Source: a virus. From it: 63,505 nucleotides of DNA. Position numbers and translations under genes: made by a program. Each line of letters begins with the position of its first letter. Within the stretch, counting starts at the first letter, position 1. Where the stretch lies: positions 1 to 63,505 of the IMG/VR virus record IMGVR_UViG_3300036791_000918. One strand, written 5' to 3'. Below, in pieces: positions 1-63,505 of this stretch. A model generated the notes under the pieces. That model saw only the letters and a list, made by a program, of their open reading frames with translations, did no database searches and was not told the origin of the DNA.

Positions 1-127
1 GGTGATGCCGTGAGGCGCCAAGCTCGTCAGCATGAAGGCAGCCGTCTGCTTGAGATTGGCACTCAGAGAACTAGCCTCAATGGTGTCAACCATCATCCCG
101 TCCAAGTTGGCGCGCGCGACCATCTTG
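1..127. repeat. Terminal direct repeat, left copy (circular assembly overlap)
   Basis: These 127 bases are identical to 63379-63505. The polymerase reading frame continues exactly through the join if one copy is removed. The length equals a k-mer size (127) commonly used by assemblers, so this is most simply the overlap of a circular contig and not a packaged terminal repeat. Confidence 0.95.
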
Positions 128-726
128 AACGACGCAGCTTCGGTCATCGCCACGGTTTGCTGAGAGTGAGTTAATCCCACCCAGAATTTCCGGGCCAGCC
201 GCAACGTGAACACACAGTCTTTAATATTGTACTCGTGCAATCGTTGAAGCTCGGCCGGGTCGGTGCCGTGGTAGTCGACGTCGGCTTCGTAGCCGGCGTG
301 CTTCGGAAAGAAGATTGGCACTGCAGCCTTCAAGCTATAACTACGCTGCTGCTTGTGATCATACTCCGGCTCGATATCCAGGTGGCGCCACAGCAACATG
401 GCGTCGAGGAACCTCACCTTGTCGATGAGCTTGGTGATCTCGCTGTCCTCTTCGGCATAAGCGTAGAGCCACGCCAGATCGAAGATTACGTTCCATCCCA
501 CCAGCCTATGCTCGGTCTCGACCGCCCACGTCAGCATGTCGCGAATCATCCGAGTCGTCTCTAAGGAAGAAGACAACAATCCGCCGGCATGCTTGGTCTC
601 GCCGCCTTGCCGCCAGACCCAGGCGAGCGACGTGAGCCACCCCTTGCCCTGGCGATAACGCCAGGGCTGGAGTGCGTACTCGGGCAACTCGCCCGACGTC
701 TCGACATCGAATGATGCGATCTTCAT
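1..726 (-). CDS. DNA polymerase I family A, N-terminal part with 3'-5' exonuclease domain (continues at 63378)
   Basis: This is the first 242 codons of a 638-residue polymerase whose remainder lies at 62188-63378 across the circle join. The start is the ATG at 726. The exonuclease motifs are visible: FDVET (D7, E9), NVIFDLAW (D83) and YNIKD (Y166, D170), as in DnaQ/Klenow-type proofreading domains. The upstream gene stops at 732, five bases away, so the two are co-transcribed. The protein is expected to be the replicative polymerase of the phage. It lacks a separate 5'-3' exonuclease domain, as is usual in phage versions. Confidence 0.93.
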   Translation of the reverse strand, partial: MKIASFDVETSGELPEYALQPWRYRQGKGWLTSLAWVWRQGGETKHAGGLLSSSLETTRMIRDMLTWAVETEHRLVGWNVIFDLAWLYAYAEEDSEITKLIDKVRFLDAMLLWRHLDIEPEYDHKQQRSYSLKAAVPIFFPKHAGYEADVDYHGTDPAELQRLHEYNIKDCVFTLRLARKFWVGLTHSQQTVAMTEAASFKMVARANLDGMMVDTIEASSLSANLKQTAAFMLTSLAPHGIT

Positions 727-731
727 TTGAG

Positions 732-1439
732 TTACCCCAGGAACGGAACAGACTTTTTGTCGATGCAGTCACACTCCCGATAAACTGCCTGGCGTATCTC
801 GTGCAGAACCTGATCAGGATGACTCCAGGAATTTAGAAAACGGCAAGCAACTAGATCACGCCACTTACGATCGCGCAGCATGGTGACGATGTTAGTGTTG
901 TCGATCCACCCAGCCTGACCATCTGGCTTCGCGGCCATCTGTATGTAGACCTTGAACCAAGCGCGGAACTCTTCGTAGCCGGCTTCGCGAAGTGCCTGCT
1001 TGGCACGCTCGCGATTGACGACAGAGACAGACCATGGCGTGATCTGATTCCGATCCGCCACTTTCCATTTGCCGTCACGCTGACGAAACGTCAGCTTATC
1101 TTTTACTTTGTAGTGAAGCCCGCCGATCGAGACGGAGGAATACCCCACATACATTCCGGAAGGTGTGCAGTGATTGCCGAACTTGGTCGTCGATCGTGAA
1201 GAGTACGGACAAATGGTGAGCGAGTTGTCCTTATGCCAAGTCACAACAGGATGCTGGTACAGCCGAAGGACGATGTCCTTCGCCTCTGTCTGTTCGATAG
1301 TCAGATGTTTCTTGCGACGATCGACCAGCCCACGCGGACCCAGTGGGCTCCTGGGAAAGACCACAGCCTGATGCCAGACTTTGACAGCCTCTTTGTAGGA
1401 CTGGATACGCGGGAAGCTACAGCTAATAATCCACGCCAT
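732..1439 (-). CDS. Hypothetical protein, 235 aa
   Basis: A 235-residue protein of mixed charge with many aromatic residues and no domain I recognise. The start is supported by AGGAG seven bases upstream. It stops five bases before the polymerase start, and a copy of the 19-bp palindrome lies 41 bp upstream, so it is probably the first gene of the polymerase transcript. A role in replication is suggested only by position. Confidence 0.75.
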   Translation of the reverse strand: MAWIISCSFPRIQSYKEAVKVWHQAVVFPRSPLGPRGLVDRRKKHLTIEQTEAKDIVLRLYQHPVVTWHKDNSLTICPYSSRSTTKFGNHCTPSGMYVGYSSVSIGGLHYKVKDKLTFRQRDGKWKVADRNQITPWSVSVVNRERAKQALREAGYEEFRAWFKVYIQMAAKPDGQAGWIDNTNIVTMLRDRKWRDLVACRFLNSWSHPDQVLHEIRQAVYRECDCIDKKSVPFLG

Positions 1440-1480
1440 GGTAAGTCACTCCTTGTTGAGTCAGTTGAGTTAGTTGAGAG

Positions 1481-1499
1481 GTGTTACATCGTGTAACAC
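1481..1499. promoter_or_regulatory. 19-bp palindrome, copy 1 (centre TCG)
   Basis: GTGTTACA-TCG-TGTAACAC, perfect 8-bp arms. It lies between two leftward genes, 41 bp upstream of the start at 1439. Confidence 0.8.
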
Positions 1500-1580
1500 C
1501 CAGACTATCCCCTCTCAGTCCTCGTCTGGGGCCGTTTGCCGGGTCAGCACATTGCTGTGCGTTGGGGACGGGTTACCGAA

Positions 1581-1901
1581 CTATAGTACGATGCGGCATA
1601 GCACCACGTGATGCTGGTCCTCCTTAAGAATAAGCTGCACCGGTTTCGGCCATTTCTCAGGGATGACCTTGAGAATGGCGTCGATCGTGGTCATGGGCGA
1701 CGGGATCATTACCTTGTCGTCCATCCACCACGGGCGCTGGATGCCTGTCTGAATCCCTTCTGTTTCCAACAGACGGGTCAGCCTTGTTTCGATGCGGCGC
1801 GAGCGCTGAAGAACCTCCAACAAGTTCGCTCGATCGCCAGTTGTGAAATCAGGCCCACCAGAAAACCCGGGCTGTGTCATCAGTTTTTCTTTTATCGACA
1901 T
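1581..1901 (-). CDS. Hypothetical protein, 106 aa
   Basis: A small soluble protein of 106 residues starting MSIKEKLMTQ. The ATG is preceded by AAGGAG at good spacing. The middle looks helical and basic (SRRIETRLTRLLE). I recognise no family. It is followed by about 140 non-coding bases that contain palindrome copy 1 ahead of the next gene. Confidence 0.65.
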   Translation of the reverse strand: MSIKEKLMTQPGFSGGPDFTTGDRANLLEVLQRSRRIETRLTRLLETEGIQTGIQRPWWMDDKVMIPSPMTTIDAILKVIPEKWPKPVQLILKEDQHHVVLCRIVL

Positions 1902-1922
1902 TTGTAGTTACTCCTTTGCGTG

Positions 1923-1956
1923 GTGCGCACCCCACTCTGGGGTGAGCGGGGTGCAC
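1923..1956 (-). other. GC-rich hairpin with two alternative pairings
   Basis: CACCCC and GGGGTG at 1928-1944 pair around a 5-nt loop, and the outer GTGCGCACCCC can instead pair with GGGGTGCAC at 1948-1956. It lies between two leftward genes. There is no U-run, so it is not a standard intrinsic terminator. Confidence 0.35.
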
Positions 1957-1966
1957 TATAAGTTAG

Positions 1967-2818
1967 TCATCCTTTCATGTGTTCGTCGATGCTCTCCCTG
2001 ATCTCCCTGGCTTCCTTCGCAGCAGCGGCACGCAAGTCGCTTCCTTTGCGCAGGTCATTAGGCTCGTAAGACCCGATCGTGTTCATAATCCGCTGGCGGA
2101 TTTCCCGCAACTCGGGATCACCCGTGACGTTGAGACCCGGCAGGATGTTCATCAACTCTACCAAGTTATTGACTGTGCTATCCCTAAAGATAGCCTCCTC
2201 GTCATCCATCTTCTCGATGTAATGTTCGAGCAACTCGGCGATGCGCAGCCAGACGTCCTGCATGGCTTCGCCTAAACGACGGTTGAGCGACTCCTCCATG
2301 GTGGCCTTGACCTTGGCCAGCTCAGTTTCAGGAAGGGCAACACGGAAATCCTGGGACTCAGTGATGCCGTCGATGTCCAGGTTCACGCTGAACCTCTTGC
2401 GAAGCTCTTCGGGCGGCGGGTAGTCCTTGTCGTTGAACAGATCACCCAGACGGAACGATGCCTGGTCCCGCACCGGCGGGTACTTGACCGTGATGAACTC
2501 CTCGACAGCATCGTTGAACTGCCGTTCGAGTTCACCAAATCCTGACATGAACAATTCGAAGATGTTGCGGGTCATGATCCGCGGTCCTTTGTCGGACCAC
2601 GGCGCGGAGTGCTTATCTCTATGCGCCTTGAGCGCATTGTACGCTGTGGTGATATCGGCAAGCGCTTCCTTGGGAACGACGCGCTTGGAAACCACTGCGC
2701 TACCAGCTTGAGCACCCTTGTTTCTGGTCAGCTCGTTGCTGGCGGCCTGGTCGGTCTTATATCCGTTCCACCTGGATACACGGACATCAATCGTCATGCA
2801 TTTTGTCGAGAGACTCAT
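1967..2818 (-). CDS. DUF3150-like protein, partner of MoxR/VWA module
   Basis: A 283-residue helical acidic protein. Its central part (FELFMSGFGELERQF, then an ALPE-type segment and a long helical stretch) resembles DUF3150 proteins, which often sit next to MoxR-type ATPases and VWA proteins in phages and bacteria. Here the VWA-metallopeptidase gene (3234-4442) and the MoxR-like ATPase gene (5397-6479) are upstream on the same strand, which supports the assignment. The biochemical role is unknown. The family call is from memory of sequence character, not a search. Confidence 0.6.
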   Translation of the reverse strand: MSLSTKCMTIDVRVSRWNGYKTDQAASNELTRNKGAQAGSAVVSKRVVPKEALADITTAYNALKAHRDKHSAPWSDKGPRIMTRNIFELFMSGFGELERQFNDAVEEFITVKYPPVRDQASFRLGDLFNDKDYPPPEELRKRFSVNLDIDGITESQDFRVALPETELAKVKATMEESLNRRLGEAMQDVWLRIAELLEHYIEKMDDEEAIFRDSTVNNLVELMNILPGLNVTGDPELREIRQRIMNTIGSYEPNDLRKGSDLRAAAAKEAREIRESIDEHMKG

Positions 2819-2876
2819 TTTAAGTACTCCTATGTTCAGTTACTAGTTGAGTCAGCTTTAGCGTTGTAGCACGCAT

Positions 2877-3050
2877 TTACTTCCTTTGCCAGTCACGCGG
2901 CAAGAAGCCACCGCGTGACAGCCACTGGTCGAGCGCCTCGAACGCGCTCACCAATTCATCGAACGCAACGAGATCATAGTCGCCGCGTTCGCCGTGAGCC
3001 CAGTGCTCGCACGCAGCACGGGCATCTTTGAGAGCCTGCTCCGGGTCCAT
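2877..3050 (-). CDS. Small hypothetical acidic protein, 57 aa
   Basis: A short gene starting MDPEQALKDA with AAGGAA seven bases upstream of the ATG and a TAA stop. It is rich in Ala, Asp and Glu and probably forms two helices. It fills the space between the DUF3150-like gene and the small membrane protein gene. No family recognised. Confidence 0.6.
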   Translation of the reverse strand: MDPEQALKDARAACEHWAHGERGDYDLVAFDELVSAFEALDQWLSRGGFLPRDWQRK

Positions 3051-3072
3051 GTTCAGTTCCTTTGTTGGTCAG

Positions 3073-3234
3073 TTACGAAAAGTCATCGGTAGATTGCTTA
3101 CGCCACTTCTTATGGCACCAATTCCAGAAAAGAAATGGTGTAGCGATTGGGAGCAGCATAGAGATTCCTATCCTGCCGAAGCCAGAATGGAGTAGGAAGA
3201 TTGCAAGAGCAATCCATAGCAGACCTACTATCAT
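3073..3234 (-). CDS. Small two-segment membrane protein, 53 aa
   Basis: Starting at the ATG at 3234, the protein has two hydrophobic stretches (about residues 2-15 and 20-38) and a basic C-terminus with WCHKKWRK. The start overlaps the stop of the VWA-metallopeptidase gene by one base (TGATG), indicating coupled translation. It may anchor or assist the MoxR/VWA module at the membrane, but that is inference. Confidence 0.6.
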   Translation of the reverse strand: MIVGLLWIALAIFLLHSGFGRIGISMLLPIATPFLFWNWCHKKWRKQSTDDFS

Positions 3235-4442
3235 CACTGCACCTCTACTCGCACGGTGCCGGCCCAGGGCGGACATGGTGCGTCTGTCGTGCATCCAATT
3301 ATGAGCGGGAACGGCGTCTCGACATCGGGCCATGGCGTGTAGCCGTCCGTCAGGAGCAAGACCACCTCCGGCTCGTACTGCTCCGCAAAGACCAGAGGTT
3401 TCCTCATGTCGGTGCCGCCGCCTCCTTTCGGATGCAGCACCACCTCGGCGCCGTCTTCGAACACGTCGATGTTCGAACAGTCCTTGTCGTCGGCCCAGAC
3501 TACCCGCACGGTCATCGGCTTGATGACGGTGACGATGTGATTCACCGCGACCGCGATGCGCTCGAACACAGCTTTGCTGAACATCGACCCGGAGCTATCC
3601 GCGACAATGGTCAGCTCGTCCATGCCGTTGCTCTTGCGCGACGGCAGGATCACCTCGCTGTGCCTCCTATTGCGTCGGCTCCAGTTCTCGTCCTCCGCAA
3701 TACAAGCTGTCATGTAGTCGATCAGTACCTGCTCCCATGGCACAGGGTCCTCGTAGCCGGCGCTGACGATCGCTTCCAGAGTCCCGGGCATAACTCCGTG
3801 CTGCTTGGCGATCGCGGTTGCGCGAGCAATCGCCTTGCTAATCTTGTGGTCAATCGCCGCGGCTTGCTCGGGAGTCGCTGCGGGCACCGGCCGCAGATCG
3901 CCGCCAAGCCCGCCTTGGGTTTGCTCGGGCTTCTCGCCCGACTTACCCTGACCCGGGCCTTGCTGACCCTGGCTTTGACCCTCACCCTTGCCCTGGCTCT
4001 GACCTTTCTTGCCGCCTTGCTTGCCAACTTCCTGCTGCCGCAGCGCATAGATTTGCTCCGCGGTCATGCCACGATATCGTTCCTCGATCAGAGCCCAGCG
4101 CCAGATGGCAAAGCCCAGGTCCTTGAGGATGATGTTGATGGCGTAATCGCAGCACTTGTTCCACTCCATAGGATCGCGGCTGCCACGGCGTAGACCATGC
4201 TTCAGGATGATGTGCATCAGCTCGTGAATGATCACGAACTTAGCGGTTGGCACATCCAGCCCTTCGATGAACTCCGGGTTGTAGCCAATGACCGTCATGT
4301 CGGTCCACGCCGTGTCACACGTCGGGTCCTCGATGAACGGGGTTTGTAAAAGCACCGATGCGAAGAACATCAGCGCCTTGACCTTGACGAGACTGGCGCG
4401 CGCCGTCTCGAAAGTGCTCAGTTGTTTTTGATATCGTGCCAT
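3234..4442 (-). CDS. VWA-domain protein with zincin metallopeptidase domain (DUF2201-like)
   Basis: 402 residues in three parts. The N-terminal domain carries HELMH at residues 73-77, the zinc-binding motif of DUF2201-type putative metallopeptidases. A Gly/Gln/Lys-rich linker spans about 140-180. A C-terminal VWA domain has a MIDAS motif DSSGSM (282-287), the GGGGTD segment near 345 and LLTDG near 367. Such proteins pair with MoxR-type AAA ATPases, and one is encoded at 5397-6479. The pair may act as a metal-dependent remodelling or proteolytic machine. Palindrome copy 2 lies 18 bp upstream of the start. Confidence 0.85.
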   Translation of the reverse strand: MARYQKQLSTFETARASLVKVKALMFFASVLLQTPFIEDPTCDTAWTDMTVIGYNPEFIEGLDVPTAKFVIIHELMHIILKHGLRRGSRDPMEWNKCCDYAINIILKDLGFAIWRWALIEERYRGMTAEQIYALRQQEVGKQGGKKGQSQGKGEGQSQGQQGPGQGKSGEKPEQTQGGLGGDLRPVPAATPEQAAAIDHKISKAIARATAIAKQHGVMPGTLEAIVSAGYEDPVPWEQVLIDYMTACIAEDENWSRRNRRHSEVILPSRKSNGMDELTIVADSSGSMFSKAVFERIAVAVNHIVTVIKPMTVRVVWADDKDCSNIDVFEDGAEVVLHPKGGGGTDMRKPLVFAEQYEPEVVLLLTDGYTPWPDVETPFPLIIGCTTDAPCPPWAGTVRVEVQ

Positions 4443-4460
4443 AAGTAAATCCTCCGTCTC

Positions 4461-4479
4461 GTGTTACACAATGTAACAC
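4461..4479. promoter_or_regulatory. 19-bp palindrome, copy 2 (centre CAA)
   Basis: GTGTTACA-CAA-TGTAACAC with perfect arms. It abuts the stop codon of the upstream gene and lies 18 bp before the VWA gene start, so it is within the leader of that gene. Confidence 0.8.
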
Positions 4480-4749
4480 CTATGAGTGAGTGTATCCGTC
4501 CGTCTCGATGCCCAGCCACATACCCTTCCAGGGCAGCATGATGCAGGTATCGCCGAACGCCGGCTGCACCTGCTTGCGGAAGCGACGCCACTGCAATGAT
4601 GGCACCTTGACGATTTCCGGATTGCTCCATCGACCGCAGTGCTGGCAATACGTGCCATCGTGGCGCGTGGTCGGCGTGATCCAGCCAGGGAAATCCCGCT
4701 GGAACACCTTGAACAAAGCTTCACGTTGTTTGCGAGTTGTCTTGACCAT
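4480..4749 (-). CDS. Hypothetical protein with CxxC motif, 89 aa
   Basis: An 89-residue basic and aromatic protein starting MVKTTRKQREALFK, with one CQHC pair near residue 35 that could be half of a zinc site. It overlaps the upstream gene by 29 bases. No family recognised. Confidence 0.6.
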   Translation of the reverse strand: MVKTTRKQREALFKVFQRDFPGWITPTTRHDGTYCQHCGRWSNPEIVKVPSLQWRRFRKQVQPAFGDTCIMLPWKGMWLGIETDGYTHS

Positions 4750-4996
4750 CAGAGTTCTCCGTTGTGGTAAGTAAATCTTCCAGTTCTCGTCCCTTGACAG
4801 TTAACAGACTCATCAGAGTCTGGTTAATGTAATCAAGATCAGACTGATGAAGCTGACCATGGAACATCCGATGGTCAATAGATTTCTTCAGCTGAATGAA
4901 GGTTGCCAGTTGCTCGACACGATTTAGGATTTGCCTGTCGATCAACCGCATGATCTTGGTGACCTTCATAGGGTGCACGATCTTATTCGTTGTCAT
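4721..4996 (-). CDS. Hypothetical protein, 91 aa
   Basis: The start is the ATG at 4996 (MTTNKIVHPMK), which has AGGAGA upstream. Upstream codons in the same frame would run into the neighbouring gene without a good ribosome site. The protein is helical and charged with an acidic tail. Function unknown. Confidence 0.6.
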   Translation of the reverse strand: MTTNKIVHPMKVTKIMRLIDRQILNRVEQLATFIQLKKSIDHRMFHGQLHQSDLDYINQTLMSLLTVKGRELEDLLTTTENSDGQDNSQTT

Positions 4997-5204
4997 AGCG
5001 TTCGCTCTCCTCTCGTGCACGATCCGCATTACAGTACGGGCATCCGCCCGGCTGGCATTCGAGGCGCGACACGCGCTGCGTGATCATGTCGAGCATTTCA
5101 AGGCACTCGGGATGGCTGGAAGCTATTTCCGAGTGTGCTAGGTACAAGATAGTGAGGAGCTGAGAGCGCTCCTCATAGGACAGCGTGATGGTCTGGTCGC
5201 TCAT
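4983..5204 (-). CDS. Hypothetical protein with CPYC motif, 73 aa
   Basis: Starts MSDQTITLSYEER at the ATG at 5204, overlapping the stop of the upstream gene (TGATG). A CxxxxCPYC cluster near the C-terminus could bind a metal. The middle is helical. No family recognised. Confidence 0.6.
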   Translation of the reverse strand: MSDQTITLSYEERSQLLTILYLAHSEIASSHPECLEMLDMITQRVSRLECQPGGCPYCNADRAREESERYDNE

Positions 5205-5383
5205 CAATAATCCTCCGGCTCGATGGTCTCGCCCATCTCGACCAGTTCCTCATAGCCGCGGCCGGCGCTGGTCTTGCTCCAGCCGCAGTAGCAGCGTTCG
5301 AGTCCTTCATGCTCGTTGCACTTGGTGCAGACCTTGCAGCCGCAGTAACGACGAAAACGATAGTCATGTTTATGTTTAGTCAT
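5204..5383 (-). CDS. Small Cys-rich zinc-ribbon-like protein, 59 aa
   Basis: A 59-residue protein starting MTKHKHDYRF. It has CGCKVCTKC near residues 14-22 and CYCGW near 32-36, spacing typical of small zinc ribbons. Its stop overlaps the next start. A longer frame over the same bases is Ala-rich and unstructured and is rejected in favour of this one. Confidence 0.65.
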   Translation of the reverse strand: MTKHKHDYRFRRYCGCKVCTKCNEHEGLERCYCGWSKTSAGRGYEELVEMGETIEPEDY

Positions 5384-5396
5384 ATTGTCGCTATCC

Positions 5397-6479
5397 TTAG
5401 TTGGAGGTGTAAACTTCGCGGTACCGCTTCACGTAGTCCATGTACGCATCGGCATCGAACAGTTCTGCGTCTCTCGCTGTCGCGAGTTGCCACGCCATCA
5501 CCACGAACTCCGCGGTGAAGCGCTTGAGATAAGTGTGGAGCGCATCGACGTTGTCGGGCGTCATCTTCTCGGACACCATCATGGCTGTTGCGTATTTGAT
5601 GCTCAGTTCCTCTGGCACCTCGTACGTATCCGGGTTCTTCTTGATCTTGTCGATGTTCGGCAGACTCTGCCACACATCCACATAGGCCAGAAACTGCACC
5701 GCCGGCCCTTCGCCGATGGCGCCGATCATGGCAGCTTCCTTGATCACGGGATCGAGCCGCTTGTCCTGCCATAAATCGACTGCGGAGAACCAAGTCCTTG
5801 GCGTGGCCACGATGGCCTGAGTTTTCTTCGGATCGTAGGTGTTCACCAAGTCCGCGCAGAAATTCCAAAACGCAATGAACACCGATGGTACCCCCTGGCT
5901 CTGCGCATAGATGCAGAAATCGTCCAGCGTGTTGACCGCTTCGATGTGAAGCAGACGATTGTTCAATGGCATGGGTAGTTTCTTGGCTAACCCCTGATCG
6001 TCCATGAGATTGCCGGCCAAGAGTATGCGCACGTTCGGCTTGAGCACGTGCTCACCGATGCAACGATCCAACGTGAGTTGCTGCATGACAGCGAACACGT
6101 CATTTTTGGCGTCGGGTGCTTCGTCGAAGAACATGACGATCAGCTTGTCATCGGGGAACGCATCGTTGCCGATGAAAGGCATGGTGCTCGGTGGGTACCA
6201 GATGGCTGTCCCTGTTTTCTTGTCGTTCGCCGGAAAGCCCCGCATATCTACCGAGTCGTACTGAGAGAGCCGGATGCCGCAGAGCATTGTCCCTGTGTAG
6301 GGGCAGTCCTTGCCTAGCAGCTCTTTCAGAGCCTTGGGATCATCCAGTTCGTCGACAGCCTGCTCGACGCCCTGGGATTTACCAATCCCGAACCGGCCTC
6401 TGATGATGATCGGCTTGTTGAGTCGGACCACGATCTCTTTGACGGTGGTCTTGATCTGAGAGATGGAAAGCTTTTTCAT
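5397..6479 (-). CDS. MoxR-like AAA+ ATPase
   Basis: 360 residues from the ATG at 6479 (MKKLSISQIK). Walker A is GRFGIGKS near residues 25-32, Walker B is MFFDEAPD near 120-127, and a sensor-1-like segment RILLAGN follows. This is the MoxR/CobS-type AAA+ architecture found with VWA partners. The VWA-metallopeptidase is at 3234-4442 and the DUF3150-like protein at 1967-2818, forming a three-gene module with small genes in between. Palindrome copy 3 lies 32 bp upstream. The likely role is ATP-driven remodelling of a substrate presented by the VWA protein. Confidence 0.85.
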   Translation of the reverse strand: MKKLSISQIKTTVKEIVVRLNKPIIIRGRFGIGKSQGVEQAVDELDDPKALKELLGKDCPYTGTMLCGIRLSQYDSVDMRGFPANDKKTGTAIWYPPSTMPFIGNDAFPDDKLIVMFFDEAPDAKNDVFAVMQQLTLDRCIGEHVLKPNVRILLAGNLMDDQGLAKKLPMPLNNRLLHIEAVNTLDDFCIYAQSQGVPSVFIAFWNFCADLVNTYDPKKTQAIVATPRTWFSAVDLWQDKRLDPVIKEAAMIGAIGEGPAVQFLAYVDVWQSLPNIDKIKKNPDTYEVPEELSIKYATAMMVSEKMTPDNVDALHTYLKRFTAEFVVMAWQLATARDAELFDADAYMDYVKRYREVYTSN

Positions 6480-6511
6480 TGTATTAGTCCTTTGTTTAGT
6501 GAGGTGGTGAG

Positions 6512-6530
6512 GTGTTACAGGATGTAACAC
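6512..6530. promoter_or_regulatory. 19-bp palindrome, copy 3 (centre GGA)
   Basis: GTGTTACA-GGA-TGTAACAC with perfect arms. It sits one base after the upstream gene stop and 32 bp before the MoxR-like gene start. Confidence 0.8.
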
Positions 6531-6531
6531 C

Positions 6532-6726
6532 TTACAGTTCAGTTCCTTTACGCAAGTCACGTGCCAGCTTAATCGGCCACGAGGTCTCGGGGCCAAGCTC
6601 TGCATAAGTTTCCAGGGCACGCTGGAGCACACGTGTCTCCTCGATAGTAAACCAACTGAATGCGTTACGATAACGCACTGCAGTCGACTGTGCGATCTCT
6701 TGTTTAGTCATCTGTCTCTTCGTCAT
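6532..6726 (-). CDS. Hypothetical protein, 64 aa
   Basis: A small basic helical protein starting MTKRQMTKQEIAQ, ending next to palindrome copy 3. The first 23 bases overlap the upstream gene. The segment TKQEIAQSTAVRYRNAF looks like a short helix-turn-helix-like stretch, but I cannot assign it to a family. Confidence 0.55.
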   Translation of the reverse strand: MTKRQMTKQEIAQSTAVRYRNAFSWFTIEETRVLQRALETYAELGPETSWPIKLARDLRKGTEL

Positions 6727-7450
6727 TAGTCCATTCCTTCTCTGTGTTGAACGTCAGCCAGGGATGCGTCTCCTTCACGATCATGTTGAACCCTTCATGT
6801 ATGGCGATAGCCGCACGGTGCTCTGGTGTCAGTGCGCCAAACGATACATCAACAAACTCACCCACCAGTAGCTTTGTCACATTGCGATGCTTCTTCTTAA
6901 GCTCATCGGGATTAGGCTGCATCTGCAGCCACACCTTGCTCGCCTCCACAAGCTCGTTGATATGCGTTCGCTCTTCGGGCTTCAGTGGCTGCGGATAATG
7001 TCGCGTGATCGGCCCGCCAGTAACCGGCATAGAGCCGGGCCCGGCGTAGTAGGCAACGACGCGACTATGCCTGTCGGTGAACCGCTCGGGGACCGGCACC
7101 TCGTGGTCTCTGGTCAGACGGCACTCGATCGACACCGCACGCTTGTGGTCGAAATCAAGCAGCAGCGTTTGCATCCCGTTGTGATTGAGATGCGACTTAA
7201 AAACCGGCTTGGCGCCGACGACCGACGCCATACCGGGGAGGTAGAGCTTCGGGCAATCTTCGTCGCCCGTCGCTACGATCTGGATGTGAAAGTCTTTGTA
7301 GACCTGGCGAGCTTCAGGACCCCAGCGATGACCGTGCACAACGAACTCGCCGGTATCAAACTGAGTGAACTTGTTGTAGCCGTAGTCGATGTGGAATGCT
7401 CGCCACGCATCCCACTCCATCTTGGAGTGGTCGAAGGGAAGAAGTTTCAT
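6704..7450 (-). CDS. Hypothetical protein, 248 aa
   Basis: Starts MKLLPFDHSKMEWDAW at the ATG at 7450. Mixed alpha/beta character with several His and Asp residues, no motif I recognise. It has its own strong promoter (7538-7566) and a leader carrying palindrome copy 4, so it is probably the first gene of a leftward transcript that continues into the MoxR/VWA module. Confidence 0.7.
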   Translation of the reverse strand: MKLLPFDHSKMEWDAWRAFHIDYGYNKFTQFDTGEFVVHGHRWGPEARQVYKDFHIQIVATGDEDCPKLYLPGMASVVGAKPVFKSHLNHNGMQTLLLDFDHKRAVSIECRLTRDHEVPVPERFTDRHSRVVAYYAGPGSMPVTGGPITRHYPQPLKPEERTHINELVEASKVWLQMQPNPDELKKKHRNVTKLLVGEFVDVSFGALTPEHRAAIAIHEGFNMIVKETHPWLTFNTEKEWTNDEETDD

Positions 7451-7476
7451 GGTCAGTACCTTTTTGAGTAAGTGGG

Positions 7477-7495
7477 GTGTTACATCGTGTAACAC
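7477..7495. promoter_or_regulatory. 19-bp palindrome, copy 4 (centre TCG)
   Basis: GTGTTACA-TCG-TGTAACAC with perfect arms. It lies downstream of the promoter at 7538-7566, about 35-55 bases into the predicted transcript, and 26 bp before the gene start. Confidence 0.8.
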
Positions 7496-7537
7496 GTCGC
7501 TTTTCGTCCAGTGGATACCTGTTCCACCTTAACATAT

Positions 7538-7566
7538 AGTATAGCACAATATATGAGTAAAGTCAA
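7538..7566 (-). promoter_or_regulatory. sigma70-like promoter, leftward
   Basis: On the minus strand: TTGACT (7566-7561), a 17-base spacer, TATACT (7543-7538). This is close to the bacterial consensus and lies in a 152-bp intergenic space. Confidence 0.7.
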
Positions 7567-7602
7567 TAGGTTACTGGGAGTTTTTCCGCCGGTTTTAGGA
7601 CC

Positions 7603-7776
7603 TCAGATAAACCCTTTCTCTTGCGCTAATTGCTCAGGCATTGTGAACGTGCCGTCCTCGTTATCCTGCGTCACGGACTTGGGCACCCATTCTTTGCGAG
7701 CACCATCAAACAACAAGTAAGCCTTCTCTGTCTCGTGCACGATCTCCGCTGCGATCTCTACCAGTTGGTTCCTCAT
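7603..7776 (-). CDS. Hypothetical protein, 57 aa
   Basis: Starts MRNQLVEIAAEIV at 7776, overlapping the upstream stop (ATGA). The sequence EIVHETEKAYLLFDGARKEWVPKS predicts a small beta-rich fold, similar in character to many phage small proteins of unknown role. Confidence 0.6.
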   Translation of the reverse strand: MRNQLVEIAAEIVHETEKAYLLFDGARKEWVPKSVTQDNEDGTFTMPEQLAQEKGFI

Positions 7777-8036
7777 GACTTGCTCCCTGCTCTCTTGGCC
7801 GCATTCGCTGCGAACCACGCCGCTACCTTGGCGGCTTTTTGTTTGTCTGACTCATCCATTGGTAAAACGTACGCATCGAAGTTCCGCCAAGCGTCCGCTA
7901 CCCTGTGTGCTTCCTTCTCGTCCAGCCTGTCGGCTATTGCGTGAAACTTACGTCTCGACTTGTCGCCATCCGCGCGACAGCGCGAGCAGTTGCCGTAAGG
8001 GCAACAGCCGATCATGACTTTGAAATCGCCGCGCAT
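7773..8036 (-). CDS. Hypothetical Cys-containing protein, 87 aa
   Basis: Starts MRGDFKVMIGCCPYGNCSRC at 8036. The N-terminal Cys cluster may bind a metal; the C-terminal half is Ala/Lys-rich and helical. Both ends overlap neighbours by 1-4 bases (TGATG and ATGA), so it is translationally coupled. Confidence 0.6.
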   Translation of the reverse strand: MRGDFKVMIGCCPYGNCSRCRADGDKSRRKFHAIADRLDEKEAHRVADAWRNFDAYVLPMDESDKQKAAKVAAWFAANAAKRAGSKS

Positions 8037-8137
8037 CACAACACTCCCAGGATCGCCAGCACGATAAACGTCAGGGCCAGGACCAACGTCGCGACGACAG
8101 CCAGCTGCGCCCAGAGCGGTGGCAATATATCATTCAT
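8036..8137 (-). CDS. Single-span membrane peptide, 33 aa
   Basis: MNDILPPLWAQ followed by one hydrophobic span of about 20 residues to the C-terminus. ATGA overlap with the upstream gene and TGATG with the downstream gene support it as a real coupled gene. No family recognised. Confidence 0.55.
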   Translation of the reverse strand: MNDILPPLWAQLAVVATLVLALTFIVLAILGVL

Positions 8138-9252
8138 GTCGTAGCCTCCTCGTCGTGCTTGACCTTGTAGTCGTGGATGGTGAATCCAAGGGCAGCATCG
8201 CCGCGCAGGTGCTTGGCAATGTGGAACTGCCGGCCGCGGCAGATGACGCACTCGATCGTATCAGAGTCGCTCGTATCAAGCAGCTCCCAAAGATGTGGGT
8301 TACAGGTGCTCGACGGCAGGTGCCGGTAGTCGTCTCGCCAGTGCGCGCGCACCTCGTGCCGCTTACGGTGCGCGATCGCAATCATTTTCCTGGCCAGGAC
8401 TCGGGTGTCCTTCTTACCTGGAATATTCAATGTGATAGTTTGATGGTCGAGATACTTTCTGATCTGCCCGCGCGCCAAGAAGCCCTTGCCTGTACGTACG
8501 GCGCCGCGAGTCAATGGCAGGTGGTCGATCGTCGCAAGCAGCGCCCACACGCGACGGATGATCCCGGTCCACTCCAGCAAAAGCTGCATGTAAATTCCCG
8601 TGAGCGTCGAACTGGGGTCCTCGATCAGCGGTGAGTACACACAGTTGAGCCATGGATAATCGTAACTGCGGAGTCCGGTGAGGCAGGCTGATACTGGTTC
8701 GAAGCCTATACGATTAGGATCGGGCTCGAACATCTTCTTCCACGGCAGCGGGCTGCCGTCGCAGGTCCAGGCGAATGCGAACGGGAACGTCCACGTATCG
8801 TAGCCGTCATCGTGCACACGATCCGATTGCGTGAACAGGTGCATGAGGCACGCGGTTTCTATTTTGGGATGCTGCTGGATCAACCAACCTTCAAGCTCAG
8901 GAATCTCAGGCAAGTTCGGCGGCGGCTTGTTGCGCAGCACATGCGAGCGAACCTGGTAAGCATGCAGCCGGTACTCGATCCAGATCACCTCGTGCGGCAG
9001 CCGGGACGAGACGCGAAGACTATCTGCGACTCGGTGAGAATACCGCCGCTGCGCCAGCGTGGGGGCTTTACCAAGCTTGAATGCTTCGGTGGCGAGGTCA
9101 GCCATGAACGCAGACATTTTCTCGCTCACCACGAATCGTTTGGCGCTATGCAACGCGCGGCGCATCTCCGAGTTGGACTGCCAGCCAGGGATCAGCTCGC
9201 GTTGGAACGACAGCCGGTAAAGATGGTCAATCAATGTAGGTGCCTGCTTCAT
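8134..9252 (-). CDS. Hypothetical protein, 372 aa
   Basis: The largest unknown early protein. It is rich in Trp, His and Arg, with CVICRG near the C-terminus as a possible half zinc site. Helices dominate. No catalytic motif is evident. It overlaps both neighbours by four bases (ATGA) in an operon of small genes. Confidence 0.7.
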   Translation of the reverse strand: MKQAPTLIDHLYRLSFQRELIPGWQSNSEMRRALHSAKRFVVSEKMSAFMADLATEAFKLGKAPTLAQRRYSHRVADSLRVSSRLPHEVIWIEYRLHAYQVRSHVLRNKPPPNLPEIPELEGWLIQQHPKIETACLMHLFTQSDRVHDDGYDTWTFPFAFAWTCDGSPLPWKKMFEPDPNRIGFEPVSACLTGLRSYDYPWLNCVYSPLIEDPSSTLTGIYMQLLLEWTGIIRRVWALLATIDHLPLTRGAVRTGKGFLARGQIRKYLDHQTITLNIPGKKDTRVLARKMIAIAHRKRHEVRAHWRDDYRHLPSSTCNPHLWELLDTSDSDTIECVICRGRQFHIAKHLRGDAALGFTIHDYKVKHDEEATT

Positions 9253-9407
9253 GACTGGCCCACCTCCCTGGCGAGGCTTTCCAGCAGGCTCTTCAGACGA
9301 GCCCGCAGCTTCTCATGCTCTGCCTCGGGCACCATCTTGTGTATCAACTGAAAACGCAGATTGTGGATTTCAGCCATTGCGTCGTGCCATTCTTTCTCAG
9401 TCATCAT
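9249..9407 (-). CDS. Small hypothetical helical protein, 52 aa
   Basis: Starts MMTEKEWHDAMAEIHNLRF at 9407 and ends with ATGA overlapping the start at 9252. Predicted to be almost entirely helical (coiled-coil-like HEKLRARLKSLLESLAREV). Confidence 0.6.
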   Translation of the reverse strand: MMTEKEWHDAMAEIHNLRFQLIHKMVPEAEHEKLRARLKSLLESLAREVGQS

Positions 9408-9428
9408 GTTAGTTATTCCCCTGGTTGA

Positions 9429-9677
9429 TTAAGGTCGATGCTGGCCGTCAGTGTCGTCGCTGCCACGCGGCGCACTCGGCTGATTGAGACGCTCGAAGTG
9501 CTTGACTGTTTCCTCGACCGTCCATTTCAAGATGTCATCGTGGTCCGCGAAATACTTATTGCCGAAATCCTTATGCTCGATCAGCCAGCGTTTGTCCGGC
9601 GGCGCCGCCGGGTTGGTATAGATGACTCCGCCGCTGCTGGTGCGGCTGTATTGCTTGTAACCGCGGGGCGTACTCAT
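9429..9677 (-). CDS. Hypothetical protein, 82 aa
   Basis: Starts MSTPRGYKQYSRTSSGG. Polar protein with a C-terminal His/Pro-rich tail. ATGA overlap with the upstream gene. No family recognised. Confidence 0.55.
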   Translation of the reverse strand: MSTPRGYKQYSRTSSGGVIYTNPAAPPDKRWLIEHKDFGNKYFADHDDILKWTVEETVKHFERLNQPSAPRGSDDTDGQHRP

Positions 9678-9910
9678 TTGGATTTAGCCTTCACTCGCTT
9701 CAGTGCAGCTTGGTATGTTTGCTCGGTTGCCGGTTGCTCCTTGTCCAAATGATAAGAGCGAACATTATCGATTGCGTTAGCCAAGTGACGCAGCGTGATA
9801 CTCACTTGCTCGGCGTGATAATTGATCTCGTCTAGAAACTCGCGAACGACATCCAGCTTCTTAATCTTCTTGAGCTTGGGTCGTCCTAGTTTGCGCTTTA
9901 CTTTCTTCAT
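9674..9910 (-). CDS. Hypothetical basic protein, 78 aa
   Basis: Very basic N-terminus (MKKVKRKLGRPKLKKIKK) followed by a helical region and a basic tail. This charge pattern is compatible with nucleic-acid binding. ATGA overlap with both neighbours. Confidence 0.55.
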   Translation of the reverse strand: MKKVKRKLGRPKLKKIKKLDVVREFLDEINYHAEQVSITLRHLANAIDNVRSYHLDKEQPATEQTYQAALKRVKAKSK

Positions 9911-10107
9911 GACTTCACTCCCTGGAGTCCTGTCATGGGCTGCAGCTTGGCAACGAGTCTGAGCATGGCGCGCGCCTTGTTGTTGTGCTCGTCGCCAAGC
10001 TTCTTGTTACTGCGTTCGTAGTGCCATCGAGCTTCGCTCGCTTGGCGCTTGCCGGCGCGGCTCAATGCCTCGACGATCAGGCTGATCTCGGCGTTAGCGA
10101 ATTGCAT
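9907..10107 (-). CDS. Hypothetical protein, 66 aa
   Basis: The start chosen is the ATG at 10107 (MQFANAEISLIVEAL), which has GGAG seven bases upstream; an earlier ATG at 10146 lacks one. The protein is helical and basic. The upstream region has a terminator-shaped palindrome and a direct repeat of GTGATCAA. Confidence 0.6.
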   Translation of the reverse strand: MQFANAEISLIVEALSRAGKRQASEARWHYERSNKKLGDEHNNKARAMLRLVAKLQPMTGLQGVKS

Positions 10108-10167
10108 TGTTGATCTCCATGATTTGCGAAGATCATAGTTGATCACATTTGATCACCACGTGTCAAG

Positions 10168-10198
10168 AAAAAAGAGGTGTTACACGATGTAACACCTC
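10168..10198 (-). terminator. Intrinsic terminator built on palindrome copy 5 (centre CGA)
   Basis: The 19-bp palindrome GTGTTACA-CGA-TGTAACAC (10177-10195) is extended here to 11 paired bases and is followed on the minus strand by six U residues. It lies just after the stop of the gene at 10206 and before the gene starting at 10107. It is the only copy with a terminator-like U-run. Confidence 0.65.
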
Positions 10199-10205
10199 CG
10201 TACGC

Positions 10206-10472
10206 TTAGGACGCCACGCCAACAACTGAACAGGAGGTGAAGCTGGGCAGCTCGACGATGCGCCGGGTCATGCGGGCGAACTCGCCAGCGATGGCGTATA
10301 GCTCCACCGCGGTCATCGTAGGCGGGTGCTCGATCAGGAGGTCGAGCCCGCAACACGGCAGCCCAAGGCAGAGGTGAGTGGTGATCTCGCCGTCCGCGCC
10401 AATGCTGGCGCCGCGGAGCCGTGGGTAGTGGTGCTGCGGCCACTCGTCTCTCGGGAAACCTAGCTCGCTCAT
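10206..10472 (-). CDS. Hypothetical protein, 88 aa
   Basis: Starts MSELGFPRDEWPQHHY. It carries LPCCGLD and a C-terminal helix. ATGA overlap with the upstream gene at 10469. Last gene before the terminator at 10168-10198. Confidence 0.55.
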   Translation of the reverse strand: MSELGFPRDEWPQHHYPRLRGASIGADGEITTHLCLGLPCCGLDLLIEHPPTMTAVELYAIAGEFARMTRRIVELPSFTSCSVVGVAS

Positions 10473-10609
10473 TTGGTAGTCCTCTCTACGGGCTCGGGCG
10501 GCACGATGGGAGGGTTCGGCTTCAGCCGGCGCTGGTAGCCAAGTGCCGCCAGTGCAAGGAGCAGGAGGACGACAATGGCAAAGCCGACGATTGCTGCTCT
10601 GATCGCCAT
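10469..10609 (-). CDS. Small single-span membrane protein, 46 aa
   Basis: From the ATG at 10609: MAIRAAIVGFAIVVLLLLA..., one clear transmembrane span near residues 5-27 then a Pro-rich polar tail (PNPPIVPPEPVERTTK). It could be part of a lysis cassette (holin or inner spanin-like), but no family signature is visible. Confidence 0.55.
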   Translation of the reverse strand: MAIRAAIVGFAIVVLLLLALAALGYQRRLKPNPPIVPPEPVERTTK

Positions 10610-10616
10610 AGACGGC

Positions 10617-10877
10617 CTAGGGTGGGTTCTTGGGGGCAGGGGCACCATCACACTGGCGACCCTGCTCCTTCGTCCAGCGTAACACATAAATGCGCAATGC
10701 CGACGACAAGTTGTGGTGGGTACGCGAAGTATCGATCTCTGTCACCAGTCGTTCCATCGTCATGCCCCGGCTTTGCACGATAGCTTGCATCTCCTGCCAG
10801 AACTCCTCCTCCAGGCTGATGCTGGTGGTCTTGCCGCCCAGTTCGATCGAGCGCTTGCGAACTGGCGACGGGTCCAT
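10617..10877 (-). CDS. Ribbon-helix-helix protein (RHH_4-like regulator)
   Basis: 86 residues. KRSIELGGKTTSISLEEEFW, then MTMERLVTEID and NLSSALRIYVLRW, match the pattern of the RHH_4 family of small DNA-binding proteins common in Alphaproteobacteria. RHH proteins bind inverted repeats as dimers or tetramers, so this is the best encoded candidate for binding the 19-bp palindromes or the parS-like sites. That pairing is inference. Confidence 0.8.
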   Translation of the reverse strand: MDPSPVRKRSIELGGKTTSISLEEEFWQEMQAIVQSRGMTMERLVTEIDTSRTHHNLSSALRIYVLRWTKEQGRQCDGAPAPKNPP

Positions 10878-10905
10878 GACGTCTTGGCGTGCCCTTGGGA
10901 CGGCT

Positions 10906-11085
10906 TCAGGGTGACGAGGCTAGCACAGAACCTCCCAGTGCGTTTAACGCATGGACGGGCTCCGTACGAAGACTGGAGGCCGTTCCCTGAGATTCCCAGC
11001 GCCCGCTGAGATAGCCAATCAAGGCGAGGGCGATGAGAATCGCCACGATGGTACCCATGATGGCGGCGAAAACGAACTTGTTCAT
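10906..11085 (-). CDS. Small single-span membrane protein, 59 aa
   Basis: From the ATG at 11085: MNKFVFAAIMGTIVAILIALALIGYLSGRW, one N-terminal hydrophobic span, then a polar tail. It may be a signal-anchor protein or a holin-like protein. It follows a terminator, so it probably belongs to a different transcript from the amidase cluster. Confidence 0.55.
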   Translation of the reverse strand: MNKFVFAAIMGTIVAILIALALIGYLSGRWESQGTASSLRTEPVHALNALGGSVLASSP

Positions 11086-11096
11086 CAGGTCACTAC

Positions 11097-11122
11097 AAAA
11101 AGCGGCCCGTCGAGCGGGCCGC
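11097..11122 (-). terminator. Intrinsic terminator, leftward
   Basis: GCGGCCCG and CGGGCCGC pair perfectly around a 5-nt loop (11102-11122) and are followed on the minus strand by a run of five U residues. It ends the transcript that includes the Pro-rich gene at 11141-11665. Confidence 0.85.
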
Positions 11123-11140
11123 AAGTCCAGGAGGAACCGG

Positions 11141-11665
11141 TTAAGGTGTCGGGGTCGGGGCTGGCGGCGCAGCCGGCGGGGGAACCACGATCGGACCGAT
11201 ACCGGGATACCAGACGATCACATAGGGCGGTACCACGATCGGGTGTACGGGCCAGCCGGCGGAACCTGCCGGCGGCGGTACGATGGTGGTTGGGTCACCA
11301 GGGTTTGGCGGAGTCGGGGGCGTCAGGATCGGCGGCACATTCGGTGGTAAGTAGATCGGCGGCGTGGCGTAGCCCGGCCATGGCGCGTCGCCGCCCCAGG
11401 TCCCGAGCGGCGGACCAGGCGGTACGATCGGCCCGCCGCCGACGACCGGCGGATAGCCTGATCCCGGTGGGAACGGACCCGGTCCGGCGATCGGGAACGC
11501 TGGATGCGGCGGCACGTTCGGATAGTTTCCGGGACCGCCCGGCATCGGACCGCCGCCGACGCCGACGCCAGTCAGCATGGCTTCACCAATCAGCACAACG
11601 TTTTGCGTGGTGCGGTTGAGCTTGTCGTAGAGCAGGCCCGAGATCGTGACTTCGACGGCCGCCAT
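11141..11665 (-). CDS. Pro/Gly-rich low-complexity protein, 174 aa
   Basis: A short ordered start (MAAVEVTISGLLYDKLNRTTQNVVLIGEAMLTG) is followed by about 140 residues dominated by Pro, Gly and Val. Such tails are seen in virion or cell-surface-interacting proteins, but this gene is on the early strand. A parS-like site lies 19 bp upstream of the start. Followed by a strong terminator. Confidence 0.65.
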   Translation of the reverse strand: MAAVEVTISGLLYDKLNRTTQNVVLIGEAMLTGVGVGGGPMPGGPGNYPNVPPHPAFPIAGPGPFPPGSGYPPVVGGGPIVPPGPPLGTWGGDAPWPGYATPPIYLPPNVPPILTPPTPPNPGDPTTIVPPPAGSAGWPVHPIVVPPYVIVWYPGIGPIVVPPPAAPPAPTPTP

Positions 11666-11683
11666 GTGGTGTCCTCCTATTGT

Positions 11684-11699
11684 GGTTTCACGTGAAACA
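11684..11699. promoter_or_regulatory. parS-like site 1
   Basis: GGTTTCACGTGAAACA differs by one base from the bacterial parS consensus TGTTTCACGTGAAACA; the inner 14 bases GTTTCACGTGAAAC form a perfect palindrome. It lies between genes starting at 11665 and ending at 11737. It could bind host ParB or serve as an operator. Confidence 0.7.
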
Positions 11700-11736
11700 A
11701 TGAAGGTAGGTTGCTAGCTGGTGCGCTTTAGCACGA

Positions 11737-12153
11737 TTAGATGACAGGTGCATCAAAGGTCCGTTGGTACCACGGCTTGAACTTGAGCAGGGTCTTCGAG
11801 TCGAGCGCTTTCCAGTCGCCGTCGAAGCAGATCGCACGATCGTCGACGGTGAGGAACGCGGCGGGCTTCTCGTGGGTGAAGACGATGTCGCGCAGCAGCA
11901 TGTCTGCCTGCGGCGTAGTCAGATCGGTGCAGGCACGGACATGGCGCTCCAGCCACTCACGCATGGCCTTGATGCCTTCTAGCTCCTTGGAGCGTGACGA
12001 GTAGATGTTGACGTTGAAATGATAGAGCGCGCTGTAGAGCCACTTGAACGCGCCGGGCACCGGCGGATCAAGGATCACGGCCGCGCCCAGCCAGCCGCTG
12101 GTGTAGCTGTGGATCACGCCGTCGAAATCGACGCATAGGATCGGCTTTGACAC
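11737..12153 (-). CDS. HAD-superfamily hydrolase-like protein
   Basis: 138 residues. The N-terminal VDFDGVIHSY (D9, D11) is the HAD motif I with nucleophile and acid/base aspartates; YSSRSKE fits motif II and LTVDDRAICFDG fits motif IV. The size and the FDGVIHSY style match small phage HAD proteins possibly acting on nucleotides or polynucleotide ends. Substrate unknown. Confidence 0.75.
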   Translation of the reverse strand: MSKPILCVDFDGVIHSYTSGWLGAAVILDPPVPGAFKWLYSALYHFNVNIYSSRSKELEGIKAMREWLERHVRACTDLTTPQADMLLRDIVFTHEKPAAFLTVDDRAICFDGDWKALDSKTLLKFKPWYQRTFDAPVI

Positions 12154-12164
12154 TTGTGTACCTC

Positions 12165-12341
12165 CTATGACAGCAGCCCAGCTTCACGTGCGGCTCTATC
12201 CAACAGTTGAAGCTGGCGGACGGCTTGATAGATTTTCTCTTGGGTGCGCCGGTCCTCGACCAAACCGGCCAGCGCCACCAGCTCTAGACATAGATCGTGG
12301 GTATCTGTCAGCTTTGGCGGCGATGGCTTGCGCTTGCTCAT
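12165..12341 (-). CDS. Small helical protein, 58 aa
   Basis: MSKRKPSPPKLTDTHDLCLE then a helix-rich C-terminus (RRTQEKIYQAVRQLQLLDRAA). It fits between the Acb2-like gene (stop 12346) and the HAD gene (start 12153) with gaps of 4 and 11 bp. No family recognised. Confidence 0.6.
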   Translation of the reverse strand: MSKRKPSPPKLTDTHDLCLELVALAGLVEDRRTQEKIYQAVRQLQLLDRAAREAGLLS

Positions 12342-12345
12342 CCAG

Positions 12346-12642
12346 TCACTTGGTAATATTCTTGACCGCCCACATCACGGCCTCCTCGATCTTGGTCTGT
12401 GCGAGACTCAGCTCCCGGCTTTTACCCATTGCGTCGATCATCTGCCAAAACTCCAATCCTTTATCCTTGATCTGCTGCATCTGAGTCTTCTCAGCGTCAG
12501 TGAGCACGCGGTACTCGTGACGCATCACGTTGTTGACGACGCGCTCGTCAGAGGTCGAAGAAACCGTCTCGACCTTGTCGCCGATCCGGGTGCTGGCGCT
12601 GGCACTAGCGCTACTACCGATATTGACGTTGTGGGTGGTCAT
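12346..12642 (-). CDS. Acb2/Tad1-hairpin-like protein (candidate anti-CBASS cyclic-nucleotide sponge)
   Basis: 98 residues from the ATG at 12642. The C-terminal half, about 46-97, has two predicted helices ending in SRELSLAQTKIEEAVMWA (75-92). This is the hallmark of the Acb2 family, whose hexamers sequester cyclic di- and trinucleotide signals of CBASS immunity. The first 45 residues are a polar Ser/Thr-rich extension not needed for that fold. It overlaps the amidase stop (ATGA) and so is produced with it. The family call rests on motif memory, not a search. It could also be a structural relative with another ligand. Confidence 0.7.
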   Translation of the reverse strand: MTTHNVNIGSSASASASTRIGDKVETVSSTSDERVVNNVMRHEYRVLTDAEKTQMQQIKDKGLEFWQMIDAMGKSRELSLAQTKIEEAVMWAVKNITK

Positions 12643-13466
12643 GCGTGCTTGCCCTCCCGTGATTCGATTTTGACATACTGTGCATTGCACCAGCCGTAGA
12701 GCGCAACGGTTGGTCCGGCGCCCTGGCCGACTTGGAAGCGCAGCCACTTGGTCGAGCCGTTCATGGCCTCGCCGACAATGATCAGCTCATCGCCGTTCTC
12801 GGCTTCGCCGATAATCGGTGAAGACGATGATGAAGTGGCGCGGATGTTTAATATATCGTTGGCGGCAAGGTTGGCAACGACGCCGTGGCGCGGTGCCATA
12901 GGCTGCTGACCGTGGTCGCCGCCGTCGCCCATGACTTGCTGCACACAGGAAATGTAGGTGGGCTTGGACATGTTCTTGCCGGGACAGGCATGGTCGGTGT
13001 TGGGGTCCTCGTAGTGGAACTTGAGAAGCTCCGGGTTCCAGCCGAAGAACTCGCAGCACACGGCGCTCAGCTCGTGGCCCATGCGTTGTACGTCGGCGCC
13101 AAGACCTTCGGTCGCGCTCTCGGTAGCGTAGTCGCCTACATGCTCGAACCCCAGCATGGTGCCGTTCCAGCTGGGGCTGTGCACGCCCTTGACGTTGGGC
13201 GGCGTCATGCACCACCAGCTTTTCCCATCAATGAAAAAGTGTGGGCCGGCGCTCCAGCCCATCCCGTTCTCGTAGTAGTTCTGCAGGTTCACCATGCGCT
13301 CGGCCGGCGGGACGCTGTGCCACCATTGGTAAAGCGTAGGACTTGCCGTGTTGTGGACAACGAAGTTGGACGGGCGCCATGAACTGTAGCTCAGGCCGCG
13401 GATGTACGTGCGTAGGTCGTCGAGGTTCTTGAATTCAAGCGCCGGGGAATTTCCTTTCCAGGTCAT
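12639..13466 (-). CDS. N-acetylmuramoyl-L-alanine amidase with C-terminal SH3-like domain
   Basis: 275 residues. Amidase_2 fold with predicted zinc ligands H38 (VVHNTAS), H96 (GVHSPSW) or H159, and DHACPGK at 158-164. The C-terminal region from about 185 to 270 (NLAANDILNIRATSSSSSPIIGE...) looks like a bacterial SH3 wall-binding domain. AGGAGG precedes the start at 13466. It cleaves peptidoglycan for lysis. It lies in the early arm, while a second lysin (39877-40857) lies in the late arm. Confidence 0.88.
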   Translation of the reverse strand: MTWKGNSPALEFKNLDDLRTYIRGLSYSSWRPSNFVVHNTASPTLYQWWHSVPPAERMVNLQNYYENGMGWSAGPHFFIDGKSWWCMTPPNVKGVHSPSWNGTMLGFEHVGDYATESATEGLGADVQRMGHELSAVCCEFFGWNPELLKFHYEDPNTDHACPGKNMSKPTYISCVQQVMGDGGDHGQQPMAPRHGVVANLAANDILNIRATSSSSSPIIGEAENGDELIIVGEAMNGSTKWLRFQVGQGAGPTVALYGWCNAQYVKIESREGKHA

Positions 13467-13728
13467 CTAGTCGCCTCCTAGTCAGATCATCCAGTGACCC
13501 ACCCATTGCGAACATGTTGCGGATAGCGAGCACGAGGTCGATGCTTCTTGAGGCTGCCAGCCAGTCGGCCTGGATCACCATCTCGGCGAGCGCGTGTGCC
13601 AGCATTTCGTCATCCAGTTTAGCCAGCATAGCCAGCGGCTCGCCAAGCGGGTGAGTTTTGCCATGGGGATGCACCATATTTGCCAGCCGCAATTCTGCGA
13701 AGGTCAGATCGTTAACCGGCTTGCTCAC
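13435..13728 (-). CDS. Hypothetical helical protein, 97 aa
   Basis: Starts MSKPVNDLTFAELRLANMVHPHG. Helical, with mixed charge. It overlaps the amidase start by 32 bases and the upstream gene by four bases. No family recognised. Confidence 0.6.
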   Translation of the reverse strand: MSKPVNDLTFAELRLANMVHPHGKTHPLGEPLAMLAKLDDEMLAHALAEMVIQADWLAASRSIDLVLAIRNMFAMGGSLDDLTRRRLDDLERKFPGA

Positions 13729-13964
13729 TTGGCGTGCTCCAGTTCTCGCTCTCTTTCCAATTCGGTGATGCGCTGGCGAAGCGTGTCGATCGAGAGTCGA
13801 ACGTAGCCGGTGATCTTGCGTATAGCATTAAGCTCTTGCTCCGCAAGCGACATGGCTTCTTCGCATGCGTTCTCGCGCCGGGTCAAGGCGCGCTGCACGT
13901 CAGAGAGACCGGCAAGCTCTTCGCGTGCGGCGCGTAATGGGTCGAACGGTGTGGATGTGCTCAT
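13725..13964 (-). CDS. Coiled-coil protein, 79 aa
   Basis: From the ATG at 13964 (MSTSTPFDPLRAAREEL). Nearly all of it is a predicted long helix with heptad pattern (LRQRITELERERELEHAK at the C-terminus). Palindrome copy 6 lies 14 bp upstream. Confidence 0.6.
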   Translation of the reverse strand: MSTSTPFDPLRAAREELAGLSDVQRALTRRENACEEAMSLAEQELNAIRKITGYVRLSIDTLRQRITELERERELEHAK

Positions 13965-13978
13965 TGGTGCTTTCCAAG

Positions 13979-13997
13979 GTGTTACATGATGTAACAC
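13979..13997. promoter_or_regulatory. 19-bp palindrome, copy 6 (centre TGA)
   Basis: GTGTTACA-TGA-TGTAACAC with perfect arms, 3 bp after the upstream gene stop at 14001 and 14 bp before the start at 13964, covering the space where a ribosome would load. Confidence 0.8.
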
Positions 13998-14000
13998 GTC

Positions 14001-14240
14001 TTAGCCTGTGATGCGCTTGAGCACCTCAATAATGGCCTTGAGACGAATTTCCAACTCGCTCACCGTCTTGCGCATGTCTTGCTGGACTTGCTCCAGGCTA
14101 TCGCTGGCGTCGCGATATTTCGGAGGTGCAAAGTCTTGGATATTTTGCTGCGCCCGCGGTGCTGGCGTGGGCACGCCGGTCATTTCGTTCTCGACATTGC
14201 GCAGGACTTTACTGAGATCGCGATCACGTTCTTCAGCCAT
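14001..14240 (-). CDS. Hypothetical protein with coiled coil, 79 aa
   Basis: MAEERDRDLSKVLRNVENEM followed by a Pro-rich centre and a C-terminal heptad-like helix (QVQQDMRKTVSELEIRLKAI). Overlaps the upstream gene by eight bases. Confidence 0.6.
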   Translation of the reverse strand: MAEERDRDLSKVLRNVENEMTGVPTPAPRAQQNIQDFAPPKYRDASDSLEQVQQDMRKTVSELEIRLKAIIEVLKRITG

Positions 14241-14625
14241 GTGTTCTCTCCGATGTTGGTGTTACTGATTTGTAGTAGAATCCTAATCTCAGCACACACG
14301 TTCCGTCTGCCAGTATATCCGCGGGCACGCGGATGGCGTTTTCCTCTGCGAGATCACGCTCTACCTGGGTGAAACCTAGGTTGTGTCTCGCGATGCGACG
14401 GCGCATTTTCTCAATGATGATTTGAATGTCTTCAATGGGCACGTTGTTGCGATGAGCGTCGTGCTTTAATCGGTTTTCCAGCAAGACCCTACCGCGTTTT
14501 GAGATCGGTCGCGACAGATTGAAGAAATCCCCGAGCGCGGCTGTGTGCGTTGGCGGGTATACGCGAACATAACGGCGTACAGGTCTTGACAGCTTGCGGT
14601 TTTTGGGCGGGATTTGGTTAGCCAT
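14233..14625 (-). CDS. Hypothetical basic protein, 130 aa
   Basis: First gene of the early-left transcript from the promoter at 14695-14723. N-terminus is very basic (MANQIPPKNRKLSRPVRRYVRVYPP), the centre is helical and the C-terminus is beta-like. No family recognised. A nucleic-acid-binding role would fit the charge. Confidence 0.6.
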   Translation of the reverse strand: MANQIPPKNRKLSRPVRRYVRVYPPTHTAALGDFFNLSRPISKRGRVLLENRLKHDAHRNNVPIEDIQIIIEKMRRRIARHNLGFTQVERDLAEENAIRVPADILADGTCVLRLGFYYKSVTPTSERTHG

Positions 14626-14656
14626 GGTCCGTAGTTCCCCTACTGATCGTGGTCAG

Positions 14657-14691
14657 GCGGGCCACGTGGATGACACTCCCGTGGCTCGCCG
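14657..14691 (-). other. Leader hairpin of the early-left transcript
   Basis: GGCGGGCCACG and CGTGGCTCGCC pair with one wobble or mismatch across 14656-14691. On the minus strand it lies in the 5' leader between the promoter and the gene at 14625. On the plus strand it is followed by a T-rich run and could terminate rightward transcripts. Confidence 0.45.
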
Positions 14692-14694
14692 CAT

Positions 14695-14723
14695 TTTTAT
14701 TTTGGGCATGGATGCTTTGTCAA
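14695..14723 (-). promoter_or_regulatory. sigma70-like promoter, leftward
   Basis: Minus strand TTGACA (14723-14718), 17 bases, ATAAAA (14700-14695). The -35 box is a perfect match, the -10 box is weak. It is placed to drive the operon beginning at 14625. Confidence 0.5.
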
Positions 14724-14831
14724 TTTTTCTGAAGTTGATGATGGCACCTGGATGTATAACCAACAACACACTGGGCAGGTGATGGGCAACCTTTAACGAC
14801 TCATTTCCCTAGATGGGAAAAGGAGGTCGTC

Positions 14832-14978
14832 ATGGGAATGTGTGCTCTATGCATCTGGGGAGGTGCGACTGTTGGCGCCTGTCTCGGGTTTCTCCTCGCA
14901 GGAATGTTCGCCGTCTCAAAACACGCTGACGAGCAGGAAGCACGTTGGCTGAACGAGCATAACGGCAACGAGCATTGA
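14832..14978 (+). CDS. Small rightward membrane protein, 48 aa
   Basis: A strong AGGAGGT at 14821-14827 precedes ATG 14832. The protein MGMCALCIWGGATVGACLGF... has one hydrophobic span near residues 4-28 and a charged tail (KHADEQEARWLNEHNGNEH). It is the only rightward gene among the leftward early genes and borders the origin-like region. No family recognised. Confidence 0.6.
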   Translation: MGMCALCIWGGATVGACLGFLLAGMFAVSKHADEQEARWLNEHNGNEH

Positions 14979-15006
14979 AGTGGATTGCGGTATCCAGGTA
15001 TTGGAG

Positions 15007-15025
15007 GTGTTACATTACGTAACAC
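15007..15025. promoter_or_regulatory. 19-bp palindrome, copy 7 (centre TTA, one arm mismatch)
   Basis: GTGTTACA-TTA-CGTAACAC. The only copy with an arm change. It lies in the non-coding region, 46 bp outside the 108-bp inverted repeat. Confidence 0.75.
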
Positions 15026-15070
15026 CTTCAAGCACTTAGCTTGCGGTATGCGCTCATTGTGCAGTGCAGC

Positions 15071-15418
15071 TGTGCCGTCTTGTGCCGGTGATCTGTATTC
15101 GCGTGCCGCAAAAAGCTCAATGATATCAACGGACGTGCCGTTTGTGCCGCTTGTGCCGTACAAAACAACACCCCCCCCTAATCTTGATTCTGCCACAATC
15201 TCTTATCATCCTATATATTATATTATATTTTATTTCAACGTAGTTAGTATAGATAGGTAGTGGGTATCAGAGGCACGCGCGCGCCCGACCACTTTGGAAG
15301 TGCAAAAAAAGGGGGGGGTATCGTTTTGGACAGCACAAGCGGCACAATTGGCACGTCCGTTGATATCATTAAGCTTTTTACGGCACGCGAATACAAAGCA
15401 ACGGCACAACACGGCACA
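15071..15418. repeat. 108-bp inverted repeat around an AT-rich centre
   Basis: The left arm 15071-15178 and the right arm 15311-15418 are the same length and match at 96 of 108 positions without gaps when one is reversed. Each arm contains repeated TTGTGCCG units, the segment TGATATCAACGGACGTGCC and ends inward with a run of eight C or G. The 132-bp centre includes a run of A/T near 15208-15240. Confidence 0.9.
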
Positions 15419-15487
15419 ACGCTGGTAATATGGTGTAGAAAAGTAGTCTGTACGTGATAGCGTGTATTACACGATGGTAGATTCTGC

Positions 15488-15663
15488 GGTATCTAAATAC
15501 AAGGAAGTTTACAGTGTACCATACGGTTACATGATTAACGTGTTACATCATGTAACACGTTATAGGATGTTAGAAAATGGTGGCACCTGTTAGTATGGTC
15601 TATAGGATTAGCGTTGTTATGTAATCGCATAGCACACTGTAAACTTACTTGTATTTAGATACC
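15488..15663. repeat. 30-bp inverted repeat flanking palindrome copy 8
   Basis: The arms 15488-15517 and 15634-15663 match at 29 of 30 positions. Between them lies palindrome copy 8 (15540-15558), off-centre. The arms contain GGTATCTAAATACAAG and TTTACAGTGT. Confidence 0.88.
15540..15558. promoter_or_regulatory. 19-bp palindrome, copy 8 (centre TCA)
   Basis: GTGTTACA-TCA-TGTAACAC with perfect arms, inside the 30-bp inverted repeat and not next to any gene. Confidence 0.8.
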
Positions 15664-15713
15664 GTCGAAATAGCTTAACGCATAGCGCATGCGATTAGGT
15701 GACTAGCCACAAA

Positions 15714-15916
15714 GCCCGCGAGCGCTGCAGCCCGCAGCCCGCAGCCCGCAGCCCGCGAGCGCTGCAGCCCGCAGCCCGCAGCCCGCGAGCGCTGCAGCCC
15801 GCAGCCCGCAGCCCGCAGCCCGCAGCCCGCGAGCGCTGCAGCCCGCGAGCGCTGCAGCCCGCAGCCCGCAGCCCGCGAGCGCTGCAGCCCGCAGCCCGCA
15901 GCCCGCGAGCGCTGCA
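15714..15916. repeat. Two-unit tandem array (7-bp and 16-bp units)
   Basis: Seven copies of GAGCGCTGCA start at 15720, 15757, 15787, 15831, 15847, 15877 and 15907. The distances are 37, 30, 44, 16, 30 and 30, each equal to 16 plus a multiple of 7. The array is thus a 16-bp unit (CGCGAGCGCTGCAGCC) separated by 0-4 copies of CGCAGCC. It ends beside a terminator. Confidence 0.92.
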
Positions 15917-15950
15917 AACAAAAAGGGCGCGCGCCTTGCGGCGCGCGCCC
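15917..15950 (-). terminator. Intrinsic terminator A (GCAA tetraloop), leftward
   Basis: GGGCGCGCGCC and its complement form an 11-bp GC stem with a GCAA loop on the minus strand, followed by UUUUUG. It is the second terminator downstream of the gene ending at 16014. Confidence 0.88.
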
Positions 15951-15966
15951 TTGGAGTCGAGGCAAT

Positions 15967-15998
15967 AAAAAACCCGGGCGCCTTGCGGCGCCCGGGCT
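15967..15998 (-). terminator. Intrinsic terminator B (GCAA tetraloop), leftward
   Basis: CCCGGGCGCC and GGCGCCCGGG pair with a GCAA loop on the minus strand and are followed by six U residues. It lies 16 bp after the stop of the gene at 16014-16670. Confidence 0.9.
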
Positions 15999-16013
15999 GA
16001 GTCGTGTCGCGGG

Positions 16014-16670
16014 TTAGCGCGGCGCGTTGGCTAGCCAATCCCTCCATTCGGAACCGCGATCGCCGACAAGCTTTGCAGTGTACTTTTTCTGCAAGCCTTT
16101 CATTGAAAGCACCATGCGATTCAGCGCATCGAACACGTCGACGTCATCGGACGGATTGATAATTTCGTCGGCCTTGATGAGTCGCTGTTCGTGCGCGGCC
16201 TTGTCGGCCTCTTTCTGCGCACGGGTTGCCTCTTGCTCCGCAGTATCGGCAGGCTTGGTAATGCCGGCCATACGCTTCGCTCGGGACACAAGAACGCGCA
16301 CCGCGACCATAACCCGTTCTTGGTCGAACGTGCGGTTTTCATCCGTGTTCTTGTCGGGATTCCGATCATTGTACTTTTTCAAGCCAATGACTCGGGTTGC
16401 CTCGACTCGGTCATAGCCAAGCTTCCGCACGAAGTAGCCTTCCGACAAGGCTTGCACCATGTCTCCGATAACCTTGTCGTTAGCCTTGAACGTGACAAAG
16501 GCTTGCGTGAGGCTACCGTCTTGTCCCGCGTAGTTCTGCCCGGCCTCGAACGCAATCTCGCAAGCTTGCGCGGGAGTCATGGCAGTCGAACCATTGGCCT
16601 TGGCCTTGGTCTTGCCATTGGCCTTGGTCGCGGGAGTCGTGGGAGTCACAATCGATTGAACGTTAGTCAT
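16014..16670 (-). CDS. Hypothetical protein, 218 aa, isolated early transcript
   Basis: A monocistronic gene with its own promoter (16734-16762), palindrome copy 9 upstream and two terminators downstream. The N-terminus is a Thr/Lys/Ala/Asn-rich tail (residues 1-30), then a mixed helical domain. No family recognised. Isolation, strong signals and position at the early/late divide suggest an abundant early product, possibly a regulator or host-takeover protein. Confidence 0.7.
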   Translation of the reverse strand: MTNVQSIVTPTTPATKANGKTKAKANGSTAMTPAQACEIAFEAGQNYAGQDGSLTQAFVTFKANDKVIGDMVQALSEGYFVRKLGYDRVEATRVIGLKKYNDRNPDKNTDENRTFDQERVMVAVRVLVSRAKRMAGITKPADTAEQEATRAQKEADKAAHEQRLIKADEIINPSDDVDVFDALNRMVLSMKGLQKKYTAKLVGDRGSEWRDWLANAPR

Positions 16671-16733
16671 AGTATCAGTCTCGCTTTCCGCCCCGTAGGG
16701 CTGTTATCGCTTGCTATATGCAAGCACAATCAA

Positions 16734-16762
16734 ACAATAGCATGGTGCATAGGATAAGTCAA
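16734..16762 (-). promoter_or_regulatory. sigma70-like promoter, leftward
   Basis: Minus strand TTGACT (16762-16757), 17 bases, TATTGT (16739-16734). Palindrome copy 9 lies 2 bp upstream of the -35 box, so a bound protein would contact RNA polymerase or block it. Confidence 0.65.
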
Positions 16763-16764
16763 AC

Positions 16765-16783
16765 GTGTTACATCGTGTAACAC
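16765..16783. promoter_or_regulatory. 19-bp palindrome, copy 9 (centre TCG)
   Basis: GTGTTACA-TCG-TGTAACAC with perfect arms, immediately upstream of a leftward promoter. This position differs from the leader position of copy 4. Confidence 0.8.
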
Positions 16784-16941
16784 CTCGCCACGTCCTACCC
16801 TTAGCTTAGCTAGGGCAGGAATTCTTATGTGAGAGCAGAGACGTACCAAGGGGAACGCGCGCAGGTGCCTGCGGGTACTTGCCCATCACCCCCATAATTT
16901 TCCAGAAAATCCCTCAAATCATCCTATGTACCAAAAAATTT

Positions 16942-16970
16942 TTTACAAATTTTAGACCCCCCTCTAAATT
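16942..16970 (+). promoter_or_regulatory. Possible rightward promoter for the late arm
   Basis: TTTACA, 17 bases, TAAATT in an AT-rich stretch 75-100 bp upstream of the small terminase gene. Neither box is a perfect match. The rest of the 374-bp intergenic space holds palindrome copy 9 and parS-like site 2. Confidence 0.35.
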
Positions 16971-17013
16971 TTAGTATGCAAAGCCAAATGACCAGGAAAA
17001 GATTACCCATCTA

Positions 17014-17029
17014 CGTTTCACGTGAAACA
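17014..17029. promoter_or_regulatory. parS-like site 2
   Basis: CGTTTCACGTGAAACA differs by one base from the parS consensus and has the same perfect 14-bp palindrome as site 1. It ends 15 bp before the first late gene, over the expected leader or ribosome site. Confidence 0.7.
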
Positions 17030-17044
17030 TGCTAAAAGCAACAC

Positions 17045-17506
17045 ATGAGCAGCAATCTCCCGGCGACGACCCAGTTCATGGACCTGACGGCCGATCCCGC
17101 TTCATTAGGCTGGCCGCCGTCTCTCCCGTTCGATCTCGCGCTCGCGCAGCAGCCGGTTCGGGAAATCTGCGCCGCCTACGGCATCGAGAGGCGCGAGTAC
17201 GATCGCCTGCGCGACGACCCGGCGTTCCGCCGTGCGTGTGAAGAGGCCCTGGAAACCCTCAAGGAGGAAGGCGCCTCGTTCAAGCTCAAGGCGCGCGCAC
17301 AGAGCGAGGAGTTGCTGAAGACATCCTGGGCGCTTATACACAAGCCCCTCAACGAGGTGTCCGCGTCGGTCAAGGCGCAGCTCATCATGTTCACGGTGAG
17401 ATGCGCCGGACTGGATGCGTCGGTCGAGCAGAAGGCGCGCGCACAAGCTACCGCCCAGGCCGCGGCGCTCACCGCGCTCACGATCAATCTCCATCTTGGG
17501 GATTAA
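17045..17506 (+). CDS. Terminase small subunit-like protein
   Basis: 153 residues, first gene of the late arm. The N-terminal half (REICAAYGIERREYDRLRDDPAFRRACEEAL) has a helix-turn-helix-like pattern used for DNA recognition, then a helical region. Size and position ahead of large terminase fit a small terminase. Identity is inferred; another DNA-binding protein is possible. Confidence 0.6.
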   Translation: MSSNLPATTQFMDLTADPASLGWPPSLPFDLALAQQPVREICAAYGIERREYDRLRDDPAFRRACEEALETLKEEGASFKLKARAQSEELLKTSWALIHKPLNEVSASVKAQLIMFTVRCAGLDASVEQKARAQATAQAAALTALTINLHLGD

Positions 17507-17536
17507 GGGGATTGATGAGGATTAAGAGCATTTGCA

Positions 17537-17791
17537 ATGAACCCAACGCTTCCCGAGGAGGCAGGTCAGACTGCGCGTTCGTTCATCGACGCGATGAAGA
17601 CCCAGCCCGCGCTGCTGGCGATGATCTTCACCAACATCGGCATGCTGGTGTTCATCTTCTATGCCTTGCACGCCGCGGCGACGTTCCGTGAAAGCCTGGT
17701 GAACCGTGTGCTTGCGAACGCCCAGGCGATTCATCAGAACACCGCTGCGCTGCAAGAGCGTTCGGTTGCTTGTCCTCCGTCTGGCAAATAA
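17537..17791 (+). CDS. Small membrane protein, 84 aa (holin candidate)
   Basis: A polar N-terminus, one hydrophobic span near residues 26-47 (LLAMIFTNIGMLVFIFYALHA), then a helical tail. Its place in the late arm and membrane span make it a holin candidate, but no endolysin is adjacent. Other roles are open. Confidence 0.6.
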   Translation: MNPTLPEEAGQTARSFIDAMKTQPALLAMIFTNIGMLVFIFYALHAAATFRESLVNRVLANAQAIHQNTAALQERSVACPPSGK

Positions 17792-17856
17792 CGAGCCATA
17801 ATTGCCAGGAAGCATCGCACTGTAATAAGGTTTGACCCAGCACAGGAGTGCTGGAA

Positions 17857-19782
17857 ATGGCTGATACCCCCGACAAGCCTGCGAGCAAAGCCGTAGGCAG
17901 TCCCGTCGAGTACAAGGTCGTCGACAGTCCGTTCTCCCCCAGTGAGCCCACTACGACTGAGGCGCTGCTGACCGAGGTAGGCGCGGACGGCTGGATGCTG
18001 TCCACCGTCTATCCGGACCCGATCCGCGAAAGAACCCGCTGGGTTTTTTCGAACGTCACCGCCGGTGGCAGCAGCGGTGGCGGGATCGGAGAAGCGCCAG
18101 TAGACGGAGAGACCTATGGACGACAAGACGCTTCCTGGATCGCCCTCACCAGCGGCCAGGGAACAGCCGGACCTCCCGGTCCGGCCGGCCCTGCCGGCCC
18201 ACCCGGAGTGGCGGGAGATAGTGGTCCCGTGGGGCCAGAAGGCCCCCAAGGTAGTCCAGGGCAGGATGGTCCTCCCGGCCCGGCGGGACCCGCAGGACCT
18301 GCAGGCCAGCCCGGTGATGCCGGAGTTCCCGGAGTGCCCGGTGTACCTGGTGAAGTGGGCCCGGCCGGCGCAGACGGAGCCCAAGGTCCGCCCGGCCCGG
18401 CCGGAGCGGCCGGCGCGGACGGTGCACCCGGCCCGGCCGGACTTCCAGGCCCGCAAGGCGATGCGGGAGCCGATGGCCCCCCTGGCCCCGTTGGCCCCGC
18501 GGGCCCATCGGGCGATGCCGGAGCAGTCGGTCCGCCCGGCACACCGGGTCCTGCCGGTCCCATCGGCCCTGCAGGAGAAGTCGGCCCAGGAGGCGCTGCA
18601 GGACCAGCTGGCCCAGCTGGCCAGGATGGTGCCCCCGGACCGCCTGGACCAGATGGTCCAGCTGGTCCAGCGGGCCCGAGCACGGTAGGTCCGCAAGGCC
18701 CTCAGGGCGTAGCAGGACCTGCCGGTCCAGCAGGAACGGACGGCGCACCCGGTGCGACCTGCATCATCATGGGGGCGTTCACCAACAACGACCCCAGCAC
18801 ATTACCTGCCAACGGTTACATCCCGCAGGACTGGGACTCACCTGGTAACCCGCCCAACGGCGATCAGCTGGTGCGTGGCCAGGGCATGCTCTACGAGGTC
18901 ACGCAGGACGTCTACCTCTGGGTCGGCGACACCATGGCGCCGTCCGGCTGGGTCAAGCTGGGCGCGGTCGCCGGACCACCCGGACCTGCCGGCGCAGTCG
19001 GGCCACAGGGCCCCGCGGGCGCGCAGGGCGCAGCTGGTCCGCAAGGTGCACCCGGCACTCCCGGCAACGACGGCGCGGCCGGCCCTCCTGGGTCGCAGGG
19101 AACACAAGGCCCGGTGGGAGATCAGGGTCCCCCTGGTCCTACGGGACCAGCGGGTCCCGAAGGACCCACCGGCGCCACCGGGGCCCAGGGGCCGCAAGGC
19201 ATTCTCGGCGCGCCCGGCGCGCAGGGGCCACAGGGTCCTGCCGGCGCGCAAGGCGCGCAAGGTCCGGCGGGTCCGTCCGCGGTGTCGACCAACACTGGCA
19301 ACCAGGCAGTCCTGGGCACCGACCACCTGATCTTCGTCCCGACCGACACAAGTCGTGCACCAGTCAAGGGGATAACGGACGGGTCCAACGCCGCGGCCGG
19401 CAATGTCGGCGAGGTGATCTCGGCATCCGTTACCACGGCTGTAAACCTCGCCGCTAACACGCCAGCCAACATCGGGTCGATCACGCTGACGCCGGGCGAC
19501 TGGGTGGTGGCGGGCAACGTCAACTTCGTCAGCCCGGCGACGGCCGGAACCCGCTACGCGGTGGCGGTCAGTCCGACCAGCGCCACGCTGCCTACGGCAG
19601 CGCAGCTTGCCGCCGGCACGGGAACACTCACCGACATGTCGTTGACATTCGGCAAGGCGGCGCAGAACTTCAACGCCAGCCTGTGCCGGTTCAACGTCAC
19701 GGCTAACACGACGGTCTATCTGGTGGCGCTCGGCCCGGCGACGAGCGCGACCGGTTATATTTCCGCTAGAAGGGTCAGATAA
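17857..19782 (+). CDS. Collagen-like repeat protein, 641 aa
   Basis: The start is the ATG at 17857, with AGGAG eight bases upstream. Residues 10-65 resemble a small DUF4177-like domain (EYKVVD...GWMLSTVYP). Two blocks of Gly-X-Y repeats follow (about 105-300 and 370-475), split by an ordered domain (about 305-370) with [11 protein letters not shown]. The C-terminus (about 480-641) is a beta-rich domain often seen at the ends of phage fibres. Likely a trimeric fibre or head fibre. It is unusual to find it ahead of the terminase gene. Confidence 0.8.
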
Positions 19783-19789
19783 GGGTACG

Positions 19790-19984
19790 ATGACCTATGC
19801 GCCTATCATCTTCGAGCATCCGGACTACGGCACGCTCGTCGTAATCCAGATGGTCGACGATGAGAGCTGCCTGACCGACGACATCGAGCGCGCGATGTTC
19901 GTGCTGTGTCCGATGTTCGACGGCGGCATGCTGACCGCGTGCGCATCGGAAGGAAGACTCACGCAAATCAAGAGGCTTCACTGA
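19790..19984 (+). CDS. Hypothetical acidic protein, 64 aa
   Basis: MTYAPIIFEHPDYGTLVVIQMVDDES, probably a small beta-rich fold. Its stop overlaps the next start (TGATG). No family recognised. Confidence 0.55.
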   Translation: MTYAPIIFEHPDYGTLVVIQMVDDESCLTDDIERAMFVLCPMFDGGMLTACASEGRLTQIKRLH

Positions 19985-20169
19985 TGCCCAGCGAGAGCAA
20001 GAAGCAGAAAGTGGCCATGCAAATCGCCAAGGCGGGCAAATCCAACATTGGCATTCCGCAGAGTGTCGGTGCGGACTTTGTCGCGGCCGACAAGAAAAAG
20101 AGCAAGGCCCAGCTCGCCGCGCTTCCGCTGCGCAAGGGCGCACCAACACCTACGACAAAGAAAGGATGA
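19984..20169 (+). CDS. Hypothetical basic protein, 61 aa
   Basis: From the ATG at 19984 (MPSESKKQKV). Lys/Ala-rich; could bind nucleic acid. Coupled to the upstream gene. Confidence 0.55.
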   Translation: MPSESKKQKVAMQIAKAGKSNIGIPQSVGADFVAADKKKSKAQLAALPLRKGAPTPTTKKG

Positions 20170-20173
20170 TCCC

Positions 20174-20383
20174 ATGGCACCGAAGAGTCCTAAGGTCCCG
20201 ACCGCGACCACCGGAGAAGACAACAACTACTGTCCGCAAGGCGGCGAGTACGACCCTTGTTACTCTGGTGATCTCGACGAGTTCGACAAGGAGTTCGAGG
20301 AGCGCGATGCCAAGGTAGATGCCACGAGAGAAGAGTTTGCTCACCAGGACAAACCCAACAAGCCCGAAGCCTGGGATAAATGA
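20174..20383 (+). CDS. Hypothetical acidic protein, 69 aa
   Basis: From the ATG at 20174 (MAPKSPKVPTAT) with AAAGGA upstream. The centre is strongly acidic (GDLDEFDKEFEERDAKVD). It overlaps the large terminase start by ATGA, so the two are translationally coupled. Confidence 0.55.
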   Translation: MAPKSPKVPTATTGEDNNYCPQGGEYDPCYSGDLDEFDKEFEERDAKVDATREEFAHQDKPNKPEAWDK

Positions 20384-21933
20384 CAATCTTAGATTACAAA
20401 CCAGCGCCCACCATAAAGGCTTTCATCAAGGACTGCCGTCAGCAGGCGCTCTTCTACACTTGGATCGTCGGGCCCGTGGGCTCCGCCAAGACGACGGCGC
20501 TGTTCTTCAAGCTGATCTACATGGCGATGAAGCAGCAGCCGTCCCCGGACGGCATCCGCCGGACCAAGGCTGTGATTGTTCGTAATACTCTTCCCATGCT
20601 CAAGGACACCACGCTCGCGAGCTGGGAGTACTGGTTCAAGGACGGCGTCGCCGGCCAGTGGAGCGCCACAGATAAAATATTCGTCCTCCGCTATGGGGAC
20701 GTAGAGTGCACCGTCCTCTTCCGTCCATTGGACACGCCAGATGACGTACGTCGTGTTCTCTCCCTTGAAATCAACTTTGCCATTATCGACGAGTTCGTGG
20801 AAATCCCCAAGGCGATCGTCGACGCGCTCAGCGCCCGGCTCGGGCGCTACCGTCAGCCTGACGGTACCCCGGTTACGATCTGGGGGATGTGGGGGTCATC
20901 CAACCCCGGCACCGAAGATGTGTGGTGGCACGACTACTTACACGGACCGGCCGTGCGGCGGTACAAGCGCCCGCCGGGCACCGTCGTGCCCACGGTGGTC
21001 CCCGATAGTATCGGTGATGTCGCCACCTGGATAGCCCCCGCCGGTGCTCCGGCGACGCTGGAGCCGATCGCTTCTTACTACCACCAACCCGGAGGTTTGA
21101 GCCCCGATGCCGAGAACCTGGAGAACCTCCCCGGCGGCAAGCAGTACTATCTTGATGCCATTGCCGGCAAAGGCGAGACCTGGGTCAGGCAGTTCGTCGA
21201 CGCCGAGTGGGGATTTTCGATTGCCGGCAAGGCAGTGGTGTCAGGCTTCCGCGCCGACCTCCATGTTGCTCTGCCCAACACTCTACAACCTAATCCATAT
21301 TTTCCTCTTGTGGTCGGTTTAGACCCGGGAATAACCGGCTCGGCCATGATCATAGGCCAGCAGGACTACGATGGTCGCATAAGGGTTTTCGCCGAGTTGG
21401 TCCAGCAGGGCATGGGCGCGGAGCGCCTCGTCCAGGAAAGACTCCAGCCGCTCCTCCGCAACCGGTTCCCGCAGGCCCAGCGTGTCATCGTTGCGGCCGA
21501 TCCAGCGGCGTCGAGCCGGACCCAGACCGACGAGCGCACCGTCGTCAAAATTTTCAAGCAGCACTATGATGTCGATGTGGAGACCAACAACCGGCTGCCG
21601 CTGCGGCTGGATGCCATCGACCATTACACCAACACCCTGGTCGAAGGGCGTCCTGCCTTGCAGGTTGACCCTTCATGTCAGATGCTGATCCGCGCGCTCA
21701 AGGGTGGCTGGCGCTACGCCGCCGATCTTAAGCGCGAGACGCTCCGCGGCCACGACCCTGAGAAGAATGTCTACTCTCATCCAGGGGATGCTTTCGGGTA
21801 TCTTTGTAGGTTCTTCCATCGTGACCGCCAGCGCGAGACGCGCTATCGTCTCCCGATCGGCAGTCTTGCGGCCCGGCGCCAGGGCGCGCCGTGGCTGCAG
21901 CAGTCAGAACGCACCAGCTACCATGTAAGATAA
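20380..21933 (+). CDS. terL: Terminase large subunit
   Basis: 517 residues. The ATPase domain has Walker A GPVGSAKT (31-38) and Walker B FAIIDE (133-138). The nuclease domain has acidic residues at D315 (VVGLDPGITG), D374 (VAADPAAS) and D470 (SHPGDAFGYL), as in RNase H-fold terminase nucleases. It pumps DNA into the prohead and cuts concatemers. It works with the portal encoded immediately downstream. Confidence 0.93.
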   Translation: MTILDYKPAPTIKAFIKDCRQQALFYTWIVGPVGSAKTTALFFKLIYMAMKQQPSPDGIRRTKAVIVRNTLPMLKDTTLASWEYWFKDGVAGQWSATDKIFVLRYGDVECTVLFRPLDTPDDVRRVLSLEINFAIIDEFVEIPKAIVDALSARLGRYRQPDGTPVTIWGMWGSSNPGTEDVWWHDYLHGPAVRRYKRPPGTVVPTVVPDSIGDVATWIAPAGAPATLEPIASYYHQPGGLSPDAENLENLPGGKQYYLDAIAGKGETWVRQFVDAEWGFSIAGKAVVSGFRADLHVALPNTLQPNPYFPLVVGLDPGITGSAMIIGQQDYDGRIRVFAELVQQGMGAERLVQERLQPLLRNRFPQAQRVIVAADPAASSRTQTDERTVVKIFKQHYDVDVETNNRLPLRLDAIDHYTNTLVEGRPALQVDPSCQMLIRALKGGWRYAADLKRETLRGHDPEKNVYSHPGDAFGYLCRFFHRDRQRETRYRLPIGSLAARRQGAPWLQQSERTSYHVR

Positions 21934-21953
21934 CTTGCGATGAGTGAGGTAGG

Positions 21954-24497
21954 ATGCCGATCGAGACCTCGGGCATACCGCTGAACACAGCGAAAGCGTA
22001 CCCTGACCCGGCTCTCCAGCCGCCGGCACTCGACATCCCTACGCCCGCACCTGCCAAAAATGCGTCTGAGCCCGTAGCCGCGACCCCTCCGATCAAGAAA
22101 ATTTCTGCTCAGGCGCTCACGACCCTGGGCCAGTATTTCAACAAGCTGTTCATGCAATATGTCAGTGATAGAAGGATCGTCGAGCTTAGATGGCTGGCGA
22201 ATCAGCGCCAGTATCTTGGCCTCTACGATCCTGAGGTCGAGAAGAGCTTCAACCCCAACCGATCCAAAGCGTACCCCAAGATTACGAGAACAAAGTGCAT
22301 TAGCGTACTAGCACGAATCATGAACCTGATGTTCCAGGGCAACGAACGCAACTGGGAAATCCATGCTTCGCCGTGGCCGGACATCACCGTGCAGGAGGTT
22401 CGGGAGGCGATCCAGCTAGCTCAGGAGAAAGACCAGCTGGCGGGTGTGCCGACACCTGATCCATCCGATTCGTTTGCCTTTAACGGCTACGTGATGACGG
22501 CGCTTGAGCGTTATTCGGATTTGCGTGCTGATAAACTCTCGACACTCATCGACGATCAGCTTCAGGAGCTGGGTGGGCACCAAGCTCTGGATTACGTTGC
22601 GCTCAACCGCGCAGTGCTTCGTTCTGGGATACTATACGGCATGGGCGTCTTGCGCGGTCCGTTCGTGCGCAAGTCGGAGACCGTGACGTGGAAGGTGTTG
22701 AAGCCTCCGCCGGGGTTACCCCCGATATTATCCCCAGCCCAACCTGGGCTACCTGGTCCGCCTAATCCGCCGGGATTGCCCCCAACGAGGACGCCGGGCG
22801 CAGGGTTACCCACAGCGGGTAAAATGAACGGCGGGACGCCCCCGCAAATGAACGGCGGTGCGCCGCCGCCTGCACCGATGCCGATCGTCAAACCGATCAA
22901 GCAGACAGTCTTCAAACCTTATTTTGAGTTTCTCCCTGTGTGGGACTTCTACCCTGATCTTAGCGCTAAAACCCTGACAGGTATGGACGGCTATTTTGTG
23001 CGCCTCGTCATGAGCCGTACGCAGGTGAAGGAGCTTGGTGATCGTCCTGATTTTTTCCAGGACGTCATCGACTCCTATCTCCAGCGATACCCCGTAGGTA
23101 ATTACCGCGCGCAGCAGTTCGAGGTCGAGCTGCGAGCGATGGGCGTCAAGGTCAACGTCAATGAGATGAAGACCGAGACGATGAAGTACGAGATCATGGT
23201 GTGGCATGGTTCGGTCGACGGTATGCTGCTTCAGTCGGTCGGCGTCGAGGTGCCGGCGAACAAGCTTTCTGATTACATTGACGCGGAAATCTGGATGCTC
23301 GATGCCAACGTCATCGGCGCACGTCTCAATCCTTGGGAAGAACTTGCCAAGGAAATGCCTACGGTACCGATACCGCGGATGATCCATACGTTCTTGTTTG
23401 ATGAGGACGACACGAGCCCAGTTGGTTTCGGACTTCCTCAGGCAATCCGTGATAGTCAGATGATGGTCGCTGCCGCAACGCGCATGCTGCTCGATAACGC
23501 GAGCGTCGTGTGCGGGCCTAACCTCGAACTCAACACCGATCTTTTGCGTCTCGATCAGGATTTACAAGCGATCGGCGCGTACAAAATTTGGTACCGTGAG
23601 GGCTCCGGACCCGAAGCGCAGTGGCCCGCGGTGCGCAATGTTCAGATTGATGCGCACCTCGATAGCCTTCTCAAAATTGTCGAGCTTGGTTTGAAGTTCG
23701 CGGATAGTGAAACGTTCGTCGGCCCGGCGACTGGTGGCGACATGGAGAAAGCTCCAGCTGAGCCGCTGCGCACGGCGGCAGGCGCGAGCATGCTGCGTGG
23801 CGATCAGGCACTCCCCTTTAAGGACGTCATTCGCTCATTTGACACTTTCACGCAAAGCGTCATCAACGCGATGGTGCTGTTCAACAGAGTATTCAATCCG
23901 GCCCAGGCGCCTGATGGCGACTACGATGTTGTTGCCCGCGGCGCGACCAGCCTCATGGCTAAGGAATTAAGGGGCATGCAAGCGGACTCGCTTGTGCAGA
24001 CTTTGAAGCCTGAGCAGATGATTCACGTCGACGAGCGTAAGCTCACCGAAGCTCAGATCAAGGCCAGGGATATGGACGACATTCTGGTGACCGAGGACGA
24101 AGCATCACGTCGTCAGCAGTCTGCAGCCCAATCTCAGCAAGAGCAGCAAGAACAACAGAACAAGCTCATGGAGGCCAACCTCCGCAAGGTGCTGTCCGAT
24201 GCGTTCAAGAACATCGCTCAGGGTCAGAAAAACACCGCCAATGCTGATGCGCAGCTTGTGGATACGGCACTGAATATTCTAGAGAAAGGAATGCAGGATG
24301 AGCTTGCAGGACCAACTGCCGCTGGAGCCCCAACCCCAGCCCCAACTCCAGTTCCCCAAGGTGCGCCTCCAGGAGGCGGACTTGCTGCGGCGCTTGCATC
24401 AGGCGCGCTCGGTCCAGGAGCTGGTGGTCCTGCGCCAGCTCCTCCAGGTCCGCCTGGACCTGTGCCGGAACAAGCTGGTCAAGGCATCCCTCAATGA
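21954..24497 (+). CDS. Portal protein
   Basis: 847 residues, following the large terminase at 20 bp. The central region (SETFVGPATGG, PLRTAAGASMLRGD and FDTFTQSVINAMVLFNRVFNP) fits the large portal proteins of podoviruses. A Pro-rich loop (about 245-305) and a Pro/Gly/Ala-rich C-terminal tail (about 785-847) are insertions. The last 200 bases also encode another protein in a different frame (24298-24579). It forms the dodecameric DNA channel. Confidence 0.85.
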   Translation: MPIETSGIPLNTAKAYPDPALQPPALDIPTPAPAKNASEPVAATPPIKKISAQALTTLGQYFNKLFMQYVSDRRIVELRWLANQRQYLGLYDPEVEKSFNPNRSKAYPKITRTKCISVLARIMNLMFQGNERNWEIHASPWPDITVQEVREAIQLAQEKDQLAGVPTPDPSDSFAFNGYVMTALERYSDLRADKLSTLIDDQLQELGGHQALDYVALNRAVLRSGILYGMGVLRGPFVRKSETVTWKVLKPPPGLPPILSPAQPGLPGPPNPPGLPPTRTPGAGLPTAGKMNGGTPPQMNGGAPPPAPMPIVKPIKQTVFKPYFEFLPVWDFYPDLSAKTLTGMDGYFVRLVMSRTQVKELGDRPDFFQDVIDSYLQRYPVGNYRAQQFEVELRAMGVKVNVNEMKTETMKYEIMVWHGSVDGMLLQSVGVEVPANKLSDYIDAEIWMLDANVIGARLNPWEELAKEMPTVPIPRMIHTFLFDEDDTSPVGFGLPQAIRDSQMMVAAATRMLLDNASVVCGPNLELNTDLLRLDQDLQAIGAYKIWYREGSGPEAQWPAVRNVQIDAHLDSLLKIVELGLKFADSETFVGPATGGDMEKAPAEPLRTAAGASMLRGDQALPFKDVIRSFDTFTQSVINAMVLFNRVFNPAQAPDGDYDVVARGATSLMAKELRGMQADSLVQTLKPEQMIHVDERKLTEAQIKARDMDDILVTEDEASRRQQSAAQSQQEQQEQQNKLMEANLRKVLSDAFKNIAQGQKNTANADAQLVDTALNILEKGMQDELAGPTAAGAPTPAPTPVPQGAPPGGGLAAALASGALGPGAGGPAPAPPGPPGPVPEQAGQGIPQ

Positions 24498-24579
24498 TGT
24501 ACCGTTATTGCAGGGCGAGGCACGCGCACTGGAGAAGCTTTCGAACGATCTATCTGGTGAACGTGCATCACCTGAGTAG
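24298..24579 (+). CDS. Overprinted small protein, 93 aa
   Basis: Read in another frame over the portal C-terminus for its first 200 bases, then alone to 24579. AAAGGA lies upstream of the ATG. Residues 22-85 (EADLLRRLHQARSVQELVVLR... LLQGEARALEKL) look like a real helical protein and resemble small proteins encoded after portal genes in other phages. The portal tail over the same bases is low-complexity, which suggests overprinting. Confidence 0.6.
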   Translation: MSLQDQLPLEPQPQPQLQFPKVRLQEADLLRRLHQARSVQELVVLRQLLQVRLDLCRNKLVKASLNDVPLLQGEARALEKLSNDLSGERASPE

Positions 24580-24589
24580 GAGATAATCC

Positions 24590-25597
24590 ATGGCACGTGC
24601 TCCACGCGCCGCGGCGGCGCCCGCCGAACAGGCACCTCCAGCTCCTGCGGCAACAGCGCCTGCACTCGCACCTGCACCGGCTCCTGCGCCAGAAGCTCCG
24701 GTAACCGTTCAATCGGTACCTGACCCGTTCGATTTGGCATTCGCCGAAGCTGCAGCTGCTGAAGCAGACCCGACGTCGACCTCGCCGGCTTCCGCTGCCA
24801 ATCTCAAGAAGCCGCCCGAGGCGGCACCGAAACCTGCCGAATCACCTGCAGCAGCTGCACCTCAGCCGCCCGAGTCGCAGCCCGCACAGCCGCCCGCGCC
24901 TGCGCCGGCTGAGCCCCTGGCGCCGGAGCCCGCACCTGCGCCCGTACCGCAACCGCAGCCCGCGCCTACACCGCAGCCGCAACCCCCACCGCAGCCACAG
25001 CCGCAACCGCAGCCAACGGCGTATCAGGAGCCACCTCTCTTCAACGCGGATGAGGTGACCCAGCTGCAGCAATTTTATACTGATTGGCCAGATGTTGCCC
25101 GGGCCACCGAAACGATGGTCAAGGGCATCATGCAGCAGACTGTGCGGCGCATGTACGCGGATATGGCTGCGTCGCTGTCGCCTTACTTGCACACCGTCGA
25201 CACCCTGGCGGACCGATCGCAGCTGTCTGAGCTGCAGGGGCAGGTTACCGACTACGACACCGTTGCGACCCAGCTGACTTCCTGGGCCAGGAATCAACCT
25301 GCATATTTGCGCTCAGCTTATGAGCATGTTATCAAATCCGGAACGGCGGCTGAGGTCGTCGACCTTATCAACCGGTACAAGCAGGACATGCAGTCCACCA
25401 CGCCAGCGCAAGCAGGTCAGCCGGCACCGGCCGCACCTGCTGCTGCCCCGGCGTCGACTCCAGCACCGGCACCCGTGAATCCTGCATTGGCAGCTGCAGC
25501 CGCGCGCCTTGCGCCGGTGAGTACCAAGCGTACTAACGTGGTCGCAGCTCCAGTAGACTTTGACAGTGCTTTTGCTGAATTCGCTCGTGCGTCCTAG
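24590..25597 (+). CDS. Scaffold-like protein, Pro/Ala-rich
   Basis: 335 residues directly before the capsid gene, which is the usual place of scaffold. Residues 1-145 are very rich in Pro, Ala and Gln; 150-265 are helical (FNADEVTQLQQFYTDWPDVARATE...), then another Pro/Ala-rich stretch. Ends in TAG, which argues against amber recoding. Function inferred from position and composition. Confidence 0.65.
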   Translation: MARAPRAAAAPAEQAPPAPAATAPALAPAPAPAPEAPVTVQSVPDPFDLAFAEAAAAEADPTSTSPASAANLKKPPEAAPKPAESPAAAAPQPPESQPAQPPAPAPAEPLAPEPAPAPVPQPQPAPTPQPQPPPQPQPQPQPTAYQEPPLFNADEVTQLQQFYTDWPDVARATETMVKGIMQQTVRRMYADMAASLSPYLHTVDTLADRSQLSELQGQVTDYDTVATQLTSWARNQPAYLRSAYEHVIKSGTAAEVVDLINRYKQDMQSTTPAQAGQPAPAAPAAAPASTPAPAPVNPALAAAAARLAPVSTKRTNVVAAPVDFDSAFAEFARAS

Positions 25598-25620
25598 CAA
25601 GTTAAGCCAGGAGTAGCTCC

Positions 25621-26688
25621 ATGCCCGCAGTTACCAGTTATGGCGACATCAGCCCGGCAGTAGCCGCTTATTCAGTCGTGCGGATGCTTAAGCGGGCGAT
25701 GCCCTATCTGCACATCGAGAAGTTCGGCCAGACTTATCCACTGCCGACCAACTCGACGCAGACCGCCAAGTTTCGGCGTTACTTTCTACAGGGTGCGACT
25801 GGTGCGGCAGGTCCGAACGGCGGAGGCACCAACGGCGCCGGGCAACCGTTCTTCATCCCGCTGGCGCTGACGCCACTGGTTGAGGGCGTGACACCCGCGG
25901 GCTCCATGCTGGCGAACCAGGACTATACGGTACAACTCTACCAGTATGGCGATTACATCACGATTACTGACGTAATCGAGGACACCCACACCGATCCGGT
26001 GCTGCAGCAATCAACTGATATACTTGGTGAGCAGGCAGCAGTGACGGTGGAGACTCTACGGTTCAACGTACTCAAGGCGGGCACTAACGTCTGGTACGCG
26101 GGCCTGGTTGCGGGGCGAGCGAACGTTGCCACTGTCATCAGTCTGACTGACCAGCGCCGGGTGTCGACAGGGCTCAATCGGCAGAATTCCAAGAAGATTT
26201 CTCAGGTCGTGGCGTCTAATCCGGACTTCCAAACGAAGTCGGTGGAAGCCGCGTACTTTGCTCTCGTTCATCCCGATCTGGAGACCGACATCCGCACTAT
26301 GGTCGGTTTTGTGCCGGTGGCGAGCTACGGGCCACATACCTCGCCGTTCGAGGGCGAGATCGGCTCGGTCGAGCAATGCCGCTACCTGAGTTCGACAGTG
26401 ATCTCACCATTCATCAATGCAGGCGCCGCGACCAGCGGTGCGACCACGTTCCGTTCGACCAACGGTGTCAATTGGGATGTGTATCCCATCCTGTATTTTG
26501 GTCGTGACGCTTTCGGTCTGGTGCCGCTCAAGGGCAAGTCTTCGATGACGCCCATGGTGGTCAACCCCAAGCCGGCAGCTGGCGATCCTCTGGGGCAGCG
26601 CGGAACCTGCGGTTGGAAGCTCTATACTGGCACCGTGATCCTGCAGGATGCGTTCATGGCTCGTATGGAGGTCGTCGCCACGGCGTAA
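25621..26688 (+). CDS. Major capsid protein, N4-gp56 family
   Basis: 355 residues. YGDISPAVAAYSVVRMLKRA, then EGVTPAG, DYTVQLYQYGDYITITDVIEDTH, LGEQAA, VHPDLETDIR, IGSVEQCRYLSS and DPLGQRG are in the order seen in N4-gp56-type capsids. It builds the icosahedral shell. An insert of Gly/Ala/Asn near residues 58-72 is unusual. It follows the scaffold-like gene and precedes decoration-like proteins. Confidence 0.93.
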   Translation: MPAVTSYGDISPAVAAYSVVRMLKRAMPYLHIEKFGQTYPLPTNSTQTAKFRRYFLQGATGAAGPNGGGTNGAGQPFFIPLALTPLVEGVTPAGSMLANQDYTVQLYQYGDYITITDVIEDTHTDPVLQQSTDILGEQAAVTVETLRFNVLKAGTNVWYAGLVAGRANVATVISLTDQRRVSTGLNRQNSKKISQVVASNPDFQTKSVEAAYFALVHPDLETDIRTMVGFVPVASYGPHTSPFEGEIGSVEQCRYLSSTVISPFINAGAATSGATTFRSTNGVNWDVYPILYFGRDAFGLVPLKGKSSMTPMVVNPKPAAGDPLGQRGTCGWKLYTGTVILQDAFMARMEVVATA

Positions 26689-26717
26689 TTCGAGATCGAG
26701 GTAAGAGGAGATTTCAA

Positions 26718-27119
26718 GTGGCCAACCAGCATCCTGCACAGCACGAGCAGCACAAGGCTGATCCCGCACATCCCGCACAGCAAACTGCGCCTCCTCCTCC
26801 GCAGCAGATGGAGGTGGGAGGCACTGGAACTGCGAAGGTGAGCTTCACGGATGTGAATGGCGCCGATGTGCCGCTTATATCTTCCACATGGACATCTTCA
26901 GGTCCTGTGACGGTAACGCCGGTCGATACGGACCCGACGAGTGCTACGCTGGAAGCGACTGCTCCTGGACGTGGATCGGTCACAGCCACTGTGATGACTG
27001 AGGCTGGCGCACAGGCATCGGCGGCGGTCGAAGTCATGGTGATCGAGACGGGCACACCTTCCGAAGGTACGATCACTCTTTCGGTTCAACCGGCTAAGGC
27101 CAAGGCGAAGGCGGCATAG
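26718..27119 (+). CDS. Ig-like domain protein, GTG start, 133 aa
   Basis: The GTG at 26718 has AGAGGAG seven bases upstream; earlier ATG codons lie inside the capsid gene. A His/Gln/Pro-rich N-terminus (1-35) is followed by one bacterial Ig-like (Big_2-type) domain and a Lys/Ala tail. Likely displayed on the capsid surface. Confidence 0.65.
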   Translation: MANQHPAQHEQHKADPAHPAQQTAPPPPQQMEVGGTGTAKVSFTDVNGADVPLISSTWTSSGPVTVTPVDTDPTSATLEATAPGRGSVTATVMTEAGAQASAAVEVMVIETGTPSEGTITLSVQPAKAKAKAA

Positions 27120-27136
27120 CATCGTAGGAGTTCTCC

Positions 27137-27523
27137 ATGCCCACCCAGATCATTGATACCTCGCTGCATGCTGCCGCGATCCCGGCAACTTATACCGGGC
27201 CGGGTAACTTGGTCGGCAACGCGGTGAATTCGCAGGGGAAAGATGTCTACGGCTTCTTCACATCGGCCGGCAACGCGGTGCAAATCAACGTTGGGTTCCA
27301 ACCGCTGTGGGTTGACGTCACTGATGTCGCCGGGGTGCTGCTATGGTCTTGGACACTCGGCATGCCGGCGACGAACAGTATCAAGACGGCAACCGGTGCC
27401 ACGACGATCGACACTGCCAGCGGCATCACGGTTGCCACCGACTTGGCTGGCAACGGCACAGTGACTCTCTCGGCGACGGTGGTCGGTAGCGGTAAGACTA
27501 TTTGTTACCACGTTCAGGGTTGA
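27137..27523 (+). CDS. Beta-rich head protein, 128 aa (decoration candidate)
   Basis: Almost all beta-prone (GNAVNSQGKDVYGFFTSAGNAVQINVGF...). Located two genes after the capsid, where capsid decoration or stabilising proteins are often found. No family recognised. Confidence 0.55.
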   Translation: MPTQIIDTSLHAAAIPATYTGPGNLVGNAVNSQGKDVYGFFTSAGNAVQINVGFQPLWVDVTDVAGVLLWSWTLGMPATNSIKTATGATTIDTASGITVATDLAGNGTVTLSATVVGSGKTICYHVQG

Positions 27524-27543
27524 TCTGTGTGGGGGTCTGACGC

Positions 27544-27981
27544 ATGGCTATTGCTGGCACGACCGAGACTGCAATCTTACAGCTGATCTACAACGCAACC
27601 GCATGGGCAAACTATGCGGACAATGCGGCGGCGTCACCTCAGACCAACATCGCGATCTCGTTGCATACGGCCGATCCTGGCACAGGCGGCAATCAGGGAA
27701 CCAGTGAGGTCACCTACACGGGTTATGCGCGCGCGTCCGTCGCGCGTACGGTAGGCGGATGGACAGTGACGGGCGTCGGTCCTGCGAACTGTTCGCCTGT
27801 CGCCAACATCACGTTTCCGGCTGGCTCAGGTGGGTCAGGCACGGTGACCAATTTCAGCACAGGCAAGACCGGCGGCGGAGCGACACCGATCCTTTGGAGC
27901 GGCACGGTCACGCCGAACATCGTCAGTGGAAGTGGGGTCACGCCGGTGTTGACCACGGCTACGACTATCACGTTGTCATGA
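27544..27981 (+). CDS. Phage protein with SLHTADPG motif, copy A
   Basis: 145 residues. SLHTADPGTGGNQGTSEVTYTGYARASV is a signature of a widespread phage virion family of unknown role. A second copy lies at 41835-42269 with similar length and order (SLHTADPGVGGGQTTNEAAYGGYTR). Two homologous copies in one late arm suggest duplication. Confidence 0.65.
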   Translation: MAIAGTTETAILQLIYNATAWANYADNAAASPQTNIAISLHTADPGTGGNQGTSEVTYTGYARASVARTVGGWTVTGVGPANCSPVANITFPAGSGGSGTVTNFSTGKTGGGATPILWSGTVTPNIVSGSGVTPVLTTATTITLS

Positions 27982-27990
27982 ACTATTGTC

Positions 27991-28431
27991 ATGGACCATG
28001 CGGACGCTTTTCGTCGATGCCTGATTGAACTCGACGTTGTCGGGATTTGCGATCTGTGGTTCCACGTATCGCCGCATCTACCTCAGCCGAAGAACAACAA
28101 TGAAGCGCTGGTGACGATCCACTATGCGCGCACTCAAGCTGAGTCGATCCCGCTAAGGCTGCGTTGTTATTCGCATGCTTGGCTGTGCGAGCGTGGGCTG
28201 CCATCAGCTTTGCCTGACCATTGGAAGCCGAAGGCAGCGCGGCTCTATCCGCATAACGTAAACGCTGTGGGTGTTGCCGTGAAAGCAATGTCGGCGGCGA
28301 GCGTGTCGCGCGCGCGTGCGATCGAGAAGGCGATGAGTACCGCGGTGCTGGAATGCTACGCAGATGGCGTCACCGATGTCGATCGCATTCGGGATCGTAT
28401 GAACGAGGCGCGACGTGACATTGAGCGATGA
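27991..28431 (+). CDS. Hypothetical protein, 146 aa
   Basis: Starts MDHADAFRRCLIELDVVGICDLW; mixed alpha/beta, ending in a basic helix. It overlaps the next gene by ATGA. No clear ribosome site. No family recognised. Confidence 0.55.
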   Translation: MDHADAFRRCLIELDVVGICDLWFHVSPHLPQPKNNNEALVTIHYARTQAESIPLRLRCYSHAWLCERGLPSALPDHWKPKAARLYPHNVNAVGVAVKAMSAASVSRARAIEKAMSTAVLECYADGVTDVDRIRDRMNEARRDIER

Positions 28432-29909
28432 CCGATGTACGCGCCACGCAGGTCGGGGTCGAAGAGTGGGCATCACTAGTCCGACCACAGCTTTGGGCCA
28501 CTCAGCTCAGTGTCGAAGAGTGGGCTAGCGCCCAGCCGGGCTGGCCCGGTACAGCGGCTGGTGTTGGTACTGCTGCGGCGACTGGGTTTGCCCTGCTGGG
28601 ATCAATATTTGCTACCGGCCGCGCTTCCGGCACCGGCGTCGCTTCTTCTTTTAGCACCATCACAGGCGGCAAGCCGAAGAAGGTTAAAGGACACGCGGAT
28701 GGCGTTGGCGCAGCACGGGCTTCAAGCGTCGCCGGGTCTGCTGGCTTTGCAGCAGCAGATGGAGCGGGAGCTGCCGATGGCGCTTCTGCGGCTCTCCAGG
28801 ATTCTTATGGCGCAGCTTTTGGTACCGGCGCCGGCCACGCATCCGCGCCATCCATGTCCGGCGTGGCGGGCTCCGCTCCGGCCTTCGGTAGCGCGGTCGG
28901 GGTGTCCGCATCGAGCGTGGCAGGTTCTGCGGCTGGCTTTGGTGACGCTGTTGCGATCTCTGCATCGGGCGTGGCGGGTCTTGCGTCTGGTTTTGGTGGG
29001 GCTGTCGCAGTCTCTGCGTCGGGCGTGGTGGCGTTTGCTGCCGGCTTTGGCGGGGCTGCTGCGGCCTCCGTGGCGGGTGTGGCGGGCCACGCGCCCAGTT
29101 TTGGCGGGGCTGCCGCAGCTTCTGCGTCTGGGGTGGCAGGTCTTGCGTCTGGCTTTGGCGGGGCTGCTGCGGCTTCCGCGTCGGGTGTGGCCGGTCATGC
29201 GTCCGGCTTTGGCGGGGCTGCCGCGGCGTCTGCATCGGGCGTGGTGGCCTTCGCCGATGGGTTCGGCAGTGCGCATGGTGTGGCGGGTAACGCCGTCATC
29301 GGGGTTGCCAACGGCTACGGGAATGCGTTCGCGGAGTATGCCTTCGAGGCCGAATCGACCGGTTTGGCGATCGGCAGTGGTGATGCGATCGCGGCAATGC
29401 CGCAGGTTGGATCAGCTCAGGCAAGCGGCGTCGGTGGCGCCGCGGCGATCAGCACCCCCCTGCTGGCTGCGGCTGGTGCTGCAGCTGCGAGCGGCAATGC
29501 CGTTGGTGCGGCCTTTGGAGCGGTCGTCGCCCGTGCCGGGGGCACTGGTGCGGCAGCGGGTGTTAGTGGTGCGATTTTCCAGGCTGTCGGGCTAGCGCAG
29601 GGCTTTGGCGATCCGGAAGCGAGTGCCGGTTTCCTCGGTCAGGCCCCCAGTACCGGTGATGCGGCTGCTGTTAGCTCGACCTCCGGGGTGCGGTTCTCGT
29701 TCGGGCAAGCCAACGGTGTCGGGCTCGCGTCCGGATGGACAATCCATGAAACAGCTTCGTACGGAACAGCGGCTGGTGTTGGTGGAGCACGTGGCGTGGC
29801 TCCGACTCCTCAGCAGATCATCTCGCTGTATGGGCGCCGGAGCGGTATGATGCTTCAGGGGAGCAACTCAGCTAGTGGGGATAGTAGGCGCCTGGTAAGG
29901 TCGGGGTGA
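28428..29909 (+). CDS. Ala/Gly repeat protein with VGVEEWAS N-terminal tag
   Basis: 493 residues. The N-terminus has ATQVGVEEWASLVRPQLWATQLSVEEWA as two related motifs, a tag shared with the protein at 43791-45707. The rest consists of about 17-residue repeats of the type SGVAGxASGFGGAAAASA, then looser Ala/Gly-rich sequence. Repeats suggest a fibrous or glycine-rich extended virion protein. Confidence 0.65.
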   Translation: MTDVRATQVGVEEWASLVRPQLWATQLSVEEWASAQPGWPGTAAGVGTAAATGFALLGSIFATGRASGTGVASSFSTITGGKPKKVKGHADGVGAARASSVAGSAGFAAADGAGAADGASAALQDSYGAAFGTGAGHASAPSMSGVAGSAPAFGSAVGVSASSVAGSAAGFGDAVAISASGVAGLASGFGGAVAVSASGVVAFAAGFGGAAAASVAGVAGHAPSFGGAAAASASGVAGLASGFGGAAAASASGVAGHASGFGGAAAASASGVVAFADGFGSAHGVAGNAVIGVANGYGNAFAEYAFEAESTGLAIGSGDAIAAMPQVGSAQASGVGGAAAISTPLLAAAGAAAASGNAVGAAFGAVVARAGGTGAAAGVSGAIFQAVGLAQGFGDPEASAGFLGQAPSTGDAAAVSSTSGVRFSFGQANGVGLASGWTIHETASYGTAAGVGGARGVAPTPQQIISLYGRRSGMMLQGSNSASGDSRRLVRSG

Positions 29910-29924
29910 ACAAGGATTAGACCG

Positions 29925-30194
29925 ATGAACAGCATACGCATCGAGCGGGCGCAGAACGGGTTCACTGTCTGCATGGACGACCCGGCGATCGCCGCCAAGA
30001 ACCAGAAATCTGATGGGCCGTGGGTAGACCCGGAGGTGGAGTTCGTCTTCGACGACGAGGCTGAGGTCATCGCGTTCATCACCAAGAACCTCGACAAGAT
30101 CATACCAGCCAAGAAGGATGATTTTGCCTCCAGTTTCGACGCAGCAGTCGAGGAGAGTGAGGAAGAGGAGAAAGCAGAGGAGAGTAAGAAATGA
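29925..30194 (+). CDS. Hypothetical acidic protein, 89 aa
   Basis: MNSIRIERAQNGFTVCMDDPAI with beta-prone start and a very acidic tail (EESEEEEKAEESKK). ATGA overlap with the next gene. Confidence 0.6.
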   Translation: MNSIRIERAQNGFTVCMDDPAIAAKNQKSDGPWVDPEVEFVFDDEAEVIAFITKNLDKIIPAKKDDFASSFDAAVEESEEEEKAEESKK

Positions 30195-30511
30195 GCACGA
30201 TGCTTCCTGAGGACGACGAACCGACGCCGCGCAATGCGAGGTCTAAACTAGTGGATGCGCCAGTGGTGAAGACCCCTCAGCGGTTCAAGATCATTTTGGA
30301 AGAGGACTCTGCGATCCCGCCGACTGGACTTTTCATCTCGGCGAATGGCAAGCCGTACGTGTTGCAAGCTGGTGTCGAGGCGGAGGTTCCGAAAGAGGTA
30401 ATGAGTGTGCTGGACGATGCAGTGACCTCAGTGCCAGTCATTGATCCGCAAACGCAGCGTGTCACTGGTTACCGTTCACGGCTTCGGTTTCCTTATCGAC
30501 GACTAGATTAG
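30191..30511 (+). CDS. Hypothetical protein, 106 aa
   Basis: A polar N-terminus then PTGLFISANGKPYVLQAGVEAEVPKEVMSVLDDA, a short beta domain. Common character of phage head-completion neighbours. Ends in TAG. Coupled to the upstream gene. Confidence 0.55.
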   Translation: MSTMLPEDDEPTPRNARSKLVDAPVVKTPQRFKIILEEDSAIPPTGLFISANGKPYVLQAGVEAEVPKEVMSVLDDAVTSVPVIDPQTQRVTGYRSRLRFPYRRLD

Positions 30512-30518
30512 GTGACTC

Positions 30519-31298
30519 ATGCGCACCGACGAGCTGTTGTCTGAACTACGTCACCACATGCTTCGGGATGTGTCGGACCAGGTTGCGGGCGCGAGTGACT
30601 ATCTGTGGTCTGACAACGGGCTGATGGAATACATCAACCAAGGACAGACCAGGTTTGCCCGACAAACTAAGTGTCTTCGTGATGCGACGACGCCGCAAGT
30701 TTGTCAGTTTACCACTATAGCCGATCAGGATTTCTACACGCTTGATCCTCATGTTGTCAGTATCCTGTCTATTAGAATGACAGGTGATAGGGCTGATCTG
30801 GCTCGTGCCGGGCATGCTGATCTCGATACGTACCACCAACCAGATACTTATTTCTTTGATCCTGCTCAGCTGAGCAGCATGCCGCCGGGCAAGCCGGTAG
30901 CGTGGACGACAGACGAAGGTGTGTTCCAGGAAACTGGCGGCTCTTATCGAGCGATCCAGCTGCGGCTCTATCCGACACCAATCGTGCCGTACGGCGGCAT
31001 TGTCGGCAACATGCGGGTCGCGCGCCTGCCGCTTACCAAGTTGAGCGTCAGCGCGCCGGATGCTGTTCCTGAGGTCCCGGAAGAGCACCACATGGATATC
31101 CTGAACTGGGCGGCGTACCTGGCGCTACGTGGTGTTGACCTCGACGTTGCCGGTGGTGGCGCGTGGGATCGCGCCAAGGAATTTCGTGCGGCATTCGATG
31201 ATGCGATCAACGACATGAAACGAGATGCTCAATCCAAGATGTTCCGTCCATTGCAGTGGGCCTTCGGCCGCAATGGATGGAGCTATGAGAGGTACTGA
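30519..31298 (+). CDS. Head-tail adaptor protein (podovirus tail adaptor-like)
   Basis: 259 residues starting MRTDELLSELRHHMLRDVS, with ...LWSDNGLMEYINQGQTRFAR, and ILNWAAYLALRGVDLD near the C-terminus. This style is typical of adaptors that bind the portal ring in short-tailed phages. Position after the capsid block and before the ejection protein fits. Confidence 0.7.
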   Translation: MRTDELLSELRHHMLRDVSDQVAGASDYLWSDNGLMEYINQGQTRFARQTKCLRDATTPQVCQFTTIADQDFYTLDPHVVSILSIRMTGDRADLARAGHADLDTYHQPDTYFFDPAQLSSMPPGKPVAWTTDEGVFQETGGSYRAIQLRLYPTPIVPYGGIVGNMRVARLPLTKLSVSAPDAVPEVPEEHHMDILNWAAYLALRGVDLDVAGGGAWDRAKEFRAAFDDAINDMKRDAQSKMFRPLQWAFGRNGWSYERY

Positions 31299-31300
31299 TC

Positions 31301-32248
31301 ATGCCAGGTCAACTTAACCGTGGGATCATGCATTACGCAGAAGGTGATGCAGAAGTAGCACCTCCCAGTGGCTTTGGTCAGTTGCTAAGGGGCGTTGGTA
31401 ACGCGATCAATCCATGGGCAGCTCCTGGTGCCGCTGAGAGTCAGTTTGCTGCGGCTCGGGATAATCCTGCGTCGTCACCAGCCACTTCTACGTTGGGGCA
31501 ATTCGGAAGTTATTTGGGCAGAGACATACGGGCGCAGCAAGCTGCTAAGGGGCCAACATTTGGTGAGTGGCTTGGTAATATCTTTACTGGTGATACGCAA
31601 TCAACCGCCGATCTACAAGATCGTCATAATGCAGCTGTGCAACTTCGCGATCCAGCGGTGCAGCAGAATCTTATAAGCAATCCCGATAAATTGGCTGTGG
31701 TTGAAAGAGACCCGCGTGCGTACGTAGCAAGTCCAGCTTTCCAAGATTTTATACAGCAAGCGCAGAAAGCTAATGCAGCGGCAGTAGCGAATCCAAGGAT
31801 AGCATCTGCGGACGAGCAGAATAAGACCGTAGATAAATCAATCAACGCTGGTGTTCATCCGGATGTGGCGCATGTTGCTGTTGCGCCGCATAAGTACACG
31901 GAGGATGAGTTCGTCAACACCTTCAAAGGTATTCCAACAGCGACCTTCATGCAGTTGTTTGGTGCGCAACTTGCGCATGTTCGGACCCCGCAAGAGAAGG
32001 CGGCGACAGAGTTCTTTGATCAAATGCATGGTCGATATGCTGATCTGAATGACACCGTTAAGCAGATGGAAGCTGAGGACGCAGCACTAGCGAAAGAGGG
32101 CAAGTCTAAAAAGCACGACGTATACAAGTTGCCGTTTACAGGGAAGAATGCTTACGACACAGCAAAAGAAGAGCGGGACAAAGCGATGGCGGCTACCATG
32201 AATGCGTTGCAGAAGTTTATATCTCCGCAGTCGTTCCCGACAAATTAA
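31301..32248 (+). CDS. Hypothetical virion protein, 315 aa
   Basis: Begins with MPGQLNRGIMHYAEGDAE, a Gly/Ala-rich stretch, then helices rich in Ala, Lys and Gln. AEGD also appears in the protein at 50449-52776 (GYAEGDED). Placed between the adaptor and the ejection-type protein; probably an internal virion protein. Confidence 0.55.
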   Translation: MPGQLNRGIMHYAEGDAEVAPPSGFGQLLRGVGNAINPWAAPGAAESQFAAARDNPASSPATSTLGQFGSYLGRDIRAQQAAKGPTFGEWLGNIFTGDTQSTADLQDRHNAAVQLRDPAVQQNLISNPDKLAVVERDPRAYVASPAFQDFIQQAQKANAAAVANPRIASADEQNKTVDKSINAGVHPDVAHVAVAPHKYTEDEFVNTFKGIPTATFMQLFGAQLAHVRTPQEKAATEFFDQMHGRYADLNDTVKQMEAEDAALAKEGKSKKHDVYKLPFTGKNAYDTAKEERDKAMAATMNALQKFISPQSFPTN

Positions 32249-32258
32249 GTGAAGAGCA

Positions 32259-35200
32259 ATGGCTGAGCTGTATCCGTACACTCCGCGATTTGACAGCTAC
32301 TTGCCGCCATACGAGCCGAGTGCGTCGGCGTCGGCGTCGGCGTTACCGACGCGCACATTGCCGACTGCGGTTCCAGCGACTGGTCAGGGTGATTGGTTAA
32401 CCGCTGGTGTCATGTCTGGCTTTCATAGCGCGCTCTCGGAAGGTGCTCGGGCGCTCCAGGCTGGTGCCACGATGTCGGGTGCTCCTGATGCGGCTCAGTC
32501 TATTTCTGATTTTGCTGAAGAGCATCATCGTCGTGCGCAGGCATACGCGCGACCGGATTTAGAAGAGAGCCCCTGGTCACCTGCTGGGATTGCTTACAAC
32601 ATTGCGCGCATGGTGCCGATGGGGCTTGCGGCATTTGGTGGGGGTGCAGTCGGAGCGGCGTTGGCTCCAGAGGCTGCGACTGGAGCTGGAGCTACGGCTT
32701 TAGCTGTAGGAGCGAGGGCGCTTTTGCCTCGTTTGCTAGGTGCCTCAGTAGCAACGTATCCATTCGTGACTGGTGCGAATGTCGAGCGGGAGATCAGCGA
32801 GACTGGCGAGCTTAGGCATCCGGGCAGGGCTGCGTTGCTTGGGGTGCCGGAAGCAGCTTTGCAAGGATACCTGCCAGGAAAATTAGAAGCGTTTTTTGGA
32901 AAAAGCGTTCTGGAGGGGATCAAACATTCTGCAATAGCGCAAGGTGTTGCTGGTGGTGGCACTGAAGCGCTGACCCAGTTTATGGGCGATCCGAATCGTG
33001 GCTTTGCCGATCGAGCAGCTGCTGTCGGACAATCGGCTTTAAGCGGTGCGGCACTTGGTGGGATTATCGGTACTGGGTTTGCTGGTTTTCGTTCGCTTGC
33101 CGGGAAGCCGACGTCGCAAGTGCTTAACGACCCAAAGGCTCAGGCCGATGTGGTCGATCAGATGCTCAGTCCGGATCAAGTGTTACAAAATCGTATGGCG
33201 GGCCGACAGCCACGAGAACCGCTGTCAGAGCCGCCGCCAGCTGTCGTTCAAGCCGGACCGCCGCTTCAGGGCATGGAGCCTACGGAGCTGTGGCAACGTT
33301 TTGACAAGGCGCAAGAGCAGCTAAAGATCAATCCGCAAGATGCTAGAGCATTAGATGATTACCGACTATTGGGGCAGGAATTTACACGGCGATCGGCAGC
33401 GATGGAGCCGGCACCTGCGACACCTGAACCGCCCAGACAGATAGCGTACCAGCCTGGTGTTGTCCCGCTCGAAATGAGGGGACCACTGCAAGACATACCG
33501 GGTGGTGAGATAGCTGGACGTATAGATGTTCTGAGGCCGCCGCGAACGCAGGTGGAAGCCGAAGAACTTCGGCAGCTTGTGCAGGAGCAGCAGCGGCGTG
33601 CGACTGAAGCAGCTGCAGCAGCGGCTGAAGCACCGGGGCCGCCGAAACTATTGCCGCCACCTCCTACTAGAGAAGGACCACCACTGCAGGATATGAATGC
33701 TACGGGTTTAATGGATCGGGCACACTATGTGCAATCGTGGTTAGCTATTAACCCAGACGACCCCAGAGCGTTGCGAGCTTCTGAATTGTTGGGGCAGGAA
33801 TTATCGCGACGAATGGAAGCGACAGCAAAGCCAGCTGAACCTGGGGCGCCTGCAGCTGAACCTGGAGCACCTGGAGCACCTGGAGCACCTGGAGCACCTA
33901 CTGCAGCTGAACCTGCGGCTCCTCCTGCCGTATTGGATTTCACCAAGGGCGCGGTTAAGGCAGGCGGGAAGTTGTACACGGCGGCATCGGACGCAGATAA
34001 AGCGACGATGCGACAGCCGTTGATCGAAGCGATCATTAAGCGGGCAGGAGATGGTAAAGACCCAACAGCATTGCAGAATAGATGGGCTGACGAACTTGAT
34101 ATTTGGGGTGATCTAGAAAAAGCGATGACTGCGGAGCGGCCACCTGAAACGCCGCTCGCTGTAAAGGCAGAAGTTCCGCCGGTTGTTGCGGCGGCTGAGG
34201 TACCTAAGGCGCCACCTGCGGCACCTGCTGAGCCAGACCTTGATATTCCGGAGTTCTTGCGGCGTACGCCACCAGCTCCGGCTGAGCCAGCAGCTCCGCC
34301 TGCACCAGCGCCACCTCCAGCTAGTGCTGCTCCGATCAAGACTGCGGAGGATCGTGTAACTGCGCTCAGTGGAATTGGGGAGCATATTGATGCAATAGCT
34401 AAAACCGATCCAGAGACTGCGAAAAAGTCTGCTGATGAGGCAGACACAATCATGAGGCTGTTGCCGAACGTCGAAAAAAATCCCGGTCTAGGTTTGTCGC
34501 TCAATGTTCGGTTGACGCGGTTGCGTAACCAGGTCGAGGCGGCAGCGCAGCAGCCGGCAGATGCTGTGGCATCTCCGGAGTTGACGCCGTCGCCTACTGC
34601 CGAGGCGAAGGTGGCGCCGACCGGTGATCTGGATAAGCGTCTGTCTACCGCGCGAACGGCGTTGGATAACCTACGTAGTTCGTTGAAGGGCCATCCTGAT
34701 CCTGATGTGGAAGGCGCGCTTACAGCAAATGCTAAATGGCTGGAGCAAGCAGGCAAGGCGGGTGTGCCCGATGAGTATGGCGCGGCTCTGACGACAAATC
34801 CCAAGACTGCCGAGGAAACAGATCTGTCTATGGTTACGCCGCGAAACCAGCGGCAGTATAAGTTGCTCAATGAATATGATACAGCGCACGAAGCAGTGCT
34901 TCAGGAATTGCGTGGTTTGTCTGATTCACGCGCTAGGGTGGTTGCCTCGCGAGATGGGTTGCCGGTGTCGCAGCTTGATGCCGATGTGACGGACTTGCAC
35001 CAGCGCGGTGTTCCGCTTGCTGATGTTGCTGATCATATTATCGAGCATACTCCTGATCCGGAGACAGCCGAGATAGTGGCAAAGCTCAAGCCGTTTCTGC
35101 CGGAGGATGCGAAGACGGTTTTCCGGGATGGGGTCGCTGATAAGGAAGGCGAGTATTTTACCAAGCAAAAAACTTCAGCGCTCTACAACGCGGCGGATGC

Positions 35201-38200
35201 TGCGGTGACTTCCGTCCACGAGATGGTGCATGCGGTCATGCACCGGGCTCTGGAGGGCGACAGCGCTGCAGCGAGAGCCATGCGAGGCATCTATGATCAG
35301 CTCAAGAGCAAAGGAGATCATGCTGGCATAACCGACGCGCATGAGATGGTGTCGGAGGCGATGGCTAATCCGGTTTATCGCGACTTCTTGAAATCCCAGA
35401 TGGTGAAGGGTACCAGTCTCTGGGATAGGATGATTGATACGGTACGAGGTTTCATCGGCCTGGACCCTAGGTTATACAATGCGTTTGATCGCATCATGAC
35501 GCATGGTGACGATCTTATGAAAGAACAGCAGCAGTATGCGAATAGTTGGGTAGGACCCGATAGCTACGCCCGTGTGTTGGGCAACGCAATGTCGTCCGTA
35601 TCCAGCAATGCTGATCAAGGTCTTGGTTCGATATTGCGAAAAGCTTGGCTTAATTTTAACGATACTGCCGGTAAATACGGATTAGGATGGGCCACTGATT
35701 TTCGTATCGGTCAGTTGCAGGGTAACGTAATTAAGTCGATGCGGCCTTATGTTGAGGCTACTGGACCGCGACAACAGGCTCGCAAGGAAGCTATAGGGAT
35801 GCTCGGCCAGACTGCTGAGCAAGTGTCGAATGCGCTCCCTGTGGCGGAGCGCGACCTTGTGAACAAGGTCATGCGTGAGTCGAACGGGTATGGCGTGGAC
35901 CCGCAACGACCTCTTAGCGCGCAGCCTGATCTTCATAATGATCCTGATCGGATCAACAGGCTTGCAAGTGTCACGGCTGATTATAACCAGCTTAGCCCGG
36001 AGGGCAAAAAGGCTTTTGAGTTTCAGCGTGCAACCTCGTCATCGCACTATCTTATGACGCTGGTCGATGACATGCAGCAGGTGGAGCGTACGCTTCCTGG
36101 TGGGCTAGCTCAGGATAGGTTTGACGATTTTACCAATCGCACCGGTTTGTATACGCGCCCGGACAAGGCTGAGGGGTTTTGGAAGCAGGTATTTACTGAC
36201 GAGCAGACGGCGTTGACCGATCGTCGTAATGCATTATCTGGTGAGCGGGCGAAGATAGATACACAGCTTGCAGCGAAGTCGCCTCTACCTCCTGACCAAG
36301 TGAAAGAGCTGACCAAGCAACGTGATGCTTTGCAGGGTAACGTTGATGCTATCGACGATGTTCTGAAGGACACGCTATCAAAGCGGGATACTGCAGCGAA
36401 GGCACCGCATTTTCATCAGGGGCGGAATGGCGATTTTTTTGTTCTAAACAAATTGTTTACCGATCCTGATGGTACGGTGAACCAGCAAAAACTAACTCAG
36501 TTTGCTGATCGCCTAGAAAAGACATTTCCCGGTGTGACGATCCTGGAAGGGAGTCAGAACGACACGGCGTACATGCGCGTCAAGAGCGCCGGCCAGATGG
36601 ACATGATGTTCAAGGCAATAAAGCAAGCGCAAGCTGATGGCCTTATATCGCCTACGGGTGCGGCGCGTGGTGAGGTGACCGATCCGCATATTTTCAATGC
36701 GCTTGCTTCGCCTGCCATGTTGCGGAAGGTCGTCGAGCAGATGAGGTCGCTTCGTGGAGAGGCTCCGGCAGGAGCTACTCCAGAGACCGTAGATGCGCTG
36801 AACAAAGCGGACACTAATCGGGAGCGTGACCTGCGACGTATTTTGTTGAATACGATGCAGGAAAACTCGATGGGCCGATTGATGGCGCAACGGCATAACG
36901 TGCCGGGTTACAATGCCGATATGATACGCGAGGCGGCGAATGCGTCGAAGATCATGGCGAACAGTCTCGCACGTACAACGTTGGCGCCAGAGGTTGGTGA
37001 GCTACAAGCGAAGATGCGGGATGAGCTTACGGCACTCAAAGAGAACCCGGATATCTCATCTGATGCTTTGCTAGGTGCTTCGCGGGCTGTGTCTGAGCTG
37101 CTGATAAGAGATGGGAACAAGCAGTCCTATGCATCGCCAACTCCCTTTGATGCGCTCCGTCGTTTCTCGCATACTGCAAGTGTTGGCTCATCGCCGACAT
37201 ATCCGCTGACTTTGGCGTCGCAGAATTTAACAACAACTCTTCCAGAGTTCCTTAAATTGCACAGCCCTGTTGCAAGTATGCGGGCGATGACTGGTGCTGC
37301 GCCGGATGCCTGGGCATTGCTTAGGGCGGTTACGGGCACCCCTAACTGGGATAAAGCCGGGATCACGGATGACGCTATAGAGAATTCTACTCTGAGTGCG
37401 GAGAGGAAAGCTCAAGCCAGGGCGATGGTAGCTGGGGGTAGCTTGCAGCAAGTTTATTCAGCCGAGATGACTGATCATTCGCCAATGCAAGTTGGGCACA
37501 ACAGCACGGGGCTGAAGCTGGCGAATTCGATGGGTTTCTATTCTGAGCAGCTTCCTCGGTTGATTGCAGGCTTTGCTGCGCACGATCTTTATGATTCGGG
37601 GAAACGCCCGACCTCAGTGAACTACAAGAACATGACGGCTGAGCAGTATGCCGATCATGTGATGAATGAAACCCAGGGTACCTGGGGTGCTGGTACTCCG
37701 CGGCAGCTGACGACCGGTGGCATGTTCGGCACCTATTCGCCGGTGTTCAACCAGTTCATGAACTGGTCGACACAAATGACCGGCAAGATGTACCAGGAGC
37801 TTAGGGATTCGGTTAAGGGCGATAAAGATACAAGAAGCGAAGCGCAGCGGTGGTTGCTCGCGCACGCGGGAGCAACGACGATGCTGGCGGGTGTGTTGGG
37901 ATTACCGGCGCTATCCGTGATGTCCTCGGTCTACGATCGACTGATGAACTGGGTTACCAACCGGGACGATCATGATCTAACGGCTTCGACCCGGACTTTT
38001 CTGGCAGATACTTTTGGCAAAGATATGGGTGAGGTCATCGCGCGTGGGTTGCCACGTGCGATCGGAGTGGACTTTGGGCATTGGGGCGAGGCGACGACGG
38101 TGCCAGGATCGTCGACCATCAATATGCTGCTTGAGAAGCGTAAGTTCGATGATGCGTGGCGCGACTGGGCCAAGTCGATGACTGGCGCAGGAGTTGGCAA

Positions 38201-38756
38201 CATTCCCAAGATCGTCTTGGGGATACGCGATATTAGCAATGGTGATTATCTCAATGGATTGATCCGCATGTCGCCAGAGATTTTGAAGGCGCCATCAGAG
38301 GCTTTCCGGCTTGCTGAGCATGGATTTGTCAACCATCTGGATGGAACGACGTTGCCGATTGGTGGGCCGGGTGGTCGTGCTTCAACCACAGATATTATGT
38401 TGACGGCGCTTGGGATCAAGCCAGAGAAACAAGCTGAGTATGAGGAAGTAGCTCGGGAGGAGCTTGGGCTGCGGACCATGCGGCAGTTAAGCCACGCGAA
38501 CATCTCTCAGCATTTGCAGAACGCATGGATGCAGAACGACACAGGGATGTTCAACAATTGGATGCTCGAAGCGCAGAAGTGGCAAGTAGATCACCCAGGT
38601 CTGGTACCTCCACAAGCCACTTTTGGGCGGGCGCTTGAGAACCACCTACGTCAGTCCGCGATAGCGCGCGGCATGGGGCTGCCACTTGGAGTACAGCCGC
38701 GGGATATCGCTGGTCGCGGGATGCTTCAGTACGGCAACATACGACCGGAGCAGTGA
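32259..38756 (+). CDS. Very large internal virion/ejection-type protein with HExxH, 2165 aa
   Basis: About 10 percent of the genome. Order: a low-complexity start; a Gly-zipper hydrophobic region (about 100-300); three related PPLQ-type blocks with helical repeats and Pro/Ala linkers (about 330-530); more linkers; HEMVH at 987-991 with E/H residues downstream, a likely zincin peptidase; long helical regions; and a C-terminal membrane-active-like region (about 1830-2000). This resembles large polyvalent proteins ejected by podoviruses. It may assist DNA translocation and cut cell-wall or host proteins. Confidence 0.7.
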   Translation: MAELYPYTPRFDSYLPPYEPSASASASALPTRTLPTAVPATGQGDWLTAGVMSGFHSALSEGARALQAGATMSGAPDAAQSISDFAEEHHRRAQAYARPDLEESPWSPAGIAYNIARMVPMGLAAFGGGAVGAALAPEAATGAGATALAVGARALLPRLLGASVATYPFVTGANVEREISETGELRHPGRAALLGVPEAALQGYLPGKLEAFFGKSVLEGIKHSAIAQGVAGGGTEALTQFMGDPNRGFADRAAAVGQSALSGAALGGIIGTGFAGFRSLAGKPTSQVLNDPKAQADVVDQMLSPDQVLQNRMAGRQPREPLSEPPPAVVQAGPPLQGMEPTELWQRFDKAQEQLKINPQDARALDDYRLLGQEFTRRSAAMEPAPATPEPPRQIAYQPGVVPLEMRGPLQDIPGGEIAGRIDVLRPPRTQVEAEELRQLVQEQQRRATEAAAAAAEAPGPPKLLPPPPTREGPPLQDMNATGLMDRAHYVQSWLAINPDDPRALRASELLGQELSRRMEATAKPAEPGAPAAEPGAPGAPGAPGAPTAAEPAAPPAVLDFTKGAVKAGGKLYTAASDADKATMRQPLIEAIIKRAGDGKDPTALQNRWADELDIWGDLEKAMTAERPPETPLAVKAEVPPVVAAAEVPKAPPAAPAEPDLDIPEFLRRTPPAPAEPAAPPAPAPPPASAAPIKTAEDRVTALSGIGEHIDAIAKTDPETAKKSADEADTIMRLLPNVEKNPGLGLSLNVRLTRLRNQVEAAAQQPADAVASPELTPSPTAEAKVAPTGDLDKRLSTARTALDNLRSSLKGHPDPDVEGALTANAKWLEQAGKAGVPDEYGAALTTNPKTAEETDLSMVTPRNQRQYKLLNEYDTAHEAVLQELRGLSDSRARVVASRDGLPVSQLDADVTDLHQRGVPLADVADHIIEHTPDPETAEIVAKLKPFLPEDAKTVFRDGVADKEGEYFTKQKTSALYNAADAAVTSVHEMVHAVMHRALEGDSAAARAMRGIYDQLKSKGDHAGITDAHEMVSEAMANPVYRDFLKSQMVKGTSLWDRMIDTVRGFIGLDPRLYNAFDRIMTHGDDLMKEQQQYANSWVGPDSYARVLGNAMSSVSSNADQGLGSILRKAWLNFNDTAGKYGLGWATDFRIGQLQGNVIKSMRPYVEATGPRQQARKEAIGMLGQTAEQVSNALPVAERDLVNKVMRESNGYGVDPQRPLSAQPDLHNDPDRINRLASVTADYNQLSPEGKKAFEFQRATSSSHYLMTLVDDMQQVERTLPGGLAQDRFDDFTNRTGLYTRPDKAEGFWKQVFTDEQTALTDRRNALSGERAKIDTQLAAKSPLPPDQVKELTKQRDALQGNVDAIDDVLKDTLSKRDTAAKAPHFHQGRNGDFFVLNKLFTDPDGTVNQQKLTQFADRLEKTFPGVTILEGSQNDTAYMRVKSAGQMDMMFKAIKQAQADGLISPTGAARGEVTDPHIFNALASPAMLRKVVEQMRSLRGEAPAGATPETVDALNKADTNRERDLRRILLNTMQENSMGRLMAQRHNVPGYNADMIREAANASKIMANSLARTTLAPEVGELQAKMRDELTALKENPDISSDALLGASRAVSELLIRDGNKQSYASPTPFDALRRFSHTASVGSSPTYPLTLASQNLTTTLPEFLKLHSPVASMRAMTGAAPDAWALLRAVTGTPNWDKAGITDDAIENSTLSAERKAQARAMVAGGSLQQVYSAEMTDHSPMQVGHNSTGLKLANSMGFYSEQLPRLIAGFAAHDLYDSGKRPTSVNYKNMTAEQYADHVMNETQGTWGAGTPRQLTTGGMFGTYSPVFNQFMNWSTQMTGKMYQELRDSVKGDKDTRSEAQRWLLAHAGATTMLAGVLGLPALSVMSSVYDRLMNWVTNRDDHDLTASTRTFLADTFGKDMGEVIARGLPRAIGVDFGHWGEATTVPGSSTINMLLEKRKFDDAWRDWAKSMTGAGVGNIPKIVLGIRDISNGDYLNGLIRMSPEILKAPSEAFRLAEHGFVNHLDGTTLPIGGPGGRASTTDIMLTALGIKPEKQAEYEEVAREELGLRTMRQLSHANISQHLQNAWMQNDTGMFNNWMLEAQKWQVDHPGLVPPQATFGRALENHLRQSAIARGMGLPLGVQPRDIAGRGMLQYGNIRPEQ

Positions 38757-39874
38757 TGGCACAGGAGCAATTCCTTCGACAGGCTCAGAACGCTCCACTG
38801 CCAGCGCCTGCCGAGGTCGGCAAGGTTCTGAACTCTTGGGACGGGCTCAAGAACACGATGCAGCCGGAGCGGCTCGGGGACAAGGACCTGGTCCGTGCGC
38901 GCAACGTCGTCCTGGACGACAGCGGTCAGCCGTCGCGACGACGCGGCTACACGCTGAAGCTCAGGGGTAACGTGCACTCGTTGTTTACGGCGCACGAGGG
39001 AACTGTCCTTGGGGTGGTCGACAGCGAGCTGAGCGTTATCAATCCGGACTACTCCCACCAGCCGTTGGCGTTCATCGGTACAGACCCGGCCGCCGGCATG
39101 TTGCCGCTGGCTTACGCTCAGGTGGGTGATCTGGTCTATTACACGAGTGAGGTCGACCGCGGTATCGTGAGCGTCCCTGGGCGCAGCTGGAGCCCGTGGG
39201 GCGATCCGACTGATCTCTGGCTCTCGCCGGTGGTCAACCCTACGGAAACGCTCCCAGCGATCGCTGGGCGGCTTCTGAAGCAGCCTCCGAACGCGAGCAC
39301 CCTGACCTACTTCAATGGCCGGCTCTACCTTGGCCAGGTTCGCACGCTATGGGCGACTGATCTCTATCTCTACAATCTCGTCGATGCGACGTCAGGCTAC
39401 AAGATGTTCGAGAGCGACATCACCATGCTTGGGACGGTGACGGACGGGGTCTACGTGGGGACGGAGGGGAGCATCTGGTTCCTGTCCGGGCCGACTTTCG
39501 CTGAGATGAAACGCACGTGGGTCATGGACGCGGGCGTGATCCCTGGCTCCATGGTGTACATCCCTGGCGAGCTTGGTAACCCACCTCAGGTGCCGCTCAA
39601 TGCAACGACGCCGATCGAATCGGCGATCATGTTCATGACGACCAAGGGCGTCTGCATTGCGACAGACGGCGGCAAGGTAACCAACATGACGGAGACCAAG
39701 TACGTCTTTCCGGATGCGGCCTATGCTGCGGCATTGTATCGTCGAGAAGATGGAGTGAACCAGTATATAGCTTCATTGGAGAGTGGGGGTTCGCCGCTGC
39801 AGAGGGCGGCAATTGGTGACCACCTCGATGTCACGATCATCCGCGGCTCTGGGTTTCCAAACGGTAGGCCATAA
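38756..39874 (+). CDS. Beta-propeller-like tail protein, 372 aa
   Basis: Start ATG 38756 overlaps the upstream stop (TGATG). Repeating short motifs (GTVLGVVDSELSVINP, NGRLYLGQVRTLWATD, DGVYVGTEGSIWFLSG) fit a beta-propeller as in podovirus tail nozzle or packaged-DNA stabilisation proteins. Position after the ejection protein fits a tail role. Confidence 0.6.
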   Translation: MAQEQFLRQAQNAPLPAPAEVGKVLNSWDGLKNTMQPERLGDKDLVRARNVVLDDSGQPSRRRGYTLKLRGNVHSLFTAHEGTVLGVVDSELSVINPDYSHQPLAFIGTDPAAGMLPLAYAQVGDLVYYTSEVDRGIVSVPGRSWSPWGDPTDLWLSPVVNPTETLPAIAGRLLKQPPNASTLTYFNGRLYLGQVRTLWATDLYLYNLVDATSGYKMFESDITMLGTVTDGVYVGTEGSIWFLSGPTFAEMKRTWVMDAGVIPGSMVYIPGELGNPPQVPLNATTPIESAIMFMTTKGVCIATDGGKVTNMTETKYVFPDAAYAAALYRREDGVNQYIASLESGGSPLQRAAIGDHLDVTIIRGSGFPNGRP

Positions 39875-39876
39875 CA

Positions 39877-40857
39877 ATGGACAGACCGCTGATTTGCGAT
39901 GGTGACTATGGCTCACTGGTGCTCCTCGTACAGGAGTGCCTACGGTGTGAACTGGACAGCATGCTCGGCCCCGAGACCGAGAAGGCTGTGAAGAAATTCC
40001 AGGATGATCATAATCTGGACAACGACGGTATTGTCGGACCGACGACGTGGGCCAAGCTTGCTGAGGTCTATGACCTGCCGCCCTACCCAGCACCAATGTT
40101 CAGGCCGTTACCGCGCGATGTGATTGATCAGATCGAGGAAGTTGCGGCTGCGAGCGACGCCGCCGATCTGCTCTGGGACGATCGTGGCGTTGCACCGGCG
40201 GGCTATACCCAGGGCATGGCGCTGGCCTATGCCACGTGCGTTCGCAAGTTCGAGCAGGGCGATATGACGGCGCACGAGATCGCCAAGGCTGAGACCGGCG
40301 ATAGTGACCATGACGCGCTTGCACTCTATCGCAAGCAGTTTCAAGCGCTTGGCATGAACAACAACATCGCAGGGCGCAACGTGCTACGGAATGTTTTCGT
40401 GTTCCTGCTCGGGCTTGGGATGCGTGAGAGTTCGGGCCAGCACTGCTGCGGGCGCGATCAGAGCGCGGACAATGTTCAGAGTGAGACCTGCGAGGCCGGG
40501 CTGTTCCAGACCAGCTGGAACTACCACGTCTGTGCGACCGACGCCGAGACGCTGTTCGATGAGTATCGCCATGCGCTTTCCGGGCGCGAGCCTCAGTGTC
40601 AGCTCGCGGTGTTCGAGCGGGGCGTGAGCTGCGGCGGGGATGACTGGGAGAACTACGGCTCGGGCACGGGCGCGGAGTTTCAGGAGCTATCCAAGATTTG
40701 CCCGGCCTTCGCGGTCGAGAGCGCGGCTGTCGGCATCCGCAATCTGCGCAAGCACTGGGGCCCGATCGGCAAAATGGCGGTCGAGATCACGCCCGAGGCC
40801 GAGGCCCTGTTCAGGGAGATCGACGAGATTCTAGCTGTCGGCGAAGCTGTCGCCTAG
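39877..40857 (+). CDS. Peptidoglycan hydrolase with N-terminal binding domain
   Basis: 326 residues. Residues 1-70 (YGSLVLLVQECL...LGPETEKAVKKFQDDHNLDNDGIVGPTTWAKL) form a PG_binding_1 domain. From about 90 on lies a helical lysozyme-like region with GMRESSGQHCCGRDQ as a candidate catalytic Glu segment and several Cys residues. It may be a tail-associated lysin. Its TAG stop and that of the opposite gene share CTAG. Confidence 0.75.
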   Translation: MDRPLICDGDYGSLVLLVQECLRCELDSMLGPETEKAVKKFQDDHNLDNDGIVGPTTWAKLAEVYDLPPYPAPMFRPLPRDVIDQIEEVAAASDAADLLWDDRGVAPAGYTQGMALAYATCVRKFEQGDMTAHEIAKAETGDSDHDALALYRKQFQALGMNNNIAGRNVLRNVFVFLLGLGMRESSGQHCCGRDQSADNVQSETCEAGLFQTSWNYHVCATDAETLFDEYRHALSGREPQCQLAVFERGVSCGGDDWENYGSGTGAEFQELSKICPAFAVESAAVGIRNLRKHWGPIGKMAVEITPEAEALFREIDEILAVGEAVA

Positions 40858-41246
40858 GATGGGCTCGCTGCAACCTTCATCTGGTCAACCAGGACAATGC
40901 TAGTCGGGACTGGGAAATTCACAAACTTGGATGGGATGATGGTGATCTCGCCGACGTTCTGAACGGAGATGGTGCCATCGGCAAGGGTGGCTCGGACCTC
41001 GTACCGGTACGTGGTTACTGCTAGGTTAGTCTGCTGGTCCGGGGCGATCTCGAACTGGTAGGCGCCTGAAGTGGGAGGTTGGAGGATCGTGCCGACCAAG
41101 TCGAAGATCACCGAATTGTCTAGTGTGACGCGCAATTGTATGGTGGCGCCAGTGAGGTCGACGATGATGCCGTTGGCGTCTCGGACGTAGCCGGAGATGA
41201 CCCAGGTCTCGCCGATGTAGAAGGTGCCGCTCTGCCAGATGCTCAT
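40854..41246 (-). CDS. BppU/Ig-like tail protein on the opposite strand
   Basis: 130 residues: FYIGETWVISGYVRDANGIIVDLTGATIQLRVTL is typical of BppU-type N-terminal domains in phage receptor-binding structures. It is the only leftward gene within the late arm. Its end overlaps the lysin gene by four bases and its start faces the start at 41271, so it needs its own promoter. Confidence 0.65.
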   Translation of the reverse strand: MSIWQSGTFYIGETWVISGYVRDANGIIVDLTGATIQLRVTLDNSVIFDLVGTILQPPTSGAYQFEIAPDQQTNLAVTTYRYEVRATLADGTISVQNVGEITIIPSKFVNFPVPTSIVLVDQMKVAASPS

Positions 41247-41270
41247 GGTCTAACCTTAGGAGGGTTTCCG

Positions 41271-41822
41271 ATGTTGCCGACTCCTCGCGCGCAGCCGCTG
41301 CTGGTTCCCGATCGGCGATTGCTGGTACCCCACAAGACTATCCTCGGTGGACGCATTCAGGGGAAGATCATCCGGGATAAGCGGGTGATCGACGAGTTTG
41401 ATATCAAAAACATCGTTGTCAACCAAGGACTTAACTACCTCCTGGGAGCTGCGCTCGGCGCTCAGTCGGTGGTGACGAATTGGTTCATCGCCCTGTTTTC
41501 CAATAACTACACCATTCTGTCGAGCGATACAGCGGCTACGATCTCGGCGAATGCTGGCGAGGTGACGCAGTACACGGCCGGGACCCGGCAGGCTTGGCAG
41601 TCACAACCCCCGGCGAGCCAGTCGATTACCAATGCGACGAATCAGGCATCGTTCACATTCAACGCGACGCTGAACGTCTACGGCGCGTTCCTGATTTCGT
41701 CTTCGGCGATCAACGGCACCAGCGGCACGCTGTTCTCTGGTGCACAGTTTGGCTCTCCCAAGTCGGTGGTCAGTTCGGACATCCTGCAGCTGACGTACAC
41801 CTTCACCGCGGCGTCCGCATAA
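41271..41822 (+). CDS. Virion protein, 183 aa
   Basis: Start ATG 41271 with TTAGGAGG upstream. VDEFDIKNIVVNQGLNYLL, NWFIALFSNNYT and a Thr/Ala/Ser-rich C-terminus are found in short virion proteins near fibre genes of many phages. No function known. Confidence 0.6.
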   Translation: MLPTPRAQPLLVPDRRLLVPHKTILGGRIQGKIIRDKRVIDEFDIKNIVVNQGLNYLLGAALGAQSVVTNWFIALFSNNYTILSSDTAATISANAGEVTQYTAGTRQAWQSQPPASQSITNATNQASFTFNATLNVYGAFLISSSAINGTSGTLFSGAQFGSPKSVVSSDILQLTYTFTAASA

Positions 41823-41834
41823 TAGGAGGTCACC

Positions 41835-42269
41835 ATGGCTGGCGGTAAGGGCAGTACGTTCGACAACGACCTTCTTAAGCTGATTTTTAACGGCGTCGCG
41901 ATTGCCGGCATCGCCGACAATGCAGCCTCGGCTCCGCTGACGGCTCTGTTCTTGTCGCTTCATACGGCTGATCCCGGTGTAGGTGGGGGCCAGACCACCA
42001 ACGAAGCGGCTTATGGGGGCTATACTCGAATGCCGGTGACGCGCAATCCGGGGGGCTTCGCAGTGTCCGGCAACGCGGTGACGTTGACGGCTGCGATAAT
42101 TTTCCCGACTGCAAGTAGTGGCAGTGAAAATGAGACTTATGCCGCGGTCGGCACAACAGTGACTGGATCAGGCAAGATTTTGTACCGTGGGCCGATCACA
42201 CCAACTCTCAACATAACGACTGGCATAGCGCCGCAACTCACAGCCGGGACGACAATCACTGAGAGTTAA
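41835..42269 (+). CDS. Phage protein with SLHTADPG motif, copy B
   Basis: 144 residues, homologous in order and motif to copy A at 27544-27981. AGGAGG precedes the start. The copy is placed next to the fibre genes, so the family may act in fibre attachment. Confidence 0.65.
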   Translation: MAGGKGSTFDNDLLKLIFNGVAIAGIADNAASAPLTALFLSLHTADPGVGGGQTTNEAAYGGYTRMPVTRNPGGFAVSGNAVTLTAAIIFPTASSGSENETYAAVGTTVTGSGKILYRGPITPTLNITTGIAPQLTAGTTITES

Positions 42270-42274
42270 CCGCG

Positions 42275-43786
42275 ATGTATGTCTTTGGCGATAGCTTCGA
42301 TCTTTACACAACTGGGGCGGACTTAGCTCCAGGCTTTTGGGATAGTGTGGTTACCGGTCCATCATACATGGCGGGACGTTTCGACGGTCGGGCCGCAAAT
42401 TTTAGTGTCGGCACTAGTGCTACCAAGTCGTCTGGCGCGAACGATTCGGTTCACCATTTTACCTTCGCTTTCTATGACAGTAGTTTAGCTGGTTCGCCGA
42501 GCGGTGTTATCGGACCTTGTGTCACCCTTTATGATGGCGCGACGGCGCAGTGTACTGTTGGGTTCAGGAATGACGGCTCGTTGAATTTGGCGTCTGGGGG
42601 CGGGTCAGGGACCATCCTCGATACCTGGACGCCAGCGTATCCCACGGCAGGGCAGTGGGTTGCTTATGAGATTGAGGTTGTTGTCCACGGCACGAATGGC
42701 GGATGGACGATCCGTCGCAGCGGTAACACCTCCAACGATCGCTCTACGATGGGGCTCAATACCCGCAATAGTGCCAACAACTACGCTAACAAGATAGCGC
42801 TGGGTATGGTGCAAAACATCAGCGCAACAATGGCTTTTGATGACTTCCTTTGGCGCTCCGATCCGTCCAGCGTGCCATGGGTTGGCGACATTCGTTGCTA
42901 CACGCGGATGCCGATGACGGATAGCTCGGTGCAATTCAGCCGGGTCGGGTCATCTAGCACCCAATTATGGAGTAATACCGGTATCACGAATGCGCTTGCA
43001 GCCAATCAATGTGAGTACCTTCAAATAACAGCACCAAGAACTGGTTTGCTAACTTCTGTGTCTTTTGATTGTACTAACGGTGGTGGTGGCACAGGGCACG
43101 TCAAACTCGCGCTGTTTTCTTCGGTTGGAAATGCTGTAGGTACTGTGTTGGCGACCTCAAATGAGATTACCAACCCAGGAAATGCGATCATCACAGCAAC
43201 GTTTCCAACTCCATATCGAATGATCGCAGGGACAGTTTACTGGATCGGGATCATTCAAGATGCCAGTATTACGTACAGGATCATCAACAGCAGCAGTATT
43301 GGTACCAGCGGCATCAATGCCATCACGTTGAGCACCACGTCATATGCGTCTTGGCCGATATCCAATCCTGGTGGCACGATTGCTGCCATAAATGTGCCGG
43401 GTCTTTTTACGCTTTACCTTACTCCTTCAAACAATGCAGATACTGTCAACGAGCCGCAGCAGGATGGTGTTACTACTTACGTCTTCGATAGTGTCGTTGG
43501 GGATAGAGACTTTTACGGTATCGCTGCTCGTAATTCTCCTGCGCCGCCTGCCTCGACGGTTGCTGTCATCACTCGTGGCTTCATGCAGCGCTCCGATGCT
43601 GGTTCGCGCACGGCAGCGGTGCAGCTCAAGTCAGGCGCCACTACAGTACAATCAACACCGACTCAGCCAAACAGCGGCAGCTTCTCATGGCTCTACCGCG
43701 CTGATCTCACCGACCCGAACACGAGCGCAGCATGGGCGCCATCGGCGGTCGATGCCGTTCAGGTCGGGCCGATCGTTATAAGCTGA
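42275..43786 (+). CDS. Fibre-like/lectin-like virion protein, 503 aa
   Basis: Beta-rich throughout. The N-terminal half (FGDSFDLYTTGADLAPGFWD...) has a concanavalin-like pattern of strands; the C-terminal half repeats Ser/Thr-rich strands. Likely a receptor-binding or fibre subunit. No catalytic motif. Confidence 0.6.
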   Translation: MYVFGDSFDLYTTGADLAPGFWDSVVTGPSYMAGRFDGRAANFSVGTSATKSSGANDSVHHFTFAFYDSSLAGSPSGVIGPCVTLYDGATAQCTVGFRNDGSLNLASGGGSGTILDTWTPAYPTAGQWVAYEIEVVVHGTNGGWTIRRSGNTSNDRSTMGLNTRNSANNYANKIALGMVQNISATMAFDDFLWRSDPSSVPWVGDIRCYTRMPMTDSSVQFSRVGSSSTQLWSNTGITNALAANQCEYLQITAPRTGLLTSVSFDCTNGGGGTGHVKLALFSSVGNAVGTVLATSNEITNPGNAIITATFPTPYRMIAGTVYWIGIIQDASITYRIINSSSIGTSGINAITLSTTSYASWPISNPGGTIAAINVPGLFTLYLTPSNNADTVNEPQQDGVTTYVFDSVVGDRDFYGIAARNSPAPPASTVAVITRGFMQRSDAGSRTAAVQLKSGATTVQSTPTQPNSGSFSWLYRADLTDPNTSAAWAPSAVDAVQVGPIVIS

Positions 43787-43790
43787 TGCG

Positions 43791-45707
43791 ATGGCCGATG
43801 ACCCCTCCACCCGAGATAGCGTTCAGACAACGACAACGACCGCGAACGTAACGCAGGTCGGCGTCGAAGAATTTGCGTCGATCATCCCGCCTCAGCTCCG
43901 GCTCACCCAGGCCGCGGTCGAAGAATGGGCGATGGTGGTTACCCTACTGACTACCGCCGCTCAGATGAACGGCCAGTCCGACATGACGGTTCCTGGTGCC
44001 GTCTATAGGACCACGAGCCCAGCCGCGATGGACGGCCAGTCCGACATGACGGCTCCTGGTGCCGCCTTCGCTATGGGCGCCGCTCATATGGACGGCCAAG
44101 CTCAGTTCTTGGGCGTCACCGTCGTTACGACCTCTGGTGCCGCTCAGGTGGACGGTTTTGCCCAGATGTCGGCTGCTGGTGCCGGTATAGCTATGGGCGC
44201 GGCCAGGATGGACGGCCTGGCTCAGGGGGAATTCGACAGCGCCGATATGGCGAAGGGCACGGCCCAGATGGATGGCCGCGGCTCTTTTGTTCCGATTAGT
44301 GTCGAGGGCGCTGCCATCTTTGAGGCGGATGGCCAAGCCGACGTGTCCTTTACGTCGCCACATTATTTCAAGGTTTCCATATTGAGCGGCATTGTCGGTG
44401 GTCAATCTACATCGGTTCGTATGACCTATGTGGTTACCATGCCGCAGACTTTTGTTGGCGGCTGGCTCATGAAGCCAAAAGTTCGCTACCACCTAGTTCT
44501 TAGTAATCCAATTAACTGGTCTAGCAGCATTAGCTTCAAGATGAAGTTCGTGCAGGTAATGCGCGAAATCGCCATCAGGGTGATTCCTAGCACGGAGACA
44601 CATACAGCATACGGTTACACTATCAATATTCCGATCAAAGTGCAGCCAACGCTGGCTCCGAAGTTTCGTACGGTTCACGACTTGGAAGAGACTCTGACTT
44701 TAAGTCAGACAACGATTCCAAAGTTCATCTGGGGCCGGGCGCTGACGGAGGCGCTCAAGGTCTCTGCTTCCTTAACCACGCACTCGACATACAAGGCATT
44801 ACTGGCGCAGCTGTTCAAGTTCAGTGAGCTTGAAGGTTTCACGTCTCGTCATCCTATCACGCTGAACCAGAACGTCAGCTTATCTCAGCTGCTGACTGGC
44901 GGGATCAGCGTGAAGCTGCTGCAGAAGCTGCTGGCATCAGGCACGGCATCGCCAGGGATTGCGTACCATCTCGGGCTCACCAGCGGTGTGCGTCTCGCGG
45001 ATTTCATAGACAAGCTCTTCTTCGCAATGCTGACCGAGTTGTTCACTGCGCACGATGTCCCCACGCATGCGTTTACTGCGATCGGTTCTCTGAACCAGTT
45101 GCTCACCCTTCACCCGTCGTTCAACAGCAAGCTGGTCTTGCAGCTCACCGGGAACATCCAGGTGAGTCAGGACCAGCTGGTGCAGATGTTGTACCAGGGT
45201 GACCCACTCCTTGATGGAGTGATCATCGACGCACTCTTCATCAGCCCCTCCGGGACAACGACGGCCTGGGCAGTGAACACCAGGACCAACGCGGTTACCG
45301 AGTATCTAAACTATGATTTTAATTCTTATGCGCTGCTGAACAACCGGTACGTTGCGGCTGGCGCCGAGGGGCTCTACGAGCTGGATGGCGATACTGATGA
45401 TGGGGCGCTGATCATCTCCGATCTGATGGGCGGGTATCTGCAGCTCAACGACAAGAAGATGTTCGGCATCAAGGGCGCCTACGTTGCGATCCGCGGCGGC
45501 GGGAGATTTTATCTCAAGCTGATTGCGGGCGACGGGCGCGAGTATGTCTACGAGCTGCGGGCGCAGCCGAACTTGATGACGACCAAGGTCAAGGTCGGCA
45601 AGGGCATAAGCACGACCTACATGGCCTGGGAGCTTGTAACTGAGGGCCAGGATTTCGACCTTGACTCGATCGAGTTCATACCGATGACGAGAGGAAGGAG
45701 AGTGTGA
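43791..45707 (+). CDS. Repeat protein with VGVEEFAS tag, 638 aa
   Basis: The N-terminal TQVGVEEFASIIPPQLRLTQAAVEEWA is the same tag as in 28428-29909. Residues about 65-180 carry MDGQSDM / MDGQAQF repeats of about 20 residues, then helical and beta regions. Its stop overlaps the next start (TGATG). Probably a fibre or adhesin-like virion protein. Confidence 0.65.
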   Translation: MADDPSTRDSVQTTTTTANVTQVGVEEFASIIPPQLRLTQAAVEEWAMVVTLLTTAAQMNGQSDMTVPGAVYRTTSPAAMDGQSDMTAPGAAFAMGAAHMDGQAQFLGVTVVTTSGAAQVDGFAQMSAAGAGIAMGAARMDGLAQGEFDSADMAKGTAQMDGRGSFVPISVEGAAIFEADGQADVSFTSPHYFKVSILSGIVGGQSTSVRMTYVVTMPQTFVGGWLMKPKVRYHLVLSNPINWSSSISFKMKFVQVMREIAIRVIPSTETHTAYGYTINIPIKVQPTLAPKFRTVHDLEETLTLSQTTIPKFIWGRALTEALKVSASLTTHSTYKALLAQLFKFSELEGFTSRHPITLNQNVSLSQLLTGGISVKLLQKLLASGTASPGIAYHLGLTSGVRLADFIDKLFFAMLTELFTAHDVPTHAFTAIGSLNQLLTLHPSFNSKLVLQLTGNIQVSQDQLVQMLYQGDPLLDGVIIDALFISPSGTTTAWAVNTRTNAVTEYLNYDFNSYALLNNRYVAAGAEGLYELDGDTDDGALIISDLMGGYLQLNDKKMFGIKGAYVAIRGGGRFYLKLIAGDGREYVYELRAQPNLMTTKVKVGKGISTTYMAWELVTEGQDFDLDSIEFIPMTRGRRV

Positions 45708-45874
45708 TGGCGAACCTAGGTCTGGTGCTCTTGGTGTTTGGCTTCGTGTGTGCGGTGTTGGCCACGTTCATGGGGCCTCAGATAGGGCGCTGGCATCTTG
45801 GCTGGGCGGCGATCGCGTTCTGGCTGGCTGCTGAAATCTTTGGCGGGGTCGGACGTCTGTTCGGCACGCATTGA
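45707..45874 (+). CDS. Small two-span membrane protein, 55 aa
   Basis: GAGGAAGGAG upstream and TGATG overlap support the start. Two hydrophobic stretches (about 3-22 and 28-47) separated by GPQIGRWHLG. A late small membrane protein such as a holin is possible. Confidence 0.65.
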   Translation: MANLGLVLLVFGFVCAVLATFMGPQIGRWHLGWAAIAFWLAAEIFGGVGRLFGTH

Positions 45875-45882
45875 CATGACTC

Positions 45883-46491
45883 ATGCCGGATGTTGAGCGA
45901 CCGCCAGGATGGGTGCCGGTTGATCAGGGCGTTGGCCAGGTGCCGATGCCGATCACGACGTCTGTCGACGGCTCCAATGTGGCGCCCCCAGCAGACCCGC
46001 AGAAGCTGGCCACTGAGATAATCAGACAGAACCAGCCGGTCATCAACAGATTCGTCAAAGTACAGCGGCAAGAAATCGAACTCGGCGGACTGGACATCCA
46101 TAGTTCGATCCTCCCCCTGAAAGACATGACTGTCTACTACAGTTATGTACAGGGACTGGAGAAGATGCATTACCACGTCGCTCCACAGGCCGAGGCGGCG
46201 CCAGAGATATCGCAACCTGCAGCACCGGAAGAGCCAACACCGCCAACACCGGAAGAGCCGCCAGAAGTATCAAGGCCGCCAGATGAAGTGCCGGAAGTGC
46301 CGGCGCCGGGCAAACCTCCAGAGGTGCCGGAGGAAGAGCCGCCACCACCGGATGAGCCACCGAAGGAAGAGGAGCCGGAAGTGAAGCCGGAGGAGGAAGA
46401 GAAGAAGGAAAAGAAAGAGCCGGAGTTCTTGGAGATCGACATGCCGTGCTTCTTACCAGTTGAGTTTGGTGATGGCGCTGGTGATCCGTAG
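45883..46491 (+). CDS. Pro/Glu-rich protein, 202 aa
   Basis: An ordered part (1-100, with VDERP-type and QEIELGGLDI segments) is followed by a Pro/Glu-rich tail (about 105-190). Likely an extended, disordered virion component. Confidence 0.6.
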   Translation: MPDVERPPGWVPVDQGVGQVPMPITTSVDGSNVAPPADPQKLATEIIRQNQPVINRFVKVQRQEIELGGLDIHSSILPLKDMTVYYSYVQGLEKMHYHVAPQAEAAPEISQPAAPEEPTPPTPEEPPEVSRPPDEVPEVPAPGKPPEVPEEEPPPPDEPPKEEEPEVKPEEEEKKEKKEPEFLEIDMPCFLPVEFGDGAGDP

Positions 46492-46505
46492 GGAGTGGTC
46501 TGATC

Positions 46506-46697
46506 ATGGCTTGTGCTAGTTGTAAGGAACGCGCTGAGTTGCTCTGGAGGGCGCGCGAAGCTTATCGACGTGGCGACATGCCGGAAGCCAGGCGGCTTCT
46601 CAGAGAAATGTTCGGAACTGTAGTGAAGGACGTGGACACGCTAGAGAAGCACGTCTCAGCGGTTTTTCACGGCCTGCTGTCGAACAAACCGAAGTAA
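46506..46697 (+). CDS. Small helical protein, 63 aa
   Basis: MACASCKERAELLWRAREAYRRGDMPEARRLL, a CxxC start and a helical repeat-like region. No family recognised. Confidence 0.6.
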   Translation: MACASCKERAELLWRAREAYRRGDMPEARRLLREMFGTVVKDVDTLEKHVSAVFHGLLSNKPK

Positions 46698-46702
46698 TCG
46701 CC

Positions 46703-48229
46703 ATGAGTTATTTGCAGACTCCAGAGCTTCCCGAGTTTGGCAAGGCGGTCATCTCATTCTGGTTCAAGGTATCGCAGGATGTGTTGGATGCTGCCCAAGC
46801 GGAATCGGATCAGGACCTAGGAGACGCGGACCCGCCGCCACTTTGGGGGCTGGTGCCACTTCTTGTTTTTGGAAAGGAGGGGACGGGTAACAGCAAGGTC
46901 GAATCAAATAATTCATCTACACCGCACACGGAAGTTCATAGTTTGCATTCGTGCGCTACGGTCAACGTTGTTTATGACAACATTTTTCCTGCGCCCGCTT
47001 GCGCAACTTGGGAGGGTGAATGCAATGATAGTTCGTACGAAACCACCTGGAGCGAATTCACGGTTAGTTATTCAGCTACACCCGGTAAACCCACAGACCC
47101 TTCGTACGTTGCAATAGATGGAGGCGGGCGTCTACGAATTAATTTCGAATCTACCAAGATGGCCGCAGTCTCTGGATTCTGTGGTATAACATCGGGTTCG
47201 GGTGATCATGTCACAGGTGGGCATAGTGATTTGTGTTGCCACTACCCAGCCGCGGATGGATGCGGAGGTGGCAGCTATTGCGGTCCCCCCGGGTTCTACG
47301 GCAATATTTGGGGCGTACTGATCTGGGTTTTTGGGCTGATAGCGGTACGTTTGCTTACAGCAGTTGCTGACGTTTGCGAACTAAGTGGCGGCGGTGGCAA
47401 CGAATTTGTTAAAGGGACGTCTAACTACGGACCTATTCCTGTCGACTTTGGCACAGGCGCACTTAACGTCAGTCTGCCCAAGGAGCAGGGAGATAACCCT
47501 TTAGCTGGCGATGCGTGGCATCACGTCTTGATTTCTGTCGACATGAGCGGGGGGGCTGCAGCGTCTGGTGATGGCGGCATCACCGCATCGTGCACCATGT
47601 ATGTCGCCATAGACGATAAGGACTACAAGACAGGCAGCTACCCTCTTGAAGGTACCAACAAGGTCGTCCCGGGAGGTTGCGCAGCAGTCACTGGTATGCC
47701 TGGAGGAGAGAACTGTGGGCCGGGGAGCTACTCGCTTCCAAGCATGTCCGTGCCGTCTGCCCCGGTAGGCATCCCTGGTGTAGCAAAATACGTCGACAGG
47801 ATTAAGAAAGTCCAGATGGCCGAGTTGCTGTTCTTCACGGATGAGACACTCGACACCAGCAAGGAAGAGAACCGCCGTCATTTCATCAGCGCGCCGGGCA
47901 AGGACGGCTACCAGCGTCCGACCAACTCGCCGCTGCTCTATGTGCCTATGCGTAAATTTGCCTTCGGCGATCCCGCAACCTGGGAACCCGGCGCCGACGA
48001 CCCTGCCTGGGCTCCCCCGCTGTTCGACCCCAGCGCCTGGCCCACCGGGATCAAAATCCTGGAGGGTACGGCAGACATCGACTTTACCAAATGCCAGTGG
48101 AACTGGCAGATGGGACGGAATTTGGGTACTCTCCATGGCAAGTGTACCAGGACCGGGAAAATCAAAGCGCTGATTCCTCCGCAGGATGAGCAACCTAAGG
48201 TACAAGCCGGAGGCGGAACAGGAGCCTAG
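46703..48229 (+). CDS. Cys-rich virion protein, 508 aa
   Basis: The N-terminal half has many Cys and Gly residues (CATWEGECND, CGITSGSG, CCHYPAADGCGGGSYCG). The C-terminal half has LamG-like strands (WHHVLISVDMSG...). Likely a receptor-binding or surface protein. No catalytic motif. Confidence 0.6.
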   Translation: MSYLQTPELPEFGKAVISFWFKVSQDVLDAAQAESDQDLGDADPPPLWGLVPLLVFGKEGTGNSKVESNNSSTPHTEVHSLHSCATVNVVYDNIFPAPACATWEGECNDSSYETTWSEFTVSYSATPGKPTDPSYVAIDGGGRLRINFESTKMAAVSGFCGITSGSGDHVTGGHSDLCCHYPAADGCGGGSYCGPPGFYGNIWGVLIWVFGLIAVRLLTAVADVCELSGGGGNEFVKGTSNYGPIPVDFGTGALNVSLPKEQGDNPLAGDAWHHVLISVDMSGGAAASGDGGITASCTMYVAIDDKDYKTGSYPLEGTNKVVPGGCAAVTGMPGGENCGPGSYSLPSMSVPSAPVGIPGVAKYVDRIKKVQMAELLFFTDETLDTSKEENRRHFISAPGKDGYQRPTNSPLLYVPMRKFAFGDPATWEPGADDPAWAPPLFDPSAWPTGIKILEGTADIDFTKCQWNWQMGRNLGTLHGKCTRTGKIKALIPPQDEQPKVQAGGGTGA

Positions 48230-48232
48230 ATC

Positions 48233-50437
48233 ATGCCGTACGTAGCACCGATCGTATGGGGTGACCCGTCGTTCATGTTCTCGACGTCTGCGCAGCTGGT
48301 GAGCCTTGCTGAAGCGTACATCCAGCAGCTTGAGGCGCAGGCCGGTCAGCTTGCCGCCCCCACGATCAATGTGAATTTCCCGACCGTCACCGCACCCCCG
48401 TTCCCCGGTAGCGCGGTTCCACCGCCCCTGCAGCAGGTGACCTGGACCGTCCCGAGCCAGCCGCCACCGTTCAACGGACAGGTGGATTTGTCCGGCATAA
48501 GCATCCCACAATTCATGGGTATCGCGCCGACGCTCAGCTTCGGCGCCGCTCCCACGCCGTTCGCGGGCACCGTGCCCGATGCGCCAGTCACCAACCTGGA
48601 CTTTACGTACCCAACCGTCGCGCTCACGCTGCCGACTCCGCCGGCATTGATGACGCTCGACACGGTGAACTTCCCGAATATCGTGATACCGCCTTTTACT
48701 GCGGACGTACCGAAGCTCACCGCCTTGCAACCGGGGCCGTTCAACTACACGGAGGGTGCGCTCTATACCTCGAAGCTCCTGACGGACTTGGAGGACGCGC
48801 TCGATCTAGCGGTCACCAACGGCGAGTACACGACCGTCAACAAGCAGGTCCAGCAGGCGCTGTGGGATGCCGGCCGCGAGCGCGAGTACCGGCAGCAGGC
48901 CGCGGCGCTGGCCGAGCTGAACCGCATGGAGATGTTAGGCTACGCTTTCCCGCCCGGCACATTCATCGACGCCAGACTCAAGATACAGACTGAAACAAAT
49001 TATACGATTGCTGGCTTGTCCCGCGATATCATGACCAAGCAGGCCGAGCTGCAGCTGGAGAATATTTCCAAGGCCAGGGAAGAAGCCGTCAAGCTTGAGT
49101 ACCGGCTGATCCAATACGCCAACGAGACCTCGCAGCGCGCGTTCGAGGCTGCCAAGTACGCGACCGAGGCCGGCATCGCGCTCTACAATGCCGCGGTGCA
49201 AGCGTACACCGCCTCGCTGGAGGGCTACAAAACTCAGGCGGTGGTCTACGACACCCAGATCAAGGGGATCATGGCGCAGGTCCAGGTGGTCCAGGCGCAG
49301 ATCGAGTACGAGAAAACCAAAGCCGACATCAACACCTCGCTGGTCAAGCAGTACGAGACCGAGGTCCAGGCCGCCGAGGCTGTCCTGCAAATCTACAAGA
49401 CTCAGGTCGAGATCATCCAGACCCAGGCCAACGTCGAGAAGATCAAGGTCGAGATTTATGGCGAAGAAATCAAAGCGTTCGTCGGTCGGATTAACGCTTA
49501 CACAGCTGAGGTTGAGGGATACAAGGCTAGCGTTGAAGCGCAAGCTACAATCGAGCAAGCGTACAAGACGGCAGTCGATGCGTACACCGCCGAGGTCAAC
49601 GCGGGCGTAGCACAAATCAACGCACGGGTCGCCATCTTCCATGGCCAGGTGGAAGCTTTCCAGGCGCAGCTTTCCGGCTACGACTCTGCCATCAAGGGGA
49701 TGGTTGGTCAGGCTCAGGCGGCGTCGATGTTCAACACTGCCGAAGCGGAGGTGTTCAAGGCTCAGATCGCCGCGATGACGAGCTACAATGAGGTGCTGAC
49801 CAAGCAATGGGAAGCGATCATAAATGAGCAGGTGCAGATCACCCAACTCGGCGTGTCGGCTGCCAAGGCTAATGGTGATCTCTATATCGCAGCGCGTGGT
49901 CTATCGCTTGATGCTTCCAAGGTAGGGGCCCAAGTCTGCGCTCAATTAGGTGCGGCGGCGCTAGGTGCAATAAGCTGGCACAACTCTTCGCAGTGGTCGT
50001 CGAACATGCAGTCGAGCGACGGCAACAACATCAACACCAGCACCGGCTACAATACCAATTTCAACAACAACACTGGCACGAGCTTCGTCACCAGCGATAA
50101 TATGAATACCAATATGAGCACCAGCACCAGTTCTAGCTCGGTTGAGAGTAACTCAAACTCCAACTCCAACAGCAACGTCAACTCGAACACGAACTCGAAT
50201 AGCAACGTCAATTCGAATAGCAACACAAACTCCAACTCGAATATTAATTCGAACACAAACTCCAATTCAAATATCAACAGCAATTCGAATACGAACTCGA
50301 ACAGCAACGTTAACTCGAACACAAACTCAAACAGCAATGTAAACAGCAACTCGAATACGAATTCGAACAGCAACGTGAACTCGAATATCAACTCGAATTC
50401 GAGTAACGAAAATCACAACTACAATGAAAGTGTGTAG
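48233..50437 (+). CDS. Long coiled-coil protein with Asn/Ser repeat tail, 734 aa
   Basis: Residues 1-180 are Pro-rich and beta-like; 180-580 are long helices with heptad pattern (AQVQVVQAQIEYEKTKADI...). The last 100 residues are an alternating Asn/Ser repeat. This looks like a long fibre stalk ending in a sticky low-complexity tail. Confidence 0.65.
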   Translation: MPYVAPIVWGDPSFMFSTSAQLVSLAEAYIQQLEAQAGQLAAPTINVNFPTVTAPPFPGSAVPPPLQQVTWTVPSQPPPFNGQVDLSGISIPQFMGIAPTLSFGAAPTPFAGTVPDAPVTNLDFTYPTVALTLPTPPALMTLDTVNFPNIVIPPFTADVPKLTALQPGPFNYTEGALYTSKLLTDLEDALDLAVTNGEYTTVNKQVQQALWDAGREREYRQQAAALAELNRMEMLGYAFPPGTFIDARLKIQTETNYTIAGLSRDIMTKQAELQLENISKAREEAVKLEYRLIQYANETSQRAFEAAKYATEAGIALYNAAVQAYTASLEGYKTQAVVYDTQIKGIMAQVQVVQAQIEYEKTKADINTSLVKQYETEVQAAEAVLQIYKTQVEIIQTQANVEKIKVEIYGEEIKAFVGRINAYTAEVEGYKASVEAQATIEQAYKTAVDAYTAEVNAGVAQINARVAIFHGQVEAFQAQLSGYDSAIKGMVGQAQAASMFNTAEAEVFKAQIAAMTSYNEVLTKQWEAIINEQVQITQLGVSAAKANGDLYIAARGLSLDASKVGAQVCAQLGAAALGAISWHNSSQWSSNMQSSDGNNINTSTGYNTNFNNNTGTSFVTSDNMNTNMSTSTSSSSVESNSNSNSNSNVNSNTNSNSNVNSNSNTNSNSNINSNTNSNSNINSNSNTNSNSNVNSNTNSNSNVNSNSNTNSNSNVNSNINSNSSNENHNYNESV
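50145..50405 (+). repeat. Tandem Asn/Ser codon repeat in the stalk protein
   Basis: Repeated hexanucleotide-type units AACTCG, AACTCC and AACAGC give (NS)n with interspersed VNSN and TNSN. Such arrays expand and contract easily. Confidence 0.85.
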
Positions 50438-50448
50438 GAGCGCACGTC

Positions 50449-52776
50449 ATGCCCGCACCTCCTAGCTTTAATCCCGGCTTCTATTCTGATTTCGCTTCGA
50501 AATTGAATCGCAAGTACGACATCCTTGCTGAGGAAGCTGCGGCCAAGACTCTGACATCCAAGGGTGAGTACGCGCGAAACATAGCTGATGCCCAGTCGCT
50601 ACCAGGGTATCGGGAAGCCCTAGGTTTCCATGCTCGCTCGGCGGGCCAGCTGTCGCTTGAACAGGCGGCGACCGCAGCGGCAACTCGATACATGGACCCT
50701 GACTGGCTGCGCGGCGCATTCCGCTCGATGTATGAGACCGGTCAGCTGCCGGGCTACACCCGCAGTCCCGGTGTGGGAGCGCCCGGTGCGGGAGCGCCTG
50801 GTGCTGTAGCGCCCGGTGCAGGAGTGGGTGGTGCAGGAGCGTCCGCGACACCTCCGCCGATTCAATTTCAAACACTGCCGGATCAGCCAGGTGCTCCAGC
50901 AGCACGACCGGCAGCATCTCGAACAGCTGCAGATGCAGCTGAGACTCCGGGCATTATGACATCGCCGGAGTCAGTAGCGGATATGACGCCGGAGCAGTTG
51001 TCGTCTTGGACGCAAAGCCAAGCGACGCGGGGAACACAAGGTGCAACAGCAGGCGCCGGTGCAGCGCCAACAGGACGAGCAGCGCAGCAAAGACTTGCTG
51101 AGGCACAAGCTCGAATGCCGTCATTGCAGAGACCTACTTCTGTTACTACAACCAGCGTGCCAGCAAGCAGCGTACCGGGGAGGAAGCCGCTTTATGACAG
51201 TACGAGCTTCGGCTTCCGAAGAGGTATCGCCAACGTCCCTGGTTACGCAGAGGGAGATGAGGATGTTCTCTTGCGCCGCCCGCTTCTTTATGGGCCTCCT
51301 CCGGGAGCGGGACGCGGTGCCGTAGGCGCGGCGCCAGGCGCACCCGGCGGCGCGCCTGAGAACTTGCCACCGGGCGGACCTGCACCTACGCAGCCCGGCC
51401 CCTTCCCCGCACCGGACCCCTCCTTGCCTGCGCCCCCGCAGATCGAGAACACGGGTACCTGGCCAAGTGGCGCGCCCAGGGGCTTCAACTACGATCCAAA
51501 TGCGGGGACTGGCTTAGCAAATCTTGGGGGAATCATGGATGCAACTACCAGGATGGTTAATCCGGATGCGTTCAACGCAGCTGTTCAGACTTGGCGCCCC
51601 TCGGAAAACATCGAGGATCGCCGCAATGCAGGGCCCCCAACAGCCCTAGGCACCGCAGTCGATGCTGCTAGCAATATTGGCGGTCAAATTGCTAGTGGCG
51701 GTCGAGCACTCGCTTCCGACATCTGGAAGATGGCAACCGGCGATGTTGCTCCTCAAGGCAGTCTGGCGCAGCAGGCCGGCTACAATGACATTCCAGGTGG
51801 CAGCCCTTCCATAGGCGGCATTGTAAACCAGATCATGGGCGGTCTGAGCAACATGTTCGGCGGCGGCGCTTCGACAGCCGCACCCATTACGGAGGGAGCG
51901 CCGAGTGGTGATGGTGGAGCATCAGCACCGACAGGCGGCGGTGGAGAGTCGACATCGGAGGAGGGCTATCGGAAAGGCACCGCGAACGTGAGGGGCAAAG
52001 TTAGTGGCTCGCCCAAGGGGCTTGAGGCGCTGTTGCCGATCTTGGCCGCGATGCATGGAGCTGGTGGGGGCGCCGGTGGTCCACCAGCAGGCCCGTCTCC
52101 TAGCGCAGGTTCGCCTCCTGGCGCAGGTCCGGGTCTCAAGAAGGGCTCTGCCAACGTCAAGGGCAAGGGCAAGGGAGGCAAACCGAGCAAGTCCAGTGGC
52201 CAGCCGCCCAAAGGGCTAGAAGCGATCCTGCCAGCGCTCATGGCCGCGATGCAGGGAGGCGGCGCCGGGGGACCAGCAGCAGGTCCACCAGCAGGGCTGC
52301 CGCCAGGGGGGACCCCTCCTGGCGCAGGTCCGGGTCTCAAGAAGGGCTCTGCCAACGTCAAGAGTAAGGGAAGCAAGGGTGGCAGCAAGCCTCCTACAAT
52401 CGACCAACCGCCGACTGGGATCGAGGCAATGTTGCCGGCGCTCATGACCGCAGCGAAGGGCGGTGGCGCTGTCGGTCCGCAGGCAGGTCCTGGACTCCCC
52501 CCGGCTATGGGACCGGGCGCTGCGGCGCCGCCTGGCTTCGCTGGGGGTACGCCCGAAGTGCAGTCGAACCCGAACTATCCGTTCGGCGCCGGCTACCTGT
52601 TCGGTGCCAACGAGGTACCGGGGCAGGGCTCAGGAACAGTGGACAAGGTGCCTGCCGTGCTGGCACCACACGAGGCGGTGCTCAACAAAGCAGCTGCCGA
52701 CATCCTGGGACGAGGTCTTATCGCGGCGCTGAATTCCCAGGGAGTGAAGCAGATGGGCATGGGTCGCGGTCGCTAA
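50449..52776 (+). CDS. Gly/Pro/Ala-rich protein with internal repeats, 775 aa
   Basis: An ordered N-terminus (1-110), Pro/Gly-rich segments, and three repeated blocks near the C-terminus: KGxANVxxK followed by PKGLEALLPILAAM-type helices. The end (GSGTVDKVPAVLAPHEAVLNKAA) is a motif found in phage tail and peptidase-like virion proteins. It ends in a 4-base overlap with the leftward primase gene and no terminator is visible between them. Confidence 0.6.
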   Translation: MPAPPSFNPGFYSDFASKLNRKYDILAEEAAAKTLTSKGEYARNIADAQSLPGYREALGFHARSAGQLSLEQAATAAATRYMDPDWLRGAFRSMYETGQLPGYTRSPGVGAPGAGAPGAVAPGAGVGGAGASATPPPIQFQTLPDQPGAPAARPAASRTAADAAETPGIMTSPESVADMTPEQLSSWTQSQATRGTQGATAGAGAAPTGRAAQQRLAEAQARMPSLQRPTSVTTTSVPASSVPGRKPLYDSTSFGFRRGIANVPGYAEGDEDVLLRRPLLYGPPPGAGRGAVGAAPGAPGGAPENLPPGGPAPTQPGPFPAPDPSLPAPPQIENTGTWPSGAPRGFNYDPNAGTGLANLGGIMDATTRMVNPDAFNAAVQTWRPSENIEDRRNAGPPTALGTAVDAASNIGGQIASGGRALASDIWKMATGDVAPQGSLAQQAGYNDIPGGSPSIGGIVNQIMGGLSNMFGGGASTAAPITEGAPSGDGGASAPTGGGGESTSEEGYRKGTANVRGKVSGSPKGLEALLPILAAMHGAGGGAGGPPAGPSPSAGSPPGAGPGLKKGSANVKGKGKGGKPSKSSGQPPKGLEAILPALMAAMQGGGAGGPAAGPPAGLPPGGTPPGAGPGLKKGSANVKSKGSKGGSKPPTIDQPPTGIEAMLPALMTAAKGGGAVGPQAGPGLPPAMGPGAAAPPGFAGGTPEVQSNPNYPFGAGYLFGANEVPGQGSGTVDKVPAVLAPHEAVLNKAAADILGRGLIAALNSQGVKQMGMGRGR

Positions 52777-55694
52777 GGCTTAGGTTTGAAGTCGACGATC
52801 TTTCTTGACTCGTCGTCTGGTGCATTCGGGACGGCGATCGGTGACGTCGTCTTCACAGGAATTACAAAACAAGCTAGCAGGCTGCTGTAATTCCCCGACT
52901 CCGATCGCATCCTCTTTTTGATGGACCTGTTTGATATGGACCCGATCGCCGTGAGTTGGTTGAGTATATTACTATAGTCGTGATTGTGTTCGTTGCAGTA
53001 ATCCCTGAATGGCCCAATGCGTACGTATACCTCTGCTTTGTGTACTTCGTATCGCGCTTTGAATTCAACCATGGGCGGCGCGTGCAGTATCTCAATTTCG
53101 CCTCTGGTGTTTCTGTTGACGCGGCACATGTTCGGATTGGTCTTTTCCAGATAGTCGTTGAGGATAGTTTCTGGTGACATGTGCTCACGTTCGTCCTTGG
53201 CTACGGCGCGCATAGCCGGTATCTGCACATTGACCAGCCAATCCCACATGGCCTTGTAGCTAAACTGCCAGTACCCCAGCATGTTGCCTAATTTGATACC
53301 CAATAAAGCGGTAGCAGCGGCAGCAGTCATGTAACGTTCTTCCTGTTTGGCGTTTATCGCCGCTTCGAATCGCTGCAGGATTTCCAGTAATTTTTTGCCG
53401 ATTGCTTCGGTGTGCGGCAAACACCGACGCAGGAAGTCTTCGCCGATCCAGCCATAATTTGTAACAAGAAGTCTCTTGAATGTGTCGGCTTCGGTTTTTG
53501 TGTGGACGGTATTTGGGGCCACTGTGATCTCGAAGACACGCATGATGCCAGCCTGACCACCAGAGCTATCGCTGTTAACCATCTGGATCAGCGACTTGTT
53601 GCTGGTGAAGATGAACAGGTTCGACTTACGTCCGCCGCGGGGATTACGAAAGCTGCGGTCGGACCTCAAGCCCTTCCATGTTCCGGGCTGCGTGGCTGCG
53701 AGTGCGATCTCGTGTGCTGTCTCTTTGTCAAACCTTGTAACTTCATCGCACATGAATGGCAGGTTGCGATGGAGCATGCTGTATTCGAATCGTCCCTTGT
53801 CAGTGCCGGTCGAGCGCAAGCCACTGATAGGATAAAGCTCTGGGTGTCCCCATATACTAGCGGCAGTATAAAGCCCTGTGCTCTTTGACGCGCCGGTTTC
53901 CCCGAACAAGCAAATCAACATGCCGTGCAGGCCGGAGAACCTGAAGAACGGAGTCGCCAAGGATGCGCCGATAGCAAACTGCTGGGCCATGTATGCTGGG
54001 TCGTTGTAGAAACTCATGAGCGCGGTTTGCTGTTTCAGAGTACCCATGCGACCCATGCAGTCGAGCTGTGTATTTTGTGTCATTACACAGGGGACCATCA
54101 TGCCGTCTGCAACCCGGATTTTCCGACCGTACAGGATGAACCATTCCGGAGTTCCAAACTCCACTGGCGTTTCGATCTCGATTGTTTTTTCCTGCTTAGG
54201 CACCTTCCATCCGAGATGATCGAACTGCTCAAGATCATCCACGTGGTTTCGTAACTCTCTGAGATACCCCGGCAGGAACGCATGCATCGCCTTGAAGTGT
54301 TTCGGCTGGATGATGATGCCTTTGTTGCGAAGCGCCGCTCCAAGGCCCTGCAGATTCAGATCGTCGTTCATGAGTTCAACTACCCTCCAGCCATTGCGTG
54401 GAGACTTGACGTACCAGCGCGAGAGGCAGCTCTCGTTGGAGGTTGCTTCGACCCACTGTATGGGGAACATCGGGCAGTCACAAATCACGCCCTTCTTTTT
54501 CTCCGTGACCCCGTAGGTCATATCCAGTTTGTAGGGTGACGGCGGTAGGCACAGCGGCGTGGGGTCTGTGGTTGTGGGCCCAGGCTGGGGCTGGTGGGTC
54601 TGCTGGTAAACCAGGTTGGCGATCAGGAGCGGGTTCTTGGCGAGGTCCCTATGTGGGCACCGCGCGCACACCACGGCGTCGCCGCTGTTGCGGTCGATCT
54701 TCTCACACCCTGGTGGCGGCGTGGTCCAGTTGTCGAGCTTGGCCTGAGTCTCAGCCTCAGTGTACTTGGGGTAGCCACTCGACCACTCGTGGGCTTTCTC
54801 CTCGCCGTCGTCACAGTGCTTGATCGTGCCGATGCCGACGTGCCAGAGCGGTTCGGACACATTCCCTTGGGTGTCCCGGAACGTACGCATGTGCTCGCAC
54901 ACATCAGCAACCTCGTCGGCCGGCGGGCGGCGCCCGTCCCAGGCGACGTTGAGCCCGGGCTCGGACCCGGACCCGTTTGTGTGCGTAGCCTTACCATTGG
55001 TGTCGGGGGTGTAGTTCTCAGTCAGAGCTTCGAGCTGACTCACAAACTCCGCAGTGGGTGTCACTGCACCGTCGGCGAGGACGGCTACCGGGCGTGGGTT
55101 CGCCCGATCCTTGTAATTAAACGTGCCGACGACGCGCAGCACGGTAGTCTGGTCCGTGGTTTTGGAGCGATCGACGCGGAGCTTGTGTTGCTGGGACAGC
55201 CAGAACAGGCGCGCCGCCGGCTCGTACCACGTCTCGGATTCGATCGGCGTTTCGATCATCCAATAGACATGGATACCGTATCCTGAACTGACGACAAACG
55301 GAGACGGCAAGCAGGTCTCAAACAAAAATTGTTCTAGTGCACCCAATGCTTCATCTCGTGTCGGATATGGTTTTGGCTTCTTGGGATCGGTGTGCGGTCC
55401 GACGTCGATGTCAAAGAAGAAGATGCGGGCTTCCCGCATATTCGGCTTCTTCCGAGATGTCTGGTATTTCCCGGTCTTCGGATTTAGCTCGCCGCGTACG
55501 ACCTTGATTGCATGCGTCGCAAAATATAAATCCTTCGATTGCTTCTTCGACAGGACGTAGGCGATCGCCTCGTCGAGCGTGTCACACCCATGGTGGGCGT
55601 AGGTCTTCTCACCATCGGGTTTGATCCAGGGGGTAGCGATGCAGTACGGGCCGCTCGGTGGCCATACCATGCTCAGGAATTCGCGCGTGTTCAT
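52773..55694 (-). CDS. Primase-helicase (AEP-type primase with superfamily 3/DUF927-like helicase)
   Basis: 973 residues. The N-terminal part has FFFDIDVG (D95, D97) and SSGYGIHVYW (136-145), the catalytic Asp and His motifs of archaeo-eukaryotic primases. A middle Cys-containing segment (VVCARCPHRD) may bind zinc. The C-terminal helicase has Walker A GETGASKST (about 598-606) and Walker B PFMCDE (about 650). It would make primers and unwind DNA at the fork with the polymerase. Start ATG 55694 overlaps a 19-codon upstream ORF. Confidence 0.88.
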   Translation of the reverse strand: MNTREFLSMVWPPSGPYCIATPWIKPDGEKTYAHHGCDTLDEAIAYVLSKKQSKDLYFATHAIKVVRGELNPKTGKYQTSRKKPNMREARIFFFDIDVGPHTDPKKPKPYPTRDEALGALEQFLFETCLPSPFVVSSGYGIHVYWMIETPIESETWYEPAARLFWLSQQHKLRVDRSKTTDQTTVLRVVGTFNYKDRANPRPVAVLADGAVTPTAEFVSQLEALTENYTPDTNGKATHTNGSGSEPGLNVAWDGRRPPADEVADVCEHMRTFRDTQGNVSEPLWHVGIGTIKHCDDGEEKAHEWSSGYPKYTEAETQAKLDNWTTPPPGCEKIDRNSGDAVVCARCPHRDLAKNPLLIANLVYQQTHQPQPGPTTTDPTPLCLPPSPYKLDMTYGVTEKKKGVICDCPMFPIQWVEATSNESCLSRWYVKSPRNGWRVVELMNDDLNLQGLGAALRNKGIIIQPKHFKAMHAFLPGYLRELRNHVDDLEQFDHLGWKVPKQEKTIEIETPVEFGTPEWFILYGRKIRVADGMMVPCVMTQNTQLDCMGRMGTLKQQTALMSFYNDPAYMAQQFAIGASLATPFFRFSGLHGMLICLFGETGASKSTGLYTAASIWGHPELYPISGLRSTGTDKGRFEYSMLHRNLPFMCDEVTRFDKETAHEIALAATQPGTWKGLRSDRSFRNPRGGRKSNLFIFTSNKSLIQMVNSDSSGGQAGIMRVFEITVAPNTVHTKTEADTFKRLLVTNYGWIGEDFLRRCLPHTEAIGKKLLEILQRFEAAINAKQEERYMTAAAATALLGIKLGNMLGYWQFSYKAMWDWLVNVQIPAMRAVAKDEREHMSPETILNDYLEKTNPNMCRVNRNTRGEIEILHAPPMVEFKARYEVHKAEVYVRIGPFRDYCNEHNHDYSNILNQLTAIGSISNRSIKKRMRSESGNYSSLLACFVIPVKTTSPIAVPNAPDDESRKIVDFKPKP

Positions 55695-55750
55695 GAGTCG
55701 CGCTCTTGCAACAGAGCGATGAGCTTGTCATAAATGATCTGGTCAGTCAT
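55691..55750 (-). CDS. Possible 19-aa leader ORF of the primase gene
   Basis: MTDQIIYDKLIALLQERDS, ATG 55750, stop overlapping the primase ATG by ATGA. It could couple translation or act as a leader. Very short, so weakly supported. Confidence 0.35.
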   Translation of the reverse strand: MTDQIIYDKLIALLQERDS

Positions 55751-55780
55751 GGTGTCATTACCCTTTGCTAGAGGGGACAA

Positions 55781-55811
55781 CACCCTCCGCTCGTCACGAG
55801 AGCGGAGGGTG
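55781..55811 (-). other. Perfect 12-bp stem hairpin
   Basis: CACCCTCCGCTC and GAGCGGAGGGTG pair across a 7-nt loop. No U-run follows on the minus strand. Beside it, the segment TGAAGGCTAGT occurs twice (near 55813 and 55840). It may stabilise or process the mRNA between the SSB-like and primase genes. Confidence 0.6.
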
Positions 55812-55861
55812 CTGAAGGCTAGTACGAAAAACGCCGATACTGAAGGCTAGTGCGTAGAGAC

Positions 55862-57010
55862 TTACTCGTCGTCCCAGTCCTTGAGTATGTTGTCGAGAGC
55901 AGGCGATGCAGTAGGAGCGGCGGGAGCAGGAGCCCGACTCGTCGCGACCGAGACAGCGGGCTCATCCCCCTCATCGTCATCTTCCAGGACAGCGTTCTTG
56001 CGTGCCGCAGCGGCAGCAGCCGCAGCCTCGGCTTTCTTCTGAGCCGCTGTCTTGACCTTTGCGGGCGCCGCTGGTGCGGCTTCCGCAGGAGCCGGTTCCG
56101 GTGCACGGGCTGGAGCTTTAGCCGATGCAGTGGGCTTAGACGCAACGGGCGGGGGTGTCGTAAGCACCACGTCCTCTTCGTCCTCGGTCTCGTCCTCCTC
56201 GGTGATGCCCGGCGGACGCTGCGTGCCGCCGAAACCGGTGAAGTCAGTCTTGAGCAGATCGTCGAGTGAAGGCGACTCGGCGATCTCCGCGCACTGTGCT
56301 GCCTCCTCTTCGCTCAGCCAACGGCCCGGCGAGAACCACAGCTTCGGGTAACTTTTAGTATTGTCGAACCTGATCTTGGTGGTCAGGCTGTAGGTGAACG
56401 GCACACCCTTCGACTTGAGGAAGTTCAGGTAGTTCGTAAACGCGAACATCCCCTTGGCCTGGGCCTCCTTGTTCAGACCGTCGAAGTCGGAGGTCTGCGG
56501 AATCTTCAACCGCAACACCGGCGCCGCGGTGAGGTCGCGGCTCTTCGGCACAATCGCCAGGTTGCGGTGCACGGCACATGCCGCAGCCGCCTTGCCCTGA
56601 TCGGTCTGCCGCGATCCCTTGATGGCTTGCGGGCAGACGTTGCACTTTTCCGACTGCCGGTTGGTCGAGTTCGGGCTCGACGTGACTCCGTCGTTGGACC
56701 AGCAGTCCGGCGCGCTCTCCTGGTTCGGATCATAGGGGCGCCCGCCGTAGTATGCGCGCCCACGGTTCTCGTTGTAGGCGATGATGACGGCGTCGAAGGT
56801 CTGGATTAGTTCCTCCTCGCCGTCTGCGTTGGTGCGCATCAACGGACGCTTGGAACCGTCGATGATGACGGTCCATACTTTGCCGGGGAAGGTCAGAGCG
56901 TTGACCTGACTCCGGGTTACGATGTTGCTAGTACCAGCAGCCTGCGCCGCTTTGACGTGCGCCGGTGTCTGGTTCGGATCGAAGATCGCTAGCGGATTGT
57001 TGTTAGCCAT
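55862..57010 (-). CDS. SSB-like DNA-binding protein with acidic tail, 382 aa
   Basis: The N-terminal 240 residues are mixed alpha/beta with a Cys cluster (CNVCPQ ... CAVH), then an Ala/Pro-rich linker, and the end is acidic (ILKDWDDE) as in SSB and gp2.5 proteins. Its place beside the primase, helicase and polymerase supports an ssDNA-binding role. No database check was possible. Confidence 0.65.
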   Translation of the reverse strand: MANNNPLAIFDPNQTPAHVKAAQAAGTSNIVTRSQVNALTFPGKVWTVIIDGSKRPLMRTNADGEEELIQTFDAVIIAYNENRGRAYYGGRPYDPNQESAPDCWSNDGVTSSPNSTNRQSEKCNVCPQAIKGSRQTDQGKAAAACAVHRNLAIVPKSRDLTAAPVLRLKIPQTSDFDGLNKEAQAKGMFAFTNYLNFLKSKGVPFTYSLTTKIRFDNTKSYPKLWFSPGRWLSEEEAAQCAEIAESPSLDDLLKTDFTGFGGTQRPPGITEEDETEDEEDVVLTTPPPVASKPTASAKAPARAPEPAPAEAAPAAPAKVKTAAQKKAEAAAAAAAARKNAVLEDDDEGDEPAVSVATSRAPAPAAPTASPALDNILKDWDDE

Positions 57011-57050
57011 TTTGGGTATCCTATGGTTTGTGTTCCGCAGTGTAGATCAA

Positions 57051-57078
57051 GGTCCTGGGATGGAACATACCCAGGACC
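57051..57078 (-). other. 9-bp stem hairpin in the SSB-like leader
   Basis: GGTCCTGGG and CCCAGGACC pair around a 10-nt loop. It lies between palindrome copy 10 and the start of the SSB-like gene, in the leader RNA. Confidence 0.55.
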
Positions 57079-57080
57079 AG

Positions 57081-57099
57081 GTGTTACATGATGTAACAC
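57081..57099. promoter_or_regulatory. 19-bp palindrome, copy 10 (centre TGA)
   Basis: GTGTTACA-TGA-TGTAACAC with perfect arms, one base from the stop of the upstream gene and 70 bp before the SSB-like start. Confidence 0.8.
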
Positions 57100-57498
57100 T
57101 TATTTACGCAGGACCTTGGCGATGTACTCTTTCACCACGGTGATCCCAGGAGGCAACGTTTCAGAGTTATCCTCCATGAACTTCGTAATGAAGGTTTTCT
57201 TGACACGACGTTCGAGCGCATCGAACGCATCGTTCTCGGCAATCCAGGCATAGAACGCATTCCAGTCTTCGCAGCTGGGCTTGACGTCAAGAGACCGATA
57301 TATCGTTCCGTGCTTTGTGCGAGCGCTCTCGACACCCAACGTCTGTAATGTTTCCAGGAAGAAGCTCTCAATGGTGTCGAGTTGATCCTTCAGCTTGAGG
57401 TCTTCGACCTCCCACTGTTTCTTCAACTCGCTTCGCTTGTCCCTGATCTTGACATAGGTCGCTGCGACCTTGTCGAGCTTCACCTCTTGTTCAGTCAT
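57100..57498 (-). CDS. Helical protein, 132 aa (Gam-like or recombination helper candidate)
   Basis: The ATG at 57498 has AAAGGA six bases upstream; a GTG at 57537 overlapping the helicase stop also has AAAGGA, giving an alternative 145-residue form. Predominantly helical with a coiled-coil-like start (EQEVKLDKVAATYVKIRDKRSELKKQ). Position between helicase and SSB-like genes suggests recombination. No clear family. Confidence 0.6.
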   Translation of the reverse strand: MTEQEVKLDKVAATYVKIRDKRSELKKQWEVEDLKLKDQLDTIESFFLETLQTLGVESARTKHGTIYRSLDVKPSCEDWNAFYAWIAENDAFDALERRVKKTFITKFMEDNSETLPPGITVVKEYIAKVLRK

Positions 57499-57533
57499 CG
57501 GCTTTCCTTTCAGTAACACTTTGAGTTGGTCAG

Positions 57534-59087
57534 TCACTGGATAATCCTTTCGTAGAGTTTCAGGATACTGTCCTGGTTTGTTGCCCGGTTATCGAGCAGG
57601 TTGTAAATATCCTGCTCGAATGAGCAGGCCGAGATACGAACGACAGTCATCTTGCGGGTCTGCCCCGTGCGATTAAATCGTTCGATTACTTGCGCGTAAT
57701 CGTCATGACTATAGATCGGCGCATAAAAGATTGTGGTGTCGGCCTCCGTCAGGTTGAGTCCATGAGCCATGACCTTGGGGTGGCACAACAGCACGCGCGG
57801 GTCGGGTTCGGACTTGAATGCACGAATGATCCGATTGCGTGCTCCGATGCTAACATCGCCGTTGAGCACCGCAAGGCTAAAGTGTTTTGCCAACTCGGTC
57901 TCCAGCGCGCGAGTGATTCCCTTGAACGGAACGACGACAATCACCTTGGCCGAAGCCTCATTGATTGTGTCGATCAATTCGTTGAGCCGGGTCGAATGGT
58001 CAATAGTTTCGTAGCTGTCATCCCCGTTCTTCACTGCTCCACAGCATATCTGCCGGAGCTTGATGATTGCATCAGCGGCGTTGACTGCGGTGATCCTCGT
58101 AGTCTTGGCTTGCAGGATCATGTAATCACGCATGAGCTTGTATGATTTCTCCTGTTCCGCTGTGAGTTTCGTACGCCGGTTGGTGACAGTCAGCGACGGC
58201 AAGCTGATGCAGTCCTTCTTCTTGATGCGCCACGCCGGCTGCAACGCATCGAACACGATCTTCTCGTGGCCGTTCACCGGGCGCCACTTGTACTGACCCA
58301 CTTGCCGCATGGTCTGTCTCTGGAACGAGCCGAAGAACTTGGGCACTCGCTGTGGGCAAATGAGCCGGGCGAGCGCCCACGCATCGGTCGGCGCATTGGG
58401 ACACGGCGTGCCAGTCAACAGCCACACCCGCTTCTTGTGCTCGGTCGCCCATGCGAAATACTTGTACGAGATATTGCGGCTGTTCCTGAAGAAAGAAGCC
58501 TCGTCGAGGATGATGAGGTCGATGTCTTTCCGCTTGCGCACCAGCGTCGCGATCTCCTTGTGTGCGATCATGTCATGGTTGGCGATGTAGAAATCCACGT
58601 CCATGTTGAACGCATTGAGCCGGTAATCACGATCACCATGAGTGACCACGCTCGACCGGTGCATCAGCACGTCGAAGATGTCCTGCTGCCAAATGGTTTC
58701 CAATATCGAAAGCGGCGAAAGGATCAGCGCCTTGTGCACCTCGCCGATCGACATGAGATAGTCTGCACCCCACAGCGCAGAGAAGCTCTTGCCGACTCCC
58801 ATCTCTGAGAGGTTAAGACACTTGGCGTTGCGTACGTGGAAGTCCGTCATCGGTCGCTGATGTGCGAACGGCGTGAACTTGCCCGGCCAGTTGTATTGAT
58901 AGTCGACAGGCGACGGTACGTTGATCCCCAGCGCATTTAGCTGGAGCGTTGTCTCCAGCGTATGCTTGACCTGGACATTACCTTCGGGGGTGCTGATCAC
59001 CCGGCTGAGCCGGGGAAGTGCTATGAGCACACGCGACGGATCGCGTAGCTTGAGCACGACGCTCTTGGTTGGTTTGTGTATCAACAT
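57534..59087 (-). CDS. SNF2/DEAD-type helicase
   Basis: 517 residues. Motif I EMGVGKS near residue 95, motif II LDEAS near 205, motif III LLTGTP near 233, and in the C-terminal half VVVPFKG, SLAVLNGD and IERFNRTGQ (motif VI) match superfamily 2 SNF2-type ATPases. It may remodel DNA or help recombination-dependent replication. Own promoter at 59110-59138. Confidence 0.88.
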   Translation of the reverse strand: MLIHKPTKSVVLKLRDPSRVLIALPRLSRVISTPEGNVQVKHTLETTLQLNALGINVPSPVDYQYNWPGKFTPFAHQRPMTDFHVRNAKCLNLSEMGVGKSFSALWGADYLMSIGEVHKALILSPLSILETIWQQDIFDVLMHRSSVVTHGDRDYRLNAFNMDVDFYIANHDMIAHKEIATLVRKRKDIDLIILDEASFFRNSRNISYKYFAWATEHKKRVWLLTGTPCPNAPTDAWALARLICPQRVPKFFGSFQRQTMRQVGQYKWRPVNGHEKIVFDALQPAWRIKKKDCISLPSLTVTNRRTKLTAEQEKSYKLMRDYMILQAKTTRITAVNAADAIIKLRQICCGAVKNGDDSYETIDHSTRLNELIDTINEASAKVIVVVPFKGITRALETELAKHFSLAVLNGDVSIGARNRIIRAFKSEPDPRVLLCHPKVMAHGLNLTEADTTIFYAPIYSHDDYAQVIERFNRTGQTRKMTVVRISACSFEQDIYNLLDNRATNQDSILKLYERIIQ

Positions 59088-59109
59088 GTTCAGTCACTTT
59101 CTATTTATA

Positions 59110-59138
59110 AGTGTATCAGGTTATTGGGTATTTGTCAA
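59110..59138 (-). promoter_or_regulatory. sigma70-like promoter, leftward
   Basis: Minus strand TTGACA (59138-59133), 17 bases, TACACT (59115-59110). It overlaps the end of the VRR-NUC gene and reads into the helicase gene, 22 bp from its start. Confidence 0.7.
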
Positions 59139-59512
59139 GCTTTCTCAAGTAGTTGTTCTCTCCATTTCATAAGAGATTGGAAACTAACTGACGAATAATC
59201 ATGAGGGTGCTTGGTACCAAGCACGATACGCAGCATGTCGATATTGGTCTCGTCTACCAAGAATGCGTAGTGCCCCGCCTCGTGAATGTCGGTAAGGAAT
59301 TTATGTTGAAGCGCAGTCGGCACGTCGCGGTACTTGGTCTCGATCGCCATGAACAGCTTGATCCGCTTCACAGCAAGAAAGTCGCTCACGCCGTTGCGGC
59401 CATAGATGTCGGCACTCGGCATCCACCATGTCCATCCAGTGTCGTCAAGGATTCGTTTGACCTGCTGCTTGATGAACCATTCGGTTCGATTGCTAGGTGT
59501 TGGTTTTCTCAT
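59135..59512 (-). CDS. VRR-NUC domain nuclease
   Basis: 125 residues from the ATG at 59512 (MRKPTPSNRTEW). GRNGVSDFLAVKR, LFMAIETKYR and ALQHKFLTDI fit the VRR-NUC fold (D, E and K catalytic residues, with the DF, ETK and Q motifs). Phage members act on branched DNA, such as resolving Holliday junctions before packaging. Confidence 0.82.
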   Translation of the reverse strand: MRKPTPSNRTEWFIKQQVKRILDDTGWTWWMPSADIYGRNGVSDFLAVKRIKLFMAIETKYRDVPTALQHKFLTDIHEAGHYAFLVDETNIDMLRIVLGTKHPHDYSSVSFQSLMKWREQLLEKA

Positions 59513-59513
59513 T

Positions 59514-59933
59514 TCACCACTCCAGGTAACCGTCTTCTTCTTCCACGAAGCGCTCGCGTCGCTGCTGCTCGAAAGCTTCGTCCCTTGCCGCGATCTCGCG
59601 TCGCTCCTCCTCATCCGAGACTCGGCCTCGACTGCGCACCCTGCGTAGCTCGAAGAAGCCGTCGAACCTAGGATGCTCATGGATCAGCAAGCGAGCATAG
59701 ATCGGTACGAAGTCGTCGTTGATCTTGAAGAGATTGCCCTTGGTTTTGAGGTCATAGTGCCAACGCATGACCTCTACGATTGTGCGGGCACCGTAACGTT
59801 GTCGCCCAACGGCCCGCATCTCATCGGCGAGCCGCATAAAATGCGCGTAGACATGCGGGTTCTGTAGATGAAATGCCTTGAACCGCGCCACGACATCTGA
59901 CGGATAGTCCTGATACGGATCGAGTATTGTCAT
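59514..59933 (-). CDS. Hypothetical protein, 139 aa
   Basis: From the ATG at 59933 (MTILDPYQDYP), ATGA overlap with the RecB-like gene. IVEVMRWHYDLKTKGNLFKINDDF is a pattern I have seen in small phage proteins of unknown role in replication blocks. The C-terminus is Arg/Glu-rich and helical. Confidence 0.65.
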   Translation of the reverse strand: MTILDPYQDYPSDVVARFKAFHLQNPHVYAHFMRLADEMRAVGRQRYGARTIVEVMRWHYDLKTKGNLFKINDDFVPIYARLLIHEHPRFDGFFELRRVRSRGRVSDEEERREIAARDEAFEQQRRERFVEEEDGYLEW

Positions 59934-60607
59934 CGTTTTGGTCTCCAGTGTTTGCAGCCAATGACAGGACACCAACCCAGGCAGAGTCCGGACGGGCGCA
60001 TCTGCCAGGTGTCCGAACGGAATGCTTCACGATACTGGCGTAGGTCGCCGACCAGCTCGTTCCATAGTCCCGGTACATCGGCACGAGTCCACGTTTTGTG
60101 GGTCGTCGTACAGTTCTTGGTCCAGTAGAACTCGACCTTGATCTCATCGACATAACCAAACTCCTGAAATACCCACAACGCATAGATGACCAGCTGGTTG
60201 AATTTCGTGTGCGGCTTACCAGTCTTGTAGTCCACGATGTGTGCGTAACGCTCTCTTGCATCGACACACAGGTAGTCGATGATCATGCGACACCACACGT
60301 TCTTGTCGCCCCACTCGCAGGTCTCCAGAGTCTTTGCCAGCGCAACTTTATGCTCGACGAAGATGTTCCCGTTCTGACGAACGTCCAGCGTGACCATGAA
60401 CGGTTCATGTGCCATGAGAGCGGGCGGCAACTTGATATGCTTCGGCGATTGCCGCGCAGCAAACGCTTCATGCACACGCTCGCCGTAGACTTGCTCTATG
60501 GACCTTTCCTCATCTGGCAAGTCCTTGAGCACATAGCGATGGTGATACTGCTCCGGGCAATTCCTGAACGTATCGAGTGCACTCGGTGACCATGGAAGTG
60601 GTTTCAT
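59930..60607 (-). CDS. Cas4/RecB-like PD-(D/E)XK nuclease
   Basis: 225 residues. WSPSALDTFRNCPEQYHHRY at the start, then EH, DYLCVD and IVDYKTGK (D and K of the nuclease core), QLVIYA, and a C-terminal CLGWCPVIGC that can hold an iron-sulfur cluster. These features fit Cas4/RecB-family nucleases in phages. Probably processes DNA ends in recombination. Confidence 0.82.
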   Translation of the reverse strand: MKPLPWSPSALDTFRNCPEQYHHRYVLKDLPDEERSIEQVYGERVHEAFAARQSPKHIKLPPALMAHEPFMVTLDVRQNGNIFVEHKVALAKTLETCEWGDKNVWCRMIIDYLCVDARERYAHIVDYKTGKPHTKFNQLVIYALWVFQEFGYVDEIKVEFYWTKNCTTTHKTWTRADVPGLWNELVGDLRQYREAFRSDTWQMRPSGLCLGWCPVIGCKHWRPKR

Positions 60608-60609
60608 TT

Positions 60610-61173
60610 TCAGTCATCCCTATGCAACCAGTCGAACTCATGCTTCCCCACATATCCACGCTCGAACACCAGCCAACAGAAATCTTGCTTGCCGCCACCC
60701 GGCTTATTCCCAGCCACGATCCATGAGCCCGGCGGCATCGACGGTCGTGGTGTGAGAAACCAAACGCGGCGCAGCGGTAGGGCCTTGAGCCAGTGCGCCG
60801 CATTGAGCCGCCGTGTTAGGAAGATCATTGCTACCTTGTCGGCACCTCGTGCTAGTGCGTGCTCACAGAACTCCTGCACATGATCGAACGGTGGGTTGCA
60901 CACAATGCTGCCGTCGATGCGACCGTTCTATTTCAGGAAGTCTCGTTGCTTGCAAGACAGGCCGAAGCGATTCCCTCGATCTACGATGTCGCCTCCACGT
61001 ACCGTGTAGCCCGCGGCACATGCCACTCCTAAGATAGTCGCCCACCCACAAGCCGGATCGTAAATCGTCCCCTTGAATTTCTCGACCTCGAACAGCCGGC
61101 GCGAGCACCACTCAGGCTCCACGTAGTGCCCGTGCTTTTCCTTCTCGAAGATGTGCGAGTCACGACGTTTCAT
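60610..61173 (-). pseudogene. Class I methyltransferase interrupted by in-frame amber codon
   Basis: One reading frame of 188 codons is broken by a single TAG at 60925-60927. The first part (residues 1-81) has the SAM-binding motif YDPACGWATI; the second part has the catalytic NPPF motif soon after the TAG. Neither half alone holds both motifs. Other phage genes end in TAG, so general amber recoding is unlikely. It may be a real defect, a local sequencing error or readthrough. Confidence 0.8.
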
Positions 61174-61730
61174 GTGAGCTTGATCCCCAGCTTGCGCACG
61201 ATCTGGTTGGCGCGGATCGCCTGGTTCTCGGCGTCAGCCAGCGCCGTGTGCAGTGTACCCAGATAGTGACCCTCTTCGAGAGTCAGCATAGAGCGCAGGG
61301 TGCGGAAGCACCGGTCATGCCGGAAGCTCCAAGGCACCTCGCGCGAATTACTCTCGTAGGCTTGACGCAGCAGCACGTTGTCAAAGCCGACGCCATTGCC
61401 CCACATACGTACATCGGTGCATTGACCGCTGTCGGAGTGCGATCGCAGCCAATCACTGAAGCCATCCAGTGCTACGTGCAACGACACCTTGGATTTACCC
61501 CACCAGACCTTCCGCGCTTCATCACGATCGCTGTCCATCCACCACATCAGGGTGTCGGCATCGACACGCAGCCCCGCATTGGTTGGCATGATCGCAACCT
61601 CGAACCGATCCGTGATGATATCCTTTTGCTCCGCAGCGTACGGGTCGAACTCAACCGCCCCGATCATGATGATGGTTGAATAGGGAGATGTTCCCCAGGT
61701 TTCCAAATCAAGCATTACATGATGCAGCAT
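61170..61730 (-). CDS. DexA-like 3'-5' exonuclease (DEDDh)
   Basis: 186 residues from the ATG at 61730. HHVMLDLETWG (D and E), WGNGVGFDNVLL (D) and HTALADAENQA (H and D) are the DEDDh motifs of RNase H-fold exonucleases such as T4 DexA and Rv2179c-like enzymes. It may degrade host RNA or DNA ends. ATGA overlap with the methyltransferase gene. Confidence 0.85.
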   Translation of the reverse strand: MLHHVMLDLETWGTSPYSTIIMIGAVEFDPYAAEQKDIITDRFEVAIMPTNAGLRVDADTLMWWMDSDRDEARKVWWGKSKVSLHVALDGFSDWLRSHSDSGQCTDVRMWGNGVGFDNVLLRQAYESNSREVPWSFRHDRCFRTLRSMLTLEEGHYLGTLHTALADAENQAIRANQIVRKLGIKLT

Positions 61731-61731
61731 T

Positions 61732-62043
61732 TTATTTTCCCTTGTTGATGCAGTGAAGGTAGAAGCCAACGCGAATAGCCGTTGTTACGTCGTAGATCGT
61801 AGATTCGAGGTTGTCGGGGTCACCAACTTTTCTCCCCAGCAAGATGCCGACCGCGGCGGTGACCACACCAATGGTCGTGTTCTGTGTTCTTATGGCGCGA
61901 TCGAGGAATTCAACCATGCGAGCAATCTTCGGGTCGAGCCCCGTGTCCCGCCCGTTAGCCTTACCTGTTTCGTGCATCTCTTTCAGGTAGTCAGGATTCG
62001 GTAGCGTCACCATTTTGCTGCCCGTCTTTTTGAATGTATTCAT
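61732..62043 (-). CDS. Hypothetical protein, 103 aa
   Basis: The ATG at 62043 has AAGGAA seven bases upstream; a second ATG at 62013 would give a shorter form. The sequence includes a hydrophobic patch (GVVTAAVGILLGR) and helices. The first part overlaps the upstream gene by 53 bases. Confidence 0.6.
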   Translation of the reverse strand: MNTFKKTGSKMVTLPNPDYLKEMHETGKANGRDTGLDPKIARMVEFLDRAIRTQNTTIGVVTAAVGILLGRKVGDPDNLESTIYDVTTAIRVGFYLHCINKGK

Positions 62044-62191
62044 AACCAAGTTCCTTAAGCTTGGACTTGTCGTACGGCTCCTCGAACACTCCGCCAGTCT
62101 CGCCGCGGAGTGTTAATAGATTCTTCTCTCGATCGATTCTGACGATCTCGAACTTGCGCTTGGTCCTGGTGTTGATCAGGTAGTTGGTCAT
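61991..62191 (-). CDS. Hypothetical protein, 66 aa
   Basis: MTNYLINTRTKRKFEIVRIDREKNLLTLRGETGGVFEEPYD, a small beta domain of the type often found next to phage replication genes. ATGA overlap with the polymerase stop. Confidence 0.65.
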   Translation of the reverse strand: MTNYLINTRTKRKFEIVRIDREKNLLTLRGETGGVFEEPYDKSKLKELGYEYIQKDGQQNGDATES

Positions 62192-63505
62192 CGGTTGTAC
62201 CCCCGGTTCAAACTTCCGCGCTTAAACTCGAACGGCTTCAGATCGCCCCACGACGGGCCGACCTTGCAGTCCCACGGCATTGGGATAGGCGGCTTGAACC
62301 CCCACGTAGCTTCGTACGGAAGAGTGTCGAGAATGTCCTTGATGGTGTACGCGGCTTCCTCCACCTTCGGTATGGGCACGTAGAAATACAAACCATCGTG
62401 CAGGTCCCACGCGAACCTCGCGCCGATCTCGTTGACGTACTCACGCACGCAGCGCAGGGCGAGATACTTTTGCTCGGCGCCCGTCCCTTGGATGCGATAG
62501 TTGATTGCTGTGCCTTCCATCTGCCAAGCCATGTCGCCACCCCACTGACCGATGACGCGAACGCGCCGGCCCGGGATAGTCTCCACGTATCCCTTGGCTT
62601 GAGCCGATTGGATTTGCACAGCCCAGTATCTCTGGATACCTGGATACGTGCTCAGGTAGACTCTCTGAATGCGTTGCGCTTCCTCATCCGACAGCACGAT
62701 GCCGTAGTCGACATCGGCGATCTGTTTAAGTTTCTTCCAACCCACACGATACTGGGACGATAGGTTAACCACCTTGCCACACTGACGCGCATTCGCTTCG
62801 GGCGAACCTGCAGTCTTGGCGTTCTTCATAATCCCTTGGTAGGTAAGTGTCCGGTCGATCCGCGAGCCCATGTAGGCATGCGGGTCCTGGCCCGGCTCAC
62901 ATAGCTTAAGCATGGTCGTGTCATTCGAGGCGATCGCCATCCAGCGATACTCCTGGCCGGCAGCGTCGAACTCCATGAGCGTGAACCCGGGCGGCGCTAC
63001 GATAATCCTGCGAAAGAGAGGATCACGCTTCATCTGGTGCAGGGCGAAGCCTGTCTGCCGTTCGCCCTTGCCCTTACCTTGCTTGGAGGAGAACGTCATG
63101 CGTCCGCTGTAGGTCCCGAACACCCGGGCCTGTGGATGCGCACGCTGGTCCCCGTTGTAGGTGCACGCCGTGAGCGGCGCCACGGCGAACTTGGTATTGT
63201 TGTTCAACGCTTCACGGTACGCCCTGATCTCTCGAACACGCGGGTCACGGAGCGCCAGCTTGTGCAGAACCGCTTTGCTGGTCGAGCGCGCACCAGTGGC
63301 AGTGAACTCCAGCACAGGTAGCTTCCACTGGTCATAGAGAACCTGACCAAGTTGCTTCGGCGAACGTACGATCTTCTCGGTGATGCCGTGAGGCGCCAAG
63401 CTCGTCAGCATGAAGGCAGCCGTCTGCTTGAGATTGGCACTCAGAGAACTAGCCTCAATGGTGTCAACCATCATCCCGTCCAAGTTGGCGCGCGCGACCA
63501 TCTTG
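62188..63505 (-). CDS. DNA polymerase I family A, C-terminal polymerase domain (continues at 1-726)
   Basis: The last 397 codons of the 638-residue polymerase; bases 63379-63505 are the overlap copy. Motif A is FTLMEFDAAGQEYRW (D380), motif B is NARQCGKVVNLSSQYR (R440, K444, Y452), motif C is WDLHDGLYF (HD 569-570). The Gly usually following the motif B Tyr is replaced (YR). The fingers and palm are complete, so the enzyme should be active. Confidence 0.93.
   Translation of the reverse strand, partial: KMVARANLDGMMVDTIEASSLSANLKQTAAFMLTSLAPHGITEKIVRSPKQLGQVLYDQWKLPVLEFTATGARSTSKAVLHKLALRDPRVREIRAYREALNNNTKFAVAPLTACTYNGDQRAHPQARVFGTYSGRMTFSSKQGKGKGERQTGFALHQMKRDPLFRRIIVAPPGFTLMEFDAAGQEYRWMAIASNDTTMLKLCEPGQDPHAYMGSRIDRTLTYQGIMKNAKTAGSPEANARQCGKVVNLSSQYRVGWKKLKQIADVDYGIVLSDEEAQRIQRVYLSTYPGIQRYWAVQIQSAQAKGYVETIPGRRVRVIGQWGGDMAWQMEGTAINYRIQGTGAEQKYLALRCVREYVNEIGARFAWDLHDGLYFYVPIPKVEEAAYTIKDILDTLPYEATWGFKPPIPMPWDCKVGPSWGDLKPFEFKRGSLNRGYNR
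63379..63505. repeat. Terminal direct repeat, right copy (circular assembly overlap)
   Basis: Identical to bases 1-127. See the left copy. Confidence 0.95.

Follow-up and report, generated by a model that had tools for sequence, protein, structure and literature searches.

Acb2 proteins are small phage sponges built from a short N-terminal helix and two long antiparallel helices, to be distinguished from Tad1, whose N-terminus forms an antiparallel beta-sheet domain (PMC12043709). In Vs.4, the Acb2 of phage T4 (7uq2), residues Y8 and K23 contact cGAMP and the Y8A substitution weakens binding (PMC10097602), and T68M lowers the affinity of T4 Acb2 (PMC12657230). Sponge activity can also be turned against the phage that carries it: Panoptes does so with Acb2 and favours variants of the sponge that no longer bind (PMC12657218). 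Structures are likewise available for the Acb2 of Pseudomonas phage PaP2 (p26; 8h2j, 8h2x, 8ixz), which has been solved with cGAMP, for Acb2 homolog 43 (9ptq, a protein of 76 aa with 6 chains), and for Tad1 (7uav, 8smd, 8kbe), whose C-terminal hairpin belongs to the same Pfam family, PF24729. Here we compare these systems with a gene found in a virus record of 63,505 bases, the whole of which we refer to as the window.

Results

The gene and its neighbours

The features discussed below are as follows.

12346..12642, minus strand: Acb2-like gene, 98 aa plus stop, the sole PF24729 match in the record (5.6e-20)
12571..12642, minus strand: lineage-specific N-terminal extension, residues 1-24 (MTTHNVNIGSSASASASTRIGDKV), found in no relative, pLDDT ~50
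12514..12570, minus strand: family-conserved N-terminal segment, residues 25-43 (ETVSSTSDERVVNNVMRHE), defined from an alignment of 63 sequences
12349..12513, minus strand: Acb2/Tad1 helical hairpin, residues 44-98, with helix 49-70, a short turn, helix 76-97, and Y44 and K59
12639..13466, minus strand: upstream gene, N-acetylmuramoyl-L-alanine amidase with an SH3 domain, a phage endolysin (PF01510 3.8e-6, PF08239 1.2e-7)
12165..12341, minus strand: 58-aa gene directly downstream of the Acb2-like gene, no family match
11737..12153, minus strand: phage protein (ILCVDFDGVIHSYTSGW; phrog_23773 3.9e-24, phrog_1238 2e-10)
13979..13997, no strand: 19-bp palindrome GTGTTACATGATGTAACAC, 14 nt upstream of ATG 13964

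The original prediction had placed an open frame at 12346-12642 and left its strand unstated. We confirm 98 codons on the minus strand, encoding MTTHNVNIGSSASASASTRIGDKVETVSSTSDERVVNNVMRHEYRVLTDAEKTQMQQIKDKGLEFWQMIDAMGKSRELSLAQTKIEEAVMWAVKNITK; frame 1 of the plus strand gives an unrelated translation over the same positions. The gene had also been described as fused to the amidase operon through ATGA. The overlap exists, with the ATG of the Acb2-like gene (12642-12640) sharing bases with the TGA stop of the amidase (12641-12639), but the two are separate overlapping frames and not a fusion. A GGGAGGG sequence just upstream of the ATG provides a good ribosome site. Between Met1 and residue 39 the frame holds no ATG, GTG or TTG. 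This lack of an alternative start, together with the good ribosome site, rules out a miscalled start, and annotation cannot simply have lengthened a shorter protein at its N-terminus.

Family membership and distribution

PF24729, the Acb2/Tad1 hairpin, matches residues 44-97 with E = 5.6e-20 and 71.7 bits against a curated cut-off of 27, which is far beyond chance. The same family was found in all 79 of 79 diverse members of the family alignment, while a search of 14 control genomes returned no match to it. The PADLOC defence library gave no match to the protein. IMG/VR holds at least 260 loci with relatives, and 52 more were found in GTDB genomes, mainly of Alphaproteobacteria. Members are mostly 72-82 aa long and reside in phages and prophages, again mainly of Alphaproteobacteria; the only named phages with a match are Sinorhizobium phage Aussie, a spring-water podovirus and 'Dunaliella viridis virus SI2'. 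The last of these (HQ332136.1) is recorded as an algal virus, yet it is classed as Caudoviricetes and carries an ERF protein besides the homolog, and its true host is probably bacterial.

In PF24729 as a whole, proteins with a longer N-terminus or with other additions are common, and the viral matches include members of 134, 142 and 195 aa. At two loci the Acb2-like hairpin runs in frame into a long C-terminal part, which contains a membrane-type segment and a further domain in one (L021) and an Ig-like region in the other (L055); both are possible domain fusions.

Ligand residues and predicted fold

The relation to validated sponges emerges from profiles. A single-sequence phmmer search of the PDB matched no solved Acb2 and nothing else of relevance. 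In HHalign, a profile of 125 relatives reached a probability of 97.6 (E 3.7e-12) against the PaP2 Acb2 family and of 94.2 (E 1.1e-7) against the T4 Vs.4 family; each alignment starts at the pocket tyrosine and extends to the C-terminus. When the PDB was searched with a 63-sequence profile, the top nine matches were Acb2 homolog 43, which came out best (E 0.002), Vs.4 (7uq2), Acb2 (8h2j, 8ixz) and Tad1, each of them weak. Such E-values, and those of the Foldseek searches described below, are individually weak because the hairpin comprises only ~55 residues.

In a joint alignment of ten sequences that included Vs.4 and PaP2 Acb2, the only invariant columns were Y44, K59, T83 and M90, which correspond to Y8, K23, T68 and M75 of Vs.4. 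All 67 aligned sequences carry Y44 and K59, the two residues that match the cGAMP contacts of Vs.4. Their equivalents in PaP2 Acb2, Y11 and K26, presumably contact the ligand as well. The hexamer-interface alanines of Vs.4 are also retained, with A66, A73 and A77 matching A81, A88 and A92. In contrast, H11 of Vs.4 is replaced by L47 and the second stacking aromatic, F82, by T97, while the basic R79 aligns with K94. PaP2 Acb2, the protein solved with cGAMP, likewise has Leu and Ala at the H11 and F82 positions. Two residues of the window protein are rare within its own family: Q82, where most members have K, and N95, where most have H.

According to the original prediction, the C-terminal half ends in the Acb2 signature. 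It does contain SRELSLAQTKIEEAVMWAVKNITK, but EEAVMWA is not terminal, as VKNITK comes after it.

An AlphaFold (AF2) monomer model of the window protein gives a confident helical hairpin, with helices 49-70 and 76-97 in blocks of pLDDT 93-98, and leaves residues 1-40 at pLDDT ~50. The nearest phage has a relative of 76 residues, whose model shows the same hairpin preceded by a short low-confidence N-terminal helix. Vs.4 and Acb2 rank first in Foldseek for both models and account for the top 8 matches of the window protein; the relative's model superposes on Acb2 with a TM of 0.65 and an rmsd of 1.4-1.5 Å. The absolute E-values are poor because the fold is small. N-terminal beta strands of the Tad1 type were sought in both models and none was found, the N-terminus being only 43 residues long. 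Taken together, the Pfam match, the HHalign alignments to two validated Acb2 families, the conserved ligand residues and the fold search bear out the Acb2-like assignment of the original prediction, and the protein almost certainly belongs to the known group of Acb2 sponges.

The likenesses and differences vary with the sponge chosen for comparison. PaP2 Acb2 shares the short N-terminal helix, the two long helices and both pocket residues, and its relatives frequently have 74 aa and a hairpin that is likewise short; identity is ~25%, however, and the window protein lacks the QPxxF tail and carries VxSTSDxRTVNNxMRH before the tyrosine as well as 24 extra residues. T4 Vs.4 is the best Foldseek match and shares the invariant and interface positions listed above, whereas its hairpin is ~25 residues longer and it has no STSD segment. 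Acb2 homolog 43 has the same short-turn hairpin but a different N-terminus and low identity. The homolog of Sinorhizobium phage Aussie (WPJ67960.1) shows 58% identity over residues 22-97 and carries a similar conserved stretch ahead of the tyrosine, but it is 78 aa long, has no extension and lies among head-tail genes.

A conserved segment and a 24-residue extension

The original prediction counted 45 polar residues ahead of the hairpin and took them as an extension. Only residues 1-24 are in fact extra, since residues ~25-43 form part of the conserved family core. This segment is present in nearly all relatives, which start a few residues before the motif VxSTSDxRTVNNxMRH (residues 27-42 here), and in 63 aligned sequences S29, S31, D32, R34, N37, N38, M40, R41 and H42 are at least 90% conserved. 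Nothing equivalent exists in Vs.4 or PaP2 Acb2; in the relative's model the segment coincides with the low-confidence short helix.

Across 126 distinct homologs the obligatory N-terminus, counted from the closest possible start codon up to V27, is longest here: 26 residues precede V27, followed by 13 in the next homolog and 0-10 in the remainder. The view that it is unusual for the family thus holds within the subfamily (26 against 0-13 in 125 others), but half of the stretch originally counted is core, and additions are common in PF24729 at large. Residues 1-24 are of low complexity, with 8 of 24 being Ser or Thr, and a 6-nt quasi-repeat, AGYGCC, encodes SASASAS within them. We searched phages, related loci and the window for a source of the extension, as peptide and as DNA, and found none; the best hit was a chance match with E = 9. 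Judging from the model, residues 1-24 are probably disordered, and nothing about them points to a function.

Position of the gene in related phages

The position of the gene shifts between near phages. Where the amidase is 82% identical, the Acb2-like gene lies ~1.1 kb downstream of it and lacks the extension; where the amidase is 77% identical, the distance exceeds 2 kb; and in a phage whose amidase is 75% identical, the Acb2-like gene is absent. In the window it immediately follows the amidase and is located upstream of the gene (11737..12153) that in relatives sits between the two. Its neighbours also vary widely across loci. The varying neighbours, the shifted position and the absence from one relative fit an accessory counter-defence gene. 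A CD-NTase (SMODS) occurs in 12 of the 31 bacterial genomes that hold relatives, a figure that serves as context only, as it comes without a matched background rate; it indicates that a target exists in such hosts.

Discussion

We consider it likely that the gene encodes a phage Acb2-type sponge that sequesters the cyclic oligonucleotides of CBASS-type immunity, and that its 24-residue tail is neutral. By analogy with known members, the hairpins would assemble into an oligomer, presumably a hexamer, in which a cyclic di- or trinucleotide from a CBASS-type enzyme of the host would be bound by Y44 and K59 of neighbouring chains. With the nucleotide trapped, the immune effector would not be triggered. 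The first 24 residues are probably a recent and neutral addition, perhaps gained as the gene took up its place right after the amidase, and would most likely leave ligand and assembly unaltered. The original suggestion that the extension may change oligomer form or ligand finds no support, given that it is predicted to be disordered, has no homolog and is absent from the closest relatives.

The protein could instead be a sponge for the cADPR-type signals of Thoeris, as is Tad1, rather than for CBASS nucleotides. With its short turn and SREnxxAxTxxEEAxMW, the hairpin is similar to that of Tad1 (SSRENACALTHVEEALMW), and the Pfam domain is common to Tad1; however, no strand is predicted that could correspond to the beta-sheet domain of Tad1, and Vs.4 and Acb2 come out ahead of Tad1 in both fold searches, which makes this reading quite improbable. 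Even less probable, in our judgement, is a role in lysis, in which an oligomer made together with the amidase would affect lysis timing or regulate the endolysin and bind no nucleotide. Such a role would fit the ATGA overlap, and a few relatives also adjoin a lysozyme-like gene (cluster 6). Yet the neighbours of most relatives are unrelated, such as the head-tail genes in phage Aussie and recombination genes in the spring-water podovirus, the nearest relatives have the gene at least 1.1 kb from the amidase, and the conserved tyrosine and lysine are the very residues with which Vs.4 holds its ligand.

The selection exerted by Panoptes makes it conceivable that the window protein is a decayed or escape form of Acb2, in which the extension, Q82 and N95 mark a loss of binding. 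All three are exceptional, the extension being unique and the two residues rare in the family. Nevertheless, the frame is intact, its start retains a good ribosome site, and the ligand and interface positions common to Vs.4 and Acb2 are kept, so that we regard decay as extremely improbable. A different modification of the sponge could come from the conserved segment itself: in the oligomer, residues 25-43 could fold over the pocket and confer a ligand range unlike that of known Acb2 proteins, with residues 1-24 as a further lineage-specific modifier. We think this rather unlikely. Still, the conserved STSD segment of this mainly alphaproteobacterial subfamily, missing from the validated Acb2 proteins, is a more interesting point than the tail, and its role in ligand choice is directly testable. 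If the function of a CBASS sponge is confirmed, Acb2-type sponges would be widespread in alphaproteobacterial phages, at no fewer than 260 viral and ~50 bacterial-genome loci, among which we found no characterised member.

Other features of the window

ATG 13964, the start codon behind the palindrome listed above, belongs to the gene that heads the run containing the amidase and the Acb2-like gene. The palindrome is one of ten near-perfect 19-bp sites of the form GTGTTACAY-N-RTGTAACAC in the window, where 0.08 would be expected, with starts at 1481, 4461, 6512, 7477, 10177, 13979, 15007, 15540, 16765 and 57081. They lie mostly 14-94 nt upstream of minus-strand gene starts, none falls in the structural region, and the palindrome is common to related phages; a phage regulator probably uses it as its operator. 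One phage that shares it (L380) has a different, diverged PF24729 protein instead (1498-1716 of that locus, minus strand; 1.8e-11), suggesting an exchange of sponge types. Directly behind one palindrome of the window, at 3234-4442 on the minus strand, lies a gene for a DUF2201 metallopeptidase/VWA-like protein (PF13203 1.8e-43). A repeat array of GCAGCCC / GCGAGCGCTGCAGCCC occupies 15718-15994 and is followed by two strong terminator-like hairpins. A 116-nt inverted repeat (15071-15186 and 15303-15418) is 87% complementary and is adjoined by a 51-nt inverted repeat (15482-15669).
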